From: Methylotenera oryzisoli
GTDB lineage: Bacteria; Pseudomonadota; Gammaproteobacteria; Burkholderiales; Methylophilaceae
Length of the DNA stretch: 64,000 nt
Reading direction: 5' to 3'
Assembly (NCBI RefSeq): GCF_004661485.1
Contig: NZ_PQVH01000008.1
Location: 62,001-126,000, forward strand
Shown here: positions 1-64,000 of the stretch, piece after piece
How the letters are laid out: every line of letters begins with the position of its first letter
Position numbering within the stretch: position 1 is the stretch's first letter
Program-made: the position numbers and the translations under genes
Notes under the pieces: model-generated
What the model saw: only the letters and a program-made list of their open reading frames with translations
What the model was told of the DNA's origin: nothing
Database searches by the model: none

Positions 1-374
1 GCTCACAGAAAATCGATTTGCTCATTGTCGAGCTTGGCGGTAATGACTTTTTACGGCACATTCCTGAAGCAGAAACTGTGCATAACTTAAGTGCAATACT
101 GGCAAAAAGCAAAGCGCGCAGCATTAACACAGTGTTAATTGCGATCCCAAAGTTTAGTCCGATAGGAGCAGCGTTGGGTAGTCTTGAAGATCATCCTTTG
201 TATGAAAAGCTCGCGGAGCAGACTAATACGCCGCTGGTAGAAGATGTGTTTTCTGATGTGCTGGCAAAAAATAGCCTGAAAGCAGACCCAGTGCATCCTA
301 ATGCAGATGGTTATCGCATCGTAGCAAGTGGCTTAAAAAGTGCTTTATCGGACTTGGGATTGTTAAAGCACTAA
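1..374 (+). CDS. SGNH/GDSL-type esterase (TesA-like), 3' part only
   Basis: The reading frame is already open at base 3, so the gene enters from outside the window and only about 123 C-terminal codons are present. Two hallmark blocks of SGNH hydrolases are visible: LGGNDFLR (block III, with the oxyanion-hole Asn) and DPVHPNADGY (block V, with the catalytic Asp and His). The block I GDS serine lies outside. The family includes lysophospholipase L1/thioesterase I and arylesterases, usually periplasmic and acting on ester or thioester substrates; the real substrate cannot be told from this fragment. An internal TTG at 18 is not the start. The gene converges on the leftward SemiSWEET gene only 7 bases away. 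Confidence 0.85.
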   Translation, partial: SQKIDLLIVELGGNDFLRHIPEAETVHNLSAILAKSKARSINTVLIAIPKFSPIGAALGSLEDHPLYEKLAEQTNTPLVEDVFSDVLAKNSLKADPVHPNADGYRIVASGLKSALSDLGLLKH

Positions 375-381
375 AATCCGC

Positions 382-642
382 TTAATTCGAATGCGTGATT
401 TTCAGATATAGCACTACACACGCCAGTATGAAGGTGATACTGTTGGCAATAATAATTGGCCAACATGTCATCAGGACGCCATACACCAGCCAGCCAAACA
501 CGCCTAAGCTAAATATGCTGTACATAGGTAGAGATACGCCAGATAAATCCCTAGTTTTCCAAGAGTGTAGTGCTTGCGGCACAAAGGCAAATGTCGTTAA
601 AAATGCTGATAAATAACCTATAAAATCTGTCATGTTCAGCAT
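382..642 (-). CDS. SemiSWEET / PQ-loop small membrane transporter
   Basis: This 86-residue protein has three predicted membrane helices in the MtN3/PQ-loop pattern, with FVPQALHSWKTRDLSGVS carrying the PQ-loop proline-glutamine in helix 1. Bacterial SemiSWEETs form dimers that move sugars or related small solutes across the inner membrane; substrate is not predictable here. The start at 642 is preferred because its ATG overlaps the TAA of the DUF808 gene (TAATG) and AAGG lies about seven bases upstream, whereas the in-frame ATG at 633 has no good ribosome site. The arrangement implies translational coupling with the upstream gene. Family assignment is good, function is inference. Confidence 0.8.
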   Translation of the reverse strand: MLNMTDFIGYLSAFLTTFAFVPQALHSWKTRDLSGVSLPMYSIFSLGVFGWLVYGVLMTCWPIIIANSITFILACVVLYLKITHSN

Positions 643-1574
643 TAGCTCGCCTTAGTTACTGGTAATAGTTTTTTAACAGCCAGCATTGCTACCAAGGCCG
701 CAATTCCTGCAACTACACCAAATAATCCATTTAATAAGGTTGGGGTAATGCTTTGCAGAAAACCACTACTCATGCCATTACCGATATGCTCAATGGCGTG
801 ATGTACCACTGGTATACCGTGAACCAAAATCGCACCACCTACTAAGAACATGGCAGCAGTGCCAACCACTGATAACGTTTTCATCATGTGCGGTGCAAAC
901 CATAAAATGCCGAAGCCAAGTTTACGTTTTAAGCTGGCGAGTATGGTGTGGCCTTTGCAGCTCGCTAGATATAAACCACCATCATCCAATTTTACAATCC
1001 CAGCGACTAAGCCATAAACACCAACGGTCATTATGACGGCAATCCCTGTTAGCACTAATATTTGCTGCGTAAAGGCTGCGGTTGCCACCGTGCCTAAAGT
1101 AATGACAATGATTTCAGCTGAGAGCACAAAGTCTGTGCGAATGGCACCTTTGATTTTTTCTGTCTCGAGTACTTCTAAGGTTTTACTCTCGTCCAGACCA
1201 ATCATTTTTTTAGGATCATGATGTACGGTTTCTTCAGCATGAAAATACTTATGAAACAGCTTTTCAACACCTTCAAAGCACAAAAATAAACCACCTAGCA
1301 TCAGTAGCGGTGTAACTAGCCAATTGGCTAAAGCGCTGATCACCAGTGCCAAAGGTACTAAAATGACCTTGTTCACAGCAGAGCCTTTGGCTACAGCCCA
1401 AACCACGGGCAATTCTCTATCGGCATTCACGCCAGCAACTTGCTGAGCATTCAGCGCCAAGTCATCTCCCAATACCCCCGCGGTTTTTTTTGCCGCAACT
1501 TTAGTCATGACAGATACATCATCTAAGATGGTTGCGATATCATCAATCAGCGTTAAAAGACTTGCCCCGGCCAT
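642..1574 (-). CDS. DUF808 family inner-membrane protein (YedI-like)
   Basis: The 310-residue product opens with [19 protein letters not shown] and matches the DUF808/YedI family in length and layout: a soluble N-terminal stretch with [12 protein letters not shown], then a series of long hydrophobic segments (about residues 70-100, 150-195, 220-255 and 275-305). It should be a polytopic inner-membrane protein. No biochemical role is established for the family. The short downstream SemiSWEET gene overlaps its stop codon, so the two are probably one transcript. The region upstream is shared with the divergent copper ATPase gene, separated by 95 bases. Confidence 0.8.
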
Positions 1575-1601
1575 GATTGCTCGTTTCTACACAAAAGTTA
1601 A

Positions 1602-1630
1602 AGGTTAATTAGGTTGACGAGGATTATAAT
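1602..1630 (+). promoter_or_regulatory. Possible promoter of the copper ATPase gene
   Basis: A perfect -10 hexamer TATAAT lies at 1625-1630, forty bases before the ATG of the ATPase gene. The -35 region at the right distance (AGGTTA at 1602-1607) is poor, which is typical of activator-dependent promoters. No convincing CueR-type palindrome is seen. The nearby TTGACG at 1614-1619 is too close to the -10 to serve as its -35. Confidence 0.35.
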
Positions 1631-1669
1631 GGATTACCAACATAATCATCTTTACTGATACTAAAAATC

Positions 1670-3889
1670 ATGGCTAATCAAGCAAATAGTGAACGGGCAT
1701 TAGCGATTAAAGGCATGACTTGTGCATCTTGCGCGAACCGAGTCGAAAAGGCACTACTTAAAGTGTCAGGGGTGCTCAGTGCGGAGGTTAACCTCGCTTT
1801 AGAAACTGCGCAGGTTGCTGCTGTAGACAACGTCACAATAAAGCAGTTAATCGATGCCGTGGTCGCTGCAGGCTACCAAGCGCAGTCATTAAACGCAGAG
1901 CAGGACAGAGTTGAACATCTGGCAAGTGTGGTCCAACAGCATCAGTGGTGGCCGAGTGCGCTTGCAGCCATGTTCTCGCTACCGCTAGTGATTGCAATGA
2001 TCACTCAATGGCTAGGCTGGCAGGGGCAGATTCCTGGTTGGGTGCAATGGCTGTTATCCACACCGGTACAGTTTTGGTTAGGTTGGCGTTTTTATCAAGC
2101 AGGCTGGCATGCGCTTAAGGCCAGAGCCGGCAATATGGATCTACTGGTTGCAATCGGCACTTCCGCTGCCTATGGCTTAAGCGTTTATTTATTATTTATC
2201 CCGTCTCACAGTGGTGCTGTGCACCACTTGTATTTTGAGTCCTCTACTATTGTTATTACCTTGGTGTTGTTTGGTAAGTGGCTGGAAAGCCGCGCAAAAT
2301 CGCAAACTACGCAGGCAATTCGCGCCCTTAATACCTTAAGGCCGGAGTTTGCTACGGTGGTAGTTGACGGACAAACGCAGCAAGTCTCAATTGCAATGGT
2401 GAAAGTAGGGGACATAGTCTTGGTGCGGCCGGGTGAGCGAATTGCGGTGGACGGCAATGTACAGCAAGGTGATAGTCAGGTGGATGAGTCTTTAATTACG
2501 GGTGAGAGCTTGCCTGTGGCTAAAAAAGTTGGCGATAAAGTCACTGGCGGTGCCATGAACGGAGAAGGTGCGCTATACGTTGAAACTACTGCTGTCGGCG
2601 CTGAAACGGTACTGGCGCGTATCGTAAGACTAGTTGAATCTGCACAAGCAAAAAAAGCACCGATTCAGCGTTTGGTGGATAAAGTGAGTGCAGTCTTTGT
2701 GCCAATTGTCATGGTGATCGCGCTGCTGACTCTGCTGGTGTGGGGCCTTTATAATGGTAACTGGGAGGCTGCTATAATTAACGCGGTAACTGTGCTCGTT
2801 ATTGCCTGCCCATGCGCACTGGGTTTGGCAACACCAACGGCTATTATGGTGGGTACTGGTGTTGCCGCGCAGCATGGTATTTTAATTAAAGATGCTGAGG
2901 CGCTTGAACTTGCCCATGCGATTAAAACAGTGGCGTTTGATAAAACAGGTACGCTAACAGAAGGGCACCCTAAGCTGCTTGCCATGCATTCCACTGCTAA
3001 AGGGGAGGATGCTCAAGATAACGACCAATTACTGATTTTGGCTGCAAGCTTGCAAGCTGGTAGCGAGCATCCGTTGGCAAAAGCTGTGACAAATGCCGCC
3101 AATGCCAAAGGCTTGTCGCTGCAGTTGGCGCATGGATTACAGGCATTGGCAGGTAAAGGTCTGTTGGGTGAGGTTAATGGGCAGAAACTGTATATAGGGA
3201 GCTCGCGCCTGATGAATGACTTAAAGGTCAATCTTTCTAAATTTAAAGATGATGCACTGTTGCTGGAGAAAGCCGGGCATAGCGTTTCTTGGATAGCGCA
3301 GGCGAGAACGCTCGACAACTTTGCACCCAAGCTGTTGGGATTTTTCGCCTTTGGCGACACGATAAAACCAACGGCGCAGAAAGCAATTGCGAATTTATCA
3401 CGGGCTGATATAAATACAGTGCTGATATCGGGTGATAACCAAGGTAGTGCTGCTAACGTGGCTAGTCAATTAGGTATTTCACAATATTATGCGCAAGTGT
3501 TACCGGATGAAAAAGCCGATATTGTGTTAAAACTGAAACAAAATGGGCTGGTTGCCATGGTGGGTGACGGTTTAAACGATGCACCAGCGCTAGCTGCGGC
3601 AGATGTTGGTGTTGCGATGTCTAGCGGTACAGACGTGGCAATGCATACCTCTGGTATTACCCTAATGCGCGGCGATCCTGCCTTAATTGCACAAGCGATT
3701 GATATTTCTAAGCGCACCTATCAAAAAATCAGACAGAATCTATTTTGGGCATTTATCTATAACGTAGTCGGTATTCCGCTGGCAGCCATGGGTATATTAA
3801 GCCCGGTACTGGCTGGTGCGGCGATGGCGTTAAGTAGTGTGAGTGTCATTTCCAATGCGTTATTGCTTAAGTTCTGGCGGCCTTCATAA
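1670..3889 (+). CDS. copA: Copper-exporting P1B-type ATPase
   Basis: This 739-residue ATPase pumps monovalent copper (or silver) out of the cytoplasm. In order it shows one heavy-metal-binding domain with C18-A-S-C21, two N-terminal helix pairs, the actuator loop with TGES, the membrane metal site C380-P-C382, the phosphorylation motif D424KTGT, and the hinge [10 protein letters not shown] near residue 640. CPC together with a single CxxC domain points to P1B-1 specificity. The family is usually 730-830 residues, so it is complete. No copper chaperone or MerR-family regulator gene is adjacent. No strong ribosome site precedes the ATG. Confidence 0.95.
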
Positions 3890-3935
3890 CGCGCTATTTA
3901 TTTGATTGCTAGGACTTTAACGCTGACTGGCATTT

Positions 3936-5276
3936 TTACTTACTTAGGGTTTGATGAATTTTCTTGAGTTGCTGATCAACAAAGCTGGCAAGCGCGGGGC
4001 TGAGTGAGCCTATTTGTTGCGCTCTAACAAATGCTTGTTGTGCATTTTCAAGCTTACCTACGGCTTGTAAAGAAATACCTAAACCCACCAATGTGTTGGT
4101 TTTTACACTGCCGGTGTTGTTTTCAATTGCAATGGCTTTGGTGTAGTGGGTAATCGCCGCATCATGTTGGCCGCTACGCTGTAACAATGTAGCGAGAAAA
4201 GCATAATAGTCTGCACGATTACCTGCATAAGGCAAACCTTGCTCTAAAGTGCTGAAGGCTGCGGCTTGGTCGCCAGCGTTGACTTGCAAACGCGCTAAGG
4301 CGATACGAAACTCATTTTGCTCAGGGGCAATTTGCAACCCTGTATTGAGCACGTCTTTTGCGTCATTTAGCCTTTTGTTATCAAGCAACAAGCTTGCAAG
4401 TGTTAGTCTAGCCTCATGATGTGCAGGGTTAAACTCAAGCACTTTTTCTAAGTAAGTCTCTGACTCAGACACTCTGCCTTGCTGTAAATAAATCAGTGCT
4501 TGCTGGTAGTTGCTATTAGCCGTTTGTTCGGGGCTCATTTTTTTATGGATATTGGGCTGCTTATTGGCAAGCGCCAGTGCGTTTGTACTTTTACTGGTAA
4601 CAGTCTTTTCGCTGTCATTTTTTATACTATCTTTTTTTTCAGGCTCTTTAACATCAGTTTCTTTTATTGGACCTTCTTTTGTTTGCGGTGTTGCTGTACT
4701 GTTTTTTTCAGCGACCAATGATAGGGGGCTTTTTTTTTGCAGACTGGAGTCTGCGTTTTTAGCTGGTTGTTCTTTAATCGTTTGTGGGGTGAATTTAAGC
4801 GATCTTTCAAATAAATGAGCTGGCTCATTAGGTTTGGTTAATGCGCTAGCGGTAGGTTTATTCATAACGGGAGGGTTGACGTCAGATTCATTGCTGATGT
4901 CAATACCGGCTGCTTCTGGTGACTGATTGGGCGCTACGGTTGCTGCTTCTGGTAACGTAGCTGTAGCTGCTGCTTTGTCTTGTATGGGATGCCCAAATTT
5001 TGAGGTCTTAATTTTCGCGGCAGGGTTGCTGTTGTTATCGTTGGTGGGTTGATTAAAGCCTAGTATTTCTTTGAGACGAGCCAACTGTGCAGGGGATGAA
5101 AGTGCAGCGTAGCCAATTACGATAATAAGCAAGCTAACACTAATCATATAAATGGATTTGCTACCGCTTTTTTTGGTGTATGCGCCAAATTGTGGTGTGA
5201 TTGAAGGTTGTTGAACATCTGTGGATGTTGCACCACGTTGTTCAAGGTCTTTCAACATTTGATTGATTAAACTCAT
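3936..5276 (-). CDS. mshN: MSHA biogenesis protein MshN, TPR protein
   Basis: The start MSLINQMLKDLEQRG is the signature N-terminus of MshN/GspB-like proteins, followed by one membrane helix (about residues 40-60). A long linker rich in Lys, Ser, Thr and Pro (about 75-250) crosses the periplasm, and several tetratricopeptide repeats fill residues 255-440. It is the last gene of the leftward msh locus, 22 bases after mshM. In Vibrio the protein is needed for MSHA pilus assembly, probably as a periplasmic scaffold between the inner-membrane complex and the secretin. At 446 residues it is of ordinary length. Confidence 0.85.
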   Translation of the reverse strand: MSLINQMLKDLEQRGATSTDVQQPSITPQFGAYTKKSGSKSIYMISVSLLIIVIGYAALSSPAQLARLKEILGFNQPTNDNNSNPAAKIKTSKFGHPIQDKAAATATLPEAATVAPNQSPEAAGIDISNESDVNPPVMNKPTASALTKPNEPAHLFERSLKFTPQTIKEQPAKNADSSLQKKSPLSLVAEKNSTATPQTKEGPIKETDVKEPEKKDSIKNDSEKTVTSKSTNALALANKQPNIHKKMSPEQTANSNYQQALIYLQQGRVSESETYLEKVLEFNPAHHEARLTLASLLLDNKRLNDAKDVLNTGLQIAPEQNEFRIALARLQVNAGDQAAAFSTLEQGLPYAGNRADYYAFLATLLQRSGQHDAAITHYTKAIAIENNTGSVKTNTLVGLGISLQAVGKLENAQQAFVRAQQIGSLSPALASFVDQQLKKIHQTLSK

Positions 5277-5298
5277 CGATTGTCTTTTTTATTGAGAT

Positions 5299-6219
5299 TT
5301 AATATGGCTTTAGATTGTTAATGAAAATAAACACGATTAAGCCGATCGCTCCAAGCAGCATGGTTAAAGGTAAACTTTTTAACCCAAAATTTCGCCATGT
5401 TGCGTAGACAGACTCTGTGTCCGACGCAGCAGCCAGTACTTCGCGCATACCTACTTGGTGCTTACCTTTACCGTAAGTGGCTAGTAAGGCTTTATGTGCC
5501 AATATGTTAATCAGCCTAGGTACGCCTTTTGAGTAATAATACATTAAATATAAAGCGGTACGGCTAAACATACGGCTACCTTTGTAACCGGCAATGGTTA
5601 GGCGGTGATTAAGGTAGTATGCCATTTCGTCGCGGCTTAGTAGATCAAGCTGGTACGCAAAAGTAATCCTTTGCTTGAGTTGCCGGATGGAAGCATGGTT
5701 GAGTTTATCTTCAAGCTCTGGCTGCCCAAAAATGACCACTTGCAGTAATTTTCTTTTTTCAGTCTCAAGGTTGCTAAGTAAACGTAGCGCTTCTAACGTT
5801 TCTATTGGCATAGCCTGAACTTCATCAAGGCAGACCACTACTTTAATGTTCTCTCTCGCAAAGTTTAACAGTGCATGGGTCAGCGCATTGAGTATCACAT
5901 GTTGCGTTATCTGTGTGTCAGTGGGCAAGCGTATGTTTAGCTCTTCAGCCAGTACCATTAAAAGAGATTGGGGCTCTAGGTAGGGGTTTGGTACGTATGC
6001 AATTTTATAGCTTTGATCCAGGCTGGACATGAGCTTGCGACATAGCAGGGTTTTGCCTGTGCCGACTTCACCAGTGATTTTAATAAATCCCTCACCGGTG
6101 GTCACTGCGAATATGACAGTATTTAGTGCATCTTGATAACTTGCGGATGCAAAGAAATAACTCGTATCTGGTGTAATACTAAAAGGAAACTCATTAAGCC
6201 CGAAGTGTTGCAGGTACAT
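5299..6219 (-). CDS. mshM: MSHA biogenesis ATPase MshM, ExeA-like
   Basis: This is an AAA ATPase of the ExeA/GspA group. MYLQHFGLNEFPFSITPD is the classical start, Walker A is GEVGTGKT (about residues 47-54), Walker B is VVCLDEVQ (about 127-134), and a single hydrophobic segment lies near residues 280-300. In Aeromonas, ExeA with ExeB helps the secretin pass the peptidoglycan; here the adjoining secretin (mshL) and mshN suggest the same task. The gene starts 3 bases after the end of mshL, so the two are likely translationally coupled. Confidence 0.88.
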   Translation of the reverse strand: MYLQHFGLNEFPFSITPDTSYFFASASYQDALNTVIFAVTTGEGFIKITGEVGTGKTLLCRKLMSSLDQSYKIAYVPNPYLEPQSLLMVLAEELNIRLPTDTQITQHVILNALTHALLNFARENIKVVVCLDEVQAMPIETLEALRLLSNLETEKRKLLQVVIFGQPELEDKLNHASIRQLKQRITFAYQLDLLSRDEMAYYLNHRLTIAGYKGSRMFSRTALYLMYYYSKGVPRLINILAHKALLATYGKGKHQVGMREVLAAASDTESVYATWRNFGLKSLPLTMLLGAIGLIVFIFINNLKPY

Positions 6220-6222
6220 GGG

Positions 6223-7974
6223 TTATTGAGCCTCGGTGCCTGCGTCTTGCCTACGCATGTCTTCGATACGCTGTTTGCTTGATAACATGTCGTTTGACCA
6301 ACTATCTTGCCCTTGAACAACGGATGCTTTTAGCAAAATGACCAATTCAGTTTTTGTTTTAGCAGTGCTTTGTTGACGAAAAGCAGCGCCTACGCCTTTG
6401 ACATCACCCAGACCAGGTACTTTAGATTTTGTGCTAGATGCGCTCTCTGTCATTAAACCGCCAATCACTATTACGCGCCCGTCACGGGTGCGAACAATGC
6501 TGTCGGTCTCACTGATATTGCTAGATGCTAATGGTAGGTTAATTTGACCAGCAGTCCCACCTAATGTTACTTGCTTATTGACGGTAGAAACCTGGCTGAT
6601 AGAAGGATGCATGTGCAGAATGATGTTGTCATCCTTATCAATCTGCGGTGTTACATCCAAGGTAATCCCAGAGAAAAATGGTTGTAATATTACTTCTGGC
6701 ACAGTGGTAGTTGCACCTACAGATGCAGTGGTGTTAGAGGAAATCCCTGTTACAAAAAACTCATCGGTACCAACTTTGAGTACTGCTTTTTGATTGTTAA
6801 TCGAAGAAATACGTGGGCTGGATAGTACTTGTACGTCGCCTTGTGTCTCTAAAAACGATAGCAGTGTGGAGAAATTAGCGCCTTGAAGTGCAATAGCAAA
6901 TAGTGGGCCACCTAACGCGGTTGTTGCAGCATTAGTCAGTGCTGTGCCGCTAGAAGCCGTTAAGTCGCCGCTTACAAGGTTGCCATTGCCACTGCTTGAA
7001 AGACGTGTGTTTGCATTAATATTTCCTACAATACCAGTATTAGAACCGCTACGACCGAATACTGACCAGTTCACACCGCTTTGGGATTGATCATTCAGTT
7101 GCACGTTGAGTATTTTGGCTTCAAGTATTACTTGGCGCTCAATTGATACCTGCATTAAGTTTAAAAAGGACTCAACGTTACGAATCTCGTTCGGCATTGC
7201 GCGCACGACAATGACACCTGACTGCAAGTTAACAATAATACGACGACCATTCTCGTTACCCACAATACCATTTAATGATTCTGTTAAATCACGCCAAAAA
7301 TCGTTATTGGAGGTAGTGTTGATACTTGAGCTAGTAAATGTGCGGTTGTTGTTGGCGCCACCACTGATGTTGTTTGATACTTGTGAAGTCGCGCCGGTGT
7401 TATTAGTGCCTTGCTGGTTGTTTTGACTGCCGCCGCTAATCGAACCTGATGTCACGCGGATATCAGATGCACCCTTACGTTGCCCGACAATGTAGTTAAC
7501 TTGGAATACACGGGTTTGCATTGACTGTTGTTCAATAAAGATGCGTGAGCCATCTACTTTATATTCGTAACCATAGAGCTCTCTTAAAGCGTCTAGAGCC
7601 TCAAATACAGTGACATCTTTTAAATTAACCGAGATATCTCCTTTAATGTCTGGATGCACCAGCATGCTGTACCGTGTGCCGCCTACAATCCCCATCAAAA
7701 CCTGATTTGCCGGTGCATTGTTAATGACTAAATCAAAACGTTGTTCCAGTTTTTTTGCAGTAGCTTTTGGGATTTCAATTTTTAATGGTGGTAGTAGTGC
7801 GTCATTAATTTCTACTGGCGTAACAGTTTTAGCAGGCTTTGTTTCAGCCCCAACAGTTAACTCATTTTTGATTGTGTTTAGCGTGGTTTGATCATGTGGC
7901 TGCAAAAAACCAGCGCAGCTAGTGAGTAGTATTACAATCAGTAGTGGAGATAGTCGGATTGCAGTTGTCGGCAT
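6223..7974 (-). CDS. mshL: MSHA pilus secretin MshL
   Basis: This outer-membrane secretin forms the pilus exit channel. The chosen start at 7974 gives a lipoprotein signal peptide, MPTTAIRLSPLLIVILLTSC, with the lipobox LTSC; the upstream ATG at 8016 overlaps the mshK stop but would hide the signal peptide. A secretin N0/STN-type domain (about residues 80-160), an Asn/Ser/Gly-rich linker (about 180-230) and the C-terminal secretin gate (VLSSPRISSINNQKA, then VPGLGDVKGVGAAFR) follow. The length of about 583 residues is normal. It sits between mshK and mshM. Confidence 0.92.
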   Translation of the reverse strand: MPTTAIRLSPLLIVILLTSCAGFLQPHDQTTLNTIKNELTVGAETKPAKTVTPVEINDALLPPLKIEIPKATAKKLEQRFDLVINNAPANQVLMGIVGGTRYSMLVHPDIKGDISVNLKDVTVFEALDALRELYGYEYKVDGSRIFIEQQSMQTRVFQVNYIVGQRKGASDIRVTSGSISGGSQNNQQGTNNTGATSQVSNNISGGANNNRTFTSSSINTTSNNDFWRDLTESLNGIVGNENGRRIIVNLQSGVIVVRAMPNEIRNVESFLNLMQVSIERQVILEAKILNVQLNDQSQSGVNWSVFGRSGSNTGIVGNINANTRLSSSGNGNLVSGDLTASSGTALTNAATTALGGPLFAIALQGANFSTLLSFLETQGDVQVLSSPRISSINNQKAVLKVGTDEFFVTGISSNTTASVGATTTVPEVILQPFFSGITLDVTPQIDKDDNIILHMHPSISQVSTVNKQVTLGGTAGQINLPLASSNISETDSIVRTRDGRVIVIGGLMTESASSTKSKVPGLGDVKGVGAAFRQQSTAKTKTELVILLKASVVQGQDSWSNDMLSSKQRIEDMRRQDAGTEAQ

Positions 7975-8015
7975 GTTGTTCTCGTTTGGTACATTTTTTC
8001 TATATTGAGCAATCA

Positions 8016-8417
8016 TTATTGCTTAATTTGACCGCTTTTTTTAGCAAAGCTAGCCTGACCATTAGTGGAAAGAATTTTCTTTTGCATAGCATAATCCATC
8101 GTTAATATTTTCAAAGTATTGTCTGGGTTACGCAGAATGGCCTCTCGCTCATTAAGTCTGATTAATGTTGCACCGTCATATTTCATTCCGAGCATAACTT
8201 TTTGACCATTAATAATCGCTGCATGGTGATTAGCACCGAGAATGATTGATTGTAGCACGGGGCCATCAAGCAAACCGCTACCATCAGTGCTGTGTGCTTG
8301 ATTATAAAAGGCTGGAGGCGGTTGAGTTGGATCTCTTAGTGCTTCGGCGTAGACAGTATTCAGTGTAAGCAAGCACGTTGCCCCGATCTGCCATAGTTGG
8401 TTGAAAGTCATCTTCAT
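8016..8417 (-). CDS. mshK: MSHA biogenesis protein MshK
   Basis: A small exported or membrane-anchored protein of about 133 residues with a hydrophobic N-terminus and the DPTQPPPA motif found in MshK and PilP-like proteins. PilP-like proteins link the inner-membrane PilM/N/O complex to the secretin, and the gene lies exactly between mshJ and mshL. The start at 8417 (MKMTFNQLW) falls just after the mshJ stop and leaves a better signal segment than the alternative at 8435. Sequence identity to characterised MshK cannot be measured here, so the name rests largely on motif and position. Confidence 0.75.
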   Translation of the reverse strand: MKMTFNQLWQIGATCLLTLNTVYAEALRDPTQPPPAFYNQAHSTDGSGLLDGPVLQSIILGANHHAAIINGQKVMLGMKYDGATLIRLNEREAILRNPDNTLKILTMDYAMQKKILSTNGQASFAKKSGQIKQ

Positions 8418-8419
8418 GC

Positions 8420-9142
8420 TTATATGCTCAACCATGTTTTATCAGAGCTCAAAGTATACACTGTGAGCTTAAGCTGGTTATTCGGAAATGATTTTACGGT
8501 TAGTTCGCCTCGGTTCCACAGCACATGCCAATGCATACTTTCGATAGTACTAACATATTCCAGTAAATCTAAATAACGACCCTCTACAGTAATTTCCACT
8601 CCATGCTTAAACAAAGCACCCTCTTGAATAGGCGCTGGATTTTGCTCGGCTGAGTCAGCTACCGATGCTGTAACACCGCTATCAGTAGGTTTTAATGGCA
8701 TCTCTACGAGATTTTTGGGTGGTAGCGTATTTAATGCGATTAATTTTAATTTGCCGTTTTTGGATAACAAATCCCTTAATAACTCAGGCATCTTTTCTGG
8801 GCTAATCAAGCTAGCATTAAGTTGACTTTGCTTGGATTCAAGCGCTTGCAGCTGGGTATGTAACTCTGCAATCCGCTGCTTGTTTTGTGCATCTGGGTCA
8901 ACTGGAGGTTTGCTTTTGTACAAAGATGTCTGTTGCTGTAACTCTTGCGCTAGTGCTTGATCTGTCGAAATTTCAGTTAGTAATCTTTTTTTGCTTGCCT
9001 CAAATGAGTCGATCAGCAACATATGCATTATGGTATACGTCAACAATGCAGCTGCGCCAAGCACCATCAAACGTTCACGCTGATTGAGTGCCTCAACTTT
9101 ACCGGAAAGCAATAACCATTTTTCCATGAAAGTGGTTTTCAA
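8420..9142 (-). CDS. mshJ: MSHA biogenesis protein MshJ, PilO/GspM-like
   Basis: The product has a short cytoplasmic N-terminus, one membrane helix (about residues 26-46), a coiled coil (about 50-110) and a periplasmic ferredoxin-like domain, the usual PilO/GspM layout. The start is a TTG at 9140-9142: it overlaps the previous stop (TTGA) and has GGAGG six bases upstream, whereas the ATG five codons later would be too far from that ribosome site. MshJ likely forms the inner-membrane platform with the MshI proteins. The 4-base overlaps suggest coupled translation. Confidence 0.82.
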   Translation of the reverse strand: MKTTFMEKWLLLSGKVEALNQRERLMVLGAAALLTYTIMHMLLIDSFEASKKRLLTEISTDQALAQELQQQTSLYKSKPPVDPDAQNKQRIAELHTQLQALESKQSQLNASLISPEKMPELLRDLLSKNGKLKLIALNTLPPKNLVEMPLKPTDSGVTASVADSAEQNPAPIQEGALFKHGVEITVEGRYLDLLEYVSTIESMHWHVLWNRGELTVKSFPNNQLKLTVYTLSSDKTWLSI

Positions 9143-9894
9143 GGTTTTCCTCCAGTCATGGGGCTTGGGTTTGTGCTTTGAAGTGGGGCACTGGTTGTTA
9201 ATGCCGATGTGTTATCAAGTCTGGACTCTAATGAGAACTCGATGTAATTAGGTTGATTTGTAATAGTTAATGTGTTTTTGGTATTGTTTTTTTCCGCTTC
9301 TGCTTCGGGCTTGCTTTGTGTTGTTGGCACCGGTATGTTAGCTAATTTCGGCGTGCTAATATTTAAACTAGAAAATAATTTACCTTTTAGTGCAGGTTCG
9401 TTGCTTAAGCCATTAATATACTGCGGCACCAAATCGCCACGTAGTGCACGACCCTGAATATTAAGCGTATCCGTTTGGCTATCAACACTAAAGCCCGTTA
9501 ACCAAAGGCCATCAATGTTCTGTTTGGCAAATGCACGCATTAATGCTGCGTAGCTGTTAGTTGGTATTTTGCTTGATTGGTTAAGTGTGTTGAGTATCTG
9601 CTGCTGCACCTTTTCGCTTTCTTCTAGCGTTTCAATTTGCTTTTCCAGTGCGCTGTCTTTATCACGCGGCATGTGCAATGCAGTGATTGCTTTGAGTTCG
9701 GTTTGTGTTTTGATGAGCTCATTAGCCACTTGCTGGCGCTGCATGCTAAGAGAGCTAACTTCGCTTTTAATATAGGCGTAATAAGCTAGCATTGCAATTG
9801 TGATTACCCCTAGTATTACAGCGATGCTATTCAGGGTTAAGAATTGTTTTTGTTTGATTAATGCAAGGTTGACGAGGTTAATCTGTTGGTTCAC
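9139..9894 (-). CDS. PilN-like MSHA protein (second MshI-type subunit)
   Basis: This 251-residue protein starts with the PilN pattern NQQINLVNLALIKQK, then one membrane helix (about residues 20-42), a coiled coil (about 45-105) and a periplasmic domain ending in a low-complexity tail. PilN binds the cytoplasmic PilM through the INLL-type N-terminal peptide; INLV here fits that role with the MshI protein encoded just upstream. The start codon is GTG, overlapping the mshI stop as GTGA, with GGGGGCG just upstream. It is often annotated mshI2 or pilN. Confidence 0.82.
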   Translation of the reverse strand: MNQQINLVNLALIKQKQFLTLNSIAVILGVITIAMLAYYAYIKSEVSSLSMQRQQVANELIKTQTELKAITALHMPRDKDSALEKQIETLEESEKVQQQILNTLNQSSKIPTNSYAALMRAFAKQNIDGLWLTGFSVDSQTDTLNIQGRALRGDLVPQYINGLSNEPALKGKLFSSLNISTPKLANIPVPTTQSKPEAEAEKNNTKNTLTITNQPNYIEFSLESRLDNTSALTTSAPLQSTNPSPMTGGKP

Positions 9895-10841
9895 AGTTCG
9901 CCCCCGTCACGCAGAGCGGCACCCAACACAGGGAAGAACAAGGCTTGAGACTCTAAAGTATTGAGTTTAGCATTACTTTCAAAGTCAAATATGTCTGATA
10001 AATCCAAACGTTCAACTTTAATATATAAATAAGAGCTTAGATAATCGTAAAAGTCTTCACGACCAACAAAAGGTGAGAGCACTAGGCGGTTAATTGTGAG
10101 TTGTGGGAACTGACGCTCAAAATTATCTAGAGAACGTTGAATTTCCAACCCAAATCGTTCGAAAATATTAGATTTTTGTTCGCTGTTGTCGCTGGAAAAC
10201 GCTTCTGTGTTTAATTCAATCTGCCTCGCGTGGTATAGCGCCTTATTAGCTGTGAAGGTAAGTAAGCCGCCATTGCTGTCGATAGATAATAACGCTAGCC
10301 CACGGTTTTCTTCTTCAATGTATGATGCAATATTCCTTTGCGCCATCTCTTGAATATCAATCACCTCTAATCCGGATTTGCTAATATCCGCAAATTGCTG
10401 CATATAGTTGCCGATCACGGTGTTCTTGGCTGACACCGCATACACATAAGACTGCCTATTTGATTTGGTGTCATCAAGTGGAATATGGATCACGTCTACC
10501 GTTGCTTGCTCAACGGCATAATCAATCATATCTTTAAGCTTCCAGCCAATGGCTTGCTTTAATTCATTATCAGACACATTTGGTTTTTCAATCTGAAATA
10601 TCTGGTATTCACCTTGCTTCATCAGCAAAGCGCAATGAAAACTATTGAAATCTAAGTCAGTATCCGCAATGATTGACTTAATATCAAAAGCATCTTTGGT
10701 GTTGTTTGCCTGAGAAATCGTCATTTTTACCAAGGGCTTACGGTCGCGGATTTTTATCACATGGGCAAGTTGCGTGCTATGCCCTGATGGCTCGATACAC
10801 AACCATCCTTGCGATTTTTTCTTGGTAAAAAATTTGATCAT
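9891..10841 (-). CDS. mshI: MSHA biogenesis protein MshI, PilM-like
   Basis: The 316-residue product is a soluble, actin-like-fold protein of the PilM/MshI type with no membrane segment; the opening MIKFFTKKKSQGWLCIE and the central LALLSIDSNGGLLTF stretch fit the family. It should sit on the cytoplasmic face and bind the PilN-like protein that follows. It is the first gene of the I-I2-J-K-L-M-N block and is preceded by a 160-base gap after mshQ, so it may have its own promoter. Nucleotide-binding motifs are weak, as usual in MshI. Confidence 0.8.
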   Translation of the reverse strand: MIKFFTKKKSQGWLCIEPSGHSTQLAHVIKIRDRKPLVKMTISQANNTKDAFDIKSIIADTDLDFNSFHCALLMKQGEYQIFQIEKPNVSDNELKQAIGWKLKDMIDYAVEQATVDVIHIPLDDTKSNRQSYVYAVSAKNTVIGNYMQQFADISKSGLEVIDIQEMAQRNIASYIEEENRGLALLSIDSNGGLLTFTANKALYHARQIELNTEAFSSDNSEQKSNIFERFGLEIQRSLDNFERQFPQLTINRLVLSPFVGREDFYDYLSSYLYIKVERLDLSDIFDFESNAKLNTLESQALFFPVLGAALRDGGEL

Positions 10842-11001
10842 GAGCGTTTCATCGAAGCCAAAATTTATTCTTGCTTTTAAATAGTATATACTACATTAAG
10901 TTGTACGTCGTAACTTATTGTAATATATCATTAATCGACTCAACTTTCTCTTTTATAACCATTTGTTTGGCACAAACGTACAGTCAATTAACTGGAGAGC
11001 A
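10842..11001 (-). promoter_or_regulatory. AT-rich gap between mshQ and mshI, possible internal promoter
   Basis: This 160-base gap is the only sizeable break between the pilin half and the platform half of the msh locus. It is AT-rich and contains the 12-base palindrome TAGTATATACTA at 10882-10893. On the minus strand TTACGA and TATATA hexamers lie 17 bases apart around it, giving a weak promoter candidate. No strong terminator is visible behind mshQ. Confidence 0.3.
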
Positions 11002-14000
11002 CTAGAAAACTTCTCGCAAGTAAATAATAGGTGCTCTATAAGTGCCAAATGTGGCGCGTGCGCTTGGATTCGTGTTTCCTGCCCCTGTCCAGTTATATTT
11101 AAGCCAAGCAGGCACGGTTGCAGTCACATCTATTGAGCCGGTGTTGCCTGCGCCGGGAGCCCTGAGTGTTAGGTTGAAGTTACCATTACTTGGCGGTACT
11201 TTAAAGCGTTTGGATGCAATTCCTGACGCTGTACAACCTAAACCGCTACTGCCTGGGTTGCCTGTATCCAGTACACACAACTCACTGGGTACTAGGCCAT
11301 CTGCGAGATTGGGATCTGTAAAGGCTAAGCTAACACCTGTCGTACAAATGTCGTTGCTATTGAGTGCCCATGAACCATTATTCCAGTACTGTGCCACCAT
11401 TGGCATTGGCAATTCTAGCAACTCAGATCCGTAGGCATTTTGTATGCGTATGCGACCACTGCGTATCAAGGTACTGCCTTCTATGATTCCAGATGCAGAG
11501 CTTACCGCATCTGTATCGGCAGCTCTTAATTTAATAGTTGCTGGTGAGGTAAGCGCACTGGTGAATGTGTAATTTGGTGTGGTATTGGCAATGCCTTGTG
11601 TGAATGATGCCAAAGGCACGCTTGCGTTTAAAAGTGAGCCGGTTGCAATTGCATTAGCATCGCTCAATGTTGTAGTCTTGGAGAAGTTAGGGCTGGTATT
11701 TGCCGTGCCGTCATAGTTTATTGTGATGTTGCCAAGCGCATTCATTGCCTTAACTTGCACATTAAAGGGTTGGGCAGAGTAGCTAAAGTTTCCTGCATTA
11801 CATCCTTGTGTAACGATGGTATCAAAATGATCTGGGATAAAACGGCCAACGTTACCTGCGCCATTGCACACGGTGCCACTATTGCCAGTATTATTGCTAG
11901 CCGTTATATCTGATCCTAAATAGCTACCACTGGTTAAAGTTGCCGTGATATCTCCATTTCCAACTTCAGTCCATTTTAGCGTACTGGCTGTTGCTACGCC
12001 GTTTGTAAATGATCCTAATGAACCTGTAAAGCTACCATTGACTGAATTGCTACCGGATGGTTGGCATTTATTAAAACTCAGTGAAGCGCCTTCTGCCGTA
12101 GTTTCTTTACCAAAGTTTGGGGTAGTTGTATTTGCTGAGTTTTGTGCAGTGACGGTAATGCCAAAGTTGCTACCAGCTTTAATCGGGGCTGTACTAATTC
12201 CTGAAAATGCAAAAATAGCTGGGGCAGTAATGAAATTATCAGAGCCTGTCATATTTAGACCACCTGTGGTGATTTTAGCGGTGAGAGTCATATTGCCCAC
12301 ATCTGCATATTGCACCGTAGTAGTGGCAACGCCGCTGGCATTAAAGCTTAAGTTGACGTTTTGGCCGCTGCTATCGCAGGCGGCAGTTGTGCTATTGCCG
12401 GAGTTTAATGCTTTATTGCCTACTCTTACTGGCATAGAGCCTGTGGCAGGGTTGTTGTAGTTACAAGTGAAATTGATATTTCTGTTAACGCTAGCGAATG
12501 CAGGCGTACAGGTTAGGCTGTTATTAGACTTTCTAACTGCACTGACGGTGACTGTTTGACTGACTTCTGAAATATGGTTTAAAACATCAAATAAAAAACC
12601 AGCTTCTAAAAAAGTAAGGTTGCTGTCACAGGTGGATCCAAAGGTGTAGTCTGAAGGGACGCAAATGACACCTGCGCCGCTTGTCTCTGTGATTTGACCG
12701 GGACCCGATTGACCAGAGGCTAGATTGATATTCAGTGTTTCAATAAACCCATTAGTTAACCCTAGCGTGATGCGAGATTCATTACTGAAGGTGTAATTGG
12801 CGGTACCGTTGCCGGTATCGTTAACAGGGTTAATGGTAGAAATGCCAGACCAAGTGCCATGGCTGCTGCTAGTAGCAATTTGCATGGTCGTGCCAGCTAA
12901 ATTAAATAACGCATGGGCTGCATCATGGGCTTCTACTACGACATTTGCCGGGTTGCAGCCAACCACTTGCCCGCTATGCACAATGTGGAAATGATCTAAT
13001 GACGTACAAGTGGTACGTACGATATTCATATCAGCCTCAGCTTGTGTTGCACTAATATCTCTGGCGTATATATATATCTCATCAATGGTGCCGTTGGCAC
13101 CATTAGGTGTGCCGGTATTGGGTGTAATGCCAGAGGTGCGGTTGTCACCAATATAAATGGAACTTAAGTTTGTAATATTGCCACTTGAAGTGCTGCGGTA
13201 CGGTGTAGTAGTGTTGGTTGTTTCTAAGTCGCCATCCAGAAATATTTGCAAAACAGTTTGGTTACTACCGGGCTTGATGTTCCAGCTCACGCCCACATGA
13301 TGCCAGGTGTTTGCGGCAAAACTACGGCTCGTTGAGGTTTCCGCAGTGAGCACGGTGCCTGCGCTGTCTGTAATCGCAAACCTTAGCCTGCCATTGGCTA
13401 GCTTCATAAAGAAAAATGGCTGCGTGGCAATTTTAGTTGCATCAAAGAATGTTGCATTGGAAGACCCAGCATTCCACGCAACATTTGATTTGTACCACAT
13501 ATCTACCGAGCCTGTGTTACCCGGTACTATTGGCGTAGCAATTGCATCTATTGTTGTATTGGAGGTGTTGTTGGTAAAGCTGCCGCCACGACAAAGTTTA
13601 CCAGTGGCTGTATTAGTTACCAACCCAATCACGGATGCATTTTGGCTATTGCCAGAGGTATCTTTAACTTCATTGGGAGTGTTAGTCCAAGTGCTTTCAT
13701 CGAACCGATACTCAGCAGTTTTTGGGTCTAATTGATTGGCTGGATACCATAAAATAGAAGTGCCGTTAGTGGTGTCGATAAACGCTTGATTGTACGAGTA
13801 TTGTGTGGAGTCAGTAGTACTTAACTGCACACCTACGGTAGCCGCAGAGCCTGTGCTGCTACCTGTTGTGTAGTTGTACTTAAAATTGCCGTTAACACCA
13901 GTATTGCTTTCGTAAAGTACGACTTGAAAGTTGTAGCGTGTCGTGGTGTTGTATAACTTCACGTTCACCCACGAAATCACAAAGCGATCTTGATTCGTTA

Positions 14001-14487
14001 CCGGATCGGTAATGAGCTCATATTTCACAGAGGCGCCAGTTGTATTGTTACCTGTACCGGCAACAATATCGGTCCAGTAAGGCAGCATAATGTTGGTTGG
14101 TATGCCTTGCGAGCAACCTGTAAAGGCTAACGCATTTGATGTGATTGGGAGCGCTAAGTTTGAATAATTACGATGGTAGCCAGACGCGTCACTACCAAAT
14201 TTTAGGATGCCGTTAGAGTAAATTCTAACATTAGTGTAATCAACACCGCCAAACGTGAACTTAAACCCGGATGGAAAGCTAATGTCAGCCCAGTCATCAT
14301 CGCCTAGAGGGTAAGTTGTACATGCAGGTGACGCACCGGTGGCGTGCCAAGTAACCGTACTGGCTGAAACTGAAGGTGTATCGTAACTAAAGCTGTCATT
14401 CCTATATGCATAGGTTGCAGCATTTGCAAGGCTACTTATTAATGATAGCGCTAAGCTTAATATTAAAATAAGAAACCGTAAGTTCAT
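11002..14487 (-). CDS. mshQ: MshQ-like large exported protein with LamG and DUF6701 regions
   Basis: A 1161-residue protein with a signal peptide (about residues 1-23, ending ANA). A concanavalin/LamG-type region (about 250-480) contains VDMWYKSNVAWNAG and WHHVGVSWNI. Repeated beta-rich stretches follow, and the C-terminal DUF6701-type region ends in ARATFGTYRAPIIYLREVF, the characteristic MshQ tail. MshQ proteins are encoded at the end of MSHA minor-pilin operons; surface display or tip adhesion is a reasonable inference, not shown. The Cys and Asn/Thr-rich composition fits an exported protein. It lies 38 bases downstream of mshP. Confidence 0.82.
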   Translation of the reverse strand: MNLRFLILILSLALSLISSLANAATYAYRNDSFSYDTPSVSASTVTWHATGASPACTTYPLGDDDWADISFPSGFKFTFGGVDYTNVRIYSNGILKFGSDASGYHRNYSNLALPITSNALAFTGCSQGIPTNIMLPYWTDIVAGTGNNTTGASVKYELITDPVTNQDRFVISWVNVKLYNTTTRYNFQVVLYESNTGVNGNFKYNYTTGSSTGSAATVGVQLSTTDSTQYSYNQAFIDTTNGTSILWYPANQLDPKTAEYRFDESTWTNTPNEVKDTSGNSQNASVIGLVTNTATGKLCRGGSFTNNTSNTTIDAIATPIVPGNTGSVDMWYKSNVAWNAGSSNATFFDATKIATQPFFFMKLANGRLRFAITDSAGTVLTAETSTSRSFAANTWHHVGVSWNIKPGSNQTVLQIFLDGDLETTNTTTPYRSTSSGNITNLSSIYIGDNRTSGITPNTGTPNGANGTIDEIYIYARDISATQAEADMNIVRTTCTSLDHFHIVHSGQVVGCNPANVVVEAHDAAHALFNLAGTTMQIATSSSHGTWSGISTINPVNDTGNGTANYTFSNESRITLGLTNGFIETLNINLASGQSGPGQITETSGAGVICVPSDYTFGSTCDSNLTFLEAGFLFDVLNHISEVSQTVTVSAVRKSNNSLTCTPAFASVNRNINFTCNYNNPATGSMPVRVGNKALNSGNSTTAACDSSGQNVNLSFNASGVATTTVQYADVGNMTLTAKITTGGLNMTGSDNFITAPAIFAFSGISTAPIKAGSNFGITVTAQNSANTTTPNFGKETTAEGASLSFNKCQPSGSNSVNGSFTGSLGSFTNGVATASTLKWTEVGNGDITATLTSGSYLGSDITASNNTGNSGTVCNGAGNVGRFIPDHFDTIVTQGCNAGNFSYSAQPFNVQVKAMNALGNITINYDGTANTSPNFSKTTTLSDANAIATGSLLNASVPLASFTQGIANTTPNYTFTSALTSPATIKLRAADTDAVSSASGIIEGSTLIRSGRIRIQNAYGSELLELPMPMVAQYWNNGSWALNSNDICTTGVSLAFTDPNLADGLVPSELCVLDTGNPGSSGLGCTASGIASKRFKVPPSNGNFNLTLRAPGAGNTGSIDVTATVPAWLKYNWTGAGNTNPSARATFGTYRAPIIYLREVF

Positions 14488-14525
14488 TATTATTTAATCC
14501 AAATTACCATCAATTTTATTTTGGC

Positions 14526-14975
14526 CTAGTTGCACTGGCTGGCTGGTGTGGTGTCTGTTGCACGGCATTTGCTTACGGTTGCATCTAAACGGCGCTCACT
14601 GTATTCAATTGTACCAGCAACGCCAGAGCTTGCCGTGGATGTAATTTCAAAGATGCGAATAGTACGATCGGTGCCTTGCTCAAAGTAATCGATCGATTGA
14701 GCACAAGTAACTGCTACCACGTAGGATCCAATATTAATATTGGCTGGAGCAGGGCAGTTCACCAAGTTTGCCGTGCCTGGGGCCAGTACTTGAAATATTA
14801 CCGACTCCAGCCCCGCACGTGCAGCCTGATAGGCTTGCGCACCTTGTATATCTTGCCTGGATGTTGCCTGTTGTATGCTGCTTATATTTAAAGCATAAGC
14901 GCCTAGTGCAGCTAAAATGACGAGCAAGAAGATTGCAGCTGGCAGTAAAAATCCACGTGTGTATTGTTTATTCAT
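14526..14975 (-). CDS. mshP: MshP minor pilin-like protein (PilX/GspK type)
   Basis: The 149-residue product starts MNKQYTRGFLLPAAIFLLVIL: a short basic leader, a Gly then a hydrophobic helix beginning FLLPAAI rather than FTLVE, as in PilX/MshP minor pilins. A conserved QAYQAARAGLE stretch follows the helix. Its start overlaps the mshO stop (ATGA). It probably primes pilus assembly as part of the minor pilin tip. Four cysteines in the C-terminal half suggest disulfides. Confidence 0.85.
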   Translation of the reverse strand: MNKQYTRGFLLPAAIFLLVILAALGAYALNISSIQQATSRQDIQGAQAYQAARAGLESVIFQVLAPGTANLVNCPAPANINIGSYVVAVTCAQSIDYFEQGTDRTIRIFEITSTASSGVAGTIEYSERRLDATVSKCRATDTTPASQCN

Positions 14976-15877
14976 GGTGAATTAGCCACATTGATTTGAT
15001 GCATCAGCGTTACTCTGGCTGTGTCCTCTGTGAGGCTGATATTGACAGAAACTATACCTGATCTTTGCAACACGCCAGACGTGTAAGTGATTTGGCAGCT
15101 TTCCAGATTATTAGCAAGTTGGCTACGCTGAACCCCTGCTAAACCATCAAGCGCGGCAATGCTGGCAGGTTGAGCAGCCTGAAACGCATAGCCCTGATAT
15201 CGCCACAATATGCGATTAGTCATATCGCATGCATAAGTGACTGGTGTAGCGACCACTTGAAAACGGTTAGAGGGGGAGGCGAGCGGAAAGCTACTGCCAG
15301 TAAAGCTCAAGGTATTGCTATTGTTTGCAGCGTTCAGTGTACGCCTGCTAGTACCTTGGTAAACATCGGCCCCAGAAATGCCTAAGTTGTAGATAACTAA
15401 TGACTGATTATTTGTGACGGTCATTGCCGTGCCTAATACATCAAAGTTGGTATCAGTAGGGTTAGAAAAATCTAAAGGATTATCCGTAGCAGGTGCAGTA
15501 CCTACTGCCGCTCGATAACGTCCTGCTTTGAGTACAGGGGTAAACTCTAACATGCTATCAGCACCGTTGACCGTAGTTCTTACACTATTAGGTAGAGCGT
15601 TTCTGATGTCTCTAGACATGCGGCGTAAAGCGATGTCAGCACGGTCTGATAAGCTTGCCCGCCGCTCACTATCAAAAAAAGACTGCGTAGGGTTGCCAAT
15701 AAATAATGCCACACCACCTGCAAGTATGCCGACGATTGTGATGACTACAACCAATTCAACCAATGTAAACCCTTGTGTGAAGGCGGGCTCTAAGCGCCTG
15801 CGGGCATGGGAGGGCATCTGTAAGTAACGTACAGATAAGTGGCTAGCTTTTAGTGGATGCCTATATATTGGGAGCAT
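14972..15877 (-). CDS. mshO: MshO minor pilin (prepilin)
   Basis: A type IV prepilin: the cleavage motif [10 protein letters not shown] is followed by one long hydrophobic helix and a C-terminal globular domain rich in Ser, Thr and Asn. The start is uncertain. ATG at 15877 overlaps the end of mshD and gives a 36-residue leader, while ATG at 15817 gives a 16-residue leader of more usual size; neither has a strong ribosome site. MshO is one of the minor pilins (C, D, O, P) that form the pilus initiation complex. It overlaps mshD and mshP in a tight cluster. Confidence 0.82.
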   Translation of the reverse strand: MLPIYRHPLKASHLSVRYLQMPSHARRRLEPAFTQGFTLVELVVVITIVGILAGGVALFIGNPTQSFFDSERRASLSDRADIALRRMSRDIRNALPNSVRTTVNGADSMLEFTPVLKAGRYRAAVGTAPATDNPLDFSNPTDTNFDVLGTAMTVTNNQSLVIYNLGISGADVYQGTSRRTLNAANNSNTLSFTGSSFPLASPSNRFQVVATPVTYACDMTNRILWRYQGYAFQAAQPASIAALDGLAGVQRSQLANNLESCQITYTSGVLQRSGIVSVNISLTEDTARVTLMHQINVANSP

Positions 15878-16535
15878 AACGAACACGGTAACCTGATAAG
15901 GTGACATCTGTATTGGCTGGTCCCGTCACACGTACACTAATTCTAAGTGCGGCATCATTACTCAAACCGAAAACACCGCCAGCTCGACTAATGGTGACTG
16001 CGGCGGTGTACGCTCCCAAACCTGCCAGTGGTGTAGTGTCGTTAGGGTTGCAAATGCCAGCACATGCAGCATTAGGCATTGAGAATCCGCCGTAATCTGC
16101 AACATTATCAAAAGGGTTGGTATTGCTGTAGCGGCTCTCTGAACCGGGAAATGGCCCAGCAATCGCTCCAGCACCTGCTGGATCTGTATCTTGTGTTTGA
16201 GTGGTGCAGTCAGTGGAGCTAGTTGCTATTGATGCGTTGGCATCATCTGGGTCACAAAAGGTAAATGGCTGCTGCTGGATTTCTAGCAATAGTGATTCAG
16301 CAATGGATAAGGCTTGTTTCCTCACTAACGGATCAGCACTATTGCGTCCGGTGATTTCCAACACTTTTAATACACCTGCTAAAGCAACGCCCATAATCAC
16401 AATAAACACAACCAACTCTACTAAAGTAACACCCCGTTGGGTAATACCCACTCGCGAAAACGCAGATGGCATTGAGCGTTTTAATAAGTCAGCTGGGCGA
16501 GTATATGGTGGTAGGTGGTTAGGTTTATCGGACAT
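15861..16535 (-). CDS. mshD: MshD minor pilin (prepilin)
   Basis: The 224-residue product contains the prepilin motif RG|VTLVELVVFIVIMG at about residue 35, preceded by an unusually long basic leader, then the MshD-type sequence ALSIAESLLLEIQQQPFTFCDPDD. The C-terminal half holds Cys pairs and the pattern GLGAYTAAVTISRAG. It starts within the last 11 bases of mshC, showing coupled translation. As a minor pilin it likely joins the tip complex. The start at 16535 could be replaced by a later ATG (MPSAFSRVGITQRG) for a shorter leader. Confidence 0.83.
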   Translation of the reverse strand: MSDKPNHLPPYTRPADLLKRSMPSAFSRVGITQRGVTLVELVVFIVIMGVALAGVLKVLEITGRNSADPLVRKQALSIAESLLLEIQQQPFTFCDPDDANASIATSSTDCTTQTQDTDPAGAGAIAGPFPGSESRYSNTNPFDNVADYGGFSMPNAACAGICNPNDTTPLAGLGAYTAAVTISRAGGVFGLSNDAALRISVRVTGPANTDVTLSGYRVRYAPNI

Positions 16536-16983
16536 AACCGGTTTCTGCTTCTACTGTAATAGTGCGCGCAGGTTCTAATGTGACTGCATTTTGGATTTGA
16601 AAGGTTGCGGTAGCATTGGGTAGAGGGCTGCCTAAACCATCAAAACCAATCACTGCGGTGCTTGCGGCCACTGTGACGTTGTTTGGTAATACTTTAACGT
16701 ATGCTGCGCGCGTAGCGGGGTCAAGTACTGGAGCGCTACAGTTATTCGTGTAGCCGAGGCAAATGGTTCGTGTTGCGATGTTCACATTGGCGAAAACTGT
16801 GGTGCGTTGCGCAATAGCTGTTTTTTGTGCGTATCGTAAAGCTGACATCAGGGTGCCATAGGCTCCCCTTGCATCAAAAGCATCCCTGCCAATAAAACGA
16901 GGTGCAGCAATTGCGGCAATTAAACCTGTAATTACAATTACTGCTACCAGTTCTACAACGGTAAAGCCTTTTAATTGACGCAT
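16525..16983 (-). CDS. mshC: MshC minor pilin (GspH-type prepilin)
   Basis: With the start at 16983 the protein opens MRQLKGFTVVELVAVIVI, a five-residue leader before G|FTVVEL, which is ideal for prepilin peptidase; the longer reading frame starting at 17055 would add 24 unlikely residues. About 152 residues follow the GspH/MshC pattern, with SALRYAQKTAIAQRT after the helix and a small C-terminal beta domain with two Cys. It belongs to the minor pilin group with mshD, O and P and is 65 bases after the major pilin-like gene. Confidence 0.83.
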   Translation of the reverse strand: MRQLKGFTVVELVAVIVITGLIAAIAAPRFIGRDAFDARGAYGTLMSALRYAQKTAIAQRTTVFANVNIATRTICLGYTNNCSAPVLDPATRAAYVKVLPNNVTVAASTAVIGFDGLGSPLPNATATFQIQNAVTLEPARTITVEAETGYVR

Positions 16984-17048
16984 GCTTAAACGAGTATACG
17001 CTGCATTTACACTTATGATGTTTATATTAAACTGGGATTGGTAAGCAA

Positions 17049-17495
17049 CTAGCACCCACCAGTCGCTACGGCAACTGCACCTGTAGTGCCATTATAACTA
17101 GCTTGGCATGTTACGCTGCCACCGTTAACTGGTCGGAATGTAACGGCCGTTGCTGTTGTGTAGTCGGGCGTAACTCCCTCTGCGACGGTTAAGCCTGTCA
17201 TTGCAGCCCCAATGCCAGCGAGTGTGCCAGTAGGTATGCCGGTAGCTGCAGCAACCGCAACTACCGTGCCATCAACCATAGTTACCGTGTTTGCTGTGCC
17301 GCCGTTTGCAAAATGTCTTGCTTGTACTACGCCTACTGATGATCGCAGACCACCAGCCAGACCATTTACCGCAGCAATTCGAGCATCATTTGTTAAGTTA
17401 ATAAATCTTGGCAAAGCAGTAGCCGCCAAAATACCTAAAATCACAATCACCACTACTAATTCAACTAAGGTAAAACCAGATTGTTGTTGCTTCAT
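17049..17495 (-). CDS. mshA: MSHA-type major pilin (MshA-like)
   Basis: A 148-residue prepilin with leader MKQQQSG and mature N-terminus [25 protein letters not shown] globular domain follows with a C-terminal disulfide pair ([12 protein letters not shown]...GGC). A strong ribosome site (AAGGAG, eight bases upstream) and a 158-base AT-rich leader set it apart from its neighbours, as expected for the most highly made subunit. It carries the [16 protein letters not shown] motif typical of MshA/MshB. Which of the two tandem pilins is the main fibre subunit is inferred from the ribosome site and order. Confidence 0.8.
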
Positions 17496-17653
17496 TATTA
17501 AAACTCCTTAATACGTTACGGGGTGTTAAATAGATTTTTTATAAATTTAAAGTATCTATGTTTATTACAATTAAATAAAAGCAGTGTTAAATTTTTAACG
17601 GGCACATATCCAATTAATCAAGATCCATACTTGAAATTTAGGTTTTCTTAAAG
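17496..17653 (-). promoter_or_regulatory. 158-base AT-rich leader between the two pilin genes
   Basis: This gap contains no gene. It is strongly AT-rich and ends in a good ribosome site (AAGGAG) for the downstream pilin gene. The length suggests a separate promoter or RNA-processing point that raises pilin output. No clear sigma-54 (GG-N10-GC) element or Rho-independent terminator was found by eye. Confidence 0.35.
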
Positions 17654-18196
17654 TTAGCAACCAGTTGGGTCAATCGGCGTGATCACCGGTGCACCGTTAG
17701 CTGCTGCTTCAGTGTAAGTAAACTGGCATTGTGCAGGCGTAGGTGCACCTTGAATTTGAAACGTAGCAACCGTGCCTGTGTCTGTGTAGTTATAGCCATC
17801 TGCCTGTAACTGTGCCAGTGTAGGATTAAATGTTGTGGTTAAGCCAGCCGCTGAAAGTACGCCAGCCGTACCTATTGCAGTAACGTCAGGGTATGCGTTT
17901 ACTAGGTTAATAATGCCATTTTCTGTACACACTGTACCGGTTGCCCCGTTGCTATTGTCTGCCGTGCCGCCGCCTGGGCAAGCTGTTGTGTCAGCGATAT
18001 TGTTTCTGGCCAATACTGTTGCATGGGCTAATGCTGCCGCTGCGGCAACGCTACCTCTAGCCGCATTCAGTTTTGCAATGCGCGCATCACGTTGTAGATT
18101 GGTGAATCTAGGTAGGGCAACTGCTGCCAAAATACCCAGAATAATAATCACCACAATTAACTCAATGAGGGTAAAGCCTTTAATTTTGCTAGGCAT
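17654..18196 (-). CDS. mshB: MshB-like prepilin
   Basis: With the start at 18196 (MPSKIKGFTLIELIVV) the leader is six residues before G|FTLIEL, and AAGGAAAA lies just upstream. The upstream in-frame ATG at 18217 is less likely. The mature protein of about 174 residues has the same helix and ARIAKLNAARGSVAAAAALAHA segment as the next pilin gene, plus two disulfide pairs (CPGGG...TVC and QCQF...TGC). It is paralogous to the following pilin and occupies the mshB position between mshF and mshA. Confidence 0.8.
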   Translation of the reverse strand: MPSKIKGFTLIELIVVIIILGILAAVALPRFTNLQRDARIAKLNAARGSVAAAAALAHATVLARNNIADTTACPGGGTADNSNGATGTVCTENGIINLVNAYPDVTAIGTAGVLSAAGLTTTFNPTLAQLQADGYNYTDTGTVATFQIQGAPTPAQCQFTYTEAAANGAPVITPIDPTGC

Positions 18197-18223
18197 TTTT
18201 TTCCTTTTTTTAAACAAAAATGA

Positions 18224-18691
18224 TTAATTTGTTACCAACGCTAAATCTAAACCACCGGCACTCAGTTTTGATGAACTTTGACTGGTGGAGGTGTTAATGA
18301 GCTCATACCGCGCTTCAGTATCATCACTATGTACATATACTAACTGTTTTCTGTTGATATCGAAATACCAAACAGTATGTAATCCGGCTGGTTTGGCTGA
18401 CATTTCTCCAATATAGTTGATTGGTATTTCATTAATGAAGCGCATTGGATTGGTTTTGACCAATGTTTTTACATCAACCGATTCATGTCTTGCTTGTTTG
18501 TGTACCCAGCTCTCGGCAATTGCTAAACGTATATTGTTAAGCTCTGCATCACGCGTGACTTTTCCTATACTCACTTGTGCCCTGTTCAGGCTATAAAGCA
18601 GCAAGGTTGTTAATACACTAATAATGACCAACGTGACCACAAAGTCAAATCGGTGTGCACCAGCACTGTGCTTTTTTAACAAAGCGGGCAC
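18224..18691 (-). CDS. mshF: MshF-like membrane protein
   Basis: A 155-residue protein with a basic N-terminus and one hydrophobic helix (about residues 15-35, RFDFVVTLVIISVLTTLLLY), lacking the Gly-Phe prepilin cleavage motif. The remainder looks like a small pilin-type globular domain (AELNNIRLAIAESWVHK, VWYFDINRKQLVYV). Position between mshG and mshB matches mshF of Vibrio. Role is unknown beyond the locus. It starts 6 bases after mshG ends. Confidence 0.7.
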   Translation of the reverse strand: MPALLKKHSAGAHRFDFVVTLVIISVLTTLLLYSLNRAQVSIGKVTRDAELNNIRLAIAESWVHKQARHESVDVKTLVKTNPMRFINEIPINYIGEMSAKPAGLHTVWYFDINRKQLVYVHSDDTEARYELINTSTSQSSSKLSAGGLDLALVTN

Positions 18692-18697
18692 GGAGTA

Positions 18698-19924
18698 TTA
18701 GCCTTTGTGCAATGCAATGTTGCCAAGATCCCATATTGGTAAGAAGATGCCCAGTGCCAGAATCAACACCATCACTCCTAAAAATACGATTAAGATAGGC
18801 TCAATCTGCGCACCTAGGGTTTTAATTTCATATTCAACATCACGCTGATACATGTCGGCAATTTCTTCCATGAGATCATCTAGAGAGCCTGATTCCTCAC
18901 CTACGGCAATCATCTGCAGAACAATGGGATTAAATACACCACTATTGGTTGCAGTGCGTAGAATGCTTTCACCACGTTCCACACCTTCGCGCATTTGGTC
19001 GATACGGCTACCCACATAATCATTATCGGCAGTTTGTGCAACGAGCTTTAGCCCATTGGTAATCGGTACACCACTTTTACTTGAGAGTGCAAAACTTCTG
19101 GCAAAGCGTGCCATGGTCGCTTTATGGACAATTTTACCGGCGATAGGTATTTTTAATTTAATGCTATCCCAGTTATACCTGCCGATACTGGTTGCAGTAT
19201 ATGAGCGAAACAAAAACACAGCACCAACTATTAGGGCCAATAAGTAGGGCCAAAATGCCTGCATAAAAGCTGAGAACGCCAACAAACCTCGTGTCATTAA
19301 GGGGAGCTCAACACCAAAGCTTTGAAATACTTTTGCAAACGCCGGAATGACAAATAAGTTCACCACAACAATAGCGACAGCCATCGCAATCACCACAAAA
19401 GTAGGGTAGCGCAATGCAGCTTTAATTTGATCGCGCATAAATCGTTCAAACTCTATATGTTCGAATAACCTAAAAAATACGCTATCCAATAAACCGGTAC
19501 TTTCGCCTACACGTACCATGCTGACATAAAAGCTTGAAAAAACGCTAGGGTGCTGTGCTAGTGCTACTGAGAGTTCACGGCCACCAGCCAAGCTCTCCCG
19601 TACGTTACCAATAACTGAAGAAAAAGCTTTGTTTTGTGTGGATGCCTGTAAGCCGTTGAGTGCGTTCATAATCGGAATGCCAGCTTTTAATAAGGTGTAC
19701 ATTTGTCTGCTAAAAAGCATGACATCTAGCGTACTAATCTTTTCTTTAAATAAATTAAAGTTGACTTCTTTAGTTGCCACTTTTGCTGATTGAGCTTTAA
19801 TTTCTATCGGCGTGATATTGATGCTCAATAGCTGCGAGGCAACATTGCTGCTGTCTATACTTTCCATGGTACCCTGTACCAATGCCCCTTGGCTGTCTCT
19901 ACCTTTGTAAGCAAACGATGGCAT
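18698..19924 (-). CDS. mshG: MshG inner-membrane platform protein (GspF/PilC family)
   Basis: The 408-residue product is a canonical GspF-family platform protein: the start MPSFAYKGRDSQGALVQG, two repeated cytoplasmic helical domains (about residues 70-170 and 270-370) and three long membrane helices near 170-195, 220-240 and 375-400. It anchors the assembly ATPase MshE and pulls pilin subunits into the growing fibre. Only 6 bases separate it from mshE, so they are co-transcribed. Confidence 0.92.
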   Translation of the reverse strand: MPSFAYKGRDSQGALVQGTMESIDSSNVASQLLSINITPIEIKAQSAKVATKEVNFNLFKEKISTLDVMLFSRQMYTLLKAGIPIMNALNGLQASTQNKAFSSVIGNVRESLAGGRELSVALAQHPSVFSSFYVSMVRVGESTGLLDSVFFRLFEHIEFERFMRDQIKAALRYPTFVVIAMAVAIVVVNLFVIPAFAKVFQSFGVELPLMTRGLLAFSAFMQAFWPYLLALIVGAVFLFRSYTATSIGRYNWDSIKLKIPIAGKIVHKATMARFARSFALSSKSGVPITNGLKLVAQTADNDYVGSRIDQMREGVERGESILRTATNSGVFNPIVLQMIAVGEESGSLDDLMEEIADMYQRDVEYEIKTLGAQIEPILIVFLGVMVLILALGIFLPIWDLGNIALHKG

Positions 19925-19930
19925 GCTGCT

Positions 19931-21634
19931 TTACTCTTCGAACTGATTGTTGATGCGCATAGCCTCAGCAATCGTCGTGCGTCTGGCCAAGACTAGGTCA
20001 ATCGCACTTTTGCGTAAGGTTTTACCAGCCATGTTTTGGCGACCTAACTTAATGAATTGATTCGGGTCGCTGTGGCTAGCAGCGTCCACCAAGTCGTTAT
20101 TCATCTCCAGAAGCTCATACACGCCAAGCCGTCCCTGATAGCCAGTTCCATTGCAAAGGCTGCAACCTTTGCCATGCGCATATTGGTGTTTTTCAGTTTC
20201 ATGGCCGATTTCATATCGCAACCATGCATGCTCAAACGGTAAAGGTTCATAGGGTTCAGTGCATCCCTCACACAGAAGACGCACTAATCGCTGGGCAACA
20301 ACACCGACGATTGAAGTTGCTACCATGTAGCGGGGCACGCCCATATCCATCATCCTAATCAGTGTGCTGGTGGCATCATTCGTATGTAGTGTGGATAGCA
20401 CCAAATGGCCGGTCATCGCTGCCCTTAGGCCAATTTGCGCTGTTTCTTGGTCTCGCATCTCACCAACTAGAATAATGTCAGGGTCTTGCCGCAATGCTGA
20501 TCTAAGTACGCGTGAGAAGTCTAAATCAATTTTTTCATTAACTTGCACCTGATTGATTCCGGGTAGGCGATATTCGACAGGATCCTCAACAGTAATGATT
20601 TTATTGGCAGAGGAATTTCTCTCGTTTAGTGCGGCGTAAAGTGTTGTGGTTTTACCACTGCCAGTTGGTCCCGTTACTAGCACCATGCCGCTGGGGCGGT
20701 GAATTAGTTTACGAAACCGTTCCAGCATATCGGGAGGCATCCCTAGCTTATCCAATGCAAAGTTGCTACTATTTTGGATCAACAGACGCATGACCACAGA
20801 CTCGCCGTACTGCGTTGGCATCGTAGAAATACGGATATCAACGGGCTGCTGTTTAATTTTTAATGCAAAGCGGCCATCTTGGGGTAAGCGCTTTTCAGAA
20901 ATATCCAAACTAGACATTAGTTTAAGACGTAGCACTAATGCTGAAGTAATTTTTAATTCTGCTTCGGTTTGTAGGTGCATCACACCATCTATCCTAAATC
21001 GAATATATAGCTTGTTTTCCTGTGGTTCAATATGAATATCTGATGCGCGCACCTGTGCTGCATCTTCAAAAATTGTTTGTAGTAGCTTAACAACAGGTGC
21101 CTCTTCGCTATTTCCCGTAATTCCTAGTGCAGCAAAGTCGATTGCGGTGTCACCAAGGTCTTGCCCAAGCTCCATAGCAAGGTTTGAAATTTCGTCGGTA
21201 CGGCGATAACTGCGGTCAATCAATTGTAGTAGTGCATTTTCTTGCACAACCGCTAGCTCTATATCTTTGTGCAGGATACGAACGATTTCATCGTAAGCAA
21301 ATAGGTCAGTCGGATCAACCATGCCGACTAGATAAGTGGCGCCTCTGTCTTCCAAAACCGCGCTACGGAAGCGCCTAGCTTGCGCTTCTGGCAATTTGTT
21401 AATTACTTCGGTTTTGGTGCTGAATTGCTGGATATTGATGTAGGGGATTTTTAACTGGTGTGCAAGCGCTTCAGAAATTTGTGTTTCTGTCACATATCCA
21501 CTGTCTACAAAAATACGGCCAAGCTTGCGACCGGTGCGTTTTTGCTCTTCTAGTGATCTATTTAAATCGTCAGCAGAAATCAGGTTTTGCTGAACTAACA
21601 CTTCACCAAGGCGAATCTTTTCAGGACGTGCCAT
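19931..21634 (-). CDS. mshE: MshE pilus extension ATPase (GspE/PilB family)
   Basis: A 567-residue hexameric ATPase that drives MSHA extension. It has the N-terminal MshEN/T2SSE domain (GEVLVQQNLISADDLNRSL), Walker A GPTGSGKTTTLY (about residue 325), Asp box and Walker B-like DIILVGEMRD, His box (LSTLHTNDA) and a tetracysteine zinc element (CEGC and CSLC). The MshEN domain in other bacteria binds cyclic-di-GMP; the N-terminal half here has the length for two such motifs, but binding is inference. It is the first gene of the locus; GAGG lies five bases upstream of the ATG. Confidence 0.92.
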   Translation of the reverse strand: MARPEKIRLGEVLVQQNLISADDLNRSLEEQKRTGRKLGRIFVDSGYVTETQISEALAHQLKIPYINIQQFSTKTEVINKLPEAQARRFRSAVLEDRGATYLVGMVDPTDLFAYDEIVRILHKDIELAVVQENALLQLIDRSYRRTDEISNLAMELGQDLGDTAIDFAALGITGNSEEAPVVKLLQTIFEDAAQVRASDIHIEPQENKLYIRFRIDGVMHLQTEAELKITSALVLRLKLMSSLDISEKRLPQDGRFALKIKQQPVDIRISTMPTQYGESVVMRLLIQNSSNFALDKLGMPPDMLERFRKLIHRPSGMVLVTGPTGSGKTTTLYAALNERNSSANKIITVEDPVEYRLPGINQVQVNEKIDLDFSRVLRSALRQDPDIILVGEMRDQETAQIGLRAAMTGHLVLSTLHTNDATSTLIRMMDMGVPRYMVATSIVGVVAQRLVRLLCEGCTEPYEPLPFEHAWLRYEIGHETEKHQYAHGKGCSLCNGTGYQGRLGVYELLEMNNDLVDAASHSDPNQFIKLGRQNMAGKTLRKSAIDLVLARRTTIAEAMRINNQFEE

Positions 21635-21942
21635 TTAAACCTCAAGTTTATTCATTTTATTAGTATTTTATTTTTGTAATAGTTGATATTACACTTGGCA
21701 AGTAATTGAGTTTATCCTGAGCATGCTTAAATTTACTCTTTAAATTAATTATATACGCTGTATATTGCACTGAACGTATTGAATGTGCAACCAACTCATT
21801 GGCATTTATCATGATCGCATTGGATATAGGTCTCAGTGGTGCAGTGCATTTTTACCCAAGCTATATTTTGGCTCCTGTGAGGTTGAGTGAAAAACTATGA
21901 TAAAGCCTTTGAGTTTTATGATTACCCTAAGTAAGCTTAATG
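21635..21942. other. 308-base non-coding gap upstream of the msh locus
   Basis: No gene is supported here. The gap must hold the promoter for mshE, transcribed leftward. It is AT-rich and contains the dyad ATATAC-GCT-GTATAT at 21751-21765, a possible regulator site. No convincing sigma-54 signature and no Rho-independent terminator was found by eye. The downstream end of the yhcH-like gene faces this gap. Confidence 0.4.
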
Positions 21943-22401
21943 CTAAATTTTAGGACTTACTGCAATTTTAAACACGGCTTTGTGAATATTGCCTGTGCCA
22001 ACTAATGCAGTATGTGCATCTTCAGGAAAGAAAATACAAAAAGAGTTTGCCGGAGTGGCGACCCATGCGGTTGGCATAGCATTAAATAGCTGTACATCGT
22101 AAGTCGCGTTGTAGTCACTCTCAGGATTTTCACAGTCGGCAAGCGATTTCCAGCCCATCTCATCCACCCCATCTAGCACTAGTTGAATATCAATATATTT
22201 GCGATGGCATTCTAATTGTGTTGAGTCTCTACTTCTACCTTGTATCCGCTCAATAATGACAAATAAATCATCGCCTGCGATAGAGTGTTTGCCGGGCGCT
22301 AATGCATGTAAGTTTGTGCTTTGTATATAGTCGAATACCTTTGTAAACAAAGGATGCAACATGGCGTAGCGATGTGCATTGTTTATCGTATCTAAAATCA
22401 T
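21943..22401 (-). CDS. YhcH/YjgK/YiaL family cupin-like protein
   Basis: The 152-residue product matches the YhcH/YjgK/YiaL (DUF386) family: RDSTQLECHRKYIDIQLVLDG and FFPEDAHTALV contain the conserved His, Asp and Glu residues lining the cupin barrel. Members occur next to sialic-acid or sugar-acid catabolism genes and are thought to bind sugars. Here no sugar pathway is adjacent; the gene instead follows the LRR kinase by 12 bases and may share its transcript. Family call firm, role unknown. Confidence 0.85.
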   Translation of the reverse strand: MILDTINNAHRYAMLHPLFTKVFDYIQSTNLHALAPGKHSIAGDDLFVIIERIQGRSRDSTQLECHRKYIDIQLVLDGVDEMGWKSLADCENPESDYNATYDVQLFNAMPTAWVATPANSFCIFFPEDAHTALVGTGNIHKAVFKIAVSPKI

Positions 22402-22413
22402 AAGAATTAACCT

Positions 22414-23769
22414 TTAGCCATTAATCACTGTTGAGTTGTCTATACGTTGAGCTAGTACTGTCAAACTTTGTGTTATCTCGCTGAAAACCGGGCGCGAACT
22501 TACATCTGGTTGTGCGCAATGTTGTTGGAGTATACCTAAAGCATCTACGATGTGCTTATTTTCAGGCTGAGGGCGGCAGCGCTCAAGCAACTCTTCAAGC
22601 AGACAGGCAAAAGCGCGGGCTTCTACGCGCTGCAAGCCAGAAGTCAGCTGCGTATCATGTTGAGGAATAAACGAGGCGGCGCCAAAATCTCCAAGTAAAC
22701 AATTCCCTTGCTCGTCCCATAGAATATTATGCGCATATAAATCGCCATGGGTGATGCCTTGCCTATGCAGATGTTGCGCTGCACTGGCAATACTCAAAGC
22801 AATGCTGAGCACAGAGGCTAAACTAAAACTGGTATGTTCTGCGTAACAATCACGGGTGCAAGATTCCAGGCTAGGTGGCCCGGCAAGGTTAACGAAACTA
22901 GGTGGGATTAAAGACATCAGTAACCCAGATCTGCCTGATGTGTGTCCGACCACATTACCTGCGACTGGAATCAGCGCAGCATGAGCACCGGCTGCAATGC
23001 TTGCACATTGCTCACTGCTTGGTAAGCCATCACTGGTAACGGCTCCTTTAAATATCTTTACAGCAACAGGTGAGGCTAAGCCTTGTATCTGATGGGTGGC
23101 GTTGTAGATAGTGCCAGATGCGCCTTCGCCTAGTTGCTGCTGAATATTAAGGTTGTGCCAATCAATCTGTGGGATCTTTTGATTGGTTATTGCGGCAGAT
23201 TCATAGGCTTCGCTAAATGGATTGCCTGCGTAAGCTAACCAAGCAAGGCGTGGTAGCGACACTAGCCAGCAAGGTAATGATGTAAATTGATTGGCAGAAA
23301 TGCGGAGTAGTTCTAAACGGGAGCAGTTCGCCATGGATGCCGGCAAATCTCGCAACTTATTTCCTGCGAGCATCAGCTTTTGCAGCATTTTGCAGTTGCC
23401 TAGTTCTTGAGGTAACTCAGTAACTTTATTGTCAGTTAAAATCAGCCAACGTAATTTTGCTGGTAAAGCAGATGCCGAAACCTTGTTAATCTGATTGGAT
23501 TTAAAGCCTATCATTTCAAGATTAGGGCAAAGTCCCAACACCTCAGGTAGCTCAGTAAAATTGTTTTCTGAACAAAAGATAATCCGCAACTTGCTTAACC
23601 TAGGCAGATCATCGGGTAGGGTATTTAGGGCATTGTTCGATAAATTAAGAATCTCTAAAGACTCGCTCAGCTCAAAGATTTCTCGAGGGAACTCAGTTAA
23701 CTGGCAAGCAAGATCCAAGCGTTTAATGCCAGTGAGTTTACCTGCGCGTAATAAAGAGAGGGTGTGCAT
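22414..23769 (-). CDS. Leucine-rich-repeat serine/threonine protein kinase
   Basis: About 451 residues. The N-terminal half holds roughly eight leucine-rich repeats (for example LEILNLSNNALNTLPDDL and LQKLMLAGNKLRDLP). The C-terminal half is an Hanks-type kinase: glycine loop GEGASGTIY, VAVKIF lysine, catalytic loop HGDLYAHNIL (with the Asp of HxD), and DFG in LLGDFGAAS. The usual HRDLKPEN reads HGDLYAHN, as in other bacterial LRR kinases, so activity is plausible. The start at 23769 is preferred since the longer frame reaches into the tRNA terminator. It has no membrane segment. Confidence 0.85.
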   Translation of the reverse strand: MHTLSLLRAGKLTGIKRLDLACQLTEFPREIFELSESLEILNLSNNALNTLPDDLPRLSKLRIIFCSENNFTELPEVLGLCPNLEMIGFKSNQINKVSASALPAKLRWLILTDNKVTELPQELGNCKMLQKLMLAGNKLRDLPASMANCSRLELLRISANQFTSLPCWLVSLPRLAWLAYAGNPFSEAYESAAITNQKIPQIDWHNLNIQQQLGEGASGTIYNATHQIQGLASPVAVKIFKGAVTSDGLPSSEQCASIAAGAHAALIPVAGNVVGHTSGRSGLLMSLIPPSFVNLAGPPSLESCTRDCYAEHTSFSLASVLSIALSIASAAQHLHRQGITHGDLYAHNILWDEQGNCLLGDFGAASFIPQHDTQLTSGLQRVEARAFACLLEELLERCRPQPENKHIVDALGILQQHCAQPDVSSRPVFSEITQSLTVLAQRIDNSTVING

Positions 23770-23849
23770 ACTTAATTCATTTATCCCGATTAATTTACAC
23801 TGGCGTAGTGAACATGATATTGACTTGCAGAGGTTAACGTAAGCGCCAT

Positions 23850-23883
23850 AAAATAAAAAAGCCCTGCATTTCTGCAAGGCTTT
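23850..23883 (-). terminator. Rho-independent terminator behind the tRNA-Asn pair
   Basis: On the minus strand an 11-base stem (AAAGCCTTGCA pairing with TGCAGGGCTTT, one wobble pair) closes a GAAA loop and is followed by TTTATTTTA. It begins 6 bases after the downstream tRNA-Asn CCA end, so it ends the tRNA transcript. It lies just upstream of the LRR kinase gene, which therefore needs its own promoter. Confidence 0.85.
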
Positions 23884-23888
23884 GTATT

Positions 23889-23964
23889 TGGCTCCTCAAC
23901 CTGGGCTCGAACCAGGGACCTACGGATTAACAGTCCGGCGCTCTACCGACTGAGCTATTGAGGA
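23889..23964 (-). tRNA. tRNA-Asn (GUU), downstream copy
   Basis: A 76-base tRNA with encoded CCA. The acceptor arms TCCTCAA and TTGAGGA pair, the D loop has AGCTCAGTCGGTAGAGC, the anticodon is GTT in CTGTTAA, and the T arm has GGTTCGAGCC. It is identical to the second copy 53 bases upstream and shares its promoter and terminator. Confidence 0.97.
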
Positions 23965-24017
23965 ATCGGTGTTATCACTCGAAATCAAACTTTGCATCAA
24001 TGCAAAGCATGAAAATT

Positions 24018-24093
24018 TGGCTCCTCAACCTGGGCTCGAACCAGGGACCTACGGATTAACAGTCCGGCGCTCTACCGACTGAGCTATTGAGGA
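24018..24093 (-). tRNA. tRNA-Asn (GUU), upstream copy
   Basis: Identical in all 76 bases to the other tRNA-Asn, including the CCA end and GTT anticodon. The repeat includes a few flanking bases (TTT before and ATCGGT after on the plus strand), so the pair arose by local tandem duplication with a 129-base period. A strong promoter lies 16 bases upstream. Confidence 0.97.
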
Positions 24094-24108
24094 ATCGGTG
24101 AAGGCGCT

Positions 24109-24137
24109 ATAATACTTACCGAGCGGCCTTTGGTCAA
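24109..24137 (-). promoter_or_regulatory. Sigma-70 promoter of the tRNA-Asn pair
   Basis: On the minus strand TTGACC (24132-24137) and TATTAT (24109-24114) are separated by exactly 17 bases. The predicted start lies about 8 bases before the mature tRNA. It points away from the AsmA-like gene. Confidence 0.85.
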
Positions 24138-24167
24138 TCGCTACTAGCTAATTTTTAGGTTATTTTC

Positions 24168-25502
24168 ATGAAAAAAAATAAAAAAATATTAATTGGAATT
24201 TTTATCTTAATTAGCGTGTTGATTATTCTACCTTTTTTCATTCCTATCAAAACTTACCTAAATGAAGCAGAAAAGCTTGCTAGTGCCGAATTGGGCGTGC
24301 CAGTCACGATTTCATCAGGTCGATTGCTCTTGCTACCTAGCCCACGGGTTGTAATCAGCGGGGTTAACGTAGGCGAGGGGGATACGTTAACAATTGAGCA
24401 GCTTGCTGTTATCCCATCATTAACTACAATTTTTTCTGCAACCAGAGTAGTTGATATACATATTACTAAGCCCACCGTTAAAAAAGAAGCGATAGATATT
24501 ATGTTGGCATTGGCTGGTAAGAAGACTGACGCAAATAATGAGCCTAAGATGGTTAATGTCAGGCGCGTTAATGTAAATGCATTGCAGTTGGATTGGCCAA
24601 ACCTGAAGTTGCCGGCGATGAATGCTGAAATCAGCTTCTTGCAAGATCAACAACTAAGTGCCGCAATGCTTGAGTCTGTGGATGGTGCTTTAAGCGCTAA
24701 GGTGACGCCTGAGCAAGGCGAGTATTTGATCTCTATTGATGCTGAAAAGTGGACATTGCCAGTAGGTTTGCCTTTGTTGATCGACAAAGGCAAGTTAGTA
24801 GCGCACTTAAAAGCGGATCGGTTAGATGTGTCGCGTATCGAGATGGAGCTATATGGTGGCAAGGTTAATGCTAATCTCAATATGTCGTGGCAAAAAGGTT
24901 GGCGTAGTAACGGTAAAGTGAAAGTGGAGGGGCTTGCCGTTAAAGAACCGAGTAGGTTAATCAGTAAGGCTGTTTACTTGAGTGGTCAGTTGTCGGGTAA
25001 CGGCTTTTTTTCAAGCGCAGCAAAAAATGCCGATAGGTTGATAGATAACATCAATGCAGAGTTTACATTTAAAGTGCATGATGGTGTGGTGCATGGGGTA
25101 GACTTAATTAAAGTGGCAAGCTTGCTAACCAAGCAAACTACGGGCGGCGAAACCGCATTTGATGATTTTTCAGGCTTGGCTAACGCAAAAGGCAAGCAGT
25201 ATCATTTAAAAGATCTTAAGCTCAGCTCAGGCTTGCTCTCAGGTAGCGGGCAGGTTGTGATTGCGGAAAATAAAACGCTGGATGGCACAGCTGAGGTGGA
25301 GATTAAGCGCAGCGTGAGCTTGGTTGCGGTGCCGCTGGATATATCCGGCACGGTAGATAATCCCGTGGTTTTGCCTTCTAAGGCAGCGCTTGCTGGCGCT
25401 GTTGCCGGCACAGCAATTCTAGGGCCGGGCCTTGGAACCAGCGTAGGCATTAAAGCTGCTGGTGCTATAGATAAACTTAAAGGCTTATTTAAGAACGATT
25501 AA
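24168..25502 (+). CDS. AsmA-like membrane-anchored protein
   Basis: The 444-residue product has a basic N-terminus and a single membrane helix (KILIGIFILISVLIILPFF, about residues 6-24), followed by an AsmA N-terminal segment (LNEAEKLASAELGVPVTISSGRL) and the beta-rich C-terminal region ending in a Gly/Ala-rich tail. AsmA-family proteins span the periplasm or inner membrane and are linked to lipid transport to the outer membrane and to envelope quality; this one is short compared with AsmA (about 600) or TamB. Substrate is not predictable. A hairpin terminator overlaps its stop. Confidence 0.8.
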   Translation: MKKNKKILIGIFILISVLIILPFFIPIKTYLNEAEKLASAELGVPVTISSGRLLLLPSPRVVISGVNVGEGDTLTIEQLAVIPSLTTIFSATRVVDIHITKPTVKKEAIDIMLALAGKKTDANNEPKMVNVRRVNVNALQLDWPNLKLPAMNAEISFLQDQQLSAAMLESVDGALSAKVTPEQGEYLISIDAEKWTLPVGLPLLIDKGKLVAHLKADRLDVSRIEMELYGGKVNANLNMSWQKGWRSNGKVKVEGLAVKEPSRLISKAVYLSGQLSGNGFFSSAAKNADRLIDNINAEFTFKVHDGVVHGVDLIKVASLLTKQTTGGETAFDDFSGLANAKGKQYHLKDLKLSSGLLSGSGQVVIAENKTLDGTAEVEIKRSVSLVAVPLDISGTVDNPVVLPSKAALAGAVAGTAILGPGLGTSVGIKAAGAIDKLKGLFKND

Positions 25503-25527
25503 CCGTTTTAAATAAGCCTTTATTTGT
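25479..25527 (+). terminator. Terminator hairpin overlapping the AsmA-like gene end
   Basis: A perfect 14-base inverted repeat, AAAGGCTTATTTAA (25479-25492) and TTAAATAAGCCTTT (25508-25521), encloses the TAA stop and is followed by ATTTG. The tail is weak. It can act in both directions between this gene and the convergent aminotransferase gene. Confidence 0.65.
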
Positions 25528-25571
25528 ATTGGGCAACATGGTGTAAGCCATGTTGCTAATCAATTGCTACC

Positions 25572-26774
25572 TTATTGCAGCGCCTTTTCAATGCGATCCA
25601 ATGCATTGCGCAGGTTGTCCATAGATGTTGCAAATGAGATTCTGAAATAGCCTTCTGCACCAAATGCTGAGCCAGGCACAACGGCAACATCAAACTCTTC
25701 AAGCAGATATTCAGCTAACGCCATATCATTTGCGGCTTTAATTTTTCCAGCTTGAAATAAGTTATCAATCGCTCCACGAGCGTCAGGGAATGCATAGAAT
25801 GCGCCACCAGCCATCAGGCAGCTTAATCCCGGCATGCTATTAAAGCGATTAACTACATAGGTATGGCGCTCTTTAAATGCTGTCACCATAGGCACGATAC
25901 ATTCTTGAGAGCCCTCAAGTGCAGCTTGCGCCGCTACTTGCGAGATTGAGGCAGGGTTGCTGGTGGATTGTGACTGCAAAATTTCCATCGCTTTAATGAT
26001 GTAAGCAGGGCCTGCTGCATAACCAATACGCCAGCCGGTCATTGAATAAGCTTTTGAAACACCATTAAGCACAATGCAGCGGTCTTTTAACGCTGGTGTA
26101 GCGTTTAAAATGTTGTAGAACTTGTTGCCGGTCAGGTTTACGTGCTCATACATATCATCTGTTGCTACTAAAACATGTGGGTGTTTAAGTAAAACTTCAC
26201 CTAATGCTTGTAGTTCAGCCAATGTATACACTGCGCCCGTAGGATTTGACGGTGAGTTAATCATAAACAGTTTGGTTTTAGGAGTGATGGCAGCTTCTAG
26301 TTGTGCTGCTGTCAGTTTGAACCCTTGCTCAATACCGCATTCGATAATCACTGGTGTGGCTTCTGCTACCAATGCGATATCTGCATACGATACCCAGTAT
26401 GGTGCAGGAACAATCACTTCGTCGCCTTTGTTCAGTACGGCCAAGCACAGATTGAAAATAGTTTGTTTACCACCTACGCCTACAATCACTTCATTCAGTG
26501 CGTAGTCAAAACCATTTTCGTTTTTAAATTTTGCAACAATTGCTTTTTTCAATCCAGGAATACCAGCAACTGGGGTGTATTTTGTAAAGCCGGCGTCAAT
26601 CGCAGCTTTGGCTGCATCTTTAATATGTTGAGGCGTATCAAAGTCTGGCTCGCCAGCCGCTAAGCCGATAATGTCTCGACCCTCAGCTTTGTATTTACCT
26701 GCCTTAGCGGTAATGGCTAAAGTTGGCGACTCTTTGATTGATAAAACGCGTTGGGATAATACGGAGTGTGACAA
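25572..26774 (-). CDS. Class I PLP-dependent aspartate aminotransferase
   Basis: A 400-residue fold-type I aminotransferase of subgroup I-gamma (AspC/AatA type), not the E. coli AspC branch. Seen motifs: AGEPDFDTPQHIKDAA, the substrate-phosphate stretch VGVGGKQTIFN, NSPSNPTGAVY (Asn for PLP ring), and the Schiff-base Lys241 in GVSKAYSMTGWRIGYA. An Arg near the C-terminus (YFRISFA) binds the alpha-carboxylate. It transfers amino groups between aspartate and 2-oxoglutarate; some members also accept prephenate. Length is full. Confidence 0.9.
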   Translation of the reverse strand: MSHSVLSQRVLSIKESPTLAITAKAGKYKAEGRDIIGLAAGEPDFDTPQHIKDAAKAAIDAGFTKYTPVAGIPGLKKAIVAKFKNENGFDYALNEVIVGVGGKQTIFNLCLAVLNKGDEVIVPAPYWVSYADIALVAEATPVIIECGIEQGFKLTAAQLEAAITPKTKLFMINSPSNPTGAVYTLAELQALGEVLLKHPHVLVATDDMYEHVNLTGNKFYNILNATPALKDRCIVLNGVSKAYSMTGWRIGYAAGPAYIIKAMEILQSQSTSNPASISQVAAQAALEGSQECIVPMVTAFKERHTYVVNRFNSMPGLSCLMAGGAFYAFPDARGAIDNLFQAGKIKAANDMALAEYLLEEFDVAVVPGSAFGAEGYFRISFATSMDNLRNALDRIEKALQ

Positions 26775-26876
26775 GGTCTGTTCCTTAAGACAAATTTGTA
26801 TGTAACCGGTTGAATTGCCGCCATTTTACGCACAAATATGTGGATTAGGAATAGCACAGAGTCTAAAAAGTGCAAG

Positions 26877-26904
26877 AAGACGGCATGCAAATGTATGCCG
26901 TCTT
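26877..26904 (-). terminator. Hairpin behind the TPR serine protease gene
   Basis: Arms AAGACGGCAT (26877-26886) and ATGCCGTCTT (26895-26904) form a perfect 10-base stem with an 8-base loop. Read leftward it follows the protease stop by about 35 bases and is followed by a modest T-rich stretch. It most likely ends that transcript. Confidence 0.55.
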
Positions 26905-26937
26905 GAATTGATTGGCTAGCGTTTGAGTTCTACTAGG

Positions 26938-27945
26938 TTAGCAGTGGATGTTGCAACCTAGCATTTCACTAAATTCTTTGGCTAGATTTTCATCAATTTT
27001 GGCAATCGTGGAGTTGATGGACGCCATGCTACTTTTATCACCTTGAGATTGTGCAATCACCCCCAGCCTGAACAGTGCACTAGTGTTATTGGCATCAATC
27101 GCTACAGACTTTAAATATGATTGTTTTGCATCATCCAGTTTATTAAGTTTCTCTTGCGCTACACCCAGTTCAAACCAAGCCTCGGTATCTTTAGGATAAG
27201 TTTCCGTCCATTTGCCAGCTATTTGCTCTAACTTAGGCCAGTCTTGGTTGATTTCTGGAATGGCCATTTGCATGAAAAATGGCTTTTTATCGTCATCGTC
27301 CTCCCAAAAAGCTTTGCCCGTAATTGGGAATTTAGTTTCCGAAGGCAATTTCTTTAAATCTGCCAGCCACTCAATCGGAAGCGAGTAAAAGTAAGCAGGG
27401 CGCCCGGGTGTTTTAAATGTATTGATGCCAAGTAAATTTCCATCCGTATCAAATATGCCACTGCCGCTTGCGCCCATTAAAAACTTTGCGCTACTGCGGA
27501 TTACTTTACCACCATCAAAGTTGTAGGTTGTTTTAATCACGCCTGAAGATGTGATTGGTACAAGTACGCCGTTGGAGTGTCCGATTGATAATATTTCCTG
27601 CTCTCTTTTGATATTGTCACTGCTGCCAATAGGCGCTGGTGTAAAAGGCATTCTTGCTGTGACTAGACATAGATCATGCCAGCGGTCTGCCTGTACCGAT
27701 TCGATTTCATAAGTGTCTTCGCCACGCGTTACCCATGGTGCGCTGGTGCTGCGAAAAATGTGGCAGTTGGTAATTGCTTTGTTTTCTTCCACAACAACAC
27801 CGGAACCGTATGCTAAACCTCCGCTGCTGTTATAACCCCGTATCATGACGACTGATTGTAAGGATTTAAGTACTTTCACCTGATCTAAAGCTAAAGACGT
27901 TTGTGTAAAACTCATTAATGCGGCAAGCAGGATAAATCCACGCAT
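26938..27945 (-). CDS. Exported trypsin-like serine protease with TPR repeats
   Basis: The 335-residue product has a signal peptide (about 1-19), then a chymotrypsin/HtrA-type protease domain with triad His62 (AITNCHIF), Asp91 (RWHDLCLV) and Ser160 (MGASGSG), and two or three tetratricopeptide repeats from about residue 225 to 325 (TEAWFELGVAQEKLNKLDDAKQSY). No PDZ domain is seen, so it is not DegP-like; it is probably periplasmic with the TPR half binding a partner or substrate. Neighbours give no clue. A final Cys pair (CNIHC) ends the protein. Confidence 0.8.
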   Translation of the reverse strand: MRGFILLAALMSFTQTSLALDQVKVLKSLQSVVMIRGYNSSGGLAYGSGVVVEENKAITNCHIFRSTSAPWVTRGEDTYEIESVQADRWHDLCLVTARMPFTPAPIGSSDNIKREQEILSIGHSNGVLVPITSSGVIKTTYNFDGGKVIRSSAKFLMGASGSGIFDTDGNLLGINTFKTPGRPAYFYSLPIEWLADLKKLPSETKFPITGKAFWEDDDDKKPFFMQMAIPEINQDWPKLEQIAGKWTETYPKDTEAWFELGVAQEKLNKLDDAKQSYLKSVAIDANNTSALFRLGVIAQSQGDKSSMASINSTIAKIDENLAKEFSEMLGCNIHC

Positions 27946-28152
27946 AAACTACTCCAAAAGTTAATTGCTGCATATTTTTAGATAAACCCAGAGGAGCGGG
28001 TAATCAATAGCAGCTTGATGATTGATGGTTGTTGTGAATTTTTACACTTATTATTTTGTTAAGTGACCGCCTATTTTTGGCAAAGTTCGCATTAATCCCG
28101 CCTGAGGATGTTGGTGGATGAGATTGTTGAGGGGTGTTGTTTAAATTTCTGT

Positions 28153-28181
28153 TAAAATTTAAGTGTTTATATCCATATAAA
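28153..28181 (+). promoter_or_regulatory. Possible uvrB promoter giving a near-leaderless message
   Basis: TATAAA at 28176-28181 lies 8 bases before the GTG start of uvrB, with TAAAAT 17 bases upstream as a weak -35. If used, transcription would start at or beside the start codon. No LexA-type CTG-N10-CAG box is visible in the 240-base gap. Confidence 0.35.
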
Positions 28182-28188
28182 GCATAAC

Positions 28189-30222
28189 GTGTTCGTTACA
28201 TTTCCTAATAGTAAATATCAACTGCATCAGCCTTTTCCTCCTGCTGGTGATCAGCCTCAGGCTATCGATAAGCTAACGCAAGGTGTGAATGATGGACTGA
28301 AATTCCAAACCTTGCTTGGGGTGACTGGTTCAGGCAAAACTTACACCATGGCGAACGTTATTGCTCGTACTGGCAGGCCTGCCATTGTGATGGCACCTAA
28401 TAAAACACTAGCCGCGCAGTTATATAGTGAGTTTCGAGAGTTTTTCCCGAATAATTCCGTTGAGTACTTCGTAAGCTATTACGATTACTACCAGCCAGAA
28501 GCGTATGTGCCATCGCGTGATTTGTTTATTGAAAAAGACTCCAGCATTAATGAGCATATTGAGCAGATGCGACTTTCTGCAACCAAAGCCTTACTGGAGC
28601 GTGAAGACAGTATTATCGTGGCAACTGTGTCTGCCATTTACGGTATTGGCGACCCAACTGATTATCACGGTATGGTGCTGCATGTGCAAGTGGGCGAAAA
28701 AATAGCGCAGCGCGATATGATTCAGCGCTTGGTAGGCATGCAGTATGACCGTAATGAGTTTGATTTTGCACGTGGTACTTTTCGTGTACGCGGTGATGTG
28801 ATTGATGTTTTTCCGGCCGAAAATAATGAAACCGCGGTACGCATTTCAATGTTTGATGATGAAATTGAATCAATCACTTTGTTTGACCCGTTGACTGGAC
28901 AAGTCTTTAATAAGATTCCGCGCTATACGGTTTATCCGTCTAGCCACTACGTAACGCCGCGCGAGACGACCATTCGTGCGATGGAAAAGATTAAGCATGA
29001 ACTTAAAGATCGCGTAAGTGTTTATCTTAAAGATAATAAACTGGTGGAGGCAGCCAGAATTGAGCAGCGCACTCGCTTTGACCTTGAAATGCTTAATGAA
29101 ATCGGTTTTTGTAAAGGCATTGAAAACTACTCACGCCATTTGTCCGGGCGCAATCCGGGCGACCCACCACCAACTTTGATTGATTACTTGCCCGATAACG
29201 CTTTGATGATTATCGATGAGAGTCACGTGACAGTGCCACAAATCGGCGCCATGTATAAAGGCGACCGTTCGCGTAAAGAAAACTTGGTGGATTACGGCTG
29301 GCGCTTGCCATCTGCCTTGGATAATCGGCCGTTAAAGTTTGAAGAGTTTGAGCGCATCATGCGCCAGAGTGTGTTCGTTTCTGCAACCCCAGCAGAGTAT
29401 GAAAAGACACATCAGCAGCAAGTGGTAGAGATGATTGCGCGCCCAACCGGTTTGATTGACCCTGAAATTATCGTGAAGCCAGCAGATACGCAAGTGGATG
29501 ACCTGCTCGGTGAAATTAAAAAACGTGTGGATGTAGGTGAGCGCGTGTTGGCGACCACGTTAACCAAGCGCATGTCTGAAGACTTAACAGACTATTTAAG
29601 CGAGCATGGCGTTAAAACACGTTATTTACACAGTGATATTGATACCGTAGAGCGTGTGGAAATTATCAGAGACTTGCGCCTAGGTGAGTTTGATGTGTTG
29701 GTTGGCATTAATCTGCTACGTGAAGGTTTAGATATTCCTGAGGTGTCTTTAGTCGCAGTGTTAGACGCTGATAAAGAAGGTTTCTTACGCTCCGAGCGCA
29801 GCTTGATACAAACGGCGGGGCGTGCTGCGCGTAATTTAAATGGCCAAGTTATTTTTTATGCTAATAAAATCACCCGTAGCATGAAGTTGGCTATGGATGA
29901 AACCGAGCGCAGGCGTGGCGTGCAAATGGCGTTCAATGCAGCACATGGCATTACACCTAAGGGCGTAAGTAAGCGCATCAAAGATATTATTGATGGTGTT
30001 TATGATAAAGACGAAGCCTTGCGTGAGCGTAAGGCGCTGCAAGATCAGGCGAATTACGAATCGTTAAGTGAAAAACAAATCACTAAGGAAATGAAGCGCC
30101 TGGAAAAAGCCATGCACGATGCTGCTAAAAATCTGGAGTTTGAAAAGGCCGCGGACTTTAGGGATCAGCTTAAAAAGCTAAGAATTAAATTTTATGGTGC
30201 AGAGATGCCGGACCTTGTTTAG
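28189..30222 (+). CDS. uvrB: UvrABC excinuclease subunit B
   Basis: The 677-residue product is a full-length UvrB: Walker [11 protein letters not shown] (about residues 45-54), the beta-hairpin region [12 protein letters not shown] that separates DNA strands, helicase motifs [19 protein letters not shown] and TAGRAARN, and the C-terminal UVR motif ([26 protein letters not shown]). It verifies damage delivered by UvrA and recruits UvrC. The GTG start is the only one that gives the conserved N-terminus ([17 protein letters not shown]) with a short lead, yet it has no ribosome site. Confidence 0.96.
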
Positions 30223-30305
30223 TGCGCTTGTAAGCGCCATGTGCTTCAAAATTACATCATATTTAAGTTTTGGCGTGCAAAACGATTGATTTTATTAAAT
30301 ATAAT

Positions 30306-30334
30306 TTGATTAGTCCTGTGCTTTTGTCTATAAT
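30306..30334 (+). promoter_or_regulatory. Strong promoter of the rpsF-priB-rpsR-rplI operon
   Basis: TTGATT (30306-30311) and a perfect TATAAT (30329-30334) are spaced by 17 bases. The predicted start near 30341 leaves a leader of about 90 bases before rpsF. That leader could hold ribosomal-protein autoregulation: S6/S18 in other bacteria bind such leaders, but no diagnostic CCG bulge was confirmed here. Confidence 0.85.
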
Positions 30335-30429
30335 CCTGCGCTTGCTCGGTAGTGATATCGAGTAGTTTTTTGTTTTTTTACCTTGTCACACTGCATAAAG
30401 TAGGTGGCTTTTATCCAAAAGGAGTGTCT

Positions 30430-30813
30430 ATGAGACATTATGAAGTAGTATTTATCGTCCATCCGGACCAAAGCGAGCAAGTGCCAGCGATGATTGAGCG
30501 TTACCGCGCACTTATCACTACTAACGGTGGTGCAATTCACCGTTTAGAAGACTGGGGCCGTCGTCAATTGGCTTATCCAATCCAAAAAATTCACAAAGCA
30601 CACTACGTGTTAATGAACATTGAATGTAACCAAACAGTGTTAGAAGAATTAGAGCATGGCTTTAAATTCAACGATGCAGTATTGCGTCACCTAACAATGG
30701 CTACAAAAACTGCTGTTACTGCACCATCACCAATGATGAAAGAAGAAAAATCTAAATCAGTGTTGAGTAAAGATGCAGCACCGGCTGCGCCAACTGAGGC
30801 AGCTGCTGCTTAA
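30430..30813 (+). CDS. rpsF: 30S ribosomal protein S6
   Basis: A 127-residue S6 starting [25 protein letters not shown], with [24 protein letters not shown] in the core and an Ala-rich tail that varies between species. The ATG at 30430 follows AAAGGAGTG and fits all S6 proteins; an upstream in-frame start at 30352 is excluded. S6 pairs with S18 on the platform of the small subunit, and the gene leads the operon that encodes both. Confidence 0.97.
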
Positions 30814-31098
30814 TTGAATAAATTGGTGATACAAGCTGAAGTGGTGCAAATTGAACCGCTTCGCTACACACCAGCAGGCATACCGTTGTTAAGTGTTGTA
30901 TTGCGACATGTTTCAGAACAAATCGAAGCTGGCATGAAGCGTAAAGTAGAGTGTGAAATTAATGCAGTAGTCTTAGGTGACTTAGCATTAAAAGGCTTAA
31001 AGCAAGGCGTTCAAATAATAGCGCAAGGTTTTCTAGCTAAACGCAGTCTTAAAAGCACACAATTGGTGATGCATATTAATGACATGAAGACTATGTAA
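30814..31098 (+). CDS. priB: Primosomal replication protein N (PriB)
   Basis: A 94-residue single-strand-binding OB-fold protein (LVIQAEVVQIEPLRYTPAGIPLLSVVLRHVSEQ), used in PriA-PriB restart of stalled replication forks. The first usable codon is TTG directly after the rpsF TAA, so translation is probably coupled to rpsF; a GTG four codons later is an alternative. The rpsF-priB-rpsR order is typical of beta- and gammaproteobacteria. Confidence 0.9.
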   Translation: MNKLVIQAEVVQIEPLRYTPAGIPLLSVVLRHVSEQIEAGMKRKVECEINAVVLGDLALKGLKQGVQIIAQGFLAKRSLKSTQLVMHINDMKTM

Positions 31099-31136
31099 GC
31101 AGTGCTTACATAAATTAAAGAATTTAGGAGTTTAAG

Positions 31137-31370
31137 ATGGCAAGAGATATGTACAAACGCCGCCGTTACTGCCGTTTTTCAGCAGAAGGCATCAAAGAAG
31201 TAGATTACAAAGATGTTGATCTTTTAAAAGACTTCATCTCTGAAAATGCAAAAATCATCCCAGCACGTATGACGGGTACTAAAGCTCGTTATCAACGTCA
31301 ATTAACATCAGCGGTTAAACGCGCTCGTTTCTTGGCATTGTTACCATACACTGACAAACACCCAGGCTAA
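31137..31370 (+). CDS. rpsR: 30S ribosomal protein S18
   Basis: The 77-residue product carries the S18 core [21 protein letters not shown] and ends [17 protein letters not shown], both standard. AGGAG lies eight bases before the ATG. S18 sits with S6 on the platform near mRNA exit. The single Cys in the RYCRF motif replaces the zinc-binding set found in some phyla. Confidence 0.97.
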
Positions 31371-31382
31371 GGAGAGATAAGC

Positions 31383-31832
31383 ATGCAAGTAATTTTATTA
31401 GAAAAAGTAGCTAACCTTGGTGTGTTAGGTGATGTTGTTAAAGTTAAAGACGGTTTCGGTCGTAACTTTTTGATCCCACAAGGTAAAGCAAAACGTGCAA
31501 CTGAAGCTAACAAAGCTGAATTTGCGGCACGCCGTGCTGAATTAGAAAAACAACAAGCTGCAATCTTAGCTGGTGCACAAGCGCGTGGCGAAAAATTAGC
31601 TGGTTTTGTTGTATCAGTGACTCAAAAAGCTGGTGTTGATGGTCGTTTGTTTGGTTCTGTCACTAACGGTGACATCGCTGAAGCTTTAGTTGCTCAAGGT
31701 CACGACGTTGTTAAATCATTGGTTCGTTTACCAAACGGCCCATTGAAAACAATCGGTGATCACGCAGTTTCTGTAGCATTGCATCATGATGTTGTTGTTG
31801 ACATCACTGTAACAGTGGTTGCTGAAGCGTAA
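31383..31832 (+). CDS. rplI: 50S ribosomal protein L9
   Basis: A 149-residue two-domain L9: the 23S rRNA-binding N-domain ([36 protein letters not shown]), a long connecting helix and a C-terminal domain ([18 protein letters not shown]). It has AAGGAGAG upstream and is the last gene before a strong terminator. L9 affects reading-frame fidelity. Confidence 0.97.
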
Positions 31833-31851
31833 GTTTTTACAGCTTTAAAAG

Positions 31852-31884
31852 AAAGCCGACCAGATGGTCGGCTTTTTTGTTTTC
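31852..31884 (+). terminator. Rho-independent terminator of the S6-L9 operon
   Basis: Stem AAGCCGACCA / TGGTCGGCTT with a GA loop, followed by six T residues, 20 bases after the rplI stop. This is a textbook intrinsic terminator. Confidence 0.95.
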
Positions 31885-32000
31885 TAGGTATCGAATCATG
31901 CCTACCTCACTCTCGCTTTATATCTTTCTATGTCGCCGCACTACTACATATAGTGTCTAGCGCTACAGTGCTGAATAATTAATTTAGATGGCATAAATTC

Positions 32001-32029
32001 TTAGCGAGTTAATCGTGCACTGATATAAT
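32001..32029 (+). promoter_or_regulatory. dnaB promoter with the start codon at the predicted +1
   Basis: TATAAT at 32024-32029 lies 7 bases before the dnaB ATG, with TTAGCG 17 bases upstream as a moderate -35. The message would have almost no leader, which matches the lack of a ribosome site before dnaB. Confidence 0.5.
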
Positions 32030-32036
32030 CACGGCT

Positions 32037-33419
32037 ATGGCTGACGAACAATTAGATACATTTAAAGTACCCCCACATTCTGTAGAAGCAGAGCAATCCG
32101 TTATTGGCGGGCTGCTGCTTGAAAATGAAGCGCTAGATAAGGTTGCGGATATTCTCCGCGCTAAAGACTTTTACCGCTATGACCACAAGCTTATTTTTGA
32201 GCATATTTCCAGACTGATTGAACACAACAAACCGGCTGATATCGTGACGGTGGCTGAGTCGCTGGAAAATGCGGCTGAGCTTTCTGGCGTAGGCGGTATT
32301 GCCTACCTGGGTTTATTGGCGCAAAACACGCCGACTGCGGCTAATATCCGCCGCTATGCAGAAATCGTGCATGAGCGTGCCGTAATGCGTCAGTTGGTTG
32401 TGGTAGGTTCTGGTATTGCAGAAAGCGCTTATTTACCAAACGGTCGAGATGCGCAGCAATTATTAGATGAAGCTGAAGCCAAAATCTTTCAAATTGCTGA
32501 GGGCGGCAAGCGCAGCAGCGAAGGTTTTATTGATATTAAAGTGTTATTGCCACAGGTGGCTGATCGTATTGATCAACTCTTTTCACGTGATAATCAATCC
32601 GATGTTACCGGTATCCCAACTGGTTTTGCTGACTTGGACTCGATGACTTCTGGTCTGCAGGGGGGTGACTTGATTATTGTGGCTGGGCGTCCTTCAATGG
32701 GTAAAACCGCTTTCTCACTGAATATTGCGGAGAATGTAGCATTGGATACTGGGTTGCCAGTCGCTGTATTCTCAATGGAGATGGGCGGCGCACAGCTAGC
32801 AATGCGTATGATCGGCTCAGTAGGGCGTTTGGATCAACACCGCATGCGTACCGGTAAATTAGAAGATGAAGACTGGGAAAAGCTCACTACGGCACTGGGC
32901 AAACTAAACGAAGCGCCTATCTTTATTGATGAGGGTGCAGGTTTAAGCAGCTTTGACGTGCGTGCAAGGGCGCGTAGATTACACCGTCAAACCGGTAAGC
33001 TGGGCTTAATTGTCATCGACTACTTGCAGTTGATGGCGGCACCCGCTGGCAAGCAAGGTGAGAACCGTGCTACCGAGATTTCTGAAATTTCACGGTCTTT
33101 AAAGGCCTTGGCTAAAGAGCTTGATGTACCTGTCATTGCATTGTCTCAGCTTAATCGTGGTTTGGAGCAGCGCCCAGACAAGCGTCCAGTGATGAGCGAT
33201 TTGCGTGAGTCTGGCGCGATTGAGCAGGATGCGGACGTAATCTTGTTTATTTACCGTGATGAGGTTTACAACCCAGACTCGGCAGATAAAGGCACGGCTG
33301 AGATTATTATCGGTAAACAACGGAACGGCCCAATTGGCCGAGTTCGCCTGACATTCCTTGGCCAGCACACGCGCTTTGAAAACTTTGCAGGCAGTGCACA
33401 TATGTCAGACGAGTACTAG
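32037..33419 (+). CDS. dnaB: Replicative DNA helicase DnaB
   Basis: The 460-residue product has the N-terminal DnaB domain (PPHSVEAEQSVIGGLLL), linker, and RecA-like ATPase with Walker A GRPSMGKTAF (about residue 217), the H-motif region MEMGGAQLAMR, Walker B LIVIDYLQLM and the DLRESGAIEQDADVI motif. It unwinds DNA at the fork as a hexamer and recruits primase. No intein is present. alr starts 9 bases downstream, suggesting a shared transcript with radA. Confidence 0.96.
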   Translation: MADEQLDTFKVPPHSVEAEQSVIGGLLLENEALDKVADILRAKDFYRYDHKLIFEHISRLIEHNKPADIVTVAESLENAAELSGVGGIAYLGLLAQNTPTAANIRRYAEIVHERAVMRQLVVVGSGIAESAYLPNGRDAQQLLDEAEAKIFQIAEGGKRSSEGFIDIKVLLPQVADRIDQLFSRDNQSDVTGIPTGFADLDSMTSGLQGGDLIIVAGRPSMGKTAFSLNIAENVALDTGLPVAVFSMEMGGAQLAMRMIGSVGRLDQHRMRTGKLEDEDWEKLTTALGKLNEAPIFIDEGAGLSSFDVRARARRLHRQTGKLGLIVIDYLQLMAAPAGKQGENRATEISEISRSLKALAKELDVPVIALSQLNRGLEQRPDKRPVMSDLRESGAIEQDADVILFIYRDEVYNPDSADKGTAEIIIGKQRNGPIGRVRLTFLGQHTRFENFAGSAHMSDEY

Positions 33420-33428
33420 AGCTGAAAC

Positions 33429-34514
33429 ATGCGGCCTATTCTTGCTACGGTTTCTCTTAATGCGTTACGGCACAACTTAGCTGCTGTACGCAAATTCGCA
33501 CCACATTCAAAAACCATGGCAGTGGTGAAAGCTAATGGATATGGCCATGGTTTAATCAATGTCGCGCATGGACTGAGTGCTGCAGATGGTTTTGCAGTGC
33601 TTGGTATCAATGAAGCCATCGATTTGCGCGATGCGGGCTTCCAGCAAACTATTTTGTTGTTAGAAGGGGTATTTTGCGCCCAGGAGCTTAATCTCGCCTC
33701 TAATCTCGGCCTGAATGTTGTGATTCACTCACAGCAGCAATTAGAAATGCTGGAGTCAGCGATTCTCGTTAAACCTATGCATGTGCATCTTAAAATGAAC
33801 AGCGGCATGAATCGTTTAGGTTTTCAGCCTGAGGCGTTTATTCATGCGCAGGAACGCCTGAGAGCTTGCAAAAATGTTGCAGACATTACGCTGATGACAC
33901 ATTTTGCAACCGCAGATGATGAAGCCGGTATTGATAAGCCATTAAAGCTATTTAGAACTATCACCCAAGGGCTAAACTTGCCCGTGTCTTTAGCCAACTC
34001 TGCTACGATTTTGCGCCACCCAGATGCACATGCCGATTGGGTGCGCCCTGGCATTATGCTATATGGTGCCAGTCCAGTGGGTGATGCGGCTGCTACCGCC
34101 TATGGACTAATGCCGGTGATGCAGTTCACCTCTGAAATTATTGGGGTACAGGAAGTTAATGTTGGTGAAACTGTAGGTTATGGTAATCGCTTCACAGCAA
34201 CGCAGCCCACTCGTGTAGGCATTGTGGCTTGCGGTTATGCGGATGGTTACCCAAGACACGCCGGCTTAGTGAGTAGTTATCAGGGCGGTGCGCCAATTGC
34301 AGTGGCTGGTAAGTTAACCACCACATTAGGGCGTGTTTCTATGGATATGTTGTTTTGTGATTTAACCAATATCCCAGAGGCTGAGATAGGTTCTTCCGTT
34401 GAGCTTTGGGGTAATCAAGTACCTGTAGATGCCGTAGCTGCAGCTTCTGACACTGTAGGCTATGAATTGCTTTGTGCCGTTGCGCCACGTGTGCCGATGA
34501 AAGTGATTGACTGA
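33429..34514 (+). CDS. alr: Alanine racemase
   Basis: A 361-residue PLP enzyme that makes D-alanine for peptidoglycan. The PLP Lys34 lies in [12 protein letters not shown] near the N-terminus, and VGYGNRFTA contains the region of the catalytic tyrosine of the C-terminal beta domain. [11 protein letters not shown] is also conserved. It overlaps radA by one base (TGATG), so the two are translationally coupled. Confidence 0.95.
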
Positions 34515-35872
34515 TGGCTAAAGCCAAAACCATTTACACCTGCACTGAATGCGGCGCAAGCGAGCCTAAGTGGCAAGGACAATGTCCGAGCTGCCATGCA
34601 TGGAATACACTGGTTGAAACCATCGCAGAAACCACTAGTGCCAGCCGTTTTGCACCGTTAGCCGAAACCGCAGGTTTACAAAAGCTCGCAGAGGTAGAGG
34701 CAGCAGAAGTGCCGCGTCAACCTACAGGCGTGAGTGAGTTTGACCGTGTGCTTGGTGGTGGATTGGTACCTGGTGGCGTAGTGTTAATCGGTGGTGACCC
34801 AGGTATCGGAAAATCTACACTATTGTTACAAACCCTGTGTCATATCGGCAGCGCACGTAAAGCAATTTATGTCAGCGGTGAAGAATCTCCACAGCAAATA
34901 GCCATGCGAGCTAAGCGACTAGGTTTGGATGCTAGCCCGATATCATTACTTGCAGAAATTAATCTGGAAAAAATCATTGGCATGCTGCAAAAGCATAAGC
35001 CTGATATTGCGGTGATTGACTCCATTCAAACCGTTTATTCCGAGGCTTTGCAATCAGCACCAGGTTCTGTAGCGCAAGTGCGGGAATGCTCTGCACAATT
35101 AACACGGTTAGCAAAGCAGGCTGGCATTACTGTCATACTGGTCGGTCACGTAACTAAAGAGGGCGCTTTAGCTGGTCCGCGCGTGCTAGAGCATATTGTA
35201 GATACCGTACTGTATTTCGAAGGCGATCAGAGCTCTAGTTTCCGCTTGATTCGCGCATTTAAAAATCGGTTTGGCGCAGTGAATGAGCTTGGTGTTTTTG
35301 CGATGACTGAAAAAGGATTGCGCGAAGTTACCAATCCCTCTGCATTATTTTTATCGCATCACAGTGAACAGGTGGCAGGTTCCTGCATTACCGTGACAAT
35401 GGAAGGCACGCGTCCACTGTTAATTGAAATACAAGCGCTGGTGGATGAAGCTCATGCACCTAATCCCAAACGCCTGTGCGTGGGTTTAGAGCAGAATCGC
35501 CTGGCAATGTTATTAGCGGTATTGCACCGTCATGCAGGCGTGGCTTGTTTTGATCAAGACGTGTTTATCAATGCAGTGGGTGGTGTTAAGATTTCAGAGC
35601 CAGCGGTGGATTTGGCTGTGCTACTATCAATCACTTCTTCATTAAAAAACAAACCATTAGACAATAAACTTATCGTGTTTGGTGAAGTTGGTTTGGCGGG
35701 GGAGGTGAGGCCTGTACAGCGTGGACAAGAGCGCTTGAAAGAGGCAGCCAAACTTGGCTTTACAAAAGCAATCGTACCTAAAGCCAATGCGCCTAAGCAA
35801 CGTATAGACGGTATCGAGGTGGTAGCAGTGGAGCGTTTGGAGCAAGCACTTAACTACGTGAAGAACTATTAA
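34514..35872 (+). CDS. radA: DNA repair protein RadA
   Basis: The 452-residue protein has the N-terminal C4 zinc finger (YTCTECGASEPKWQGQCPSC), a RecA-like core with Walker A GDPGIGKST (about residue 95), the RadA-specific KNRFG motif (near 250) and a Lon-protease-like C-terminal domain (EPAVDLAVLLSITSS). RadA promotes branch migration and extends strand exchange during recombination. Start at the overlapping ATG of TGATG. Confidence 0.95.
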   Translation: MAKAKTIYTCTECGASEPKWQGQCPSCHAWNTLVETIAETTSASRFAPLAETAGLQKLAEVEAAEVPRQPTGVSEFDRVLGGGLVPGGVVLIGGDPGIGKSTLLLQTLCHIGSARKAIYVSGEESPQQIAMRAKRLGLDASPISLLAEINLEKIIGMLQKHKPDIAVIDSIQTVYSEALQSAPGSVAQVRECSAQLTRLAKQAGITVILVGHVTKEGALAGPRVLEHIVDTVLYFEGDQSSSFRLIRAFKNRFGAVNELGVFAMTEKGLREVTNPSALFLSHHSEQVAGSCITVTMEGTRPLLIEIQALVDEAHAPNPKRLCVGLEQNRLAMLLAVLHRHAGVACFDQDVFINAVGGVKISEPAVDLAVLLSITSSLKNKPLDNKLIVFGEVGLAGEVRPVQRGQERLKEAAKLGFTKAIVPKANAPKQRIDGIEVVAVERLEQALNYVKNY

Positions 35873-35877
35873 GCTAA

Positions 35878-35891
35878 CTAAGCATGCTTAG
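35878..35891. other. 14-base palindrome between convergent radA and hpnE
   Basis: CTAAGCATGCTTAG is a perfect palindrome lying between the radA stop and the hpnE stop. It could act as a weak two-way terminator, but no T tract follows in either direction. Confidence 0.35.
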
Positions 35892-35893
35892 CT

Positions 35894-37222
35894 TTACGAT
35901 GCATTCGCAATCAGGTTTGCACAATAAACACCACTTCTGACTGCACCTTCAATCGTGGCTGGGTAACTAGCATAGGTGTAATCACCAGCCAGATAAAGAT
36001 TGTTCTGTGCCGTTCTATTGGTGGGGCGCGTTAAGTACGGTACGCATGAAAATGTAGCGCGTTTCTCTGCAATCACTTTATGCCATAACGGTTTAGGTAG
36101 ATGCGGGAACGCCTGTTGTAACTCTTTTGCAACTTGTAACGCCAGCGCATCTTGTGTCATTTTTTGGTGAGGGCCCTCAGCGCTCACAATAACCGCCAGC
36201 AATCCTTTTTCTCCGCATAATTCACCTCTATCAAACACCCATTGACTGATGGCGTTAGCCAACCCGGTCATTACTTGTGGCAGCTTAATCTCAGTTGGGT
36301 ATTGTAAGTAGATAGTGTAAATGGGCTGGTATTGATAATGCTGTGTTTTATCTTGGCTAGCTTTAAGTCTGGGGAGCTCTGCTAACAGCTTATCTGTTCT
36401 TGCTGGTGAGGTAGCAACAATCACATGACTAAAGTGGAGCATGCCTTGTTTTGTTTCCAAATGAAAGCCGTCATCCGCCTCTACCAGTGAGCGTATCCGA
36501 TGGTTTAATTTGATAGCGCCACCTTTGGCTTGTATGTAGTGTGCTACAGGCTGGGAGATGATTTTTGATAACTCCAGTTTAGGGATTAAAAAATCGCTAT
36601 TCTTTTTATCTCCACTAAATGTATCTCGCAATACGTTTAAAAATATGCGGCTGCTTGCTTTTTTAAGTGGTGTATTTAATGCAGCCAGGCACAAAGGCTC
36701 CCATATCATTTGGATTAACGTTTTGGTCTGCTTGTGCTGCTTTAACCATTTAGCTAAAGGCAGGTCCATACTCAGTTCATAGTTAGACGCTTGCAGATGC
36801 CGCATGAACTTGAGCGCTGCGACCCGTTCACTTAAGGTAAGGCCTTTGCAAAACAAGAAACCAACCAACATGTTGAGCGGGGCGGGCAAGTAATGTGCTG
36901 ACTTTAGTGAAAATGCCGATTTAGCCGCACCAGACTGCATATTCAGTTGTAACGGTAGTCGCAAAAAGGCTTCATCTTCTTTTACGCCGGCTTTTTCCAG
37001 CAGAGATAGTGTGGCACTGTAAGCACCTAATAGAATATGCTGGCCGTTATCAAGCAATTGCAATAAATCTTTGTTCTCTACCACCACACTGCGTGCGCGC
37101 CCGCCAAGTTGCGAGCTAGCTTCAAATAGGGTGACCCTATAGCCACGCTCAGTTAAGCTTGCGGCCGCACTTAATCCAGCACAGCCTCCGCCTATGATTG
37201 CAATATGCTGATTTGTGTTCAC
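35894..37222 (-). CDS. hpnE: Hydroxysqualene dehydroxylase HpnE
   Basis: The 442-residue product is a FAD-dependent amine-oxidase/phytoene-desaturase-like enzyme with N-terminal dinucleotide fold IAIIGGGCAGLSAAASL, an FAD loop QLGGRARSV and the C-terminal YLAGDYTYASYPATIEGAVRSG. With hpnC and hpnD it converts farnesyl diphosphate to squalene; HpnE removes the hydroxyl of hydroxysqualene. It is last in the leftward hpnC-D-E order. No hopene cyclase lies in the window. Confidence 0.9.
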   Translation of the reverse strand: MNTNQHIAIIGGGCAGLSAAASLTERGYRVTLFEASSQLGGRARSVVVENKDLLQLLDNGQHILLGAYSATLSLLEKAGVKEDEAFLRLPLQLNMQSGAAKSAFSLKSAHYLPAPLNMLVGFLFCKGLTLSERVAALKFMRHLQASNYELSMDLPLAKWLKQHKQTKTLIQMIWEPLCLAALNTPLKKASSRIFLNVLRDTFSGDKKNSDFLIPKLELSKIISQPVAHYIQAKGGAIKLNHRIRSLVEADDGFHLETKQGMLHFSHVIVATSPARTDKLLAELPRLKASQDKTQHYQYQPIYTIYLQYPTEIKLPQVMTGLANAISQWVFDRGELCGEKGLLAVIVSAEGPHQKMTQDALALQVAKELQQAFPHLPKPLWHKVIAEKRATFSCVPYLTRPTNRTAQNNLYLAGDYTYASYPATIEGAVRSGVYCANLIANAS

Positions 37223-37251
37223 ACGTAGTCTCTGTAATTATTATTAAGTGT

Positions 37252-38094
37252 TTAAACCAAATGCTTAGCCCAAGTACTGAAAGCAATCCATAACTTGCGT
37301 AATGTGCCCAGTGATATACGCGCATTCAGTACTTTCTCAGCGCCATCTACTTTTATTTCGCGGAGCAATGTGCGGTAAATCGCAGTCATGATTAAGCCTA
37401 CGCGCTGATTCTTTTTATCTTCTCCAGGTAGTTCGTTAAGTGCTTTGTCATAATAAGTTTCAGCACGCTCAATTTGGCTCTCTAGCAGTTTTTTTACAGC
37501 ATCAGATTCACGGCTTTTTAAAATATCTTCTTCTGTGACATTGAACTTTGCCAGCTCGTCTAACGGCAGGTAAATGCGGTTGCGACGTGCATCTTCACCT
37601 ACATCTCTGATGATGTTAGTGAGCTGGAATGCCATGCCGAGATCATGGGCAAATTTAAGCGTTTTTCTATTTTTAAAGCCAAAAATTTGGGCTGAGAGTA
37701 TGCCAACAACGCTGGCAACCCGATAACAATAGAGCTGCAGCTGCTTGAAATCCTCATAGCGATTGAAATTTAAATCCATCTCCATGCCATCAATAATTTC
37801 ATGAAAGTGCTCTTCATCTAATTGAAACTGTTTGATGACGGGCTCAAGTGCTTTAGTTACTGGATGTATGGGTTTATTTAGATATAAATTGCGAACTTCA
37901 TCTTTCCACCAGGCAAGCTTTACTTGAGCCACTTTTAACTCAGTGCACTCATCGACAATATCATCCACTTCACGACAAAAGGCATATAGCGCGGTAATTG
38001 CTTCACGCTTCTGCTTTGGTAAAAACATAAAGCTATAGTAAAAACTGGAGCCGCTCTTTGCTGCTTTTTCTTGGCAATATTGCTTTGGGGTCAT
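37252..38094 (-). CDS. hpnD: Presqualene diphosphate synthase HpnD
   Basis: A 280-residue trans-isoprenyl synthase of the squalene/phytoene family. The first Asp-rich motif is REVDDIVDE (about residue 45), the second is NIIRDVGEDARRNRIYLP. SSFYYSFMFLPKQKR at the N-terminus is typical of HpnD. It condenses two farnesyl diphosphates to presqualene diphosphate, the first step for hydroxysqualene synthase. Follows hpnC by 31 bases. Confidence 0.9.
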   Translation of the reverse strand: MTPKQYCQEKAAKSGSSFYYSFMFLPKQKREAITALYAFCREVDDIVDECTELKVAQVKLAWWKDEVRNLYLNKPIHPVTKALEPVIKQFQLDEEHFHEIIDGMEMDLNFNRYEDFKQLQLYCYRVASVVGILSAQIFGFKNRKTLKFAHDLGMAFQLTNIIRDVGEDARRNRIYLPLDELAKFNVTEEDILKSRESDAVKKLLESQIERAETYYDKALNELPGEDKKNQRVGLIMTAIYRTLLREIKVDGAEKVLNARISLGTLRKLWIAFSTWAKHLV

Positions 38095-38125
38095 ATTAGG
38101 ATTGTTGAAACTAAGTGATTAATGT

Positions 38126-39028
38126 TTATAGCTTAAATAGGGCTTTAGAAAAAATGATAGCCCAGTCCCAGAAGTTGAGTTTGGGTCTGTGGTTAAATAC
38201 ATCGCCATTGACTGCGCTGATTTTATAGATAATACGCTCACCACCGGCAATGATCATGCGCATTTCAAAACCAATGCGCCCCTTTAATATGCTGCCTAAA
38301 GGCTTACCTGCGTTGAGCAGGGCTTGGGTGCGACGCAAATTAAAATGCATAAACTGCTGCCAATAATCATCAATCGGCTGCGTGGCATTTACATACGCTC
38401 TAATGGTTTGCTCGCTGATGCCAAAAGCCACTAGCTCATCCTGGCATAGGTAAATACGTTGTTTACCTTCATTTTTTTTAAAATCAATGGCAATGTCTTG
38501 TAAAAAATTGATCAGTTGTAATGCAGAGCAAATGTGATTGGAGTATGTAATATTTTGAGGGGTTGCTTGCTGATATAAATGCAGTAAAAGGCTACCGATA
38601 GGGTTTGCAGAGCGTGCGCAGTAATCGAGCACGTCTTCGTAATCTGCGTAGCGAGTTTTAGTCACATCTTGGCTAAAGGCATCTAACAAGTCGTAAAATG
38701 GGGCAAAGGGTAACTTTCTCTCGCGAATCATTTGACCTAATGTCATAAAAAAAGCAGACTTTGGCTTGATATAGGCTTGTAGCAAGTCAAGCTCATCACG
38801 AAAGCCATTAAGCAAGTTCAGTCGCTGCTCAATAGTCATGTCACCTTCATCAGCAAAATCATCCGCCTGCCGTGCAAAGCTATAAATTAAAGCAATAGGC
38901 TCCCTTAAGTACTCCGGCAAAAAGTATGAAGCAACAGGGAAGTTTTCATAATGGCGGCTGGCTAAGTCGAGGCTTTGTTGAGCCACTGTTGCTGACGAAT
39001 CGCTAGACGTTGAGCAAATATTTACCAT
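38126..39028 (-). CDS. hpnC: Hydroxysqualene synthase HpnC
   Basis: About 300 residues of the squalene-synthase fold with SRHYENFPVASYFLP at the N-terminus, QADDFADE as first Asp-rich motif and NFLQDIAIDFKKNEGKQRIYL as second. HpnC turns presqualene diphosphate into hydroxysqualene. The start at 39028 (MVNICSTSS) is chosen over 39046 only as the more compact option; neither has a good ribosome site. First gene of the hpnCDE transcript. Confidence 0.9.
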   Translation of the reverse strand: MVNICSTSSDSSATVAQQSLDLASRHYENFPVASYFLPEYLREPIALIYSFARQADDFADEGDMTIEQRLNLLNGFRDELDLLQAYIKPKSAFFMTLGQMIRERKLPFAPFYDLLDAFSQDVTKTRYADYEDVLDYCARSANPIGSLLLHLYQQATPQNITYSNHICSALQLINFLQDIAIDFKKNEGKQRIYLCQDELVAFGISEQTIRAYVNATQPIDDYWQQFMHFNLRRTQALLNAGKPLGSILKGRIGFEMRMIIAGGERIIYKISAVNGDVFNHRPKLNFWDWAIIFSKALFKL

Positions 39029-39174
39029 GGCGTGAGTATGCCACAAAATTAAATCATTTTTGGTTACAAAGCCTGCTATTTATGATGAACATTTGTTTTT
39101 CTAAGGTGGTAAATATTTTAAGAAAACAATTAAAGCTTTGTTAAAATAAAAACGTACTCATATAGAAAGCGATT

Positions 39175-39924
39175 ATGTTAGCAATTATTGGTGGCACAGG
39201 TCTGACGCAACTAGACAACTTAAATATTACTAGACGTTTAATTGTACGAACGCCTTACGGTGAGCCATCGCAACCACTTATTTTTGGCGAGATTTCTGGG
39301 CGAGAAGTCATTTTTTTGGCACGTCATGGCAACGGACACACGATTCCGCCACATGAGGTGAATTATCGTGCCAATATTGCCGCCCTGCATTTACAAGGCG
39401 TGACGGAAATAGCTGCGATTGCAACGGTAGGTGGCATTCACCCAGATTTGTCAGCCGGCAAAATAGTAATCCCGCATCAAATCATTGATTACACCTACGG
39501 TAGAAAAACAACCTTTCATGATGGAATTAGCAATCCAGTAAAACATATCGACTTTACTGAACCATACTGCCAAACCTTACGTGAAAAGTGGAAAAGAGCT
39601 GCTATTGCCGTTGGTGAAGAAGTGGTTGATCATGGGGTGTATGCTGCTACGCAAGGCCCTAGATTAGAGACTGCTGCTGAAATTAACCGTTTAGAGCGAG
39701 ATGGAGCAACCGTGGTAGGAATGACCGGTATGCCAGAAGCGGCACTTGCGCGTGAACTTGGCATTAGCTATGCGACAATTTGTCCAGTAGCGAATTATGC
39801 GGCTGGTCGAGGTGACAATTTGCATGAAATTAAATATGAGGAAGTCATCTCTAATTTAAACCTCACCATGGTACGCGTGCGCAATATTATCGCTCAACTG
39901 GTCAAGCAAAACGGACATCACTAG
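39175..39924 (+). CDS. mtnP: S-methyl-5'-thioinosine / thioadenosine phosphorylase family
   Basis: The 249-residue product belongs to the MTAP/PNP family: MLAIIGGTGLTQL at the start, the phosphate-binding ARHGNGHTIPPHEVNYRANI and IGM-type VVGMTGMPEAALARELGI. Family members split methylthioadenosine or methylthioinosine with phosphate for methionine salvage. The length and several residues fit the thioinosine branch found in Pseudomonas-type pathways, but substrate is inferred. No other salvage gene is adjacent. Confidence 0.85.
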   Translation: MLAIIGGTGLTQLDNLNITRRLIVRTPYGEPSQPLIFGEISGREVIFLARHGNGHTIPPHEVNYRANIAALHLQGVTEIAAIATVGGIHPDLSAGKIVIPHQIIDYTYGRKTTFHDGISNPVKHIDFTEPYCQTLREKWKRAAIAVGEEVVDHGVYAATQGPRLETAAEINRLERDGATVVGMTGMPEAALARELGISYATICPVANYAAGRGDNLHEIKYEEVISNLNLTMVRVRNIIAQLVKQNGHH

Positions 39925-39982
39925 AAATGTCAGCCACTTTGATTTGGGTGATGCTGAGACTGACGAATGCTTAAGGTAAAAA

Positions 39983-40528
39983 ATGGCAATTAAAACTGTA
40001 TTAAGAATGGGCGAGCCATGCTTGCTGGCAAAAGCTGAACCTGTAACGCATTTTGATACAGCAGAATTGCATGAATTAATCCAAGATTTAGAAGATACCA
40101 TGAAGCATATGAATGGTGCCGGCATCGCTGCTCCGCAAATTGGCGTTAGCTTGAGAGTTGTTATTTTTGGTCAAAAGGAATCTACTGCTACCAATCCTCG
40201 GTATCCAGATGCAGATGCGGTACCTTACACTGTACTTATTAACCCTGAATTAACATTAATTGGCGATAAAATTGAAAATGATTGGGAAGGGTGCTTGTCA
40301 GTTCCTGGAATGCGAGGTATAGTGCCGCGTCATCTGAAATTGCATTACACGGGGTTTGATCAGTACGGCAATAAAGTTGATAGATTGGTCAGCGGCTTTC
40401 ATGCGCGAGTAGTTCAGCATGAATGTGATCACTTGGATGGTGTTTTATATCCAATGCGGATAATAAATTTAAAAGATTTTGGATATTCTGATGTTTTTTT
40501 TCCAAATCAGGATTTTCAAGATGATTAA
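39983..40528 (+). CDS. def: Peptide deformylase
   Basis: A 181-residue metalloenzyme that removes the N-formyl group from new proteins. The three motifs are all present: GAGIAAPQIGV (motif I), WEGCLSVPG with the metal-binding Cys (motif II) and QHECDHLDG with HEXXH-type ligands (motif III). The insertion and C-terminus resemble the type found in proteobacteria with a second, non-fmt-linked def gene. Here fmt is not adjacent, so it may be an extra copy. Confidence 0.93.
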   Translation: MAIKTVLRMGEPCLLAKAEPVTHFDTAELHELIQDLEDTMKHMNGAGIAAPQIGVSLRVVIFGQKESTATNPRYPDADAVPYTVLINPELTLIGDKIENDWEGCLSVPGMRGIVPRHLKLHYTGFDQYGNKVDRLVSGFHARVVQHECDHLDGVLYPMRIINLKDFGYSDVFFPNQDFQDD

Positions 40529-40542
40529 TTTGTTGTTATAAT
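40514..40542 (+). promoter_or_regulatory. Promoter of tRNA-Ser
   Basis: Perfect TATAAT (40537-40542) and TTTCAA (40514-40519) with 17-base spacing. The -35 lies inside the last codons of def; the tRNA starts 33 bases after the -10. Confidence 0.6.
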
Positions 40543-40574
40543 GCTGACCTCGTAACGCAAGTAACGATTTAGAT

Positions 40575-40664
40575 GGAAGAGTGGCAGAGCGGTTTAATGC
40601 TACAGTCTTGAAAACTGTCGTGGGTTCACGCCCACCGTGAGTTCGAATCTCACCTCTTCCGCCA
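40575..40664 (+). tRNA. tRNA-Ser (UGA), prophage integration target
   Basis: A 90-base class II tRNA with acceptor GGAAGAG / CTCTTCC, D loop AGCGGTTTAATGCT, anticodon TGA in CTTGAAA, a long variable arm (TGGGTTCACGCCCACC) and T loop GTTCGAATC, with CCA encoded. It is intact although an integrase gene begins 18 bases downstream, as expected if the element carries a copy of the tRNA 3' end at attP. Confidence 0.96.
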
Positions 40665-40672
40665 GAATACAT

Positions 40673-40710
40673 AAGCCAGTACTAGCTCTCAGCTGTACTG
40701 GCTTTTTCTT
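40673..40710 (+). terminator. tRNA-Ser terminator overlapping the int stop
   Basis: Perfect 10-base arms AAGCCAGTAC (40673-40682) and GTACTGGCTT (40695-40704) followed by TTTCTT. The right part lies within the last codons of the convergent integrase gene, so this hairpin also borders that gene. It is element DNA replacing whatever terminator followed the tRNA before integration. Confidence 0.75.
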
Positions 40711-41842
40711 GGGGCAAATTTGGGGCAAATAGGGCGTTATTAACCTTGTCCAGCTCTCGTGACTTATCTGCAAGATCAATCCATTTGCTGTAGACCTCTA
40801 GCGTGATTTTCATATTGGCGTGGCCAAGCTGACGCGCAACCCACATCGGGTTAGCACCGGCCATTAGCATTAGGGTGGCGAACGTGTGTCGCATTTGGTA
40901 GGGGTTACGGTGGTGTAATTTCAGTTGCTTGAGCGTAGGTGTCCAGTAGACCTTACTTTGCGAGCGTTGGTCGTTCCACGTTGTTTCTGTGATTGGGTTA
41001 AGAAACACGTACACTGATTTAAGTTTAGTGTGTGCTTTTTGTCTGGCCAGCGCAGCTTTTGCTCTAGCGTTCAGTTCAACAAAGCGCACCTGGTTAGTCT
41101 TGGTGGTTTTGCTTTCGCCTTCCACCTTAGCGCTGCGCACAACGACTAGTGTTTCTTCAACATCTCCCCATTTCAGATCTATAAGCTCAGAAGTTCTTAG
41201 CCCACTAAAAAAACCAAACTCAAAGTAGTTGAGCACTTGCTCGTTGTACGTGGTTTTAATGTGCTCTAGGATCAGGTTCACTTCATTTATCGTGAATGGG
41301 TCAGGCTCTGGGCGCTGAGCCTTTACGTTGCGGATTCGAGCTGCAGGATTGCTTGCGATGATGCCATCTAAAAACGCGGCATCTAGTATGCGGCGCATTG
41401 GGATTACTATGTTATTTCTGGTTTTAGGTGTGACTTTCAGATCGGCAAGGTGGGCCATCAGTTCGGTGTAGGTGATTTCTGTAATTTTGTGCTTACCGAA
41501 CTTAGGCAACCAGTGCTTGTTTAGGTGCTTTTGATAGGTGGTAAGTGATGATTTAGCCAGCTGGCTATTGGCTTTTAGCCATGTATCGCTTGCGTCTGCG
41601 AAGGTGTCTATCTTTTTAACGCCAGCTTGTGCTTTGGGGGATTCTGGGAAGTAGTCAGCATAATCAAACGTGCCGAGTCCTATTTTGCGTAGAATCTCGG
41701 CACGCAGACCAGCTGCATACTGCATATTGCTTTTAGTAGGTGGTATGTTGATTGTTTCACGGCATCTTGCACCTCGCCATTGAAACGATACTCTTATGCT
41801 GTTGCCACGCTCTTCAATTCCAGTCTCTCGCCGCTGACCCAT
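40682..41842 (-). CDS. int: Phage tyrosine integrase
   Basis: The 386-residue recombinase has an N-terminal arm-binding region of the DUF3596 type (GIEERGNSIRVSFQWRGARCRETI), a core-binding SAM-like domain (about 75-170) and a catalytic domain with Arg in SGLRTSELIDLKWGD, the HxxR of YQMRHTFATLM, His in LGHANMKITLEVYSKWI and the nucleophile Tyr in the last motif. It catalyses integration at tRNA-Ser. It overlaps the excisionase-like gene start by 49 bases. Confidence 0.93.
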   Translation of the reverse strand: MGQRRETGIEERGNSIRVSFQWRGARCRETINIPPTKSNMQYAAGLRAEILRKIGLGTFDYADYFPESPKAQAGVKKIDTFADASDTWLKANSQLAKSSLTTYQKHLNKHWLPKFGKHKITEITYTELMAHLADLKVTPKTRNNIVIPMRRILDAAFLDGIIASNPAARIRNVKAQRPEPDPFTINEVNLILEHIKTTYNEQVLNYFEFGFFSGLRTSELIDLKWGDVEETLVVVRSAKVEGESKTTKTNQVRFVELNARAKAALARQKAHTKLKSVYVFLNPITETTWNDQRSQSKVYWTPTLKQLKLHHRNPYQMRHTFATLMLMAGANPMWVARQLGHANMKITLEVYSKWIDLADKSRELDKVNNALFAPNLPQEKASTAES

Positions 41843-42000
41843 TCGTTGTATGCCTCTATTTTAAATTGAACCCGGCCATCACGTGACTTCCTCCAGTGAT
41901 AGCCTTCAATAAAGTCGCCACGGCTTATTTTTGCCCTTAATGCGGCGACTGTGTAACCTGACTCTCCGGCCAGTTTTTGGATAGTAACCCATTCAAGCAT
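41794..42000 (-). CDS. Excisionase-like small DNA-binding protein
   Basis: A 68-residue protein, MLEWVTIQKLAGESGYTVAALRAKISRGDFIEG, with a winged-helix/MerR-like pattern seen in phage excisionases (Xis), followed by YHWRKSRDGRVQFKIEAYNEWVSG. It overlaps the integrase gene start, the usual position for a recombination directionality factor. No direct family proof beyond size, motif and place. Confidence 0.72.
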   Translation of the reverse strand: MLEWVTIQKLAGESGYTVAALRAKISRGDFIEGYHWRKSRDGRVQFKIEAYNEWVSGERLELKSVATA

Positions 42001-42172
42001 GCTTACTCAATTCACTATGTTTATTGATAGCCTCATCTATCGTTTTAAAAAATCCCTTTGATTCACCATCAAAATTAAGGCCATAAGGGTAGGTGGCGTT
42101 TTTAGCGTAGGTGATTGTCCAAGGTGATGCACCAAAACGCATGTGGTAATCGTCTATTTTTTTCCACTTCAT
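41993..42172 (-). CDS. 59-residue phage protein of unknown function
   Basis: A short gene (MKWKKIDDYHMRFGASPWTITY...) with GGAGG five bases before its ATG. Its start overlaps the stop of the previous gene (ATGA) and its end overlaps the excisionase start by 8 bases. The overlaps on both sides support it as real. No motif recognised; charge-rich and soluble. Similar short proteins lie between Xis and other early genes of P2-like phages. Confidence 0.7.
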   Translation of the reverse strand: MKWKKIDDYHMRFGASPWTITYAKNATYPYGLNFDGESKGFFKTIDEAINKHSELSKHA

Positions 42173-42642
42173 GCAGCCCTCCGTTCTTTGATTTCATCAT
42201 AAAACTCATTCAACTCAGCTACACAATCGTTATATAGATTTGTAGTCTGTCGCTTCCAGAATGCATCATAAAAAACAACCAAACTACGCAGCGCGTCACG
42301 CTCTTCACTATCAACGCCGAACTTGCCTGTTCTTTGATAGCGCTCAAGTATCAACGCGGCTAAGAAGTTAATTGCATCAACCGTAGGCTTAAGATTTTCA
42401 GCGCCTTTGTACTTGGCGGCAATATTGAGCATGTTTGCCATGCGCACCAGGTAGTCGTAATCCGATTGTTGCGCTGTGCCAAATAGGAATGCATTAACCA
42501 TTGCAAGCTCTTCTTTGCCCTCGATGTTGTCATTCACTACCCGATTAACTAGCATTGGCACGCTGGCGTGAAATGATTTGTGTTTTTTGTTGCGCTTGGC
42601 TTGTTTGCCAAAGTTTTGTTTTCTTCGTTGGGCGCGGTTCAT
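42169..42642 (-). CDS. Phage protein of unknown function, early region
   Basis: About 157 residues from the ATG at 42642 (MNRAQRRKQNFGKQAKRNKK), preceded by AGGAG. The N-terminus is strongly basic (Lys/Arg-rich, about residues 1-25) and the rest is predicted helical and soluble. The ATG overlaps the stop of the Dam gene (ATGA). I do not recognise the family; basic tails of this sort can bind nucleic acid, but that is inference. The longer frame to 42708 lies within dam and has no ribosome site. Confidence 0.65.
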   Translation of the reverse strand: MNRAQRRKQNFGKQAKRNKKHKSFHASVPMLVNRVVNDNIEGKEELAMVNAFLFGTAQQSDYDYLVRMANMLNIAAKYKGAENLKPTVDAINFLAALILERYQRTGKFGVDSEERDALRSLVVFYDAFWKRQTTNLYNDCVAELNEFYDEIKERRAA

Positions 42643-43508
42643 GCCTGTAACTCCTGAAATAGTCCTAATGAAGCACCTAATGCGTCTACGCATGCTGGGT
42701 TTAACCAAACAACCTCAGTCCTGATGCTGGTGCCGCGATATGCTGAAGCTCTTGATTTTGTGCTATGTTTTTGCCAGTTGCCACTTGCCAAATTCATCAA
42801 TGCATCATCGTATAAATCGCTTTGGTAGCCGTTGAGCACTACCATACCTTCTACATTTTTTAATTTATCTAGCAGGGCTATATGATCTTGCTCTGTCATT
42901 TCATGCCGGTAGTAGTGATTGTTGTTATCCATTACTCGCGTGTTATGCATGTATGGTGGGTCTACATAAAAAAGTGTTTCAGGCGTGTCATGGTTTTCAA
43001 TCACATTTAAGGCTGGTCGATTTTCAACAAGAACACCTACCAGACGATCAATTATCGGCCTTAATATTGGTGGGTATTTAACCCAGTCCATTTGTGCCGT
43101 TGTGTATCTGCGTGAGGTATCTGACCTAAAGCCAGTGGTGCCTTTTGTTGCGCCACTTGAGCCAAAACCCATTTGGGCGCGAATGATAGTGCGCCTAGCA
43201 CGTTCAATCTCGCAATCAGTATATGTAAATGCTAATTCGAACTCAGATCTAGCAAATAAGGTAATTTCTAGCAGTTGAATTAAGCGTGCGCTCTTTTTAT
43301 CGTCCTGCAGTACGCGAAATAAGTTGACGACATCATCGTCTAGATCGTTATATACCTCTGCATAAGACCTATGTTTTTGCAGCAGTACAGACGCGGCGCC
43401 ACCGAATGGCTCACAATAAATTTTATGGTTAGGGAAGAATTGTATTAACCAAGATGCAAGCCGGAACTTACCACCGTGATATCTTATTAGTGGGCGAGTT
43501 ACTTTCAT
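42639..43508 (-). CDS. DNA adenine methyltransferase, Dam-type (first copy)
   Basis: The 290-residue product is a D12-class adenine-N6 methyltransferase: LIRYHGGKFRLASWL and EPFGGAASVLL bind S-adenosylmethionine and DPPYMHN (Asp183) is the catalytic motif. The start at 43508 has AGGTGG upstream and overlaps the dcm stop (ATGA). Sequence specificity (GATC or other) cannot be told. It forms a coupled pair with the cytosine methyltransferase upstream. Confidence 0.88.
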   Translation of the reverse strand: MKVTRPLIRYHGGKFRLASWLIQFFPNHKIYCEPFGGAASVLLQKHRSYAEVYNDLDDDVVNLFRVLQDDKKSARLIQLLEITLFARSEFELAFTYTDCEIERARRTIIRAQMGFGSSGATKGTTGFRSDTSRRYTTAQMDWVKYPPILRPIIDRLVGVLVENRPALNVIENHDTPETLFYVDPPYMHNTRVMDNNNHYYRHEMTEQDHIALLDKLKNVEGMVVLNGYQSDLYDDALMNLASGNWQKHSTKSRASAYRGTSIRTEVVWLNPACVDALGASLGLFQELQA

Positions 43509-45304
43509 GCTGCACCACCTTGAGCGGCCATCAAACCCGCTACTGTAGGTTGCACCCATACAGGCGCTGCGCTTAGTTGGAATGTTTCCCCAGCCCATGA
43601 CAATAGTAAGGTTCGGAACATTTCACTGGCTACAGCTTGCGCTGCCGGTGGCGGCACTGCGTTACCAATACGCTCACGCCAAGACATATCGTTTAATCCG
43701 TCTAGCTGTAGTTGTTCTTCAGGATCGATAAGGCCTTGCAATGCTGCTAATTCAAGTGTGGTAAATGGGCGATGCCATGTGCCATCCATTGACTGAATAA
43801 TTGCAATTACTTTATCGTTTGATTCTGGAATTCGTGGATCTGCAACAGACCATCTACCATTATCAAATTTACCTGATGCACTGATAGCGCCGCATTTCTC
43901 TTCAAAAGGAACGACACCGTAATGACCACCAGTTAAATAGTTATCACCTTTTTTGCGGTCGATGCCACTGCGTGGATCTGCAACAGCAAAAGCACCTTGC
44001 CCGGTTGTGCTGGCTGCAATCACAGTGTTGCTTGGTGTCTCGTAAGCATTGACGATATATTTTCCAGAACCGTTAAATCCAGTATTGGAACGCGGGTCTG
44101 CTACAGACATAGCTGCACCGGCTACGTGCGCAGCTCCGGTGACAGATCCTGATGCACCTTCAAATTTAACGACGCGGTAAATTCCGTTTTGACGGTTCTT
44201 ACTTTCTGGCATGCGTGGATCTGCAACTGTGTAAATGCCGCCACCTGGTTTAGATTGTGCGCTAACAACACCCATCGTTTTATTGAATGGCAAAACACCA
44301 TACTGGCTGTATTCTTTACCGTTGTAGCGTGGGTCTGCCACAGAAAATTTGCCATTGGCAGGCGATGATTTTCCAGTGACTGTGCCACTTGATTCGTTCC
44401 AATTGTGCACATCTAAATAACCGCTATAAAACTCTGGCACGATTAGGTAATCGCGCAATTTGCCATCCTCGACCGCTAATTTATTCAAGCTGCGCCAATC
44501 GCTACCAGCTTCAACAAATGCCAAGCGAACCCATGTTTTCCATTGTAATGATGGGATGCGGTGCATAGGGCCAGCCGCCAAATCACCTGGTAACAACATG
44601 CGACCTAATACATCGCCAACGGAACGAAGAGGGCGCTTAACTGGCTCATATAGATAGCTAGGCACTTTTTCCATGTGACGTGCGACCAATAGGAAGCGTT
44701 TACGGCTTTGCGCTAAGTTGCCTAACTCACCACAATCATGAGTAGTCTCTGCAACTGCATAGCCATAATGGCGTAATAACTGGTTAATTTGATCGAGCAG
44801 ATATCGGCCACGAGTAGAGATTCGTGGCACGTTTTCAAAAACAATCAACTCTACAGGGTCATCTTTCCATGCTTCGCACATTAACCAAACGCAGCGTAAC
44901 GTTAGCTGATTAAGTGCTTGATACTTTGTAGTTTTGCTTAATGACTCAGAAAGCAAACCAGACAGGCCTTTGCACGGAGACGAAATGAAAACAATGTGAG
45001 GGTGTTCATTGCCTGCAGCAGCTTGGATATCAGCAGGGGTTGCTTCTTTCCAGCTCACAGGAGGCTCTTTGCCATGAAACGAGATGTACTGCTCACGGGT
45101 AAATAAATCCATCACCGTACCTGCACGGCCATCTCCCATTTTGTCAAAGTCACGTATAGCTGCGGCATCTATATCTACACCACCTATGCAACGAGAACGT
45201 GCCACCATATTGCCTACGCGTGCGCTGGCTTGGTTAAATCCTTTTTTACCGCCACCAAGACCGCAGGCAAAGTGAAAGTGATTGATTGTGCGGATATCGT
45301 TCAT
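43505..45304 (-). CDS. C5-cytosine DNA methyltransferase with VADPR repeats
   Basis: The 599-residue enzyme carries the C5-MTase motifs: FACGLGGG (I), the catalytic Cys111 in SSPCKGLSG (IV, with K in place of the usual Q), ENVP at 157-160 (VI), QSRKRF at 199-204 (VIII) and RIGNAVPP near 545 (X). Between VIII and X lies a target-recognition part about 290 residues long containing five copies of VADPR at 322, 360, 401, 441 and 487. It likely modifies the phage or host DNA. A 21-codon open frame ends at its start codon. Confidence 0.88.
   Translation of the reverse strand: MNDIRTINHFHFACGLGGGKKGFNQASARVGNMVARSRCIGGVDIDAAAIRDFDKMGDGRAGTVMDLFTREQYISFHGKEPPVSWKEATPADIQAAAGNEHPHIVFISSPCKGLSGLLSESLSKTTKYQALNQLTLRCVWLMCEAWKDDPVELIVFENVPRISTRGRYLLDQINQLLRHYGYAVAETTHDCGELGNLAQSRKRFLLVARHMEKVPSYLYEPVKRPLRSVGDVLGRMLLPGDLAAGPMHRIPSLQWKTWVRLAFVEAGSDWRSLNKLAVEDGKLRDYLIVPEFYSGYLDVHNWNESSGTVTGKSSPANGKFSVADPRYNGKEYSQYGVLPFNKTMGVVSAQSKPGGGIYTVADPRMPESKNRQNGIYRVVKFEGASGSVTGAAHVAGAAMSVADPRSNTGFNGSGKYIVNAYETPSNTVIAASTTGQGAFAVADPRSGIDRKKGDNYLTGGHYGVVPFEEKCGAISASGKFDNGRWSVADPRIPESNDKVIAIIQSMDGTWHRPFTTLELAALQGLIDPEEQLQLDGLNDMSWRERIGNAVPPPAAQAVASEMFRTLLLSWAGETFQLSAAPVWVQPTVAGLMAAQGGAA
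43832..44341 (-). repeat. Five VADPR repeats in the methyltransferase target-recognition region
   Basis: In protein terms the repeats read VADPR + about 35-41 residues, including a Gly-Tyr-x-Val / Val-x-Phe / Gly-Ser-Val-Thr pattern and a Gly-x-(Phe/Tyr/Trp)-(Ser/Thr/Ala) end. Spacing is 38, 41, 40 and 46 residues. The DNA copies have diverged, so this is an old repeat and not a recent slippage. A sixth, partial unit lies just before the first VADPR (SSGTVTGKSSPANGKF). Confidence 0.85.
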
Positions 45305-45366
45305 GCTGCCACCTCGCCTTTAAATTCGTTGATTAGTGATTGCAGTTTTTGGTCATACAAGTTCAT
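45301..45366 (-). CDS. 21-residue leader-type peptide before the methyltransferase
   Basis: A 21-codon frame (MNLYDQKLQSLINEFKGEVAA) with GGAG six bases before the ATG and a stop that overlaps the methyltransferase ATG (ATGA). This looks like a coupling or leader peptide. Because it is so short, only the ribosome site and overlap support it. Confidence 0.5.
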   Translation of the reverse strand: MNLYDQKLQSLINEFKGEVAA

Positions 45367-45387
45367 GGTGGTCTCCATTGTTGTTGT

Positions 45388-45543
45388 TTAAATAAATGCG
45401 CGGCGGATGGTGATTTTTAGTGCTCTGCACTTTGAGTGGCCGCTTTCACGGTGGTAGTTGTAGTCGCTCTTAAGTGATAGAAAAATCACGATTGCGATTG
45501 GGCTGAAAAATCCGCCGATGTAGGCTGTTATTAGTTGTGGCAT
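45388..45543 (-). CDS. 51-residue small membrane protein
   Basis: MPQLITAYIGGFFSPIAIVIFL, then a basic tail (SDYNYHRESGHSKCRALKITIRRAFI). AGGA lies nine bases before the ATG. One membrane helix of about 18 residues is clear. The gene fills most of an otherwise empty gap between early genes. Function unknown. Confidence 0.6.
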   Translation of the reverse strand: MPQLITAYIGGFFSPIAIVIFLSLKSDYNYHRESGHSKCRALKITIRRAFI

Positions 45544-45571
45544 GGTTTGTTTTCCTATGGTGGTTAGTTAA

Positions 45572-45847
45572 TTAGTTAGCTGCGATTTGCCATGGGGCAG
45601 GGCGTGTGATGTACCAGTTTTTAGCGGTACCGCATTTTTTTCGCCCTAGTGTTGAGGCGGCACTTTTGCTTAGTCTTAGCGGTAGCTTGAAATGGCCAGC
45701 TTTTTCTAAGGCTTCAAGGCGTTGCATAGATGTATGAAACTTGGTTTTAAGCTGTCCACGCGTTACGAACTTCTGCGTTTCCATGTGTGTTTTTACAGCC
45801 TCGATCAAGTCTTCATCGCTCAATGGCGCTAGGTAGCAACGTGCCAT
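45572..45847 (-). CDS. Phage protein of unknown function
   Basis: A 91-residue soluble protein (MARCYLAPLSDEDLIEAVKTHMETQKFVTRGQLKTKF). The stretch EAVKTHMETQKFVTRGQLKTKFHTSMQRLEALEKAGHF looks like a winged-helix DNA-binding domain, with the recognition helix near SMQRLEAL. This is read from the pattern only. It precedes the small membrane gene by 28 bases. Confidence 0.55.
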   Translation of the reverse strand: MARCYLAPLSDEDLIEAVKTHMETQKFVTRGQLKTKFHTSMQRLEALEKAGHFKLPLRLSKSAASTLGRKKCGTAKNWYITRPAPWQIAAN

Positions 45848-45850
45848 GGC

Positions 45851-46042
45851 TTAAGCCACCTCTGCCGATGTGCATGCTTGTTGGCGGTACATGGCGCTTT
45901 GTGCTTGGTTTAGTACCAGGTTATCTGGGCGATACTTGATGATTAGGCCTTGGGCGCGAATTTGTGCGACCTGTGTATCTGTTAGTCGGCTAGCGTTAAT
46001 CACGGCGTGGTGCTTGAAGTTATCTAATATTGATTTGCTCAT
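45851..46042 (-). CDS. Phage protein of unknown function
   Basis: 63 residues (MSKSILDNFKHHAVINASRLTDTQVAQIRAQGLIIKYRPDNLVL) with AGGAG-like bases upstream of the ATG. No recognised domain. It is placed 3 bases before the preceding reading frame's neighbour and belongs to the leftward early operon. Confidence 0.5.
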   Translation of the reverse strand: MSKSILDNFKHHAVINASRLTDTQVAQIRAQGLIIKYRPDNLVLNQAQSAMYRQQACTSAEVA

Positions 46043-46069
46043 GGTCTGCTCCTGTTAGTTGATCTGTAT

Positions 46070-46285
46070 TTAAATTTCCTGCCACCAGTAAGGCTTTTGC
46101 TGGGTGGCTGGTAGTGCTTTAGCTGGCGCTTGTTTCTTTGCTGCTTTTTTTTGTGCGATAAGCGCCATGCGCACTAAACATTTTTTGGTGAGTTCGCACT
46201 GCATTGCTTTCTCAAAGCTGTAGCCAATACGTTTTAACCCTGTGCGGTTATAGGCGGCTTTTAGTTCTGCTTCGGTTGTACGCAT
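46070..46285 (-). CDS. Phage protein of unknown function
   Basis: 71 residues, MRTTEAELKAAYNRTGLKRIGYSFEKAMQ, with a Lys/Ala-rich C-terminal part (AQKKAAKKQAPAKA) and a Trp-rich end (PYWWQEI). It follows the early operon spacing. The tail suggests nucleic-acid contact but the family is unknown. Confidence 0.5.
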   Translation of the reverse strand: MRTTEAELKAAYNRTGLKRIGYSFEKAMQCELTKKCLVRMALIAQKKAAKKQAPAKALPATQQKPYWWQEI

Positions 46286-46303
46286 GGCTAGCTCCTGTGT
46301 TAG

Positions 46304-46501
46304 TTAGGTGTTTGCTACTTGCAGGCCTAGTTTGTTAACCAGGTGGTCAAGGTCATCAGCTGAATCGATTAGCTCTTTAGCTAACTCACGTGCTTGCTTC
46401 GTTGTTAGTGCTAAGTTGTTACCTGAACCAATTGGTGCGCTAACCATAACTGCTGCTTTGTGTAGGTTTGTATCGATGTAATACCAAGCTGTAATGCTCA
46501 T
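46304..46501 (-). CDS. Phage protein of unknown function
   Basis: 65 residues from the ATG at 46501 (MSITAWYYIDTNLHKAAVMVS) with GGAGAG seven bases upstream; the ribosome site lies in the gap just after the primase-helicase stop. It has no recognised domain. The longer frame to 46573 runs into the primase gene and is rejected. Confidence 0.55.
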   Translation of the reverse strand: MSITAWYYIDTNLHKAAVMVSAPIGSGNNLALTTKQARELAKELIDSADDLDHLVNKLGLQVANT

Positions 46502-46514
46502 GTTTGCTCTCCAG

Positions 46515-49205
46515 TTATGCTTCAAAAATCCAGCATTTGACGGTTTCAGGGCGTGCTGGGTTATCAAACCCACGGTGCTTGTTGTGCTCGCGGTTAATTG
46601 CGCTGCTGACTGCTTTGGCCTCTACAAACTTGCGTTTGCGGCTGGTCTTAAGCAGTTTTTTAAGGTCTGATAGCAGCGGGATCTGTTGTTTTTTCTCGGA
46701 TGCAACCTGTACAAAGTGATTGAGGTTAATGGCGATTAGCGCAGGGTCGCAGCTGTGATTGAGGCGAGGCTCTAGGTCGTCACCATTCAAGTATTCGTAG
46801 GCTTCCCAGAAGGCTTGCACGTCTGGGTGATCTGCATTGATAGATTGCTGACGCGCTACCGCCATTTCGACCACTTCATCCCGGGCGGCTTCTAGCATTT
46901 GGTCGTTAATATTGATTACTAGGCTTAGTGCATCTACTAGCGCCAAGATCTGTGCGTGGTTTTTGATGATGCGCAGGTTTTTGATGCCATCTATGTTTTG
47001 CAGCGTTTTTTCGTAGCTGGTAGATTTTTCTTTAAATGCAGCCATGATTGCTGTTTCCGCGGTGATGGCTTTGATTAAAAAGCCTGATAGTTCTTCTACT
47101 GGTGTGCGCTCTAGTTGCTCACCAGCTAACTTGCCCGCAGGGGTGTGGCTTTTAACATCGCAATGGATATGGCAGATACGCTGCATCATTGCATCGCTAG
47201 CTGATACGGTTGCGTTTTGGCTAATCACAATGGCGCCACGGAATGGTGGCTCGTAGGTTTCGTTACCGCCATTTTTAACGCCGCGTGATCGCACTGAGCG
47301 TCCGTTGTAGGCTGTTTTTAGCTCATCCCAATCAAAGGTTTTAGCGTGGGCTTTATCTTCACCACCACGGTCACTTTCGATCAGCACCACTGGCATGCCT
47401 GCCACTTGTGAAAAGTTACGTGCACGTGCGGCTAGTGTTGCTTTTGAAGGGTCGAAGCCTTCGTAATCGTTACGGCCAAGTAGCTTCCATAAAAACTCAA
47501 TCAAGGTGGATTTACCAGCGCCCGGGTCGCCTACTACTTCTAAGAATGGGTAGGACTTGTGATGCTGCCTGATTTGTTCTGCAAATAGGCTGCCCATCCA
47601 AAAGGCTAGTGTGACGATGCCTTTAGCTTGGTAGCACTTCCATAACAGGTTTATCCAATCGGCATTGAACTCTTTGGCATCTGTATTGATGTTTAGCGTG
47701 ACAGACTGGCTAAGTGATTTAATTGATAGTCTGCCAATGTCGAAGAAGTCTTCTTCATTGAGTGGGTGGACTTGTCCGTTTTGCACTGCGATATCATTAA
47801 ATACATAGGTGGCGTGCTCTTTGCTGTAGCCGATGTAGTCAATTGTCTGCACCGTTTTCATGTTGTAGAGCTGGTCTTTAATGATGCGGTCTAGCTGGGA
47901 TGCGTTGCCACTGAACACCGCGCCTGGTGCGATAGATAACAGACGCTTTTTAAACTCTGTAGAGCTTGATAGCTGTGCACCAGTGAATGTGTTTTTAATG
48001 CTGCTTCCGTCATGTGGGAAGTCCACACGTAGGTAGTACCAGCTCTCATCTGTTAAGAGGTTTGCTTGGTAGTACAGGGCTTGTGGGTAGCAGTTGGCGA
48101 TTTCGTACACTGACTTAGCTTCTAGCAGTGCTTTGCCTTTGATTTCATCTGGGCTTAATGCTGTGTTGGCTGATTCACTCTCTTTCTCGATGGCGCTATA
48201 TGACTTGTGGTATTTATCAATATCTAATTGAAACCAAAACATGCGGTTAATAAAACCGTAAAAGAAGCTTTGTTCGCCTGTTTTGTTGTAGATGAGCAGG
48301 GCTTTATCTGTTGCAGATTTAGCAATGAGCAGGGCGCCGTTATATAGGGCCTCTTCAATGGCTTTGTCGTCTAGCTTGCCTAGTTGGTATAGATCGTTCC
48401 AATCTAGCTTTTTACGGTTGCGGTTCTTGATTTGTGCTGCACGTGCTACCCAGCCTTGTTCACGGCTAAGTTCTACGTGTTTACGAATGTACTTGCTGCC
48501 AGCCGCACCATCATCAAGCGCCCACACTAGCTCTGGTAATTCACGACCAGCTGCTTGGCATTGTTCTGCAAGCTCTTTAAGTGCTAGCTCTGGGTAGTTG
48601 TTGCAGCTCATGGCAGAGACTGCAGCACGTCCAGTTTGGATGTGTGAGATTGAGTCGAAGATGCCTTCAACAATCCATACTTGTTTAACGCTAGCGTCTG
48701 TTAGGTCTAGCGTTGGTGCTTTCCACCAGTGGCCTTTGTAGCCGCCTTTAAAGTTGGCTTTTTGACTGCCAAAGCGCTGTGGCTTATCAATTAATCGTTC
48801 CCAAAATGCACCGTTAGGCAATTGAAAGCGTACGGTTGCCGATCCTATTTTCTTTTCAGAATCGTAGAAGCTCTCTTGGGTGTACCAACCTTTAATAGTA
48901 CTGATATCAAAACCACGGCCATCACGCATATAAGCATCTGCTGATGCGTTAGGTTCAGCAGGTGTAGGTTTGTGACGATCTGACCAGTTGTTAAATAGAT
49001 CAGGGTAGAGGTCTTTAATATGAAACTCTGCACCGCATTTGTTTAAGCGGCCACAACGTAGAACCCAAGGCGCGTCTGCAAAGGTGTATAGCTCTTTCTT
49101 TTTACAAGATGGGCATTCACCTTGTTGCAGATGGTTGCCATGCTTCTTGAATGAGAAGTCACGGTCTAGGTGTCTGCTTATGTCGCTATGTAGGCTTGGG
49201 TTCAT
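46515..49205 (-). CDS. Phage primase-helicase (Toprim and P-loop)
   Basis: About 896 residues. A zinc-binding region (GECPSCKKKE... LRCGRLNKC, about 30-60) resembles phage primases. A Toprim fold (WIVEGIFDS near 178; ALDDGAAG near 230) makes or binds RNA primers, and a P-loop (GDPGAGKST near 560) with LIESDRGGEDK fits a superfamily 3-like or DUF927 helicase. This would load at an origin rather than nick it, unlike P2 gpA. Start at 49205 (MNPSLHSD) is a guess; the GTG at 49244 is the alternative. Confidence 0.8.
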   Translation of the reverse strand: MNPSLHSDISRHLDRDFSFKKHGNHLQQGECPSCKKKELYTFADAPWVLRCGRLNKCGAEFHIKDLYPDLFNNWSDRHKPTPAEPNASADAYMRDGRGFDISTIKGWYTQESFYDSEKKIGSATVRFQLPNGAFWERLIDKPQRFGSQKANFKGGYKGHWWKAPTLDLTDASVKQVWIVEGIFDSISHIQTGRAAVSAMSCNNYPELALKELAEQCQAAGRELPELVWALDDGAAGSKYIRKHVELSREQGWVARAAQIKNRNRKKLDWNDLYQLGKLDDKAIEEALYNGALLIAKSATDKALLIYNKTGEQSFFYGFINRMFWFQLDIDKYHKSYSAIEKESESANTALSPDEIKGKALLEAKSVYEIANCYPQALYYQANLLTDESWYYLRVDFPHDGSSIKNTFTGAQLSSSTEFKKRLLSIAPGAVFSGNASQLDRIIKDQLYNMKTVQTIDYIGYSKEHATYVFNDIAVQNGQVHPLNEEDFFDIGRLSIKSLSQSVTLNINTDAKEFNADWINLLWKCYQAKGIVTLAFWMGSLFAEQIRQHHKSYPFLEVVGDPGAGKSTLIEFLWKLLGRNDYEGFDPSKATLAARARNFSQVAGMPVVLIESDRGGEDKAHAKTFDWDELKTAYNGRSVRSRGVKNGGNETYEPPFRGAIVISQNATVSASDAMMQRICHIHCDVKSHTPAGKLAGEQLERTPVEELSGFLIKAITAETAIMAAFKEKSTSYEKTLQNIDGIKNLRIIKNHAQILALVDALSLVININDQMLEAARDEVVEMAVARQQSINADHPDVQAFWEAYEYLNGDDLEPRLNHSCDPALIAINLNHFVQVASEKKQQIPLLSDLKKLLKTSRKRKFVEAKAVSSAINREHNKHRGFDNPARPETVKCWIFEA

Positions 49206-49319
49206 GGTCAAATCACAAATTTTGGGTAAAAAAATCCTTAACACCTTAAAAAAGGCGCTTTCGGGTGGTGCTTGTTTTGGGCTATTGGTTAGCTTGATTT
49301 GGCGCTGATGCGCCTAGCG

Positions 49320-49574
49320 CTAACCGCTTTGTGGTGATGTAGTTTCTTGCATGGCCTCAGTCTTTACAGATTGCGGTATAAAGACCGCAGGGTTAGGGAT
49401 TCGGCTTGGTACGATTGTTCGGACTGCTGATAGGACAGACGCCCAAGTATGGCCGCATTCAATGTTGGTGCATTGGTAGTAGATCTCACGGGTGATATTA
49501 GTCACTTTTTTGCTAGTGCTAATGCGCGCTTTGCTTGAGCAGTGCGGGCATGATGCGCTGTTACTTCTTCCCAT
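49320..49574 (-). CDS. ogr: Ogr/Delta-type zinc-finger activator of late genes
   Basis: The 84-residue product has C9-x2-C12-x22-C35-x4-C40, precisely the zinc pattern of P2 Ogr, with YYQCTNIECGHTW as the second knuckle. Ogr binds sites upstream of late promoters and RNA polymerase alpha subunit. The residues after the finger are longer than in P2. In P2 the gene follows D; here it lies between early genes, 4.7 kb from D. It overlaps the next gene by 14 bases. Confidence 0.85.
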   Translation of the reverse strand: MGRSNSASCPHCSSKARISTSKKVTNITREIYYQCTNIECGHTWASVLSAVRTIVPSRIPNPAVFIPQSVKTEAMQETTSPQSG

Positions 49575-50169
49575 TTTGTCTCTCCATTAGCATGTTTTGA
49601 ATGACGGCTTTTGCTTCGGTAAGTGTTGCAATTGCAGTAGCGCTAGTTTCTAAAGCTAGCTCTAACTCGCCCGGGTCAATGCCATCTACTAACTGCGCGT
49701 AGGCATTGGTTACTTCTGAAGTTTCTTGCAGGATTTGGCGCAGCATTTCAAGCGGCTCTACCTTGGTACCGTAAACGATAGGCTTTGCTGTTAGCTCTAA
49801 ATCTAATAGCAAAGTGTTTACCGTTTTAAGGCGTAACGGCATTGGCAACGCTTTTAATATTGACTTGATGAAGTTAGCCGGCAGTAGGTTGTTATCTTTA
49901 GTTAGCTCATCTAACCAGCGGAATATCTTGTTAGCGTTGGTATGTTGGCGGCGGTATTCATCGTTACCTGTTATTTCAAATGTGATGCCGGTGACCAAAT
50001 GCGAAGAATTATTCACATGGGATTGCACGATTTGGTCAGCCACTGTTTCACGGCTCCAATCGTTTTGGCGCTTCCATTGGTTAACTGCGTTAACTAATAC
50101 AGAGATTAAAGTGCCTTGCTGTTCTTCAGGTGGGTGAGAATTAGCTCTCATGCTTTTGTTGTTCATCAT
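49561..50169 (-). CDS. YdaT/CII-like phage regulatory protein
   Basis: A 202-residue soluble protein. The stretch SVLVNAVNQWKRQNDWSRETVADQIVQSH followed by HTNANKIFRWLDEL resembles YdaT-type proteins and phage CII-like regulators found between cI and the replication genes. Helices dominate the rest. It might act as a transcription or replication regulator; the exact role is not shown. Confidence 0.55.
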   Translation of the reverse strand: MMNNKSMRANSHPPEEQQGTLISVLVNAVNQWKRQNDWSRETVADQIVQSHVNNSSHLVTGITFEITGNDEYRRQHTNANKIFRWLDELTKDNNLLPANFIKSILKALPMPLRLKTVNTLLLDLELTAKPIVYGTKVEPLEMLRQILQETSEVTNAYAQLVDGIDPGELELALETSATAIATLTEAKAVIQNMLMERQNGKK

Positions 50170-50174
50170 GGCTA

Positions 50175-50444
50175 TTATTTACCCATCGAACTTGAAGAAA
50201 AATCAGCGGTGCCAACTATGCTATCGGCACCGCTGGCAACTGACGCAGCGGCGACTGCGGCAGGGGAGGAAGCGGTTAAAACCTTAACGCCAGCAAGATA
50301 TGCTAGACGCGCAAATGCGGATTTTGTTTTGTTAAATTTACTAGATAAAACCTCTGCTTCTTCGCGTTCTTCAAGCATTAAGCGAAGCGCGATTGGACGT
50401 TTATAGTCGAGGCCATCTTCATTACGTTTGCGTGGTGTACTCAT
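50175..50444 (-). CDS. Ribbon-helix-helix-like early regulator
   Basis: 89 residues. DYKRPIALRLMLEEREEAEVLSSKFNKTKSAFARLAYLAGVKVL has the beta strand-helix-helix pattern of ribbon-helix-helix proteins, such as relaxosome MobC and small phage repressors. It is first in the leftward early operon, diverging from cI, the position of Cro or Cox in P2-like phages. The Ala/Ser-rich C-terminus is not typical of Cro. No ribosome site is visible. Confidence 0.6.
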   Translation of the reverse strand: MSTPRKRNEDGLDYKRPIALRLMLEEREEAEVLSSKFNKTKSAFARLAYLAGVKVLTASSPAAVAAASVASGADSIVGTADFSSSSMGK

Positions 50445-50463
50445 TGAGTATAATCTGTTAAAT

Positions 50464-50474
50464 AGTTACTAAGT
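50464..50474. promoter_or_regulatory. Operator-like element between the early operon and cI
   Basis: AGTTACTAAGT lies in the 58-base gap between the divergent regulator genes, beside a TATAAT (50449-50454) facing cI. Its exact reverse complement occurs at 53091-53101, and a related half-palindrome at 53022-53032. It is the best candidate for a repressor site. Confidence 0.55.
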
Positions 50475-50502
50475 GCGTTCATTATTACGAAGAAAAATTC
50501 TT

Positions 50503-50865
50503 ATGTCAACAGAAATAACCGAATATTTATTCGCAATTGGGCAGAGATTTAAGAGTGAGCGTGAAAGATTGGGTTTCACGCAGGCTCAGCTTGGGGAAAA
50601 AATAGAGGCGACTAGCCGAACTATTGGTAAGTACGAAATCGGCGAAACTGAGGCGAGAATTAGTCAACTACTTAACTTCATGAGGTTAGGTGCAGACATT
50701 AATTACATATTGCTTGGTTCGCGTGCGGGATTAGTCACTGGTGAACCTAAAGCTTCTTATCAAAATGCGGAGCTAGATATGATACTTAATGCTTATGCAC
50801 ATGCTGATGAGTTGGGTCGTGCTGCGCTGGCGGCCGTTGCTACTTTTGTAGCAAAACATAATTAA
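50503..50865 (+). CDS. CI-like repressor (XRE-family HTH)
   Basis: About 120 residues with a clean helix-turn-helix of the XRE/434 type (IGQRFKSERERLGFTQAQLGEKIEATSRTIGKYEIGETEAR) and a short helical tail rather than a LexA-type protease domain. The start at 50503 (MSTEITEY) is preferred over TTG at 50473. It probably binds the nearby AGTTA-type sites to keep lysogeny. It is rather shorter than P2-like C repressors but close to them in size (P2 C is 99). Confidence 0.8.
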   Translation: MSTEITEYLFAIGQRFKSERERLGFTQAQLGEKIEATSRTIGKYEIGETEARISQLLNFMRLGADINYILLGSRAGLVTGEPKASYQNAELDMILNAYAHADELGRAALAAVATFVAKHN

Positions 50866-50910
50866 ATAATGCACTTTGTAAAAACAATAACAATTTAATC
50901 AAGGTAGCCT

Positions 50911-51597
50911 ATGCAAACCGTATTTGGGATTTTGTCTATTATTAGTGTGGTCGTTTTCTTTATAGGCATGGTTAAACCAGCGATCTTAATAAATAAGAAA
51001 ACAGGTGAGGTGCCAGAACGTAAAAACCTAGCAGCAGGCGCCATTGGTTTATTTCTATTCTCATTAGTGATGGTTGGCTTGCTCGGTGATGAGAAGCCTA
51101 CCAACAATCCAGACAGTGAGAAGCTAGCTGCAGCTGAAGTTAAGCAGCCGTCATTAAACATTACCCCTGAAAATTTTAGAGTGAAATTCAATGAAGTTTC
51201 TGAGCTCATTGATACTAGCTTTCACATTAATCGGATTGATGTAAAAGAAGGCCCGGTATCAGATACTGCCAATGTGACGTTATCTGACCAAAATTCGTTA
51301 GTAATTGCAGTAACAAAAGATGGAATGGTTAACTCTGTCACATCAATATCTATTGGTGACGGCACATTTAAGTCTGGTGCCAATATGCTTTTTCTTGCAA
51401 CTACCATTGTTCGATCTATTAGCCCACATCTTGAAAGTGAAAAAGCAGCTCAAATTGCTATTGAGTTGATGAAGCTAAGTACGAATGATAAAGCAGGTGA
51501 AGCTCATACTAAATTAATAGATGGCGTTGAGTATTACGCAATATTTAACAAGCAACTAGGTTTTTGGTTTGGTGCAGAGTTGCCTGACACTAAGTAA
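50911..51597 (+). CDS. Phage accessory membrane protein, unknown function
   Basis: The 228-residue product has two membrane helices at the N-terminus (IFGILSIISVVVFFIGMVK and NLAAGAIGLFLFSLVMVGLLG) with a short basic loop between them, then about 150 residues of soluble domain with no family I recognise. The nuclease gene starts 2 bases after its stop and has no ribosome site of its own, so they are probably made together. Orientation is opposite to early and late phage operons, a mark of a moron gene. Confidence 0.6.
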   Translation: MQTVFGILSIISVVVFFIGMVKPAILINKKTGEVPERKNLAAGAIGLFLFSLVMVGLLGDEKPTNNPDSEKLAAAEVKQPSLNITPENFRVKFNEVSELIDTSFHINRIDVKEGPVSDTANVTLSDQNSLVIAVTKDGMVNSVTSISIGDGTFKSGANMLFLATTIVRSISPHLESEKAAQIAIELMKLSTNDKAGEAHTKLIDGVEYYAIFNKQLGFWFGAELPDTK

Positions 51598-51599
51598 AA

Positions 51600-52265
51600 A
51601 TGGGACGTTACTATTTAGCCTTAGCCATTTCTCTTTTAGTACCAGCCATCTGCTTTGCTGGCACACTGTCAGGCGTTGTAGTTGGCATTAAGGATGGTGA
51701 CACCATTTACCTTTTAACGCCTGATCGCCAAAAAAAAGAAGTGAGATTTAATGCAATAGATGCGCCAGAAAAGGCACAGCCGTTTTACAACAAATCACAG
51801 CAGTCATTATCTAACTTATGCGCGGGAAAAGATGCCACCGTCAATACCTATGGGCTTGATAAGTATGGACGCACGCTAGGTGATGTATTTTGCCAAGGTA
51901 AAAGCGCAAACGTGCACCAGGTTGAGAATGGGTATGCATGGGTTTACAGACAGTATAGCAATGATGCGAACTTGATAGCGCTAGAAGCTGCAGCAAGATC
52001 TAAAGGGATAGGGTTGTGGAACGACCCGTCACCAATTCCACCATGGGATTTCAGGCATGGAAAAAGGCCAGAAACCTTTGAACAAACGCAGGCGAGGGTA
52101 AAGGCATCAGCAAATAGTGCTGAGGGCTTTAGCTGTGGTAGTAAAAGATATTGCCGACAAATGGTGAGCTGTGAAGAGGCTAGGTTTTATTTAAAACAGT
52201 GTGGCTTGCATAAGTTAGATAAAGATGGTGATGGTGTGCCGTGCGAGGTGCTTTGTGGTGGGTGA
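51600..52265 (+). CDS. Exported thermonuclease-like enzyme with Excalibur domain
   Basis: A 221-residue protein with a signal peptide (MGRYYLALAISLLVPAICFA|G), a staphylococcal-nuclease (SNc) fold (VVVGIKDGDTIYLLTPD, VRFNAIDAPEKAQ, YGLDKYGRTLGDVF; catalytic Arg and Glu sites consistent) and a C-terminal Excalibur calcium-binding motif (LDKDGDGVPCE with flanking cysteines). It should act outside the cytoplasm. In a prophage that suggests degradation of incoming DNA or scavenging; this is inference. Confidence 0.82.
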   Translation: MGRYYLALAISLLVPAICFAGTLSGVVVGIKDGDTIYLLTPDRQKKEVRFNAIDAPEKAQPFYNKSQQSLSNLCAGKDATVNTYGLDKYGRTLGDVFCQGKSANVHQVENGYAWVYRQYSNDANLIALEAAARSKGIGLWNDPSPIPPWDFRHGKRPETFEQTQARVKASANSAEGFSCGSKRYCRQMVSCEEARFYLKQCGLHKLDKDGDGVPCEVLCGG

Positions 52266-52303
52266 TGCGTAGCTAAGATTAGCTCTGACTCTTAGGAGGG
52301 TAT

Positions 52304-52510
52304 ATGCAATTTCAATGTAAGGCATGTTCAACCAAAATAGAATATGACCCAGCAATCACCCTAGAGGCAATGCCTAAAGGTTGGAGAATGCATCAAATTG
52401 GAACGTCTAGGGTCTTATTGTGCAAATCGTGTGGAAGTCAGATAGATTTTAATGGTGAACACTCTCCCTATCTAAAGCAGATGTTAACTACAGGTAAGAA
52501 CAATACTTGA
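52304..52510 (+). CDS. Small zinc-ribbon protein
   Basis: 68 residues with CKACS and CKSCGS knuckles (FQCKACSTKIEYD ... LCKSCGSQID), a classical two-knuckle zinc ribbon. Good ribosome site (AGGAGGG). No wider domain. It belongs to the rightward accessory block. Confidence 0.65.
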   Translation: MQFQCKACSTKIEYDPAITLEAMPKGWRMHQIGTSRVLLCKSCGSQIDFNGEHSPYLKQMLTTGKNNT

Positions 52511-52540
52511 AATGAGTAAAGGTATAAATGGAGCAATCAT

Positions 52541-52954
52541 ATGAAGCGGGATTGGGATTTAATACGTAAGCTGCTTACTGATGTAGAAGAAGATAATGTG
52601 CTTTTTTCTGAACTCCCTGCAGAGCCAAAGTGGGAGAATCAGACAGAAGCACAATATATAAAAGAGTTAGATGCATTTAGAGCAATTGAAAGCAGAATAT
52701 TCGGGCACTTTGAAATGCTGGTGGATAATGGGTATATCGATGGCTTAGATATCATACGACCTAATGGAAGCGGCTTTTATTATTCTTTACACCATCCTAG
52801 ATTAACTATGGCAGGACATGATTTATTGGACACAATGAGGTCTGCAACCATATGGGAAACAATTAAAACCACCGCTAAAACAAAAGGCATTGAGCTGACC
52901 TTTGATGCTATTAAGTCGATAGGATCGTTAGTATTAAAAAACACATTGGGTTGA
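52541..52954 (+). CDS. DUF2513-type accessory protein
   Basis: The 137-residue product opens MKRDWDLIRKLLTDVEE, the signature N-terminus of DUF2513 proteins, which are widespread in prophages and look like winged-helix regulators (GHFEMLVDNGYIDGL...RLTMAGHDLLDTMR). A C-terminal helix with KSIGSLVLKNTLG follows. Its function is not established. It ends the zinc-ribbon/DUF2513 pair. Confidence 0.7.
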   Translation: MKRDWDLIRKLLTDVEEDNVLFSELPAEPKWENQTEAQYIKELDAFRAIESRIFGHFEMLVDNGYIDGLDIIRPNGSGFYYSLHHPRLTMAGHDLLDTMRSATIWETIKTTAKTKGIELTFDAIKSIGSLVLKNTLG

Positions 52955-53021
52955 GGATGCTCAATGAATTTAAGGCTCTATATTTAATAGTAGAACCTTA
53001 GGTATTAAGTACAGTCTTACT

Positions 53022-53116
53022 AGTTAGTAACTTGCTTTACGATGTAATCGTCAGGTTATTAATAGCAGTTTATAGAGTGCTTTACATACTACTTAGTAAC
53101 TAACTGTTTACTAAAG
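53022..53116. promoter_or_regulatory. Cluster of repressor-like sites before the ImmA module
   Basis: Three related odd palindromes lie in this 247-base gap: TTAGTAACT at 53024-53032, ACTTAGTAACTAA at 53091-53103 (exact TTAGT-A-ACTAA palindrome), and GTTTACTAAAG at 53106-53116. The second is the reverse complement of the site at 50464-50474 over 11 bases. They occupy the place of a promoter for the genes at 53202 and 53463. Confidence 0.55.
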
Positions 53117-53201
53117 TAAAAAAAGGCGTTATTATTCGAAGCATTGTTGGCAAACATGTCAACAAAATTTTAAGATATTAGAAAATTAATTGGGGAATAT
53201 A

Positions 53202-53405
53202 ATGAGCACAAATTCATTACAAGCGGTGGAAGCCATGCTTAATGAAAGTGGCGTGCAAGACGTTAAGTTTATGTTTAAGCGTGAAGCGATAGCTTTGCCG
53301 ATGACTGACTTTCAAGACGATGTGGCTGATGTTCTAGCTAAATTTCATGCAGGTAAAAAGACTGTAGTGTCTGCATTGCCTTCAGAAGAGCTATCAATTA
53401 ATTAA
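53202..53405 (+). CDS. 67-residue protein of unknown function before the ImmA-like gene
   Basis: The product MSTNSLQAVEAMLNESGVQDVKFMFKREAIALPMTDFQDDVADVLAKF has a helix-strand pattern but no known family. GGGGA is seven bases before the ATG at 53202. It is separated from the ImmA-like gene by a hairpin terminator and could be its partner (antitoxin or substrate). Downstream position and shared promoter region support a link. Confidence 0.6.
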   Translation: MSTNSLQAVEAMLNESGVQDVKFMFKREAIALPMTDFQDDVADVLAKFHAGKKTVVSALPSEELSIN

Positions 53406-53420
53406 TAACTACGTGTATTC

Positions 53421-53450
53421 AAAAAAAGACCCTTATGGGTCTTTTTTTAT
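53421..53450 (+). terminator. Terminator/attenuator between the 53202 gene and the ImmA-like gene
   Basis: AAAAAGACCC (53423-53432) and GGGTCTTTTT (53437-53446) form a perfect stem with TTAT loop and a long T tract. Transcription reaching the ImmA-like gene, 13 bases farther on, must pass it. Confidence 0.85.
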
Positions 53451-53462
53451 AGGCTGGGATTT

Positions 53463-54098
53463 ATGGATTTAGATTTAAGAAAAATAAAAATTACTCTTGA
53501 AAACTCTCAAGCATTGAGAGACACGTATTTCGATTATTACCATAATGGTAAGCCATATATTAGCGTAAATGACTTATTGACTATAGTAGAAACTAATCTG
53601 GAAAAGAAAGTTACATTATCCTTTCACGAAGATCACTATAAAGACCACTCAATGCATAGCTTTGTGGCTGTTAATTCTGACGGTTCATTTGAGATATGTT
53701 TATTAAATGGAATGACGAACTGCTGGAACAGATTTTCTTTATGTAAAGAGTTGTTTCATGTAGTACTAGACTGTGAGGATGCAAGAAATTCATCGTTACC
53801 AGAACACTTAATTGACTTTAGATCTTCAATTATGGACGGTGCGATTGAAGGTAGTGAGTCTTCAAAAAGCGAAATATTAACTGAGTTTGCTGCTATGCAG
53901 TTTCTTTTCCCTTATCAAAGAAGACTTGATTGCCTAAAAGAAATTGAAGCCAGAAAAGATGAGTCAATAAAGTCGGTATACGAAGACATGGCTGTTAGGT
54001 TCCGCATCCCAAGGCTATTGGTTGAAGACTATCTAAGCCCGAGACTAATTGAATTTTTTGACTCAATATCATGGACAGGTAAATCAGACTCACGATAG
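53463..54098 (+). CDS. ImmA/IrrE-like protein with altered zinc motif
   Basis: A 211-residue protein whose NRFSLCKELFHVVLD aligns with the RFTLAHELGHYLL of ImmA/IrrE metallopeptidases, but the first His of HExxH is Lys95, leaving E96 and H99. The following EILTEFAAMQFLFP matches the third-ligand segment. With one zinc ligand gone it may be a non-peptidase that binds its target. ImmA cuts the ICE repressor in Bacillus elements, so a role in prophage induction or immunity is plausible. Start has weak ribosome support. Confidence 0.72.
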   Translation: MDLDLRKIKITLENSQALRDTYFDYYHNGKPYISVNDLLTIVETNLEKKVTLSFHEDHYKDHSMHSFVAVNSDGSFEICLLNGMTNCWNRFSLCKELFHVVLDCEDARNSSLPEHLIDFRSSIMDGAIEGSESSKSEILTEFAAMQFLFPYQRRLDCLKEIEARKDESIKSVYEDMAVRFRIPRLLVEDYLSPRLIEFFDSISWTGKSDSR

Positions 54099-54118
54099 AC
54101 TGAGATAGCATGAATATT

Positions 54119-54143
54119 AAAACCCGCATCTGCGGGTTTTTTA
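54119..54143. terminator. Two-way terminator of the accessory block and late tail
   Basis: AAAACCCGCA (54119-54128) / TGCGGGTTTT (54131-54140) followed by TTTTA, and in the other direction by TTTTAATATT. It follows the ImmA-like gene stop and faces the leftward D gene. Confidence 0.85.
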
Positions 54144-54176
54144 TTGCCCAAAATATTAACGATTACCATATCACCA

Positions 54177-54242
54177 TTAGCGGCAACCACTTAGCGGCTA
54201 TATCCCCATGCGCCCCACAATGTTATCCACAGATTTTGTGGA
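54177..54242. other. Origin-like cluster: repeats plus a perfect DnaA box
   Basis: Two direct repeats TTAGCGGC (54177-54184, 54191-54198) lie near a perfect DnaA box TTATCCACA (54223-54231). The box forms an inverted pair with TGTGGA (54237-54242). AT-rich DNA flanks it to the left. Between convergent operons this is a candidate replication origin for the element. Confidence 0.4.
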
Positions 54243-54280
54243 GATTTGCATTTATCATATTGGTGCTGTTACCGATATGT

Positions 54281-55591
54281 TCACTCATTAGGCTCTTCCA
54301 CTTTTAGCTCCATCTCTAACCTGGTGATTAAACCGGCACTATCGTTTAGAGAGTGCACGGCTTGGGTGACTATCCATTTAGTGCTGTCTATTACTGGTTT
54401 CCAGCCGCTTACGGTAGCCGGTTGCTCTGGTGATATCTCTGGGCGGCCCAGTGCTAGCGTTAGCCCAAATGTGGAAGTGCCGCGTTTTAGGCGTGTGTAT
54501 TCTGCTTTGGCTGCGCGTATTGCGTTAGCTTTGTTTGCGTAGATATGACGCAGCACTTTAATGTTATCTGCGCTTGCTGTCATGGATGCGTCAGGCTCGT
54601 AGGCATTACTGGCCAGTGCGTCTTTTTTAGTGACATTTACATTTTCAGCGGTGATATTGATTGGCGTTTTTTTCCCTGTGCCGACCTCTCTGTAGTATGC
54701 AGTTACCGTGCCGTAGTTGCTTTTACCCTCACTCAGATCTCTATATTTATTACGTGCTGCACGCATCGCGCTGGCTTTGGTTTTGTATAGTTTATTTAGG
54801 CTATAAACACGGCCTTTCGCGTTAATGGTGGTGGCTGGTGCTGCGCCTAAGTCTGCACCTGAGACGTTGCCTTCATCGATTAGAACTTCACCTTTAATGG
54901 CTTGCGCCATGTCGTTGTAAAGTGCTTTTACGCCTGTGTAGGTGTCGCGGTCTGCCACGCCAAATCGGTGTTGATCACCACTTGCCCGGGTGATTTTAAC
55001 CGGCGCTAATGGTTTGCCGGATACGCTGCGGCCAGTGCCTGTTTTAAGAAATAATAGATTGCCTGATTTAACAGTGAAGAGGGCATCGAACATTTTAGCC
55101 AAGCGCGAGAGTAAGTTCACATCTGACTCGTTTGTTTGGTCTATGTGCTGTATGGCTTGTGTGGCTAAATCGCTAGGGATTACCGCTTTTAAGCTATTTT
55201 CTTTTGCGATGCTGGTGATGATATCGCCTACGCTTTTGTTGTGCCATGAGCGTTCTTTTTGTGTTGTTAGTCCTGCACGTAGATCTGCGCTTCTGGCACG
55301 CATGGTGAGCTTATCTGGGGTGCCTGAGTGTTCTACATCATCAACAATAAAGGTGCCTTTATCAATTAATCCGCTAACTTGCCAGCCGATGGCTAAATTA
55401 AGCTTAATGCCGCGATGTGGAATATCCAGCTTGCCGTCATGATCTAGCAGCACGATATCGAGCTGGTCAGCTTCAGGCCCTCTGTTTTCAGTGAGCGTTA
55501 AAGACTCTAGCCTATCTGCAAACGATAGGGTGATGTCTTTATTATCTAGGCTGATTTTAAATGCTGCTGCCGGTTGGGTTTCTATTTGCAT
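54281..55591 (-). CDS. D: P2-like late control protein GpD
   Basis: A 436-residue tail protein homologous to P2 gpD, the hub that joins tube to baseplate. It has the N-terminal beta domain (AAAFKISLDNKDITLSFADRLESLTLTENRG), MADIFKPLA-like IITSIAKENSLKA and the LysM-type module with two similar units (KASAMRAARNKYRDLSEGKSNYG and KANAIRAAKAEYTRLKRGTSTFG) about 60 residues apart. It is longer than P2 gpD (387). Its stop borders the origin-like cluster. Confidence 0.9.
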   Translation of the reverse strand: MQIETQPAAAFKISLDNKDITLSFADRLESLTLTENRGPEADQLDIVLLDHDGKLDIPHRGIKLNLAIGWQVSGLIDKGTFIVDDVEHSGTPDKLTMRARSADLRAGLTTQKERSWHNKSVGDIITSIAKENSLKAVIPSDLATQAIQHIDQTNESDVNLLSRLAKMFDALFTVKSGNLLFLKTGTGRSVSGKPLAPVKITRASGDQHRFGVADRDTYTGVKALYNDMAQAIKGEVLIDEGNVSGADLGAAPATTINAKGRVYSLNKLYKTKASAMRAARNKYRDLSEGKSNYGTVTAYYREVGTGKKTPINITAENVNVTKKDALASNAYEPDASMTASADNIKVLRHIYANKANAIRAAKAEYTRLKRGTSTFGLTLALGRPEISPEQPATVSGWKPVIDSTKWIVTQAVHSLNDSAGLITRLEMELKVEEPNE

Positions 55592-55595
55592 ATTG

Positions 55596-56027
55596 CTATC
55601 GGATGAAGTCTAAGATTTTGTCGTTAATGGCGCCTATTTTGTCTAGCTGGTCGTCACCCACACGTGTTAGGTTTAGTGAGAATTCAATACGCCTTGCTTT
55701 GCCATCACTAAAAAACAGTTCTTTGTTAACGCTCAGCTTTTCAATCACGAAGAATCCATAGACGCGCCCTGTGCCTTCAACTAGTGGCCATTGCTCTCCT
55801 GTGTCGCCCATGTGGCGGATTAGATCTAGCGATAAGTCGCCACCTGAAACTTCAGGGAGTAGCACGCCTGATAGATTGATGGTTTCGTCATCCACACCAG
55901 CAAATTGCCGTGCAGGGCGTAACCCTACGCGGCCTGCTGATGGGTGGCGCCACGCCATTTCATGCGTAAGCTTTTGATAGGGCAGGGTATCCATACTGAA
56001 TACAAATAAACCTAGTGACATCATCAT
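55596..56027 (-). CDS. U: P2-like tail terminator-type protein GpU
   Basis: The 143-residue product matches P2 gpU: MMMSLGLFVFSMDTLPYQKLTHEMAWRHPSAGRVGLRPARQFAG and LINLIRHMGDTGEQWPLVEGTGRVYGFFVIEKL. GpU sits at the tail end and closes the tube. It lies between T and D as in P2. Two or three adjacent ATG codons make the exact start uncertain by a few residues. Confidence 0.92.
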   Translation of the reverse strand: MMMSLGLFVFSMDTLPYQKLTHEMAWRHPSAGRVGLRPARQFAGVDDETINLSGVLLPEVSGGDLSLDLIRHMGDTGEQWPLVEGTGRVYGFFVIEKLSVNKELFFSDGKARRIEFSLNLTRVGDDQLDKIGAINDKILDFIR

Positions 56028-56030
56028 GGC

Positions 56031-58292
56031 TTAATCTCTATCTCTTAATGTTGAGCGGCTACGTGCAACTGCTGCGTTGTTGGTTTTTTCTACTTCTTGT
56101 GATACTAGTTTTGCTAGCTGCGCCTCGCTCATGCCTGGTGTTGGGTGCACGTTAATTACCGGAGCATGTGTAACGGCCTGCGCATAGTTATATCCTCGGG
56201 GTTTGATCGCTGGCGTGTTTTTAATGATAGGGCCACCAGTGCCAGCACCAGCAAGTGCTAACCCGCTGTTCTTGCCACCACCAATCCACTCTTTTACTTT
56301 GGTGATTGCCTTCATGATTGGCTCTATAAAGCTGTTGAATGTTTTGGTGATGCTATCCCATAATCTTGTAAAGAAGCCTTTAATTGGCTCCCAGTATTTG
56401 TAGATTAGCAGGGCAGATCCAGCAATAGCGGTAACCGCTAGGCCGATTGGATTTAATAGCAGCATGCGCCCAATGAATCCAATTACCATGCCTACGCCGC
56501 GCAATACTGGAATGAGCAAGCCGCCTTTAATACCTATCATTCCAAGGGCATAACGCATGAGGATCATTGGCCCCATAATGGCTGCAATGGCAATCAACAA
56601 ACCACCAACACCAATGGTGATGATTGATAGTGCTGCTACCACTTTTAATATATAGCCGGTGAGAACAGGGTGCTCTTTTACCCAATCGCGCATGCCAGAC
56701 GTTATTGACCTGATGACTCCCAAGATATCTATCAACGCGGGTTTTAATTGCTGGCCTAATTCAGTGCTTGTGTTGAACGCTGAGTTCATTGACATTGTGT
56801 ATTGCGCATCAAGGCTGTTATTTTGCGCAGATGACTCTTTAGCCATAGAGCCTTTGGCCTGAACATCTTTAGTGAGCTGCAGCTGGCGGCGGTACTCTTG
56901 CAGGTTTTGTGCGAGCTTAGAGGCGTCATCTCCATACTCAACTCCAAATAGCCTAGTGGATGCTTCTAGCTGCTTATCTTTAGGCAAGGCTTTGATTCTA
57001 TCTAATACATCCAAGATAGTACCAGTTGCGTTTTTGTTCATGGCTTGCTGTAGCTTGGTTGCCTCTAGGCCTAGCATTTTTAAACCACCAGCGTACCGTT
57101 TGGATGACTCTAAAATAGGGGCATTAGATAAGCGATTAATCATTGCATTAGATGCGGTGGCTGCTACCTCTTCAGACGCCCCCAGCGTTAGGAATGTAGA
57201 GCCTAATGCAGCGGCTTCTTTAAAGTTCATGCCAGCGGTTGTAGCGGTACCAGCAATGCGCTTCATTACGTTGATGATGTCTGCGCCTTTTGATTGTGCG
57301 TTGTCATCTAGGTAGTTAACGGCATCACCAAACTCATGGATTTTATCAATTGGAATTTTATATAGGTTTGAAATCATCCCAACATCTTCAGCCACCTGGT
57401 CTGTTGGCAGTTCAAAAGCGGCTGCCATAATAGCGGTTTGCTCTGTAAACGTGAGTAGGTTTTTTTTACCCTCAATGCCCATGCGTGCAGAACCCTCTAC
57501 CAATTGGGCCAGCTGTATTGAAGTAAGTGGCAAGCGCTCAGACATGTCTTTGATGGCATCGCTCATTTCGTAATACGTTGAGGTATATGCACCATTAGCA
57601 TCACGTGCACCGTTGACCTGTTTTGTTACACCAAGCATCGCGGTTTCAAAGCTTGAATAGTCTTTTATTACCTTAACGATAGGCACCCCAATTGCGACAC
57701 CCGTTGCTGCGGTGCTTGCGCCTGCACTAGCTAGCTTGTCACGCGTCTGTAGTGACTTGTCACGGGCCGCTGTGATGGCATTGATGCGCTTGGCTAGTTC
57801 ACTTTGCTTTTCAAGTGCGATGGTTTGCTTGCTCACTTGCTCGGTAGCGCTTGCCATATCTGCTTTTAATTGGCGTTGGTGAGTTGCCAATTTTGCGGTG
57901 TCTATGCCACTGTTTGATAGTTGTGATCGTAATTGTTGCTGCTTTTGAATTAGATCATTGTGCTCTTGTTTAAGCCTGCCTGCCTCTTTAACCGCGGCAT
58001 TGAATGCTTTGTTCATGGCGGCTGTGGGTTTTTCTACGCCATCCATCTCTTGCTTAAGCTGTTTGATTTTAGCGCTAGATGCTGCGAGTGAGTTGTTGTT
58101 GATGGCAATGTCTTTATCTAACTTACGAAAGCCATTGATATCATTTTGCTGGGCATTCAGTGCACGCAGGTTATCACGTGCGGCTTTGAGTGCTTTGGCT
58201 GTCTCAGAACTGCCTTTGGTGATGGCTTTAAGTGGAGCTGTTGCTTTGTTGATTGCTGATAGGATTACTTCTAATTTCAGGTTTTGACTCAT
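56031..58292 (-). CDS. T: P2-like tape measure protein GpT
   Basis: A 753-residue tail length protein. The first 200 residues are coiled coil (LKAARDNLRALNAQQNDINGF...), then a TP901-type region (IVKVIKDYSSFETAMLGVTKQV, GDAVNYLDDNAQSKGADIINVMKRI) and hydrophobic stretches (about 530-620, VLTGYILKVVAALSIITIGVGGLLIAI). It sets tail length. The overlapping gpE' stop (ATGA) couples it to E'. About 753 residues gives a tail in the P2 range. Confidence 0.9.
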   Translation of the reverse strand: MSQNLKLEVILSAINKATAPLKAITKGSSETAKALKAARDNLRALNAQQNDINGFRKLDKDIAINNNSLAASSAKIKQLKQEMDGVEKPTAAMNKAFNAAVKEAGRLKQEHNDLIQKQQQLRSQLSNSGIDTAKLATHQRQLKADMASATEQVSKQTIALEKQSELAKRINAITAARDKSLQTRDKLASAGASTAATGVAIGVPIVKVIKDYSSFETAMLGVTKQVNGARDANGAYTSTYYEMSDAIKDMSERLPLTSIQLAQLVEGSARMGIEGKKNLLTFTEQTAIMAAAFELPTDQVAEDVGMISNLYKIPIDKIHEFGDAVNYLDDNAQSKGADIINVMKRIAGTATTAGMNFKEAAALGSTFLTLGASEEVAATASNAMINRLSNAPILESSKRYAGGLKMLGLEATKLQQAMNKNATGTILDVLDRIKALPKDKQLEASTRLFGVEYGDDASKLAQNLQEYRRQLQLTKDVQAKGSMAKESSAQNNSLDAQYTMSMNSAFNTSTELGQQLKPALIDILGVIRSITSGMRDWVKEHPVLTGYILKVVAALSIITIGVGGLLIAIAAIMGPMILMRYALGMIGIKGGLLIPVLRGVGMVIGFIGRMLLLNPIGLAVTAIAGSALLIYKYWEPIKGFFTRLWDSITKTFNSFIEPIMKAITKVKEWIGGGKNSGLALAGAGTGGPIIKNTPAIKPRGYNYAQAVTHAPVINVHPTPGMSEAQLAKLVSQEVEKTNNAAVARSRSTLRDRD

Positions 58293-58405
58293 TCATCAGC
58301 TCCACTTCTTACTTTTGCATGTTCTCGCCACTCCATAAGCTCTACGAGTGACATTTTTTCTAGATCAGACAATTGCCAGTGAAACACACTAGCAATATCT
58401 GCCAT
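58289..58405 (-). CDS. E': GpE'-type tail protein, made by frameshift
   Basis: A 38-codon frame, MADIASVFHWQLSDLEKMSLVELMEWREHAK, the signature of P2 gpE' (FHW and ELxxWR). In P2 it is joined to E by a -1 frameshift. The open frame continues upstream through the slip site at 58456-58462, giving a fusion of about 140 residues. It overlaps the T start (ATGA). This gene was not among the longer open frames. Confidence 0.88.
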   Translation of the reverse strand: MADIASVFHWQLSDLEKMSLVELMEWREHAKVRSGADE

Positions 58406-58413
58406 GGCTTCTT

Positions 58414-58710
58414 CTACGCGGGTTGGTAGGCCGCCTGCATTGTTGCTTTCGGTAACAAAAAACTGCTCACCACTGCACCGAATTGCATTAAATCTGCTGG
58501 GTCTAGGTGTTGAACTTCATATAGAGTAAGCGATGGGTCACTAATGCGAGGGATTACTTTCTCTAATGCTGCTACATCCATTTGAAGCAAATCAGTCAGG
58601 TTTGTCCCGCGAAGTTCACCTGAGTCTGGCTTGCGTAAAGTAACTTCTGTAATTTCTTTTTCACCACGTTTGATTGGTGTATCTAAGGGAATTGAATTTG
58701 ATTGTGTCAT
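58414..58710 (-). CDS. E: P2-like tail assembly protein GpE
   Basis: A 98-residue protein (MTQSNSIPLDTPIKRGEKEITEVTLRKPDSGELRGTNL... LDPADLMQFGAVVSSFLL). Such E proteins and their frameshift products act as tape-measure chaperones. The start at 58710 has GGAG seven bases upstream; an ATG at 58722 has none. It stops shortly before E' in the zero frame. Confidence 0.87.
   Translation of the reverse strand: MTQSNSIPLDTPIKRGEKEITEVTLRKPDSGELRGTNLTDLLQMDVAALEKVIPRISDPSLTLYEVQHLDPADLMQFGAVVSSFLLPKATMQAAYQPA
58456..58462 (-). promoter_or_regulatory. -1 frameshift site TTTTTTG in E
   Basis: In frame the codons are AGT TTT TTG, so the slippery heptamer T-TTT-TTG sits in place. After slipping back one base, GTT ACC GAA and so on reads with no stop into the E' frame. 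It is the same heptamer P2 uses. Confidence 0.85.
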
Positions 58711-58736
58711 TTGAGTCTCCATAATTTATTAAAGTT

Positions 58737-58757
58737 ACTGCGCTAAATTAGCGCAGT
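58737..58757. other. Palindrome between FII and E
   Basis: ACTGCGCTAA and TTAGCGCAGT are perfect arms around one base. The hairpin lies in the 84-base gap between the tail tube gene and E, not followed by a T tract. It may stabilise or process the tail mRNA. Confidence 0.5.
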
Positions 58758-58794
58758 AGTTAGGGTTAGTAGCCGTCCCAACCTTCACGCATGG

Positions 58795-59310
58795 TTAGCT
58801 TAGGCCGATAGCTTTGCGTTGATCTGCAAGCATGTCTATGCCATTTACACGTTCAACCATGTTGGTTAGGTCTAGCTCGATGATTTCAGCACCATCTATT
58901 GTTAACTTGTAATAGCTGAGAGTAAGCTTTACTTTCATGTCGCTGTTTTCACCTACTTTGGCGTTGCCTGAGTCAATTTCTTCAATACGGCCACGCATAA
59001 CCACCTCAACCGCTGATACGATTGATGTTGTGTCCTCCTGATATGCACCAGCAAAGCGCAACAGCATGCCATCAACGCGAGTGCTCGCGTATTGCTGAAA
59101 CACTTGCGTTACTAAGCCGCCTAGTGTGACTTCTGCTTCTATACCTGCTTGGCCTAAATCAATTTTCACAGGGCCGTTCATACCACCGGCGCGGTATTCT
59201 TCCATCACCCGGCCTAATTTTGGCAATGTAAGCTCTGGCACTTGGCCTAAGTAGCTTTTTGCATCGTTAAAGAGGTTAAAGTTCTTGAGTTTGCTTGGGA
59301 GTGCCATCAT
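58795..59310 (-). CDS. FII: Phage major tail tube protein GpFII
   Basis: A 171-residue tube protein (MALPSKLKNFNLFNDAKSYLGQVPELTLPKL, AQKYE-like beta pattern; DMKVKLTLSYYKLTIDGAEIIELDLTNMVERVNGID). It matches P2 gpFII in start and length. It polymerises as the inner tube under the sheath. Two adjacent ATG codons at the start. AAAGGA precedes it. Confidence 0.92.
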   Translation of the reverse strand: MMALPSKLKNFNLFNDAKSYLGQVPELTLPKLGRVMEEYRAGGMNGPVKIDLGQAGIEAEVTLGGLVTQVFQQYASTRVDGMLLRFAGAYQEDTTSIVSAVEVVMRGRIEEIDSGNAKVGENSDMKVKLTLSYYKLTIDGAEIIELDLTNMVERVNGIDMLADQRKAIGLS

Positions 59311-59337
59311 TTTTCCTTTACTGAATTTACTTTAGAT

Positions 59338-59368
59338 ACTGGCACCAGGTGCATTACAAGGTGCCAGT
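59338..59368. other. Hairpin between FI and FII
   Basis: ACTGGCACC (59338-59346) and GGTGCCAGT (59360-59368) form a 9-base stem over 13 bases. It lies in the 63-base gap between sheath and tube genes. With the similar element behind FII it may tune relative expression. Confidence 0.5.
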
Positions 59369-59373
59369 GTGTG

Positions 59374-60558
59374 TTAGGCCTGTGCGATTAGATCGGCAAA
59401 GTCCACCAAGTAACGGTTGGTAATACGTTGACGGAACATTAAGTTCTCAAGCGGTGGCACTGGGGTGTAGTCGTAATCGATATATAGCTTGCCTGACTCC
59501 AGCACCTCTGCGGTGTTTGGTTCTGGGTCAAACCAGCAATCGCCATCGATAATGTAGCCGAGTGATTTAAGTTCGCGGAATTTAGCTTTGATGCCTTCGA
59601 TAATGTCGCGAGCCAAGCTTGGGTTTAATGGCGCATCTACTGCCCACATGTGCGCTTCTGCAATTGTGTCGGCTAACACTTGTGCAGTACGGGTGTAGTT
59701 TTCAAAAGCAAATTTAGGGTCAATAGAACATGTACGTGACCCCCAGAAGCGGTAGCCGCTATGGTTAACTAGTGTGGTGACTTCTTCTGCATTTAAATAG
59801 CCTGCGTCTGTTGCGGGGTCTTGTAGATCCCAGAAGATATCTTTGCTTAAACCAATGACGCCATTCACTGGTATGTTTGAAATGGTTTTATGCCAACCGA
59901 TTTCATTATCTAGTTTTGCACGTAAGCCTAATGCACGTGCTACTGGTGAGCCTACTGTTGCTGCACCGTTCCAAGTTAAGAACTCTGGCCAGATAACCAT
60001 TACTTCACGTGCGCCAAAGTTATCGCGGTAGGCGACTGCATCTTCTTTAGTTTCTGCACCGTTAGCATGAACATAAGCAAACGCACGTAACTTTTGAGCA
60101 ATGCTTACTAGCTCTGTTGCTACTGGCAATGTGTCGTGATCTGGCACGCCTAAAATGCGAGGGGTAACGCCTAGCTGCGCTTTGGCTGCTAGCAGTGCTT
60201 TCATGCCGGTGTATTGGCCTTGAGCTGTTGTAGTGCCGATAATTTTAGTGTTGAGGTCTGCTTCACGTGCTGCAGCATCTACGCCTTCGCCTTCTTCAAC
60301 ACGCACAACCACTACTAGCGTATTGGTTTGGTCTGCAATTGCATCTAGTGATTTTGCAAGGTTACCAGATACACCGGCCTTGCCGATTGCGGCTTGCACA
60401 TTGGTGATTAAGATAGGTTTGTTTAGTGGAAAGGCTGCAGCGTCAGCATCGTCTGAAGCGCAAACCATACCAATAATGGATGTATTAATAACACGAATAG
60501 GTCGCGTGCCTTCTGTAATTTCTGTTACACGGACGCCGTGGTGATAATCGACTGGCAT
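59374..60558 (-). CDS. FI: Phage tail sheath protein GpFI
   Basis: The 394-residue contractile sheath subunit (VDYHHGVRVTEITEGTRPIRVINTSIIGMV, IAQKLRAFAYVHANG, GYRFWGSRTCSIDPKFAFENYTR, NVMFRQRITNRYLVDF). It matches P2 gpFI, about 396 residues, in start, length and motifs. GGAG lies seven bases upstream of the ATG. It is the first gene of the FETUD block. Confidence 0.95.
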   Translation of the reverse strand: MPVDYHHGVRVTEITEGTRPIRVINTSIIGMVCASDDADAAAFPLNKPILITNVQAAIGKAGVSGNLAKSLDAIADQTNTLVVVVRVEEGEGVDAAAREADLNTKIIGTTTAQGQYTGMKALLAAKAQLGVTPRILGVPDHDTLPVATELVSIAQKLRAFAYVHANGAETKEDAVAYRDNFGAREVMVIWPEFLTWNGAATVGSPVARALGLRAKLDNEIGWHKTISNIPVNGVIGLSKDIFWDLQDPATDAGYLNAEEVTTLVNHSGYRFWGSRTCSIDPKFAFENYTRTAQVLADTIAEAHMWAVDAPLNPSLARDIIEGIKAKFRELKSLGYIIDGDCWFDPEPNTAEVLESGKLYIDYDYTPVPPLENLMFRQRITNRYLVDFADLIAQA

Positions 60559-60624
60559 TTATATTCTCCAAGCTATTGAGTGGGTCAATTCGCGTAGCTT
60601 GCCGAATGCGATTGTGTATGTGTG

Positions 60625-60653
60625 TTGCGACAGTTCTAATTGATTTATATAGA
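60625..60653 (+). promoter_or_regulatory. Promoter facing the KorA-like gene, with a dyad in its spacer
   Basis: TTGCGA (60625-60630) and TATAGA (60648-60653) are 17 bases apart on the plus strand. The dyad at 60633-60655 fills the spacer and overlaps the -10, so a bound protein would block it. Confidence 0.4.
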
Positions 60654-60655
60654 AC
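60633..60655. repeat. Dyad A (GTTCTA/TAGAAC), before the sheath gene
   Basis: The left arm GTTCTAATT and right arm TAGAAC enclose eight AT-rich bases. The copy at 61878-61901 shares the same left 9 bases and right arm. Each lies in a gap bordering a leftward phage gene (FI and dam). Confidence 0.55.
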
Positions 60656-60684
60656 GCGTTATGTGGTTGCGTCATAATGCTTGA

Positions 60685-60885
60685 ATGACTAACGATGAAT
60701 TTAACCAATGCCAGTTAAAAGTTAAACTGGATTTTAGAGTGGTAGAGGCTGCGCGTTTTGTGCTGGTGCATGCTGGATCAGTAGATACAGCCGTGGCCTT
60801 ATACTTTGCGCATGTGGCCGATGGTAAAGAAAAGGTACTCTCGGCTATTAAACTGTTTCAAGAGTACCTTAATGATAAAGATTAA
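60685..60885 (+). CDS. KorA/TrfB-like small repressor
   Basis: A 66-residue protein that aligns by eye to the KorA/TrfB family: an acidic TNDEF start, RVVEAARFVLVHAGSVDTAVALYF, and KVLSAIKLFQEYLNDKD, the pattern ...TIExARxVLVxG..., V..AV..VW..Y. The central helix-turn-helix region is shortened and divergent. KorA binds TTTAGCTAAA. Opposite orientation to its neighbours and a private promoter fit a regulator. Its stop overlaps that of the convergent dam gene. Confidence 0.5.
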   Translation: MTNDEFNQCQLKVKLDFRVVEAARFVLVHAGSVDTAVALYFAHVADGKEKVLSAIKLFQEYLNDKD

Positions 60886-61691
60886 AAGAGGCCGCTGGCT
60901 TTCATTGGGTCGTAGTTCGTGATCACAACTTCTTTACTGGTTTCTGCGCTACCGTGCACATTGGCTACGCTGTACTTAATGCCTAAGGCTTCACCGTCTA
61001 GAATAGTTAAGCCATCGAATGCAGCACGGATATCTGGGTGATCGTTTAGGCTTACCATCACCTTGCCTTTGCAGGTTTTCATGAAGGCTGCCATTTTTTC
61101 GTATTCTTCAAACTCAAACGGCACACCGTAACCCTCTGTTTGCCAGTAGGGTGGGTCGCAATAAAAGAAGCTGTGCGGCCTGTCGTAGCGTTTCATGCAG
61201 TCTAGCCATGGCAGATTTTCAACTTGCGTGCCTTGTGCCAACCTTACCCATGCATTTGATAGGCTTTCTTCTATGCGTAATATATTGATGGCTGGTGCGG
61301 TTGTGGCTGTGCCGTAGTTTTGACCTTCAACTTTGCCGCCAAACGCATGGTGCTGCAGATAATAAAACCGTGCTGCGCGTTGAATGTCTGTGAGGGTTTC
61401 TGGGCGGGTCATCTTTGCCCATTCAAACAGCTGGCGGCTACTGATAGACCATTTAAAATGACGGACGAACTCTTCAAGGTGGCTTTGGAGTACACGATAC
61501 AAGCGTACTAGATCACCATTGATATCGTTGAGGACTTCAACCTTTGCTGGCTGCGGCCTTAGAAAGTAGAGTGCTGCACCGCCGCAAAACACTTCTACAT
61601 AACATTCATGGGCTGGGAATAGGGGGATTAACTTGTCGGCAAGACGGCGTTTACCGCCCATCCAAGGGATAACTGGCACTGCATTTGACAT
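60882..61691 (-). CDS. DNA adenine methyltransferase, Dam-type (second copy)
   Basis: A 269-residue D12-class enzyme, distinct from the early one. IPWMGGKRRLADKLIPLFP and EVFCGGAALYFL form the SAM-binding part and YCDPPYWQT (Asp179) is the catalytic motif. AAGG lies seven bases upstream. It is in the late region, between sheath and tail-fibre genes, a common place for Dam in P2-like phages. It has a long leader with a nested dyad. Confidence 0.9.
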   Translation of the reverse strand: MSNAVPVIPWMGGKRRLADKLIPLFPAHECYVEVFCGGAALYFLRPQPAKVEVLNDINGDLVRLYRVLQSHLEEFVRHFKWSISSRQLFEWAKMTRPETLTDIQRAARFYYLQHHAFGGKVEGQNYGTATTAPAINILRIEESLSNAWVRLAQGTQVENLPWLDCMKRYDRPHSFFYCDPPYWQTEGYGVPFEFEEYEKMAAFMKTCKGKVMVSLNDHPDIRAAFDGLTILDGEALGIKYSVANVHGSAETSKEVVITNYDPMKASGLF

Positions 61692-61717
61692 AACAAAACC
61701 TTTCGCTGTGATTAATC

Positions 61718-61768
61718 ATCAGCTAAACTAGCGCCGCCGTGTCGACATGGCAGGGAGCTTTAGCTGAT
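61718..61768. promoter_or_regulatory. Nested 51-base dyad upstream of the second dam, KorA-like half-sites
   Basis: The outer arms ATCAGCTAAA (61718-61727) and TTTAGCTGAT (61759-61768) are perfect complements, and the centre holds TGTCGACA (61740-61747) with GCC/GGC flanks. AGCTAAA and TTTAGCT are halves of the KorA operator. It may be a repressor site or an mRNA fold before dam. Confidence 0.5.
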
Positions 61769-61877
61769 ATGCACAGGTTGGTTCTGTGTGTGGAAGTGAT
61801 CATTGTCATGTTGACGCATGGCTTTGATCGCTCTCTCAACACCTTAATGCTTTAAAAAAATACTTCCATAAAATTTG

Positions 61878-61901
61878 GTTCTAATTATGATTATTTAGAA
61901 C
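61878..61901. repeat. Dyad B (GTTCTAA/TTAGAAC), upstream of the second dam
   Basis: The arms GTTCTAA and TTAGAAC are perfect over 7 bases. It shares GTTCTAATT and TAGAAC with dyad A, 1.25 kb away. It lies about 190 bases before the dam start in an otherwise empty gap. Confidence 0.55.
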
Positions 61902-61919
61902 ACGGTAATTTATAGGCTC

Positions 61920-61945
61920 AAAAAAAACCGCCACTTGGCGGTTAA
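61920..61945 (-). terminator. Terminator behind the tail-fibre-side membrane gene
   Basis: AACCGCC/GGCGGTT stem with ACTT loop, followed leftward by TTTTT. It lies 5 bases after the stop of the 61950-62531 gene. Downstream dam therefore needs its own promoter. Confidence 0.85.
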
Positions 61946-61949
61946 TCTG

Positions 61950-62531
61950 CTAATAACTCCTAAACCCAATAAACCTGTTGGCATAAAGTAACCTATCTTT
62001 TTGCTTATGGGATTTCCAGCCGACATTTATCGTTAGATACCTTTTACCCAAGGGTACATGACACTCAAACTGAAAGCTTTTTTTAAACACTTTTAGCTCG
62101 TACCAAAATCCAGCACCTTCAATGCCGTTTGCATAAACACGGCAATAGCTTTCTTTCGGACGACTGAATAGCGCATAGTGAAAGCCATATGCGCAATTGC
62201 GCCATAACCACATTAATCGGCAGTAATAGCGAATTAACGATTTACGATCATAATCTGACTGTGTCCATGCCCTTGCGAATGCAAACCAGTGGTCGGTGTT
62301 GTACATCCCATACCACCACTCATCAACCGCGTTATCATGAGTTTGAAACCAATAGAGTGGTGTGATGATGTATTCACGCGGCATAGTCACGTATTGTCGG
62401 TTAAGGCGCTTGACGACATCATGACGTACCTGTTTTCGTATGAAACAGGCAACCAATGGCGCCAGCAGGTAACAGGCCAGCTCAATAGCTAGTGCTGGAA
62501 TAAAATATAAAAGCCAGATTATAACGTTCAT
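61950..62531 (-). CDS. Phage membrane protein of unknown function
   Basis: 193 residues with two hydrophobic stretches at the N-terminus (IIWLLYFIPALAIELACYLLAPLVACF) and a Trp/Tyr-rich soluble part (YWFQTHDNAVDEWWYGMYNTDHWFAFARAW). Similar to a group of prophage proteins of P2-like elements (DUF7338-like) but I cannot confirm the family. Overlaps the next gene by 4 bases (ATGA). May take part in lysis or superinfection control, by position only. Confidence 0.6.
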   Translation of the reverse strand: MNVIIWLLYFIPALAIELACYLLAPLVACFIRKQVRHDVVKRLNRQYVTMPREYIITPLYWFQTHDNAVDEWWYGMYNTDHWFAFARAWTQSDYDRKSLIRYYCRLMWLWRNCAYGFHYALFSRPKESYCRVYANGIEGAGFWYELKVFKKSFQFECHVPLGKRYLTINVGWKSHKQKDRLLYANRFIGFRSY

Positions 62532-62830
62532 GGTTTTCCTTCATCGTATTCAATGGAGTTTTCGCAGTGGTTAGCTTCAATCTTGTCTAATATCTTACAA
62601 AGTACGCATGCCCATTTTTCACCGCGTTTACGTGCTTTCGCAGCTCTGCTGCTGATTAACTCATCTTCATTACCACCAGTAGTTGCATTACCTAATTGGT
62701 CGAAAGATTTAGCGATTAACAAGGCGCGATTACTGCCGCTGATAATGGCACAGAGCATCCAAACTGCTGCAACAAGGTTAGCTGCTTGGCACAGCACCCA
62801 GATACCTAGCATGTATAAGCGCCACTTCAT
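62528..62830 (-). CDS. Small phage membrane protein
   Basis: 100 residues with one or two hydrophobic segments (YMLGIWVLCQAANLVAAVWMLCAII, about 6-30), then a charged tail with a CVLC motif. It precedes the membrane gene 61950-62531 and overlaps it by four bases, so both are translated together. Holin-like in size and layout but lacking other evidence. Confidence 0.55.
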   Translation of the reverse strand: MKWRLYMLGIWVLCQAANLVAAVWMLCAIISGSNRALLIAKSFDQLGNATTGGNEDELISSRAAKARKRGEKWACVLCKILDKIEANHCENSIEYDEGKP

Positions 62831-62832
62831 GC

Positions 62833-63291
62833 TTATGCCGTGACGATTTCACCAACGCGCTGGATTGATAGCGCCAAGGCCTCATGAACCTCATCAAGCG
62901 TTACTAGCGCAATTGTGTTGTCCGCAAGCTTCCAGTTTGCCGTTGTTTGGCCAATAAAATTAGCTGCTGTAATTGCGCTTAACATGTTGTTTCTAGCGGT
63001 TTCGTTTCCGTCGAATATTTTGCCACTGGATGTGGTGACTGTGATTGAATTAAGTGCTAGTAACTTATCTTTTTTAGCCTGAATTACTGCCAGCTCATCC
63101 AACTCATCCTGAGTTGGTGGCGGTGCTACATATTCAACTACCTTACCATTAACAACGTCAAATTTGTTTAGTTGGGCGTTGCAGTAGCGACTATAAAGCT
63201 CATCAGGAATATCCAAAGCGTCATCTGGAATATTTTTGGAAGCTCCAACAACATAAACTCCACCAGTTAATTTTGAGTATTTTGCTTTCAT
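62833..63291 (-). CDS. Tail fibre assembly-type protein (DUF4376)
   Basis: A 152-residue protein with N-terminal region typical of tail fibre assembly/chaperone genes (MKAKYSKLTGGVYVVGASKNIPDDALDIPDELYSRY) and a C-terminal DUF4376 (INVTTSSGKIFDGNE-like; ANFIGQTTANWKLADNTIALVTLDEVHEAL). AAGGA precedes the ATG. It follows the fibre gene by 9 bases, the G position of P2. Confidence 0.75.
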   Translation of the reverse strand: MKAKYSKLTGGVYVVGASKNIPDDALDIPDELYSRYCNAQLNKFDVVNGKVVEYVAPPPTQDELDELAVIQAKKDKLLALNSITVTTSSGKIFDGNETARNNMLSAITAANFIGQTTANWKLADNTIALVTLDEVHEALALSIQRVGEIVTA

Positions 63292-63300
63292 TACTGATCC

Positions 63301-64000
63301 TTATTTACCAATTAAAAAAACTTTAGGTGCCGTAGTAACGCCGTTACTTGACGCACTTCCAGTTTGATTTCTCTGAACAACCATATTAGTTAATGTAGGT
63401 GGTGACGATTGATAAAACAAATCACAAGCACCAGATGCAGACGCTTGCTGAGTTGAAACGCTAGAAAAATATGCTGCGGTTACAAAAGCAAGCGGGAATG
63501 TGACGGTTTGACTAACCTCTGTGTTATTTGCCGGGTCTGTCGCACCAGTTGCCCACTGGAAAATAATACCCCCTAGCCAATCTGGGAATTTAATAAAACC
63601 ATTTGTAGTAAATGAGTAAGAAAACCCAGCCGCCACAGCTATTGCTGACATGGCACCACGAATCCAGCTAGTGCTTGCCGCACTACTGCTGTTGTCCACA
63701 AAAGTAGGGTCGCTAGCAGCAGTGACAACTGTTGAGGCGCCAACCTTCTGAAACGTTAAACCAGTGACGCCAATCGTCACCGCACCATCGTTGGTAACCT
63801 GCCAGTTAGTATCTGCATTGGTAGCACCTTGTTCAACTAGAATGATTGCGCCGCTGTTTATCTCAGCCCCGGTATCGGCATCTAAGGCTCTAGTGGCTGG
63901 CACTGCCGCACCATTCCAAATATAGATGCCACGGTTAGCTGCAGTAGCATTGTCTTTTTCTAAAAATCTATCACCAATAACCATCGCCACACCATCAATG
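63301..64000 (-). CDS. Tail fibre protein, C-terminal part (gene runs off window)
   Basis: The open frame continues to the window edge with no stop upstream of the GTG at 63990, so the gene is longer. The stretch VGDRFLEKDNATAANRGIYIWNGA and VPATRALDADTGAEINSGAIILVEQG is the repeat found in phage tail fibres. The C-terminal part (WIRGAMSAIAVAAGFSYSFTTNGFIKFPDWLGGIIFQWA) resembles fibre tip domains that determine receptor choice. Confidence 0.82.
   Translation of the reverse strand, partial: IDGVAMVIGDRFLEKDNATAANRGIYIWNGAAVPATRALDADTGAEINSGAIILVEQGATNADTNWQVTNDGAVTIGVTGLTFQKVGASTVVTAASDPTFVDNSSSAASTSWIRGAMSAIAVAAGFSYSFTTNGFIKFPDWLGGIIFQWATGATDPANNTEVSQTVTFPLAFVTAAYFSSVSTQQASASGACDLFYQSSPPTLTNMVVQRNQTGSASSNGVTTAPKVFLIGK

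What the first reader, a model, noticed from the sequence alone, without database searches (positions are those of the whole stretch)
43832..44341. C5 methyltransferase whose target-recognition region is made of five VADPR repeats
The catalytic motifs I-VIII and X of a cytosine-C5 methyltransferase are intact, but the region between VIII and X, where DNA sequence is read, has five units that begin VADPR (residues 322, 360, 401, 441, 487) and have similar Gly/Val/Phe patterns. A repeat-built recognition domain could bind repeated or multiple targets, or be a variable module. The catalytic PCQ is PCK. The repeats have diverged at DNA level.
Basis: partly seen in the sequence, partly recalled or inferred. 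Interest (0 to 1): 0.75.

Follow-up and report, generated by a model that had tools for sequence, protein, structure and literature searches.

The report
Phage methyltransferase with swappable recognition repeats
A prophage gene makes a DNA-marking enzyme whose DNA-reading part is a row of five similar modules of about 39 residues, and in its many relatives whole modules have been gained, lost and exchanged, so one enzyme probably protects phage DNA at several different target sites.

Summary
In detail: window 43505-45304(-) encodes a 599-aa cytosine-C5 methyltransferase with five VADPR units between motifs VIII and IX. One correction: each unit ends, not begins, with VADPR. The units score 47-60 bits with a unit profile; the best of 1000 shuffles gives 6.4. 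Homologues vary in repeat number: 3-10 units in 267 ORFs, region length quantised at 39.5 aa in 199 proteins. Close pairs differ by exactly one unit (117, 120 or 126 bp) or by one replaced unit. Ten of 61 ordinary C5 enzymes score above zero with the unit profile, each at the published TL motif of the target-recognition domain. Interior units are under purifying selection (dN/dS 0.088; catalytic half 0.091). Best explanation: an orphan multispecific prophage methyltransferase with a tandem array of exchangeable recognition cassettes, probably for anti-restriction. It works like the Bacillus-phage multispecific enzymes but forms a more regular, often larger array with no detectable sequence link to the phi3T enzyme. 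Folding and targets remain unshown: both AlphaFold attempts left the repeats unresolved.

The parts
43505..45304 (-). 599-aa DNA cytosine-C5 methyltransferase with five tandem recognition units
   Evidence: PF00145 E 1.9e-12; PHROG 116 'DNA methyltransferase' E 6e-47
44447..45304 (-). catalytic half: motifs I (ACGLGGG), IV (SPCKG), VI (ENV), VIII (QSRKR), residues 1-286
   Evidence: invariant columns; AlphaFold block means 73-96 up to residue 240 except 56 at 111-120; Foldseek hits are C5 methyltransferases (DNMT1, M.HaeIII, M.HhaI; low TM-scores because the repeats are unresolved)
44327..44446 (-). unit 1 (residues 287-326), type I
44213..44326 (-). unit 2 (residues 327-364), type M
44090..44212 (-). 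unit 3 (residues 365-405), type Q, rare (2 of 998 units)
43970..44089 (-). unit 4 (residues 406-445), type C, seen at positions 3, 4 and 5 of other arrays
43832..43969 (-). unit 5 (residues 446-491), type A, the usual last unit
   Evidence: 194 of 199 arrays end in type A
43505..43831 (-). linker, motif IX (RPFTTLELAALQ), motif X (GNAVPP) and C-terminus, residues 492-599
   Evidence: phmmer match of 511-567 to DNMT1

Best explanation
The gene encodes an orphan, phage-borne cytosine-C5 methyltransferase in which the core of the target-recognition domain (the TL motif with its flanks) has been multiplied into a tandem array of about 39.5-residue cassettes between motifs VIII and IX. One catalytic domain would use several recognition units in turn, each docking over the active site and presenting its own flanking segments to a different short DNA target, so that a single enzyme methylates several sequences and protects phage or plasmid DNA against several restriction enzymes. 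The first and last positions are largely fixed in type and may be structural caps; interior units are gained, lost and replaced by recombination. Shown: the repeat, its varying number, whole-unit indels and swaps, purifying selection on interior units, resemblance to ordinary TL-motif regions, and type-specific columns flanking TL. Inferred: that each unit reads its own target, how units take turns, and the anti-restriction role.
For: Unit counts 3:6, 4:46, 5:130, 6:67, 7:6, 8:5, 9:6, 10:1 in 267 ORFs (redundant set). In 199 distinct proteins the region's median length is 172, 210, 250, 288, 326 and 383 aa for 3-8 units, period 39.5 aa with phase concentration 0.90. 998 units, 54 types at 62% identity, 95 architectures; type C occurs at positions 3, 4 and 5, type J at 2, 3 and 4. 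One-unit differences in close pairs: L024/L035 120 bp (60-bp windows 78-100%), L161/L119 120 bp, L013/L069 117 bp, L102/L069 126 bp; unit-4 replacement in L027/L039. Unit number needs 46 changes on a 160-tip tree of the catalytic half (100 shuffles: mean 72.9, minimum 65). Unit-profile hits above zero in ordinary C5 enzymes: 10 of 61, each at the TL motif of the recognition domain; PMC2413257 (passages) places TL 10-50 aa before motif IX and proposes specificity-diagnostic trimers on either side. hhalign aligns unit columns 8-29 there, P 0.005, the only hit reported. Between-type over within-type entropy is 3.7 and 6.3 at columns 10 and 11 and 6.3-14 at 30-32, against 1.2-1.6 at 16 and 18-21. 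dN/dS: interior 0.088, last 0.097, first 0.184, catalytic 0.091 (47 pairs). PMC12707154 (passage): Bacillus temperate phages array multiple target recognition domains in one polypeptide.
Against: No target is known here for any member. The TL threonine is not universal: strict TL in 122 of 199 first, 52 of 199 second, 295 of 401 interior and 1 of 199 last units; relaxed (T, S, A or V) in 190, 188, 395 and 194. In the window the residue is T, V, S, T, A. 51 of 61 ordinary enzymes give no unit hit above zero, the ten scores are low (1.2-11.6 bits), five of the ten (L312, L313, L315-L317) are near relatives, and hhalign probability is only 7%. An earlier PSSM scan of 8 ordinary enzymes was not better than shuffles. 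The phi3T enzyme (bispecific, as I recall) gives no unit hit above zero. Framework columns 12-14 and 22 also have entropy ratios of 2.7-3.8. Neither model resolves the repeats.
Confidence: 0.72

Rival explanations
1. The units fold as one composite solenoid that reads a single long or repeated target; unit number sets target length.
For: Very regular period; first and last positions nearly fixed in type, like caps.
Against: Unit columns match the TL core of ordinary single recognition domains, and number and types change between near-identical enzymes. Not excluded by any structure.
Confidence: 0.12
2. The repeats are a protein-binding or structural spacer with no part in target choice.
For: No Pfam hit in the repeat region, no PDB hit for the three-unit profile, no confident fold.
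Against: They lie where C5 enzymes read DNA, resemble TL regions, and type-specific columns flank the TL site.
Confidence: 0.08
3. Only one unit (for instance the last, next to motif IX) is the working recognition domain; the others are decayed copies.
For: The last type is nearly constant (194 of 199); the TL threonine is missing in many first and second units.
Against: Interior units have dN/dS 0.088, like the catalytic half, and keep Asp-Pro-Arg (the profile that finds units rewards this, so it is weak support). The last unit is the one that lacks the TL threonine.
Confidence: 0.08

Closest known systems
Multispecific C5 methyltransferases of Bacillus temperate phages (SPR, phi3T, rho11, H2, phiBssHII; Trautner, Noyer-Weidner and colleagues)
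   Same: One C5 catalytic core with several recognition domains in tandem, on a phage (PMC8936443 and PMC12707154, passages and reference titles).
   Different: The phi3T enzyme (L278:25237-26550) gives no unit-profile hit above zero. Here the units share one framework ending VADPR, have a ~39.5-aa period, number 3-10 and are exchanged as cassettes. Only the phi3T enzyme was compared; the others were not fetched.
Ordinary monospecific C5 methyltransferases (M.HaeIII, M.HhaI, M.BsaHI type)
   Same: Catalytic motifs, fold of the catalytic half, and one TL-motif region that in 10 of 61 enzymes resembles one unit.
   Different: They carry that element once; here it is repeated 3-10 times, and motif IV reads PCK.
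Homologues on Pseudomonas phages LKA5, H66 and Dobby and Sinorhizobium phage PBC5
   Same: Same family; 36 phage records match by tblastn, 32 over at least 80% of the query. The PBC5 protein has eight units.
   Different: Feature names under the matches are of the kind cytosine methyltransferase, DNA methylase, phage protein or hypothetical protein; none mentions an array.

Membership tests
DNA cytosine-C5 methyltransferase (PF00145) | profile match over the curated cut-off | tested here: met
   47.7 bits against 22; TIGR00675 dcm is below its cut-off, 37 against 100.65
DNA cytosine-C5 methyltransferase (PF00145) | catalytic Cys of motif IV, ENV, QxRxR, GN in motif X (motif names recalled) | tested here: met
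   A2 numbering: C110, E156-N157-V158, R200, R202, G546-N547 invariant, Q198 at least 90% in 72 sequences; PCK instead of PCQ
DNA cytosine-C5 methyltransferase (PF00145) | methylates cytosine C5 | not testable with these tools
   no assay
Multispecific C5 methyltransferase (Bacillus-phage kind) | several recognition domains in tandem between motifs VIII and IX | tested here: met
   five units that resemble TL regions; by sequence only
Multispecific C5 methyltransferase (Bacillus-phage kind) | TL dipeptide in each recognition domain | tested here: inconclusive
   strict T in 470 of 998 units, relaxed T/S/A/V in 967 of 998; window: T, V, S, T, A
Multispecific C5 methyltransferase (Bacillus-phage kind) | sequence relationship of the repeats to the phi3T recognition domains | tested here: not met
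   best unit-profile score in the phi3T enzyme is -5.0 bits, not at its TL site
Multispecific C5 methyltransferase (Bacillus-phage kind) | methylates several distinct targets | not testable with these tools
   needs 5mC mapping
Type II restriction-modification system | cognate endonuclease beside the methyltransferase | tested here: inconclusive
   five ORFs within 40.7-49.2 kb and ten within 49.6-63.3 kb were scanned by Pfam: no restriction enzyme named; not every ORF was scanned

The most novel reading that the evidence does not exclude
A cross-phylum family of C5 methyltransferases on phages and plasmids carries a combinatorial recognition array: some 54 unit types of near-equal length, held between end units of nearly fixed type, each reading its own short target, recombined so that enzymes with the same catalytic half carry different sets of up to about ten specificities. 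It would be a natural cassette code from which unit-to-target rules could be read by comparing methylomes.
Probability: 0.5. Interest if true: 0.78.

Novelty: new variant of a known kind. Interest (0 to 1): 0.66.

Why it matters
C5 enzymes with several tandem recognition domains are reported from Bacillus phages (PMC8936443, PMC12707154, passages). Here a widespread family shows regular recognition units of near-equal length that come and go as cassettes in otherwise near-identical proteins. Such natural pairs let one ask directly which unit reads which target, how many recognition units one catalytic domain can serve, and how phages adjust protection against restriction systems. In the rows seen the gene products bear only general names such as DNA cytosine methyltransferase or hypothetical protein.

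Tried and rejected
Full-length AlphaFold with 72 sequences, window included, out of more than 240 at hand: catalytic half good, repeats under pLDDT 50. Three-unit AlphaFold with 89 tandem triplets chosen for diversity from 718 distinct ones: pLDDT 61, pTM 0.27; no fold claimed.

Three-unit profile against PDB sequences: no hit. Pfam on the repeat region: none.

A PSSM scan of ordinary enzymes covered only 8 proteins because my motif filter was too strict; its scores were not better than shuffles, and four of the eight best places (L293, L296, L301 and, outside the motif, none other clearly) were at or near a TL-like site at most. Searches had the same filter problem (10 and 22 proteins). They were replaced (61 of 61: 59 from the best-scoring loci, which cap loci at 30 each, plus two of phi3T).

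'Identical units on backbones of 38% identity' is rejected: that identity was ungapped and broken by indels, as are the correlations and low-identity bins printed there. Only its high-identity pairs (586 at 93% or more with different architecture) are trusted, and eight pairs were then aligned as DNA.

An adenine methyltransferase as a conserved partner: rejected, a D12 gene starts within 1.5 kb downstream in 10 of 247 loci.

Pairs at 95% or more in the catalytic half: 44 of 107 differ in unit number, but near-duplicates with equal number had been removed first, so this overstates the rate.

Entropy ratios are raised in general because the types were made by identity clustering; only the contrast between columns is used. 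The dN/dS pairs were limited to equal architecture, which lowers dN.

Literature: ten searches. No listed title or abstract start describes this repeat array; lists were cut at 10 or 20 rows in some, and the library holds only open-licence papers. The Trautner 1996 and Sethmann 1999 papers are not held, so print is not excluded. PMC4936722 (passages) concerns an m4C enzyme; PMC3483164 (passages) a phage restriction-modification pair.

Full report
Observation. The gene at window 43505-45304 (-) encodes 599 aa and matches the C5 DNA methylase family (47.7 bits, cut-off 22) and PHROG 116. VADPR lies at residues 322, 360, 401, 441 and 487, and the finding's coordinates are exact. The five window units score 46.8-59.5 bits with a profile of 278 seed units; the best of 1000 shuffles scores 6.4. 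The phase needs correcting: the unit ends with VADPR, and five full units fill residues 287-491. PCK is a trait of the family (invariant in the 72 sequences; in five of five distant proteins) and keeps the catalytic cysteine.

Where it lies. The gene sits in a prophage with an integrase (40682-41842), a primase (46515-49244), and tail sheath, tape-measure and GPD genes. It is accessory: 0 of 60 other related genomes, 36 of them of the same genus, have it. Among 185 genomes of the class only the window's own has a full match, with one weak partial hit (24% over residues 142-247) in another. Matches also lie in 36 phage records (31 Pseudomonas) and 165 plasmid records (91 Pseudomonas, with Roseomonas, Burkholderia, Paenibacillus and Bacillus among the rest). 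A search of E. coli genomes by near-identical DNA found none.

Repeat number varies in whole units. In 199 distinct proteins the counts are 3:6, 4:42, 5:97, 6:52, 7:1, 8:1, with median region lengths of 172, 210, 250, 288, 326 and 383 aa and a period of 39.5 aa. With Paenibacillus and rhizobial-phage loci added, 267 ORFs span 3-10 units (redundant). Of 244 loci then held, three gave no usable ORF and two proteins lacked a boundary motif; the other 239 reduce to 199 distinct ones.

Units behave as cassettes. 998 units fall into 54 types and 95 architectures. The last position is type A in 194 of 199 arrays; the first is type D or I in 183 of 199. Interior types move between positions. DNA alignments of close pairs show single-unit gaps of 120 (L024/L035), 120 (L161/L119), 117 (L013/L069) and 126 bp (L102/L069), and a replaced unit 4 in L027/L039 (56-71% in two 60-bp windows; the other windows 81-98%). 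Of the eight pairs aligned there, L015/L058 and L042/L053 differ more widely and L049/L051 hardly at all. On a tree of the catalytic half (160 tips) unit number needs at least 46 changes, fewer than shuffled labels (mean 72.9) but many; architecture needs 118, first-unit type 40, last-unit type 3 (not shuffled).

What a unit is. PMC2413257 (passages) gives a consensus for the C-terminal part of the recognition domain, the TL motif, 10-50 aa before motif IX. It credits Trautner et al. with noting it and applying it to multispecific enzymes, and proposes specificity-diagnostic trimers on either side. The unit has the same spacing from an aromatic residue to the T-[VI] pair as ordinary enzymes such as L306 (YRRIKWDEPSPTIT). 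In 61 ordinary C5 proteins the unit profile scores above zero in ten, each time at that motif; 51 gave nothing above zero, and five of the ten are near relatives. Profile-profile alignment reports one hit, unit columns 8-29 on the ordinary TL region, P 0.005 but probability 7%. This is resemblance at the right place, not proof of descent.

Which columns vary. Columns on both sides of TL (7-11 and 25-35, with exceptions) differ strongly between types and little within them, while 16 and 18-21 vary everywhere; columns 12-14 and 22 are intermediate. That is the pattern expected if the flanks carry specificity. The TL threonine itself is often replaced: 98% Ala in the last unit, 57% Ala in the second, T in 74% of interior units. 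The last unit may therefore be a cap. Interior units are under purifying selection as strong as the catalytic half (dN/dS 0.088 and 0.091, 47 independent pairs of equal architecture); the first unit is looser, 0.184.

Structure. The catalytic half is predicted well and finds C5 methyltransferases in the PDB. The repeats are not resolved in either model. Whether they are beads or a solenoid stays open.

Mechanism and comparison. The best reading is a multispecific orphan methyltransferase, in which one catalytic domain is served by several recognition cassettes. Bacillus temperate phages are reported to do this (PMC12707154, passage; PMC8936443, passages). The phi3T enzyme, however, has no unit-profile hit above zero, and no VADPR occurs in its sequence. 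So this works like those enzymes but is not shown to be of their lineage; the other Bacillus enzymes were not compared. An anti-restriction role is inferred from phage and plasmid location and from those papers; no restriction test exists here.

Verdict. The repeat, its variation and its cassette behaviour are shown. Target reading by each unit is inferred. I rate it a new variant of a known kind.

Noticed in passing
window 42639-43598 (-) and 60882-61691 (-): Two D12-class adenine methyltransferases in the same prophage, one whose ORF overlaps the end of the C5 gene and one near the tail genes. The first is not a conserved neighbour (10 of 247 loci).
   Followed up: partly
window 51600-52265 (+): Staphylococcal-nuclease domain with an Excalibur domain, near a helix-turn-helix gene at 50473-50865.
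   Followed up: no
L023, L059, L060: These homologues carry an extra insert of about 22-26 residues between motifs IX and X.
   Followed up: no
L145 and L146: One Pseudomonas oryzihabitans plasmid (NZ_CP102430) carries two members of the family.
   Followed up: no
L035 unit 4; L247-L249: A unit with the segment RFGSG after the TL site occurs in L035 and in the Bacillus and Paenibacillus plasmid members, perhaps one specificity shared across phyla.
   Followed up: no
L158: A family member on a contig labelled Streptomyces sp., perhaps contamination.
   Followed up: no
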